Source: Deltaproteobacteria bacterium
Lineage (GTDB): Bacteria; Desulfobacterota; Desulfobacteria; Desulfobacterales; B30-G6
Length of the DNA: 9,938 nucleotides
Assembly: GCA_003647375.1 (NCBI GenBank)
Contig: QMMS01000164.1
Coordinates: 1-9,938 of the forward strand
Direction: 5' to 3'
Shown: positions 1-9,938 of the stretch, one piece after another
Position numbering within the stretch: position 1 is the stretch's first letter
Layout: each line of letters starts with the position of its first letter
The notes under the pieces: generated by a model
What the model saw: the letters and a program-made list of their open reading frames with translations, nothing else
The model's database searches: none
What the model was told of the DNA's origin: nothing
Program-made: the position numbers and the translations under genes

Positions 1-933
1 GCGCTTTTTACCCCAAAAAAGGCGACGCGTGTTGACGTTTCTGAGTTAGTGACACTTGCCGGAAAGATCCTTTCGGAAAAAGAAAACTTGCTTGCGAATT
101 TGTCTGACGACGAATCATCGGCTTTGGACATGATCATTCGAGTGGGAACTTCCGCTGGTGGAGCCAGGGCAAAAGCTGTCATTGCATGGAACCCTGAAAC
201 AAAGGATGTCAAATCAGGCCAGGTGCAAGCACCGGAAGGATTTGAGTACTGGATCATTAAGTTCGACGGTATCAATGACAATACACTAGGTGATCCCGAA
301 GGTTATGGGAAAATAGAGTATGCCTATCATCTCATGGCAAAGGTCGCTGGAATCGAGATGACCCAATGTCGGTTAATGAAAGAAAATGGGCGAGCACATT
401 TTATGACACGCAGGTTTGACCGGATGAATAATTCAGATAAAATCCATATGCAATCGCTTTGTGCATTAGGTCACTACGATTTTAAAATGCCTGGGCAGTA
501 TGGTTATGAAACAGCCATGTCCACCTGCCAGCAATTAGGGCTGGGCCAACCGGCTCTTCGCCAGCTCTTCAGAAGAATGGTATTCAACATTGTCGCCCGC
601 AATCAGGATGATCATACACGCAATATAGCCTTTCTCATGGATCGAAAGGGTGACTGGCATCTTGCCCCCGCTTTCGATGTAATCTGGAGCTATAACACAG
701 AGGGTGAATGGACGAACCGCCATCAGATGTCCATTAACGGCAGACGGGATGGTTTTGATAAGCAGGATTTCATCGAAATGGCAAAACAGTTCAGAATTAA
801 GAAACCCATGGACATACTTGCAGAGATTGGTGCGGCAGTTCGCCGCTGGCCTGACATTGCAAAAGAAGCGGGTGTGAAGCAAAAGCGGATCATGGAAATC
901 GCATCAACGCACAGATTGTATCTTGTACCGTAA
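1..933 (+). CDS. HipA-family serine/threonine kinase, N-terminally cut by the window edge
   Basis: The frame is open from base 1 (310 codons plus TAA), with HipA-like sequence before the first possible start (GTG at 49), so the gene begins upstream. HipA proteins are usually about 400-440 residues, so roughly 100-130 are missing. Visible landmarks in HipA order: the glycine-rich GTSAGGAR loop (bases 145-168), where the inhibitory autophosphorylated serine sits in E. coli HipA; the ATP-binding lysine in YWIIKFDG (Lys at 259-261); the catalytic loop NQDDHTRN (601-624); and the metal-binding aspartate in APAFDV (Asp at 676-678). All kinase residues seem intact, so it is probably active. Known HipA kinases phosphorylate translation factors such as glutamyl-tRNA synthetase and are neutralised by a HipB repressor. 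No hipB follows; one may lie upstream. The substrate cannot be told from sequence. Family confidence is high. Confidence 0.9.
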   Translation, partial: ALFTPKKATRVDVSELVTLAGKILSEKENLLANLSDDESSALDMIIRVGTSAGGARAKAVIAWNPETKDVKSGQVQAPEGFEYWIIKFDGINDNTLGDPEGYGKIEYAYHLMAKVAGIEMTQCRLMKENGRAHFMTRRFDRMNNSDKIHMQSLCALGHYDFKMPGQYGYETAMSTCQQLGLGQPALRQLFRRMVFNIVARNQDDHTRNIAFLMDRKGDWHLAPAFDVIWSYNTEGEWTNRHQMSINGRRDGFDKQDFIEMAKQFRIKKPMDILAEIGAAVRRWPDIAKEAGVKQKRIMEIASTHRLYLVP

Positions 934-937
934 TTTC

Positions 938-1100
938 AACCTGAACTGAGCGATTTTTTCCGAAGAGGTGTGCCGAAATCTTGATGGAGAAGGGTTCGCA
1001 AAAAACACAGGCATACCCGTGGATCTGTCGAGGCTTTTTGCAAACCCTTGATCCGCAAGAGATCGGTGCAGATCGAGATAAAAATCACTCAATTCAGGTT
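938..1100. repeat. Long imperfect palindrome (MITE-like foldback element)
   Basis: The ends are inverted copies. AACCTGAACTGAGCGATTTT starting at 938 matches the reverse complement of 1080-1100 with only two mismatches. Pairing continues inward: GTGCCGAAATCTTG (about 970-983) against CAAGAGATCGGTGC (1056-1069), and AGGGTTCGCAAAAA (991-1004) against TTTTTGCAAACCCT (1035-1048). Almost the whole 163 bases can fold on itself, with a loop near 1005-1034. It starts four bases after the HipA stop and ends just before the moxR ribosome binding site, so it forms most of the moxR leader. It encodes no convincing protein. It could be a non-autonomous mobile element, a REP-like repeat, or a structured leader. 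A second copy of the end motif at 5250-5263 favours a repeat family. Confidence 0.75.
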
Positions 1101-1101
1101 T

Positions 1102-1109
1102 AAGAAAGG
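1102..1109 (+). promoter_or_regulatory. Ribosome binding site fixing the moxR start
   Basis: The purine-rich AAGAAAGG ends seven bases before ATG 1117. It supports that ATG over the in-frame TTG at 1048, which lies inside the palindrome and would add 23 residues foreign to the MoxR family. Confidence 0.7.
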
Positions 1110-1116
1110 CATTCAC

Positions 1117-2070
1117 ATGGACATCAGTCTTTGTAATAAAATCATTGAAAACATATCCCGTGTAATTGTAGGCAGAAAGCGCCCCATCGAATTGCTGCTG
1201 GTGGCCCTGATGGCGGAGGGGCACGTGCTGCTGGAGGATGTGCCGGGCGTTGCCAAGACCCTGCTGGCCAAATCCCTGGCAAAAAGTATCGGCGGTTCCT
1301 TCAACCGGGTTCAGTTTACGCCGGATCTCATGCCTACCGATATTACGGGCTTCAATGTCTATGACCAACAATCGGCCTGTTTCTCTTTTCGGCCGGGCCC
1401 GGTCATAACCCACATACTGCTTGCCGACGAAATCAACCGCACCATACCACGAACCCAGTCCAGTCTGCTCGAATGCATGGAAGAACGCCAGGTGACCGTG
1501 GATGGGAAAACCCACCTGCTTCCCAGTCCCTTTTTTGTCATGGCCACCCAGAATCCCATTGAACTAGAGGGCACCTTTCCCCTGCCGGAAGCCCAGTTGG
1601 ACAGGTTTTTGCTGAAAACCCAGCTAGGATACCCTGACAAGCAAGAAGAAATTCAGATACTCGAACGCTTTCAGCAGGCAGATCCGCTTCAGGAGCTTAT
1701 GCCCGTGGCATCACCCGAGGATGTCAGCCGATTGCAGCAGGACAGACAAAGTGTCATCGTTTCAGATCCTGTTCGGGAGTATATTGCCGATATCGTGAGG
1801 GCCACACGTGATCACACAGCTATTCAATTCGGCGCCAGTCCCAGGGGTTCTCTCGGGTTGATGCGGGCTGGACAGGCCCTGGCAGCCCTCCGCGGCAGGG
1901 AATATATTCTGCCTGACGATATCAAATCGCTGGCGCGCCCGGTTCTCACCCATCGACTGATCCTTAAGGAGGAAGACCGGCTGCGGGGCGAGAACCCAGA
2001 TCATATCCTGGAAAGCATCATCCACCGGATTCCAGTTCCAGCCGCTGCAGGATCGACGAATGGAAACTGA
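1117..2070 (+). CDS. MoxR-family AAA+ ATPase
   Basis: This 317-residue protein, a typical MoxR length, is a cytoplasmic AAA+ ATPase of the kind that acts as a chaperone for VWA/DUF58 and membrane partners. It shows Walker A EDVPGVAKT (residues 40-48), Walker B ILLADEIN (100-107), sensor 1 ATQNP (143-147) followed by the family hallmark IELEGTFPLPEAQLDRF with the arginine finger region near Arg163, and the sensor 2 motif GASPRGS (239-245) in the C-terminal lid. No key residue is missing. ATG 1117 is chosen because it has a good ribosome binding site and matches the usual N-terminus. Its last 11 bases overlap the DUF58 gene, indicating translational coupling. No promoter is obvious upstream; the leader is mostly the foldback element. 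The family is near certain; the physiological target is unknown. Confidence 0.96.
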   Translation: MDISLCNKIIENISRVIVGRKRPIELLLVALMAEGHVLLEDVPGVAKTLLAKSLAKSIGGSFNRVQFTPDLMPTDITGFNVYDQQSACFSFRPGPVITHILLADEINRTIPRTQSSLLECMEERQVTVDGKTHLLPSPFFVMATQNPIELEGTFPLPEAQLDRFLLKTQLGYPDKQEEIQILERFQQADPLQELMPVASPEDVSRLQQDRQSVIVSDPVREYIADIVRATRDHTAIQFGASPRGSLGLMRAGQALAALRGREYILPDDIKSLARPVLTHRLILKEEDRLRGENPDHILESIIHRIPVPAAAGSTNGN

Positions 2071-3271
2071 ATACGATCAAACCAAGGAGCCGACCATCTT
2101 CAATTCCCTGTTGGTCTGCTTCTTTGTATCGATTCTCCTTTTCATCGCCCTTCTGTTCCGTCAAAAAGACCTCTCGCTTCTATCAATTCTGATCCTGCTT
2201 GTCATGGGCGGATCAAAAGTCTGGAGCACCCTGAATTTCTACCGTATCTCGTGTGATTACCATACAAATAAAAAACGGGTCTTTCCCGGAGAAACAATCT
2301 CTATGGCATCCACAATAGAGAATAAAAAGTTTCTTCCGGTTTGGATCCGCTTATGCTGGCCAAAACATCGTGCATTTGAAGCCGTCCAGGGCATGGAACC
2401 TTTTTCCCGACACGGGGCAGGTCTCCTGTGGCACCAACAGATGCAGATTCAACAGGAATTTATTGCCATTCGCCGGGGGGTTTTCCATCTGGGACCCCCT
2501 CGCCTTGGATCAAGTGATTTTTTCGGTTTTTTCCACAAGGAGAAAAAGCTGGGAAAACCGGTTCCGGTGCTCGTCTACCCACGTCTCGTTCCCATCAAGA
2601 CCATTTCTCTTCCCAAACAGGATTGGTTTGACACACCCGGCGCGAACAGTCCCATCAAAGATCCCGTCTACATCCTGGGCACCCAGGATTACCAGCCATC
2701 AAGACCTTCCCGACACATTCACTGGAAAGCAAGTGCGCGACGCTTTCGACTCCAGGAGAAGGTGTTTGAACCGTCTGAATTCGGCACGATCCTCCTGACT
2801 CTGGATGTGGGATCATTTGAAATAAACCTGGCGGAGAATGCGTTCGAACATACCCTGGAAGTTATTGCATCCCTGTCCATCAAATTGAATGAATCCGGCC
2901 ATGCAGTGGGATTGATGACCAATGGCGTCATGAAAGGCGGAGGTGTTTCCACGGTAACGCCGGCCCGGAGCACCCGCCAACTTCCCGCGATACTGGAAGC
3001 GCTCGCCCGTTTACAGATGAAGCAGCACAGATCCATGACGCACATCATACGGCAGGCCCCTTTCAAGCAGCGAGGTGTCAGCTGCGCCTTTTTTTCATAT
3101 GCGTACGGGGAAGACACAGATGAATCAAAACATATCCTACAAGAACGGCGCATTCCCGTAACCACATTTGTCTGCCATCCCCATTTCGCACCCGATTCCG
3201 ATCAAAAGCAGACCATGGCAGGGGTTCATCCAATAGATGACATCCGGTTTCAGGAGGAAAAACAGCCATGA
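2060..3271 (+). CDS. DUF58-domain protein, membrane anchored
   Basis: The product has 403 residues. Two hydrophobic segments (about 14-33 and 38-52) anchor the N-terminus; the rest is soluble and shows the DUF58 pattern. The hallmark is at 210-227: DYQPSRPSRHIHWKASAR. DUF58 proteins normally have a Gly-Asp pair after the Tyr-x-Pro part; here that place reads Ser-Arg. The segment FGTILLTLDVGSFE (241-254) is the first strand of a von Willebrand A-like fold, but a full DxSxS metal site is not obvious. AGGA at 2049-2052 is a suitable ribosome binding site seven bases before the ATG. It overlaps moxR by 11 bases and the next gene by 4 (ATGA). Proteins of this family are encoded beside MoxR ATPases and are thought to be their partners in envelope assembly or stress tolerance; a precise role is not established. 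Confidence 0.92.
   Translation: METEYDQTKEPTIFNSLLVCFFVSILLFIALLFRQKDLSLLSILILLVMGGSKVWSTLNFYRISCDYHTNKKRVFPGETISMASTIENKKFLPVWIRLCWPKHRAFEAVQGMEPFSRHGAGLLWHQQMQIQQEFIAIRRGVFHLGPPRLGSSDFFGFFHKEKKLGKPVPVLVYPRLVPIKTISLPKQDWFDTPGANSPIKDPVYILGTQDYQPSRPSRHIHWKASARRFRLQEKVFEPSEFGTILLTLDVGSFEINLAENAFEHTLEVIASLSIKLNESGHAVGLMTNGVMKGGGVSTVTPARSTRQLPAILEALARLQMKQHRSMTHIIRQAPFKQRGVSCAFFSYAYGEDTDESKHILQERRIPVTTFVCHPHFAPDSDQKQTMAGVHPIDDIRFQEEKQP
3252..3257 (+). promoter_or_regulatory. Consensus AGGAGG ribosome binding site
   Basis: A perfect Shine-Dalgarno core lies within the end of the DUF58 gene, ten bases before the ATG at 3268. It supports that start, which overlaps the DUF58 stop as ATGA. Confidence 0.8.
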
Positions 3272-4665
3272 CGTCCGGCAAAAAAGTGCTGTTGGTTCTG
3301 GCCCGTGCCGGCATGGAAATGTCCTGGCGGTACGCCTGGGTTGGATTTCTGATGCTGCTCACATGCCATCGGGTTTTCCCCCTTGCCGAAGCGGCAGGTG
3401 CATTCATCATGGCCATTATCCTGAACCACCTGTCTGCGAATCACAACTGGCGGTTATATCAAAGCCTTCTTCTCCAGGCAGCCGGCCTTGTTTTTTTTTC
3501 ACTGCTGCTCCTGTACCGGATGTGGTATGAAACCTTTTCCTTTTTCAGCTTCACCTGGGTAAGCATCTTTTTTCAGGACCCCATGAGCCGACCTCATAAA
3601 TACATGTTGCTGCTGATTTTTTGTTGTCTGTTGCTGATATGGCGGGGCGGGCGGACGCTGGTCAAAAGTCCCATGGATTATCATCATGTGTGTATCCAGT
3701 TCGACAAGGGGATCGGTCTTTTTATTCTCCTGCTCCTTGTCAAGTTTCTGATTCAGGAAAAAGCAGGTATTCTCGTAGACGGCCTGGCCCTCGGGTTCCT
3801 GGTATGCGCCTTTTTTATTTTCAGCCTGCTTTCCATCTTTCTGGTCCGTAAAGAGCCTGACGTTGAAAAATCCTTTATGACCGGCTACCACGGTATCGGT
3901 ATCACCTTGAGCCTGACATCGCTCATGGTCCTTTTCGGTTCAGGTGCAACTTTCTTTTTTTATCCCACATTAACCCAGGTGGCGGATTCGCTCCAGGTTC
4001 TTCTCAAAGATGCGGCTGAGCCAATGGTTCCCATCTTTATAACCATCATCTTATTCCTCTTCGCACCAGGAAAAATGCGTAATGAACTCGAAGAAAGAAT
4101 AGGGCCTTTATCGGATATGAGTGGTTTTTCTTCCCCCGCAGTCGGCAAGTGGGAGACGCTCGTGCTAAAGGGTATCGGTTTGGGTTTGATGGTGATCATC
4201 GGTATAATTGCTGCGGGTCTTTTCGGCCTCTTCATCCGGTATCTGCTACGCCTGCTTCTGAAGAGAAACATCCAGAACAGTCCCCAAAACATGTCCCTGT
4301 ACTGGATTCGATCCGTGGCCGGATGGTTTATTTTACTACCCGTTCGTGCCTGGAAGGCGTTGATATCCTTCTTGGAAAGTGCCGAAAGTGCGGCATCGGT
4401 ATATGCCGGATTGCTTCGCTGGGGACACCGCAGCGGGCTGCGACTGCTGTCCGGTGAAACTCCCGTCGAATATGGCGACCGATTGATGCATCACTTTCCC
4501 GATCTTAGAAATGAAATCACCTGGATTATCGATGCGTTCAACAGGGAGATATACGGGCAGATGACCACCGATCACAATCTCCTGTTCCGCCTGCGATCGG
4601 CACAACGACGAATGAAACGCCTCAGATATTGGCCATCACGAATAAGAATATGTTTTTCCCGATAA
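3268..4665 (+). CDS. Multi-pass membrane protein with C-terminal DUF4129-like domain
   Basis: The product has 465 residues with about nine or ten membrane segments, roughly at 20-36, 42-57, 64-83, 111-125, 148-163, 166-192, 206-233, 252-266, 296-330 (long) and 343-360. A soluble tail at about 378-452 resembles DUF4129, with GETPVEYGDRL followed by a helical stretch ending in LLFRLRSAQRRMKRL. In many MoxR-DUF58 operons the third gene is a TgpA-like protein of about 650-750 residues, with membrane helices, a periplasmic transglutaminase core and then DUF4129. Here the transglutaminase core, with its Cys-His-Asp triad, is absent: only a short hydrophilic stretch (about 267-295) separates the last membrane blocks. 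It overlaps the DUF58 stop and is the last operon gene. It may be the membrane platform of the MoxR system. The DUF4129 call is by pattern and moderately secure. Confidence 0.82.
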   Translation: MTSGKKVLLVLARAGMEMSWRYAWVGFLMLLTCHRVFPLAEAAGAFIMAIILNHLSANHNWRLYQSLLLQAAGLVFFSLLLLYRMWYETFSFFSFTWVSIFFQDPMSRPHKYMLLLIFCCLLLIWRGGRTLVKSPMDYHHVCIQFDKGIGLFILLLLVKFLIQEKAGILVDGLALGFLVCAFFIFSLLSIFLVRKEPDVEKSFMTGYHGIGITLSLTSLMVLFGSGATFFFYPTLTQVADSLQVLLKDAAEPMVPIFITIILFLFAPGKMRNELEERIGPLSDMSGFSSPAVGKWETLVLKGIGLGLMVIIGIIAAGLFGLFIRYLLRLLLKRNIQNSPQNMSLYWIRSVAGWFILLPVRAWKALISFLESAESAASVYAGLLRWGHRSGLRLLSGETPVEYGDRLMHHFPDLRNEITWIIDAFNREIYGQMTTDHNLLFRLRSAQRRMKRLRYWPSRIRICFSR

Positions 4666-4672
4666 TATTAAC

Positions 4673-4688
4673 CTGGCTAAATAGCCAG
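4673..4688. other. Short perfect inverted repeat after the MoxR operon
   Basis: CTGGCTA and TAGCCAG face each other with two bases between them. The site lies eight bases after the DUF4129 gene and about 50 bases before a possible promoter. No T-run follows, so it is not a standard terminator; it could be an operator or an mRNA-end stem. Confidence 0.4.
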
Positions 4689-4736
4689 CTCCGCCCTAAA
4701 ACCCTACCATTGCAAAAGCCGGAGGGTAAAGTTTGC

Positions 4737-4765
4737 TTGACGATTCTTGTCATTTATATTAATCT
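4737..4765 (+). promoter_or_regulatory. Possible sigma-70-type promoter for the 139-residue protein gene
   Basis: TTGACG (4737-4742), five of six matches to the -35 consensus, is followed 17 bases later by TAATCT (4760-4765), a weak -10 with three of six matches. It is correctly placed before the gene at 4794, and the surroundings are A/T rich. TATATT (4755-4760) is a better -10 hexamer but is too close to the -35. The site is a suggestion only. Confidence 0.35.
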
Positions 4766-4793
4766 TCGTTAAAAGGAAGGGAGAGAGCAACCC

Positions 4794-5213
4794 ATGCAAA
4801 GACTTGGTTCTAATTCTGAAGACATGCGAGACATGAATCTTGATGACACCTTCCTTGGGAGAGTAAAGCTCCTCGTTATCATGATTAAAACCTTTTTAGG
4901 TGATTACCCTCTTGAAGGATATCGGCAAAAAGCTATTTTAAAAAATGCGGAAGTCGTTCAAAATGTCTGTGAAGATTGGAATCGATATATCATCCAGATA
5001 AGATCAACCACTGAACAAAAAGAGGGACTTGAGTTCGATCATATTTTCCATCAGAGAGTCAGCTTGCTTGCTACGATGGCCAAATCTTTTGTAACCGGGA
5101 ACCCAATGGGTTATCATAGAAAAATGGTTATCAGAGCCAACATGGATTATGTATGTGAAACACTCCAGTTTAATCCCCAGGAAGAAGATATTAAGCTTTT
5201 AAAGGTCGCATAG
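4794..5213 (+). CDS. Small protein of two tandem ~45-residue repeats, function unknown
   Basis: I do not recognise this 139-residue protein. It is built from two related halves: residues 18-63 and 83-127. Both follow the pattern (Asp/His)-x-Phe-x-x-Arg-Val-x-Leu-Leu-x-x-Met-x-Lys-(Ser/Thr)-Phe, then Pro-x-Gly-Tyr-x-x-Lys and a late Val-Cys-Glu, with one small indel near the Gly-Tyr and another before the Cys. Each half looks largely helical; no signal peptide or membrane segment is seen. A purine-rich GGAAGGGAGAG stretch (about 4775-4785) precedes the ATG. Its reading frame looks more A/T rich than the flanking operon genes, perhaps indicating separate acquisition. The MetE-like gene follows after 67 bases and could be co-transcribed. 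The duplication and intact frame with a good ribosome binding site make it a real gene; its role is open. Confidence 0.8.
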   Translation: MQRLGSNSEDMRDMNLDDTFLGRVKLLVIMIKTFLGDYPLEGYRQKAILKNAEVVQNVCEDWNRYIIQIRSTTEQKEGLEFDHIFHQRVSLLATMAKSFVTGNPMGYHRKMVIRANMDYVCETLQFNPQEEDIKLLKVA

Positions 5214-5249
5214 CCTTCAATAAACCCTTTCAACAACAGTATTGCTTCT

Positions 5250-5263
5250 ACCTGAATTGAGCG
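5250..5263. repeat. Stray copy of the end motif of the foldback element
   Basis: ACCTGAATTGAGCG is identical to the left end of the 938-1100 palindrome except for one base (T for C), and the same T occurs in the palindrome's other end. It sits in the 67-base gap before the MetE-like gene. It may be a remnant or a chance match of 14 bases. Confidence 0.45.
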
Positions 5264-5280
5264 TTTCAGATTTTAAGAAT

Positions 5281-6330
5281 ATGCCCATTCGAACTACCAC
5301 TATCGGGGCTTATCCTAAGCCCGAGTACGTACCCATACCAGACTGGTTCCAGGAAAAAAGCACCATTGCTAAAGATCCTACAAAAGCCCTTGACAATTGT
5401 AACGATTGTTATGGCCCACAAGCCGAAGAATTACTGGACCGGGCTACCCGCGAGGTGGTCCTGGAGCAGGTGCAACTGGGTATTGATGTACCCAGCGACG
5501 GAGAAGTTCGCCGTGAGAACTACATCCATTACCACTGCCGGAATTTAGAGGGAATCGATTTTACCCGCCTGACCCGGAAAGGCATGCGCGACGGACAATG
5601 GATGGTTGCTGTGCCCACCATTACGGGTCCTATCAATGCCAGAGCAGGGTTTCTTGTCCGCGATTGGCAGGTGGCTCAAGCTATAACAAAAAAGCCGGTG
5701 AAAATTACCCTGCCAGGGCCCTTGACTATCATCGATTCAACCTACAATTCTTTTTACGAAGATGAGCGTAAACTTGCCACCGATTTGGCCACAGCCATAA
5801 ACAATGAAGTTTGCAAATTAGCAGAGGCCGGCTGCCGCTGGATCCAGATCGATGAACCGATATTTGCCCGGGAACCGGATAAGGCCTTGGCTTTTGGCAT
5901 TGAAAATTTAGAACGGTGCTTTTACGGTATACAGGCTAAAGTGAATCGGGCAATTCACATTTGCTGTGGCTATCCGGACCGTCTCGACAGTGACCAATAC
6001 CAGAAAGCACCGTCACAAAATTACTTCCGTCTTGCACCAGCTTTGGACGAGGCGGCTTTAGATGTGATTTCAATTGAAGATGCCCACCGGCTCAACGACC
6101 TGTCTTTGCTTGAGATATTTAAACACCAAACCATCATTCTAGGGGTGATCGGTATAGCACGGTCCCGCATCGAATCCGTCGAAGAGATATCCTCTCGATT
6201 ACGAAAGGCCATGAACCACATCGATAAAGAGCGCTTGATGGCCGCACCGGACTGTGGTTTAGGCATGCTCAGTAGAGAGCAAGTTAAGGCCAAACTTGCA
6301 AATATGGTTAAGGCAGCCCAGCTTGTGTAA
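5281..6330 (+). CDS. Core MetE-type (cobalamin-independent methionine synthase C-terminal domain) methyltransferase
   Basis: This is a 349-residue protein equal to the catalytic (C-terminal) barrel of MetE, without the N-terminal barrel of the ~750-residue enzyme. The zinc ligands are all present from the ATG: His226 and Cys228 in HICCGY, Glu266 in ISIEDAH, and Cys325 in APDCGLGM. The IDEP motif (Asp191) that binds the homocysteine amino group is also there. It starts with the usual IRTTTIGAYPKP. Family members transfer a methyl group to homocysteine to make methionine; stand-alone versions in archaea and some bacteria take it from methylated corrinoids rather than from methyl-tetrahydrofolate triglutamate. 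Other short homologues use different thiols, so the exact donor and acceptor are inferred. ATG 5281 is preferred over an upstream in-frame TTG at 5242, whose extension would run through the repeat-like motif; neither has a strong ribosome binding site. Confidence 0.88.
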   Translation: MPIRTTTIGAYPKPEYVPIPDWFQEKSTIAKDPTKALDNCNDCYGPQAEELLDRATREVVLEQVQLGIDVPSDGEVRRENYIHYHCRNLEGIDFTRLTRKGMRDGQWMVAVPTITGPINARAGFLVRDWQVAQAITKKPVKITLPGPLTIIDSTYNSFYEDERKLATDLATAINNEVCKLAEAGCRWIQIDEPIFAREPDKALAFGIENLERCFYGIQAKVNRAIHICCGYPDRLDSDQYQKAPSQNYFRLAPALDEAALDVISIEDAHRLNDLSLLEIFKHQTIILGVIGIARSRIESVEEISSRLRKAMNHIDKERLMAAPDCGLGMLSREQVKAKLANMVKAAQLV

Positions 6331-6397
6331 GCATCATTCCAATTCCGGTAAATCCCTACCACTAAACAAAGAGTGAGGTTTGCGGGGACAACGTACT

Positions 6398-8203
6398 GTG
6401 CGAGAATTTTCAGACCAACCGGTTGATCGTAACGTGTCTGACCAATCAGCGCCACCCAAACCGCTGGGGTGGCTGGTTGGAAACGTTCACCACGCCAGGG
6501 GCTGGATTCTTCTTTCAGTATCGGCAGGCTTTGCCGGCGGATTGCTATTGATTCTCCAGGCTTCGTTATTATCCAAAATTATTCACGGTGCATTTATCGA
6601 TGGTCTGTCACGAACCGTGATGAATCCACTTTTTCTGATGTTATGCGGTCTGATTGCCTTGCGCGCCGGCCTGGCGTGGGCAAGAGAGGTCTCGGGGTTT
6701 TATGCCGGTGCCGGTGTTCGCCGGGAAGTCCGCATGGCCCTGATGCACCATATCGGTGCCCTGGGACCTGTGCAGGCAGATCGTCCCCACAGTGGTGCCC
6801 TGTCCACCACCATTGTCGAGCAGGTGGAAGCGTTGCAGGCGTTCTACGCACATTATTTGCCCCAACTGGCCCTGGCCGCATCGATCCCGGCGGCCATCGC
6901 GGCCTTTGTGTTTCCCATCAGCTGGGCCGCGGGTGGGCTGCTCCTGCTGACGGCACCGCTGATACCGCTGTTTATGATTCTTATCGGTATGGGTGCTGAA
7001 AATATCAGCCAAAAACACTTTCAGGCTTTGTCCCGCATGAGTGCCCACTTTCTTGATATTCTTCAGGGACTCCCCACCCTCAAACTCATGGGTCACGGCC
7101 GGTCTGAGGAAAAAACCATTGCAAAGGTCTCCGACGAATACCGGCTGCGAACAATGAAAGTACTCCGGGTGGCTTTTTTATCCACAGCCGTGTTGGAACT
7201 GCTCAGTTCTTTATCCATTGCCCTCGTGGCCGTCTACCTGGGAACCACTTATCTTGGATATACCCATTTTGGATTGTACGGACAAATTCTAACCCTGAAA
7301 CAGGGCTTGTTCATTCTACTGCTGGCGCCTGATTTTTATCTACCCCTGAGAGAACTTGGGATTCATTATCACGCCCGTGCGGAAGCCATGGGTGCGGCGC
7401 AAGAAATTCTAGACATTCTCTCCAGGCGTCCGTCAGCGACCTTCACCGGCGTTCGGCAATTGAAGACTTCCACCACACCCCTTACCGTGGACTGCCACAA
7501 GATCCACTTCGCCTATGACAACCGAAAAGAACGGGTGTTAACAGATGTCAGTATAGAATTGACGCCGGGAGAACACGTGGCATTAGTGGGAGAGAGCGGG
7601 GCTGGAAAAACCACGCTCCTGAACCTTTTACTGGGATTTATACAATCTGACAAGGGTGAAATCCGTGTCAATGGCCATCCCCTCTCGGAGTTGGCATTGG
7701 AAACCTGGCACCAGTCGCTGGCCTGGGTTGGGCAGCATCCCATGTTGTTCCATGATACCATTGCCGGCAATATCGGCATGGCCCTGCCGGGTGCAACGCA
7801 AACAGAGATCGAACAGGCCGCCCGTTCTGCCCGCGTACTTGATTTTGCGCGGCACCTTCCCAGGGGTCTCGACACGAAGGTGGGCGAACAAGGCTGGGGA
7901 CTATCCCGGGGCCAGGCCCAGCGCGTGGCGATAGCGCGTGTGTTTCTAAAAGACGCGCCCATTCTGCTGCTGGATGAACCTACCGCCGGTCTGGATGTCG
8001 ACACCGCACACGCGGTGATGCAGGCCATCGCATCCTTTTCAAAAGATCGAACGGTTCTGTTGCTCACCCATCGGTTGGATCAACTTCAAATTGCTCACCG
8101 AATCATCGTTATGGCCGGGGGAAGACTGGTGGATCAAGGCAGTTATGCAGAACTCATGAATCGTCAGGGTGTCTTTAGGGAAGCAATGAACGGTAAGCAA
8201 TAA
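6398..8203 (+). CDS. cydD: CydD, ABC exporter subunit for cytochrome bd assembly
   Basis: The product has 601 residues from GTG 6398, with GGGGA nine bases before it. A TTG at 6380 in frame would add six residues but has its purine stretch too close. It is an inner-membrane half-transporter: membrane domain to about residue 325, ending in the CydD-like LPLRELGIHYHARAEAM segment, then a nucleotide-binding domain with Walker A GESGAGKTT (398-406), Q-loop WVGQHP (443-448), signature LSRGQAQR (502-509), Walker B ILLLDEPTAGLD (522-533) and switch His558. The usual CydD signature is LSVGQ, so Arg is a small variation. CydD pairs with CydC. The complex has been described as a cysteine/glutathione exporter and, more recently, as a heme transporter; in either view it is required for cytochrome bd maturation. 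The stop codon and last four codons lie in a 7-base repeat array. Confidence 0.93.
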   Translation: MREFSDQPVDRNVSDQSAPPKPLGWLVGNVHHARGWILLSVSAGFAGGLLLILQASLLSKIIHGAFIDGLSRTVMNPLFLMLCGLIALRAGLAWAREVSGFYAGAGVRREVRMALMHHIGALGPVQADRPHSGALSTTIVEQVEALQAFYAHYLPQLALAASIPAAIAAFVFPISWAAGGLLLLTAPLIPLFMILIGMGAENISQKHFQALSRMSAHFLDILQGLPTLKLMGHGRSEEKTIAKVSDEYRLRTMKVLRVAFLSTAVLELLSSLSIALVAVYLGTTYLGYTHFGLYGQILTLKQGLFILLLAPDFYLPLRELGIHYHARAEAMGAAQEILDILSRRPSATFTGVRQLKTSTTPLTVDCHKIHFAYDNRKERVLTDVSIELTPGEHVALVGESGAGKTTLLNLLLGFIQSDKGEIRVNGHPLSELALETWHQSLAWVGQHPMLFHDTIAGNIGMALPGATQTEIEQAARSARVLDFARHLPRGLDTKVGEQGWGLSRGQAQRVAIARVFLKDAPILLLDEPTAGLDVDTAHAVMQAIASFSKDRTVLLLTHRLDQLQIAHRIIVMAGGRLVDQGSYAELMNRQGVFREAMNGKQ

Positions 8204-8243
8204 GCAGTTAGCGGTAAGCAAACTTAGAGCTTATTGCTTACCG
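8191..8243. repeat. Heptamer array with inverted copies overlapping the cydD stop
   Basis: Direct 7-base units run CGGTAAG (8191), CAATAAG (8198), CAGTTAG (8205), CGGTAAG (8212). After an 11-base interval come the inverted units CTTATTG (8230-8236) and CTTACCG (8237-8243). As a result 8191-8205 is a perfect 15-base inverted repeat of 8229-8243, and 8210-8220 can alternatively pair with 8235-8245. The two hairpins exclude one another. The cydD stop TAA (8201-8203) is inside the second unit. Five T residues follow at 8257-8261, but too far from the stem for a standard terminator. Confidence 0.8.
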
Positions 8244-8296
8244 CTGCATGTGACTAATTTTTCAGAAAGCGCTAAATTGCTTTAATGCTGGAAACT

Positions 8297-8424
8297 GAAT
8301 GAATATCGAACGTCCAACATCGAATTTCGAATTTGAGAAGATGAAGAAACAGAAATAATTCGGTATTGGTTTTTTGTTTTCATTCGACATTGGACGTTCG
8401 ATGTTCGATGTTGGACGTTCATCT
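8297..8424. repeat. Second heptamer array forming a large palindrome between cydD and cydC
   Basis: The left arm is a run of 7-base units: GAATGAA (8297), TATCGAA, CGTCCAA, CATCGAA, TTTCGAA, TTTGAGA, AGATGAA (8339-8345). The right arm holds the inverted family: TTCGACA (8383), TTGGACG, TTCGATG, TTCGATG, TTGGACG, TTCATCT (8418-8424). Bases 8308-8324 and 8404-8420 are a perfect 17-base inverted repeat. Within the right arm the TTCGA-N2-TTGGACG block repeats after 21 bases, three units. The A/T-rich middle (8346-8382) shows no unit structure. With the first array it fills most of the 261-base gap. Confidence 0.85.
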
Positions 8425-8464
8425 TTTTAAAATAATCATAGTAAAGATTCAGTACAATGAAAAA

Positions 8465-9938
8465 ATGCTCAAAAACCTAATACCCTTTATCCGCCAGTTC
8501 CGGCCGCACTGTCGTTGGATGGGGTTGGGCATTTTGTTGGGATGGTTGGCCGTCATGGCCTCGGTGGGACTTTTGGCTTTGTCGGGCTGGTTCATATCTG
8601 CTGCAGCCTTTGCCGGGTTGTCCCTGGGTACCGCTTATCTTTTCAACTTTTTTTTCCCCAGTATCGGTGTGCGGCTGTTTGCCTTCACCCGCACCCTGGC
8701 CAGATATGCCGAACGAATCGTGACCCACGATGCTACCTTCCGTATGCTGGCCACGCTCAGACTCTGGTTTTACCGGAAAATCGAACCATTGGCCCCTGCC
8801 CGCCTGATGCAATACCGCAGCACCGACATCCTGAACCGCATTGTGGCCGACATCGAAACCCTTGACAATCTGTATGTCAGAGTGCTTTCCCCCAGCGTGA
8901 CGGCTTCATTGACCATCATTGCGGTGGTTCTTTTTCTGGCTGTTTTCGATATCTGGATTGCAGGAACCGCTCTCCTGTTTCTGCTGATATCCGGAATCGC
9001 TCTCCCCTTGGCAGCGGCCGGAGCCGGAGCCGACATGGGTCGGCAGTTGACCATTAGCACTGCCAAAATAAGAATACTGGCTGTTGAAGGTATCCAGGGC
9101 TTATCCGAGCTTATGGTTTTTGGTGCCTGGAAAAAGCAAGTGAATACGCTTGAGAAGGAGAGCGACGCATTGATCCACATCCAAGGCCAAATGAGTCATA
9201 TCCGGGGTTTATCACTCGCTGGAGCTACCCTGTTGACAGGCATGGCAACACTGGCCTGTTTATACATCGGGGTTCACCAGGTTGGTCGAGGTATGCTGGA
9301 CGGTGCCAACCTGGCGTTGGTCGGTTTTGCTGTATTGGCATCTTTCGAAGCACTTTCACCACTGCCCGCCGCCTATCAGTATCTCGGACAAACGAAAGAG
9401 GCCGCCGGGAGACTGCTCGAGCTTGTGGATGCACCCCCAGTCGTCCTCTTCCCGGACGTTTCAGGCGCTCCTATCGAACGCTACAATATTCACTTTAAAA
9501 ATGTTAATTTCCACTATGGGAATTCCGACCCATGGGTTCTTGAAGGGGTTGACCTGCGCATAGAGCAGGGCCAACGCGTGGCCATTCTGGGTGAGACGGG
9601 TGCCGGCAAATCGACCCTTTTCAACCTACTGGTACGATTCTGGAATCCGGTAAAGGGAAGTATTCATGTCGGCGGCCATGATCTTAAAACCTTTGCCGAG
9701 TCAGATTTGCGGCGGACCATCGGAGTTGTTTCCCAGCAAGCCCATCTGTTTCATACCACCTTGCGTAAAAACCTTTTATTGGCCCGACCCGAGGCTGACG
9801 AAACAGCGTTGAAATCAGCGCTGGAAAAGGCACAACTGCTCGATTGGGTTGAAACACTTCCCCAGGGATTGGATAGCTGGATAGGGGAAGGTGGCAGCGG
9901 CCTCTCCGGCGGCCAGGCCCGTCGATTGAGTCTGGCCC
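8465..9938 (+). CDS. cydC: CydC, ABC exporter subunit for cytochrome bd assembly, cut by the window end
   Basis: The frame is open from ATG 8465 to the window end: 491 complete codons of an expected 550-600. The membrane domain carries strong CydC features: LSGWFISAAAFAG (residues 39-51), YAERIVTHDATFRML at about 80-95, and ILNRIVADIETLDNLYVRVLSP near 120-140, written here in two parts of one block. The nucleotide-binding domain shows Walker A GETGAGKST (376-384), a Q-loop VVSQQAH, and the signature LSGGQARR (480-487); Walker B and the switch His lie beyond the end. It partners CydD in the inner membrane to form the CydDC exporter needed for cytochrome bd. cydD and cydC are often adjacent or overlapping, but here 261 bases of repeats separate them. 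The ribosome binding site is weak (AAAGA near 8443 is far from the ATG), so expression may depend on the leader. Confidence 0.93.
   Translation, partial: MLKNLIPFIRQFRPHCRWMGLGILLGWLAVMASVGLLALSGWFISAAAFAGLSLGTAYLFNFFFPSIGVRLFAFTRTLARYAERIVTHDATFRMLATLRLWFYRKIEPLAPARLMQYRSTDILNRIVADIETLDNLYVRVLSPSVTASLTIIAVVLFLAVFDIWIAGTALLFLLISGIALPLAAAGAGADMGRQLTISTAKIRILAVEGIQGLSELMVFGAWKKQVNTLEKESDALIHIQGQMSHIRGLSLAGATLLTGMATLACLYIGVHQVGRGMLDGANLALVGFAVLASFEALSPLPAAYQYLGQTKEAAGRLLELVDAPPVVLFPDVSGAPIERYNIHFKNVNFHYGNSDPWVLEGVDLRIEQGQRVAILGETGAGKSTLFNLLVRFWNPVKGSIHVGGHDLKTFAESDLRRTIGVVSQQAHLFHTTLRKNLLLARPEADETALKSALEKAQLLDWVETLPQGLDSWIGEGGSGLSGGQARRLSLA

Follow-up and report, generated by a model that had tools for sequence, protein, structure and literature searches.

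The palindrome at positions 8297-8424 of the window (the whole stretch of DNA analysed here, 9,938 bases) probably descends by internal deletion from a minimal mobile element in which an S23 gene lies between inverted arms of tandem heptamers, and would be a non-autonomous copy of it. A preliminary description of this DNA had recognised a large palindrome with a period of seven and had preferred a common generating mechanism to a single transposed element. The periodic palindrome is borne out below; the preference is not, since two-armed elements of this kind are dispersed and the catcgaa palindrome is one of them, its relatives hold reduced gene remains at their centre, and gaps both with and without the element are found.

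Lag-7 identity over 8297-8424 is 0.562, against a mean of 0.266 (sd 0.043) in 2000 dinucleotide shuffles, none of which equalled it at lag 7 or attained it at any lag from 3 to 14. The right arm (8381-8420, 0.788) is the top 40-base lag-7 stretch of the window, tied with that at 8380, and the value of the left arm (8297-8336, 0.636) was reached by 0 of 2000 shuffles at lag 7 and by one at any lag from 3 to 14. A perfect 17-base inverted match pairs 8308-8324 with 8404-8420; as the longest such match in 300 shuffles was 16 bases, it is by itself only modestly unusual. The period-7 signal thus survives a randomised test. Some details needed correction: the seven and six units once claimed come to about five per arm in our count, and the "21-base direct repeat" is in fact a 17-base, 88% copy at a spacing of 21, the longest exact direct repeat being 10 bases where shuffles attain 15. 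Folded as RNA, the palindrome scores z -4.7 against shuffles, and both it and the full-length element L202 fold well (the latter on the strand opposite its gene, with 20 shuffles). Tandem 7-base units in intergenic DNA make it a heptameric simple sequence repeat, and an Rfam scan of the window gave no match at the gathering threshold.

Table 1. Features of the window element and its surroundings (window positions).
Feature	Position	Strand	Basis
Probable non-autonomous, internally deleted S23-type element, CATCGAA family	8297..8424	+	Lag-7 identity, inverted match, dispersed two-armed relatives, likely gene remnant
Left heptamer arm, 5' of gene remnant	8301..8336	+	Lag-7 identity 0.636 (8297-8336); similar arm 5' of full-length S23 genes
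Likely S23 gene remnant, ATGAAGAAACAGAAATAA	8341..8358	+	Reading of a short sequence
Likely remnant of the element's 3' untranslated part, TTCGGTATTGGTTTTTTGTTTTC	8359..8381	+	Alignment of core to 3' ends of L162 and L204
Right heptamer arm, inverted	8382..8420	-	Lag-7 identity 0.788; standard form seen in viral stretches and G001
Second palindromic heptamer array, GTAAGC family	8181..8245		Lag-7 identity 0.486; fold z -5.7; family flanks S23 gene L153
ABC transporter gene, left neighbour	6398..8203	+	Pfam ABC_membrane, ABC_tran
Second ABC transporter gene, right neighbour, runs off the window	8465..9937	+	Pfam ABC_membrane, ABC_tran

The window element is laid out as arm, ATGAAGAAACAGAAATAA, arm. 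Units of the left arm include ATCGAAC, GTCCAAC, ATCGAAT and TTCGAAT, and the right arm, read on the minus strand, follows the family standard from GATGAAC through GAATGAAAA. Between them, ATGAAGAAACAGAAATAA reads as MKKQ, a gene start, joined to KQK*, a gene end, giving MKKQK*: its first 12 bases are those of the start of L214 and its last 15 bases those that end L202. The joint of the deletion likely lies in AAGAAACAG, the sequence with which the L202 gene closes and of which a near copy lies at its start. Aligned with L162 and L204, the core scores 38 and 42 at their 3' ends, against shuffle maxima of 35 and 35 (500 shuffles). In all, the core was compared with ends of full elements eight times, and in four of these it scored above every one of 500 shuffles. 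The start codon, arms and inner borders match those of the full-length L201, L202, L204 and L162, in which CATCGAA arms flank S23 genes of the MKKQ type and the arm is followed by ATGAARAAACAR; the L202 gene ends GAAAAGAAACAGAAATAA. L267, an S23 gene with arms of another kind, has a similar start, MKNQ. Profile searches did not detect an S23 protein in the window element, where the likely remnant spans only 12-18 bases, and because the element holds no PF05635 protein we file it as a derivative and not as an S23-bearing element. It combines the terminal inverted repeats and internal-deletion origin of a MITE; that origin is firm for the copies in genome G001, and for the window copy a short sequence suggests descent from a coding element.

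The CATCGAA family recurs beyond the window. Its 17-base core, GAACGTCCAACATCGAA, was found in 41 IMG/VR stretches, many of which show by eye the longer standard form (GATGAAC ... GAATGAAAA); some of these matches (L007, L029) look like chance, and several contigs are near-duplicates. The family is dispersed in G001, a Deltaproteobacteria MAG, where a looser pattern matched 23 times and its reversed control not at all. Among the 11 G001 loci that were read, 9 of 12 sites are convergent pairs under the strict pattern, and a degenerate second arm is visible by eye in L106 and L111. Across the class, 36 of 147 genomes contain the 18-base unit pattern, with a maximum of 191 matches in one genome, as against 4 of 147 for its reversed control (three genomes with one match, one with six). 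The spacer of the CATCGAA element at L114 (about 1140-1260) holds an unrelated palindromic heptamer array of the GCATAGCTGATAGC kind, an instance of nested elements.

Copies in G001 retain larger parts of such a gene than the window element does. The start motif beside the arm is kept in 4 of the 11 loci (L107, L110, L114, L116). A profile of CATCGAA-type proteins, run against these 11 loci, found S23 gene remnants inside two gene-less copies: 24 readable N-terminal codons remain in L111 (E 0.0023) and C-terminal codons in L116 (E 0.024); the general S23 profile detected neither. It is because these relatives keep the start motif, N-terminal codons or C-terminal codons that we regard our reading of the window remnant as likely. 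Though gene-less copies abound in G001, the S23 genes that could be read there from end to end are all of types other than CATCGAA.

Arrays in viral loci mostly stand alone: 78 of the 80 sites are solo and two are pairs (strict pattern; many contigs are near-duplicates), so arrays also occur apart from a partner arm, and we rejected the phage arrays as two-armed elements. The general S23 profile matched two viral loci, L022 and L024 (E 9.6e-5; near-duplicate contigs), and tblastn placed S23 in two phage records. One viral contig, IMGVR_UViG_3300033145_001804 (L023, L025, L034), has seven or more intergenic CATCGAA cores, with other heptamer families visible by eye; its PHROGs include a transposase, a DNA transposition protein, a portal and a head protease, which suggests a Mu-like phage.

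Such repeats are known around genes for four-helix-bundle proteins, which prompted a test of PF05635 (S23, the 23S rRNA intervening-sequence protein). The family was present in 16 of 16 chosen array-bearing genomes and in 0 of 14 control genomes, and over the class in 102 of 147; 4 of the 36 array-bearing genomes gave no S23 match. Inverted flanks, defined as at least three 9-mers common to the upstream flank and the reverse complement of the downstream flank, were found for 79 of 124 S23 genes, compared with 2 of 124 when flanks were mispaired and 4 of 137 control genes, all of the latter from G001. Windows with lag-7 identity of at least 0.68 lay in both flanks of 25 of the 124 S23 genes and of none of the 137 controls; lag 7 dominates in S23 flanks, with a minority at lag 8. 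The 124 genes derive from 139 open frames in 132 loci, after frames below 85 aa, duplicates and short or N-rich flanks were dropped; as 52 loci were given by searches and 80 were chosen by hand (20 of these being weaker matches, many of them expected to be of the CATCGAA kind), the set is not a random sample. The 45 genes that fail the test include the two C201 copies in G001 that have no array. When 206,674 unbiased bases of G001 were scanned at a threshold of 0.74, three arrays appeared at lag 7 and one each at lags 8 and 9, with none at eight further lags; at 0.70, one of five lag-7 arrays had an inverted partner. A partial S23 frame was seen by eye directly after a tRNA-Ser-like gene at L210 (G001:C11).

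Among the elements listed, related S23 genes carry related units, as read by eye in their flanks. Arms were common to 74 of 81 cross-genome pairs with at least 70% protein identity and to 40 of 76 pairs at 60-70%; sharing declines to the background level once identity drops under about 45-50%, standing at about 12% below 45%. We rejected this coupling as proof of recognition of the arrays by the protein, since a gene and arms inherited together would produce it equally well. Genes of a second family, GxxExxY (PF13366, PDDEXK_3; loci L291-L314, 22 of 24 used), passed the inverted-flank test in 15 of 22 cases, with 2 when mispaired, and look like a sister class of one-gene elements. Their flank units appear to be 8-9 bases long, of the CGCAAAGG, CACGAAGAA and CACAGAG kinds.

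The gap that holds the window element, between two ABC transporter genes and thus outside rRNA, contains a second array. Lag-7 identity over 8180-8260 is 0.486, which 0 of 2000 shuffles reached, and the fold scores z -5.7; the exact inverted match of 15 bases within it does not stand out alone, since shuffles attain 18. Arms of this GTAAGC kind flank an S23 gene of the MRDFKTLKVW type on contig C286 of G001 (L153), and the array belongs to an S23 family other than that of CATCGAA. Two unrelated heptamer families of one architecture had indeed been reported in this gap, and both flank S23 genes in inverted orientation elsewhere. A common cause for them is likely on that account. Half of the mechanism suggested earlier may survive as an explanation of how arms change: genomes that share one insertion site (carA-carB, below) each have a unit of their own, which slippage or conversion within the arms would fit. 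The flanking genes are presumably CydD-like on the left and CydC-like on the right, judged by position, and the part of the GTAAGC array at 8181-8203 supplies the stop codon (8201-8203) of the former. Further upstream (4794-5213), a 139-codon open frame with no Pfam family lies between a DUF4129 protein and a MetE-like protein.

The nearest relative found is the Deltaproteobacteria MAG G001 (L082), whose best segment is 85% identical to the ABC protein. Between its two ABC genes a GTAAGC-family palindrome is present and the catcgaa palindrome was not found. By eye, the L082 array (9690-9800) begins inside sequence that is coding in the window, so that the L082 gene ends earlier and its protein is shorter; as the spacer on both sides of the missing palindrome is also absent, insertion and deletion look alike at this locus. 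Elsewhere, occupied and unoccupied gaps occur in two lineages. At L111, 298, 300 and 304 bases of G001 lie between the aligned flanks, compared with 53, 145 and 75 in G148, G063 and G149, where the element was not found and nothing aligned to it. Ruminococcus flavefaciens MC2020 has, between argG and argH (genes read by eye), an S23 gene whose arms are made of GTTAGCC units, and in Ruminococcus relatives there are gaps that lack the element, in contrast to G151, G188 and G182. Of 30 Ruminococcus loci, three align over the whole stretch (one being the query genome), L322 aligns over the element and right flank, 15 align at the right flank alone, and 11 have both flanks, separated by 14 to 1044 bases of other sequence. 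Among these 11, a GTTAGCC arm precedes another gene in L329, and L333 has short tandem repeats of other kinds. A clean target-site duplication was not readable from the gaps compared, as orthologous gaps are too diverged to fix the borders.

The association extends to other phyla. In an order of Pseudomonadota, PF05635 was found in 74 of 200 genomes, and 14 of 29 S23 genes had inverted flanks, against a mean of 1.0 and a maximum of 3 when mispaired (29 of 30 loci used, these being part of the PF05635 matches). Among the 30 loci, the S23 gene stands before carB in seven and before accC in five, names being taken from protein starts. At the carB site (L363, L364, L365, L368, L372, L373, L383) the commonest heptamer differs in each of the seven genomes (GGGACTC, GGGACCG, GGGACCC, GGGAGCA and others), S23 identity is 0.41-0.76, and upstream-flank lag-7 identity is 0.57 to 0.80 in the six scored. 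None of these six passes the inverted-flank test, only the upstream array being apparent, which suggests that the second arm there is short or lost. Either one old insertion has changed over time or insertions struck this site repeatedly; differing units would fit arms rewritten in place by slippage with conversion, with repeated insertion as the alternative. Before accC, four of five pass, with units of the GGGAATC and GGGATTC types.

Named replicons of Cyanobacteriota, Bacillota, Pseudomonadota and Gemmatimonadota gave inverted flanks in 12 of 18 cases, a count that has no mispaired control beside it; those passing include Nostoc plasmids (GGGAACA units), Azospirillum and Gemmatirosa (8-base units). 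This set comprises L315 and 17 of 40 plasmid matches, taken mostly in rank order (of the first 22, H11, H17 and H19-H21 were skipped, and none was read after H22); L346 is nearly identical to L347, and L350 counts as a pass though both of its arrays read in the same direction. On three cyanobacterial plasmids (L350, L351, L352), two S23 genes are flanked by cas6 and cas4 and the third by cas10 and cmr3, all with arrays on both sides. Eighteen S23 genes are listed in cas loci (PMC3936711); if our reading is true, these may be insertions and not parts of CRISPR-Cas.

On this reading a full element, about 0.5-0.6 kb long, consists of tandem heptamers, one S23 gene encoding a four-helix-bundle protein, and the same heptamers inverted. 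The window copy would have lost its coding region by recombination between short repeats (AAGAAACAG) at either end of the gene. For its mode of movement, we infer that S23 would bind the arms of its own element, either as a DNA hairpin or as the long RNA hairpin of the transcript, and, since no nuclease or polymerase is encoded, would bring in a host enzyme. Gene-less copies might then ride in trans on S23 made elsewhere, or be dead relics. Slippage, together with conversion from arm to arm, would let the unit drift while the period stays at seven, so that each lineage comes to have its own heptamer.

A link to reverse transcriptase, which the preliminary description had suggested, did not hold. 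Array counts over the 147 genomes track S23 counts (rho 0.43, p 4e-8) and show no correlation with RVT_1 (rho 0.09, p 0.29), and we rejected this enzyme as the partner. The window element contains no reverse transcriptase, and 12 of the 36 array-bearing genomes, G001 among them, have no RVT_1 match (drafts may be incomplete). As arrays follow S23 and not RVT_1, reverse transcriptase is a poor candidate for a fixed partner. S23 and reverse transcriptase correlate weakly (rho 0.20, p 0.016; Fisher p 0.004), a relation that the size of genomes or their overall load of mobile DNA may account for. A sequence profile of S23 run on the PDB recovered 2RLD and 2GSC below E 1e-30; three further matches at E 0.13-0.29 look like chance, and a link to Avd by this route was rejected. 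The 2GSC protein (XCC0516 of Xanthomonas) is a homopentamer of four-helix bundles (PMC4990558).

Two other origins for the palindrome have to be weighed against an S23 element. One is a MITE or REP/BIME family of the classical sort, mobilised by a DDE or Y1 (RAYT) transposase and carrying S23 along as a passenger. It would account for short, palindromic, intergenic, dispersed and internally deleted forms; upstream of the L169 S23 gene there is, moreover, sequence that by eye resembles the truncated start of a Y1 transposase, with similar letters in L262. In the S23 elements listed, however, the arms lie at most 200 bases from the gene, leaving no room for a transposase, and none was seen between arms; REPs, for their part, are palindromes of 20-40 bases and not heptamer arms (PMC3733652). 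We consider this origin unlikely. Growth in place, each site independently acquiring tandem heptamers by slippage and an inverted arm by template switching, with the period of seven set by the polymerase footprint, seems slightly less probable still. Heptamers are over-represented among bacterial simple repeats, for which a polymerase-footprint cause has been proposed (PMC4692102), and the change of main unit in each of the seven carA-carB genomes implies that units may drift in place. Yet growth of this kind does not lead one to expect a single unit family with the same end sequences at many unlinked sites as well as in 36 of the 147 genomes, an association with one gene family, or gene remnants in the centre of copies.

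That the palindrome is a plain regulatory hairpin, a terminator or mRNA stabiliser kept for its role between two ABC transporter genes, is very improbable, despite its stable fold (z -4.7) and its position between two co-directional genes: it was already disfavoured by not being found in the orthologous L082 gap, and the same element stands in unrelated gaps, with relatives that carry gene remnants. A secondary regulatory role of the hairpin is possible. An internally deleted S23 element is the reading that we retain.

Several components of this reading are in print: S23 genes in intervening sequences (IVS), the Coxiella heptamers, mobility as a guess, and heptamer repeats. The S23 gene lies inside 23S rRNA IVS, for example in Coxiella burnetii, where a single S23 gene within a long inverted repeat is preceded, directly before its start codon, by tandem GACAGAT heptamers of variable number, as in the present elements (PMC4990558); IVS mobility was suggested earlier (Ralph and McClelland 1993, cited in PMC4990558). 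Unlike rRNA IVS, the elements described here lie between protein genes, both of their arms are heptamer arrays, gene-less deletion copies abound, and units differ by S23 lineage. MITEs and REP/BIME families are likewise short, dispersed, non-autonomous and palindromic, whereas here the arms are heptamer arrays and the parent gene is S23. We know of no transposase for heptamer-armed S23 elements. The PF05635 family resembles Avd, the accessory protein that partners reverse transcriptase in diversity-generating retroelements, and is homologous to it by sequence and structural alignment (PMC10053308); S23 elements differ from those retroelements in having no RT, TR or VR.

Intergenic heptamers have been described in several groups. 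Units of the GGGAATC type, the Xanthomonas repeat, flank S23 genes before accC here. The STRR heptamers of cyanobacteria are intergenic direct repeats. The GGGAATC repeats of Xanthomonas, with 70 convergent inverted pairs in one genome and 75 in the other, and the GGGGA(C/T)T repeats of Nostoc are intergenic heptamers too, but are treated as G-quadruplex repeats in a paper whose main text contains none of the terms S23, XCC0516 or intervening, and which also mentions Calothrix heptanucleotides (PMC4692102). The TAACTGA direct repeats of Beggiatoaceae, again intergenic heptamers, were read as possible regulator binding sites, and the abstract reports one indirect repeat among 169 sets and makes no link to S23 (PMC4679880). 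Like the present heptamers, the TAACTGA and STRR repeats are patchy over phyla. In the open-access literature (PubMed Central, as distinct from subscription journals), we recognised no paper that joins heptamers and S23 for intergenic elements.

A broader proposition, which we regard as evenly balanced, is that these sequences represent a widespread, unnamed class of minimal elements in five phyla. In each, an S23/Avd-like gene would lie between inverted heptamer arms, with a cognate heptamer co-evolving in each lineage and with full and gene-less copies multiplying; arrays in phages, whole elements on plasmids and the GxxExxY sister class would belong to the same picture, much of the unexplained heptamer content of bacterial genomes would be accounted for, and rRNA IVS would be copies that landed in rRNA. 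The structures of S23 proteins have been solved and their function is unknown (PMC4990558), and the heptamer repeats of cyanobacteria, Xanthomonas and Beggiatoaceae have been noted repeatedly with no agreed cause. If heptamers are the ends of S23 elements, S23 would gain a predicted target and many intergenic repeats an origin, both of which are testable.
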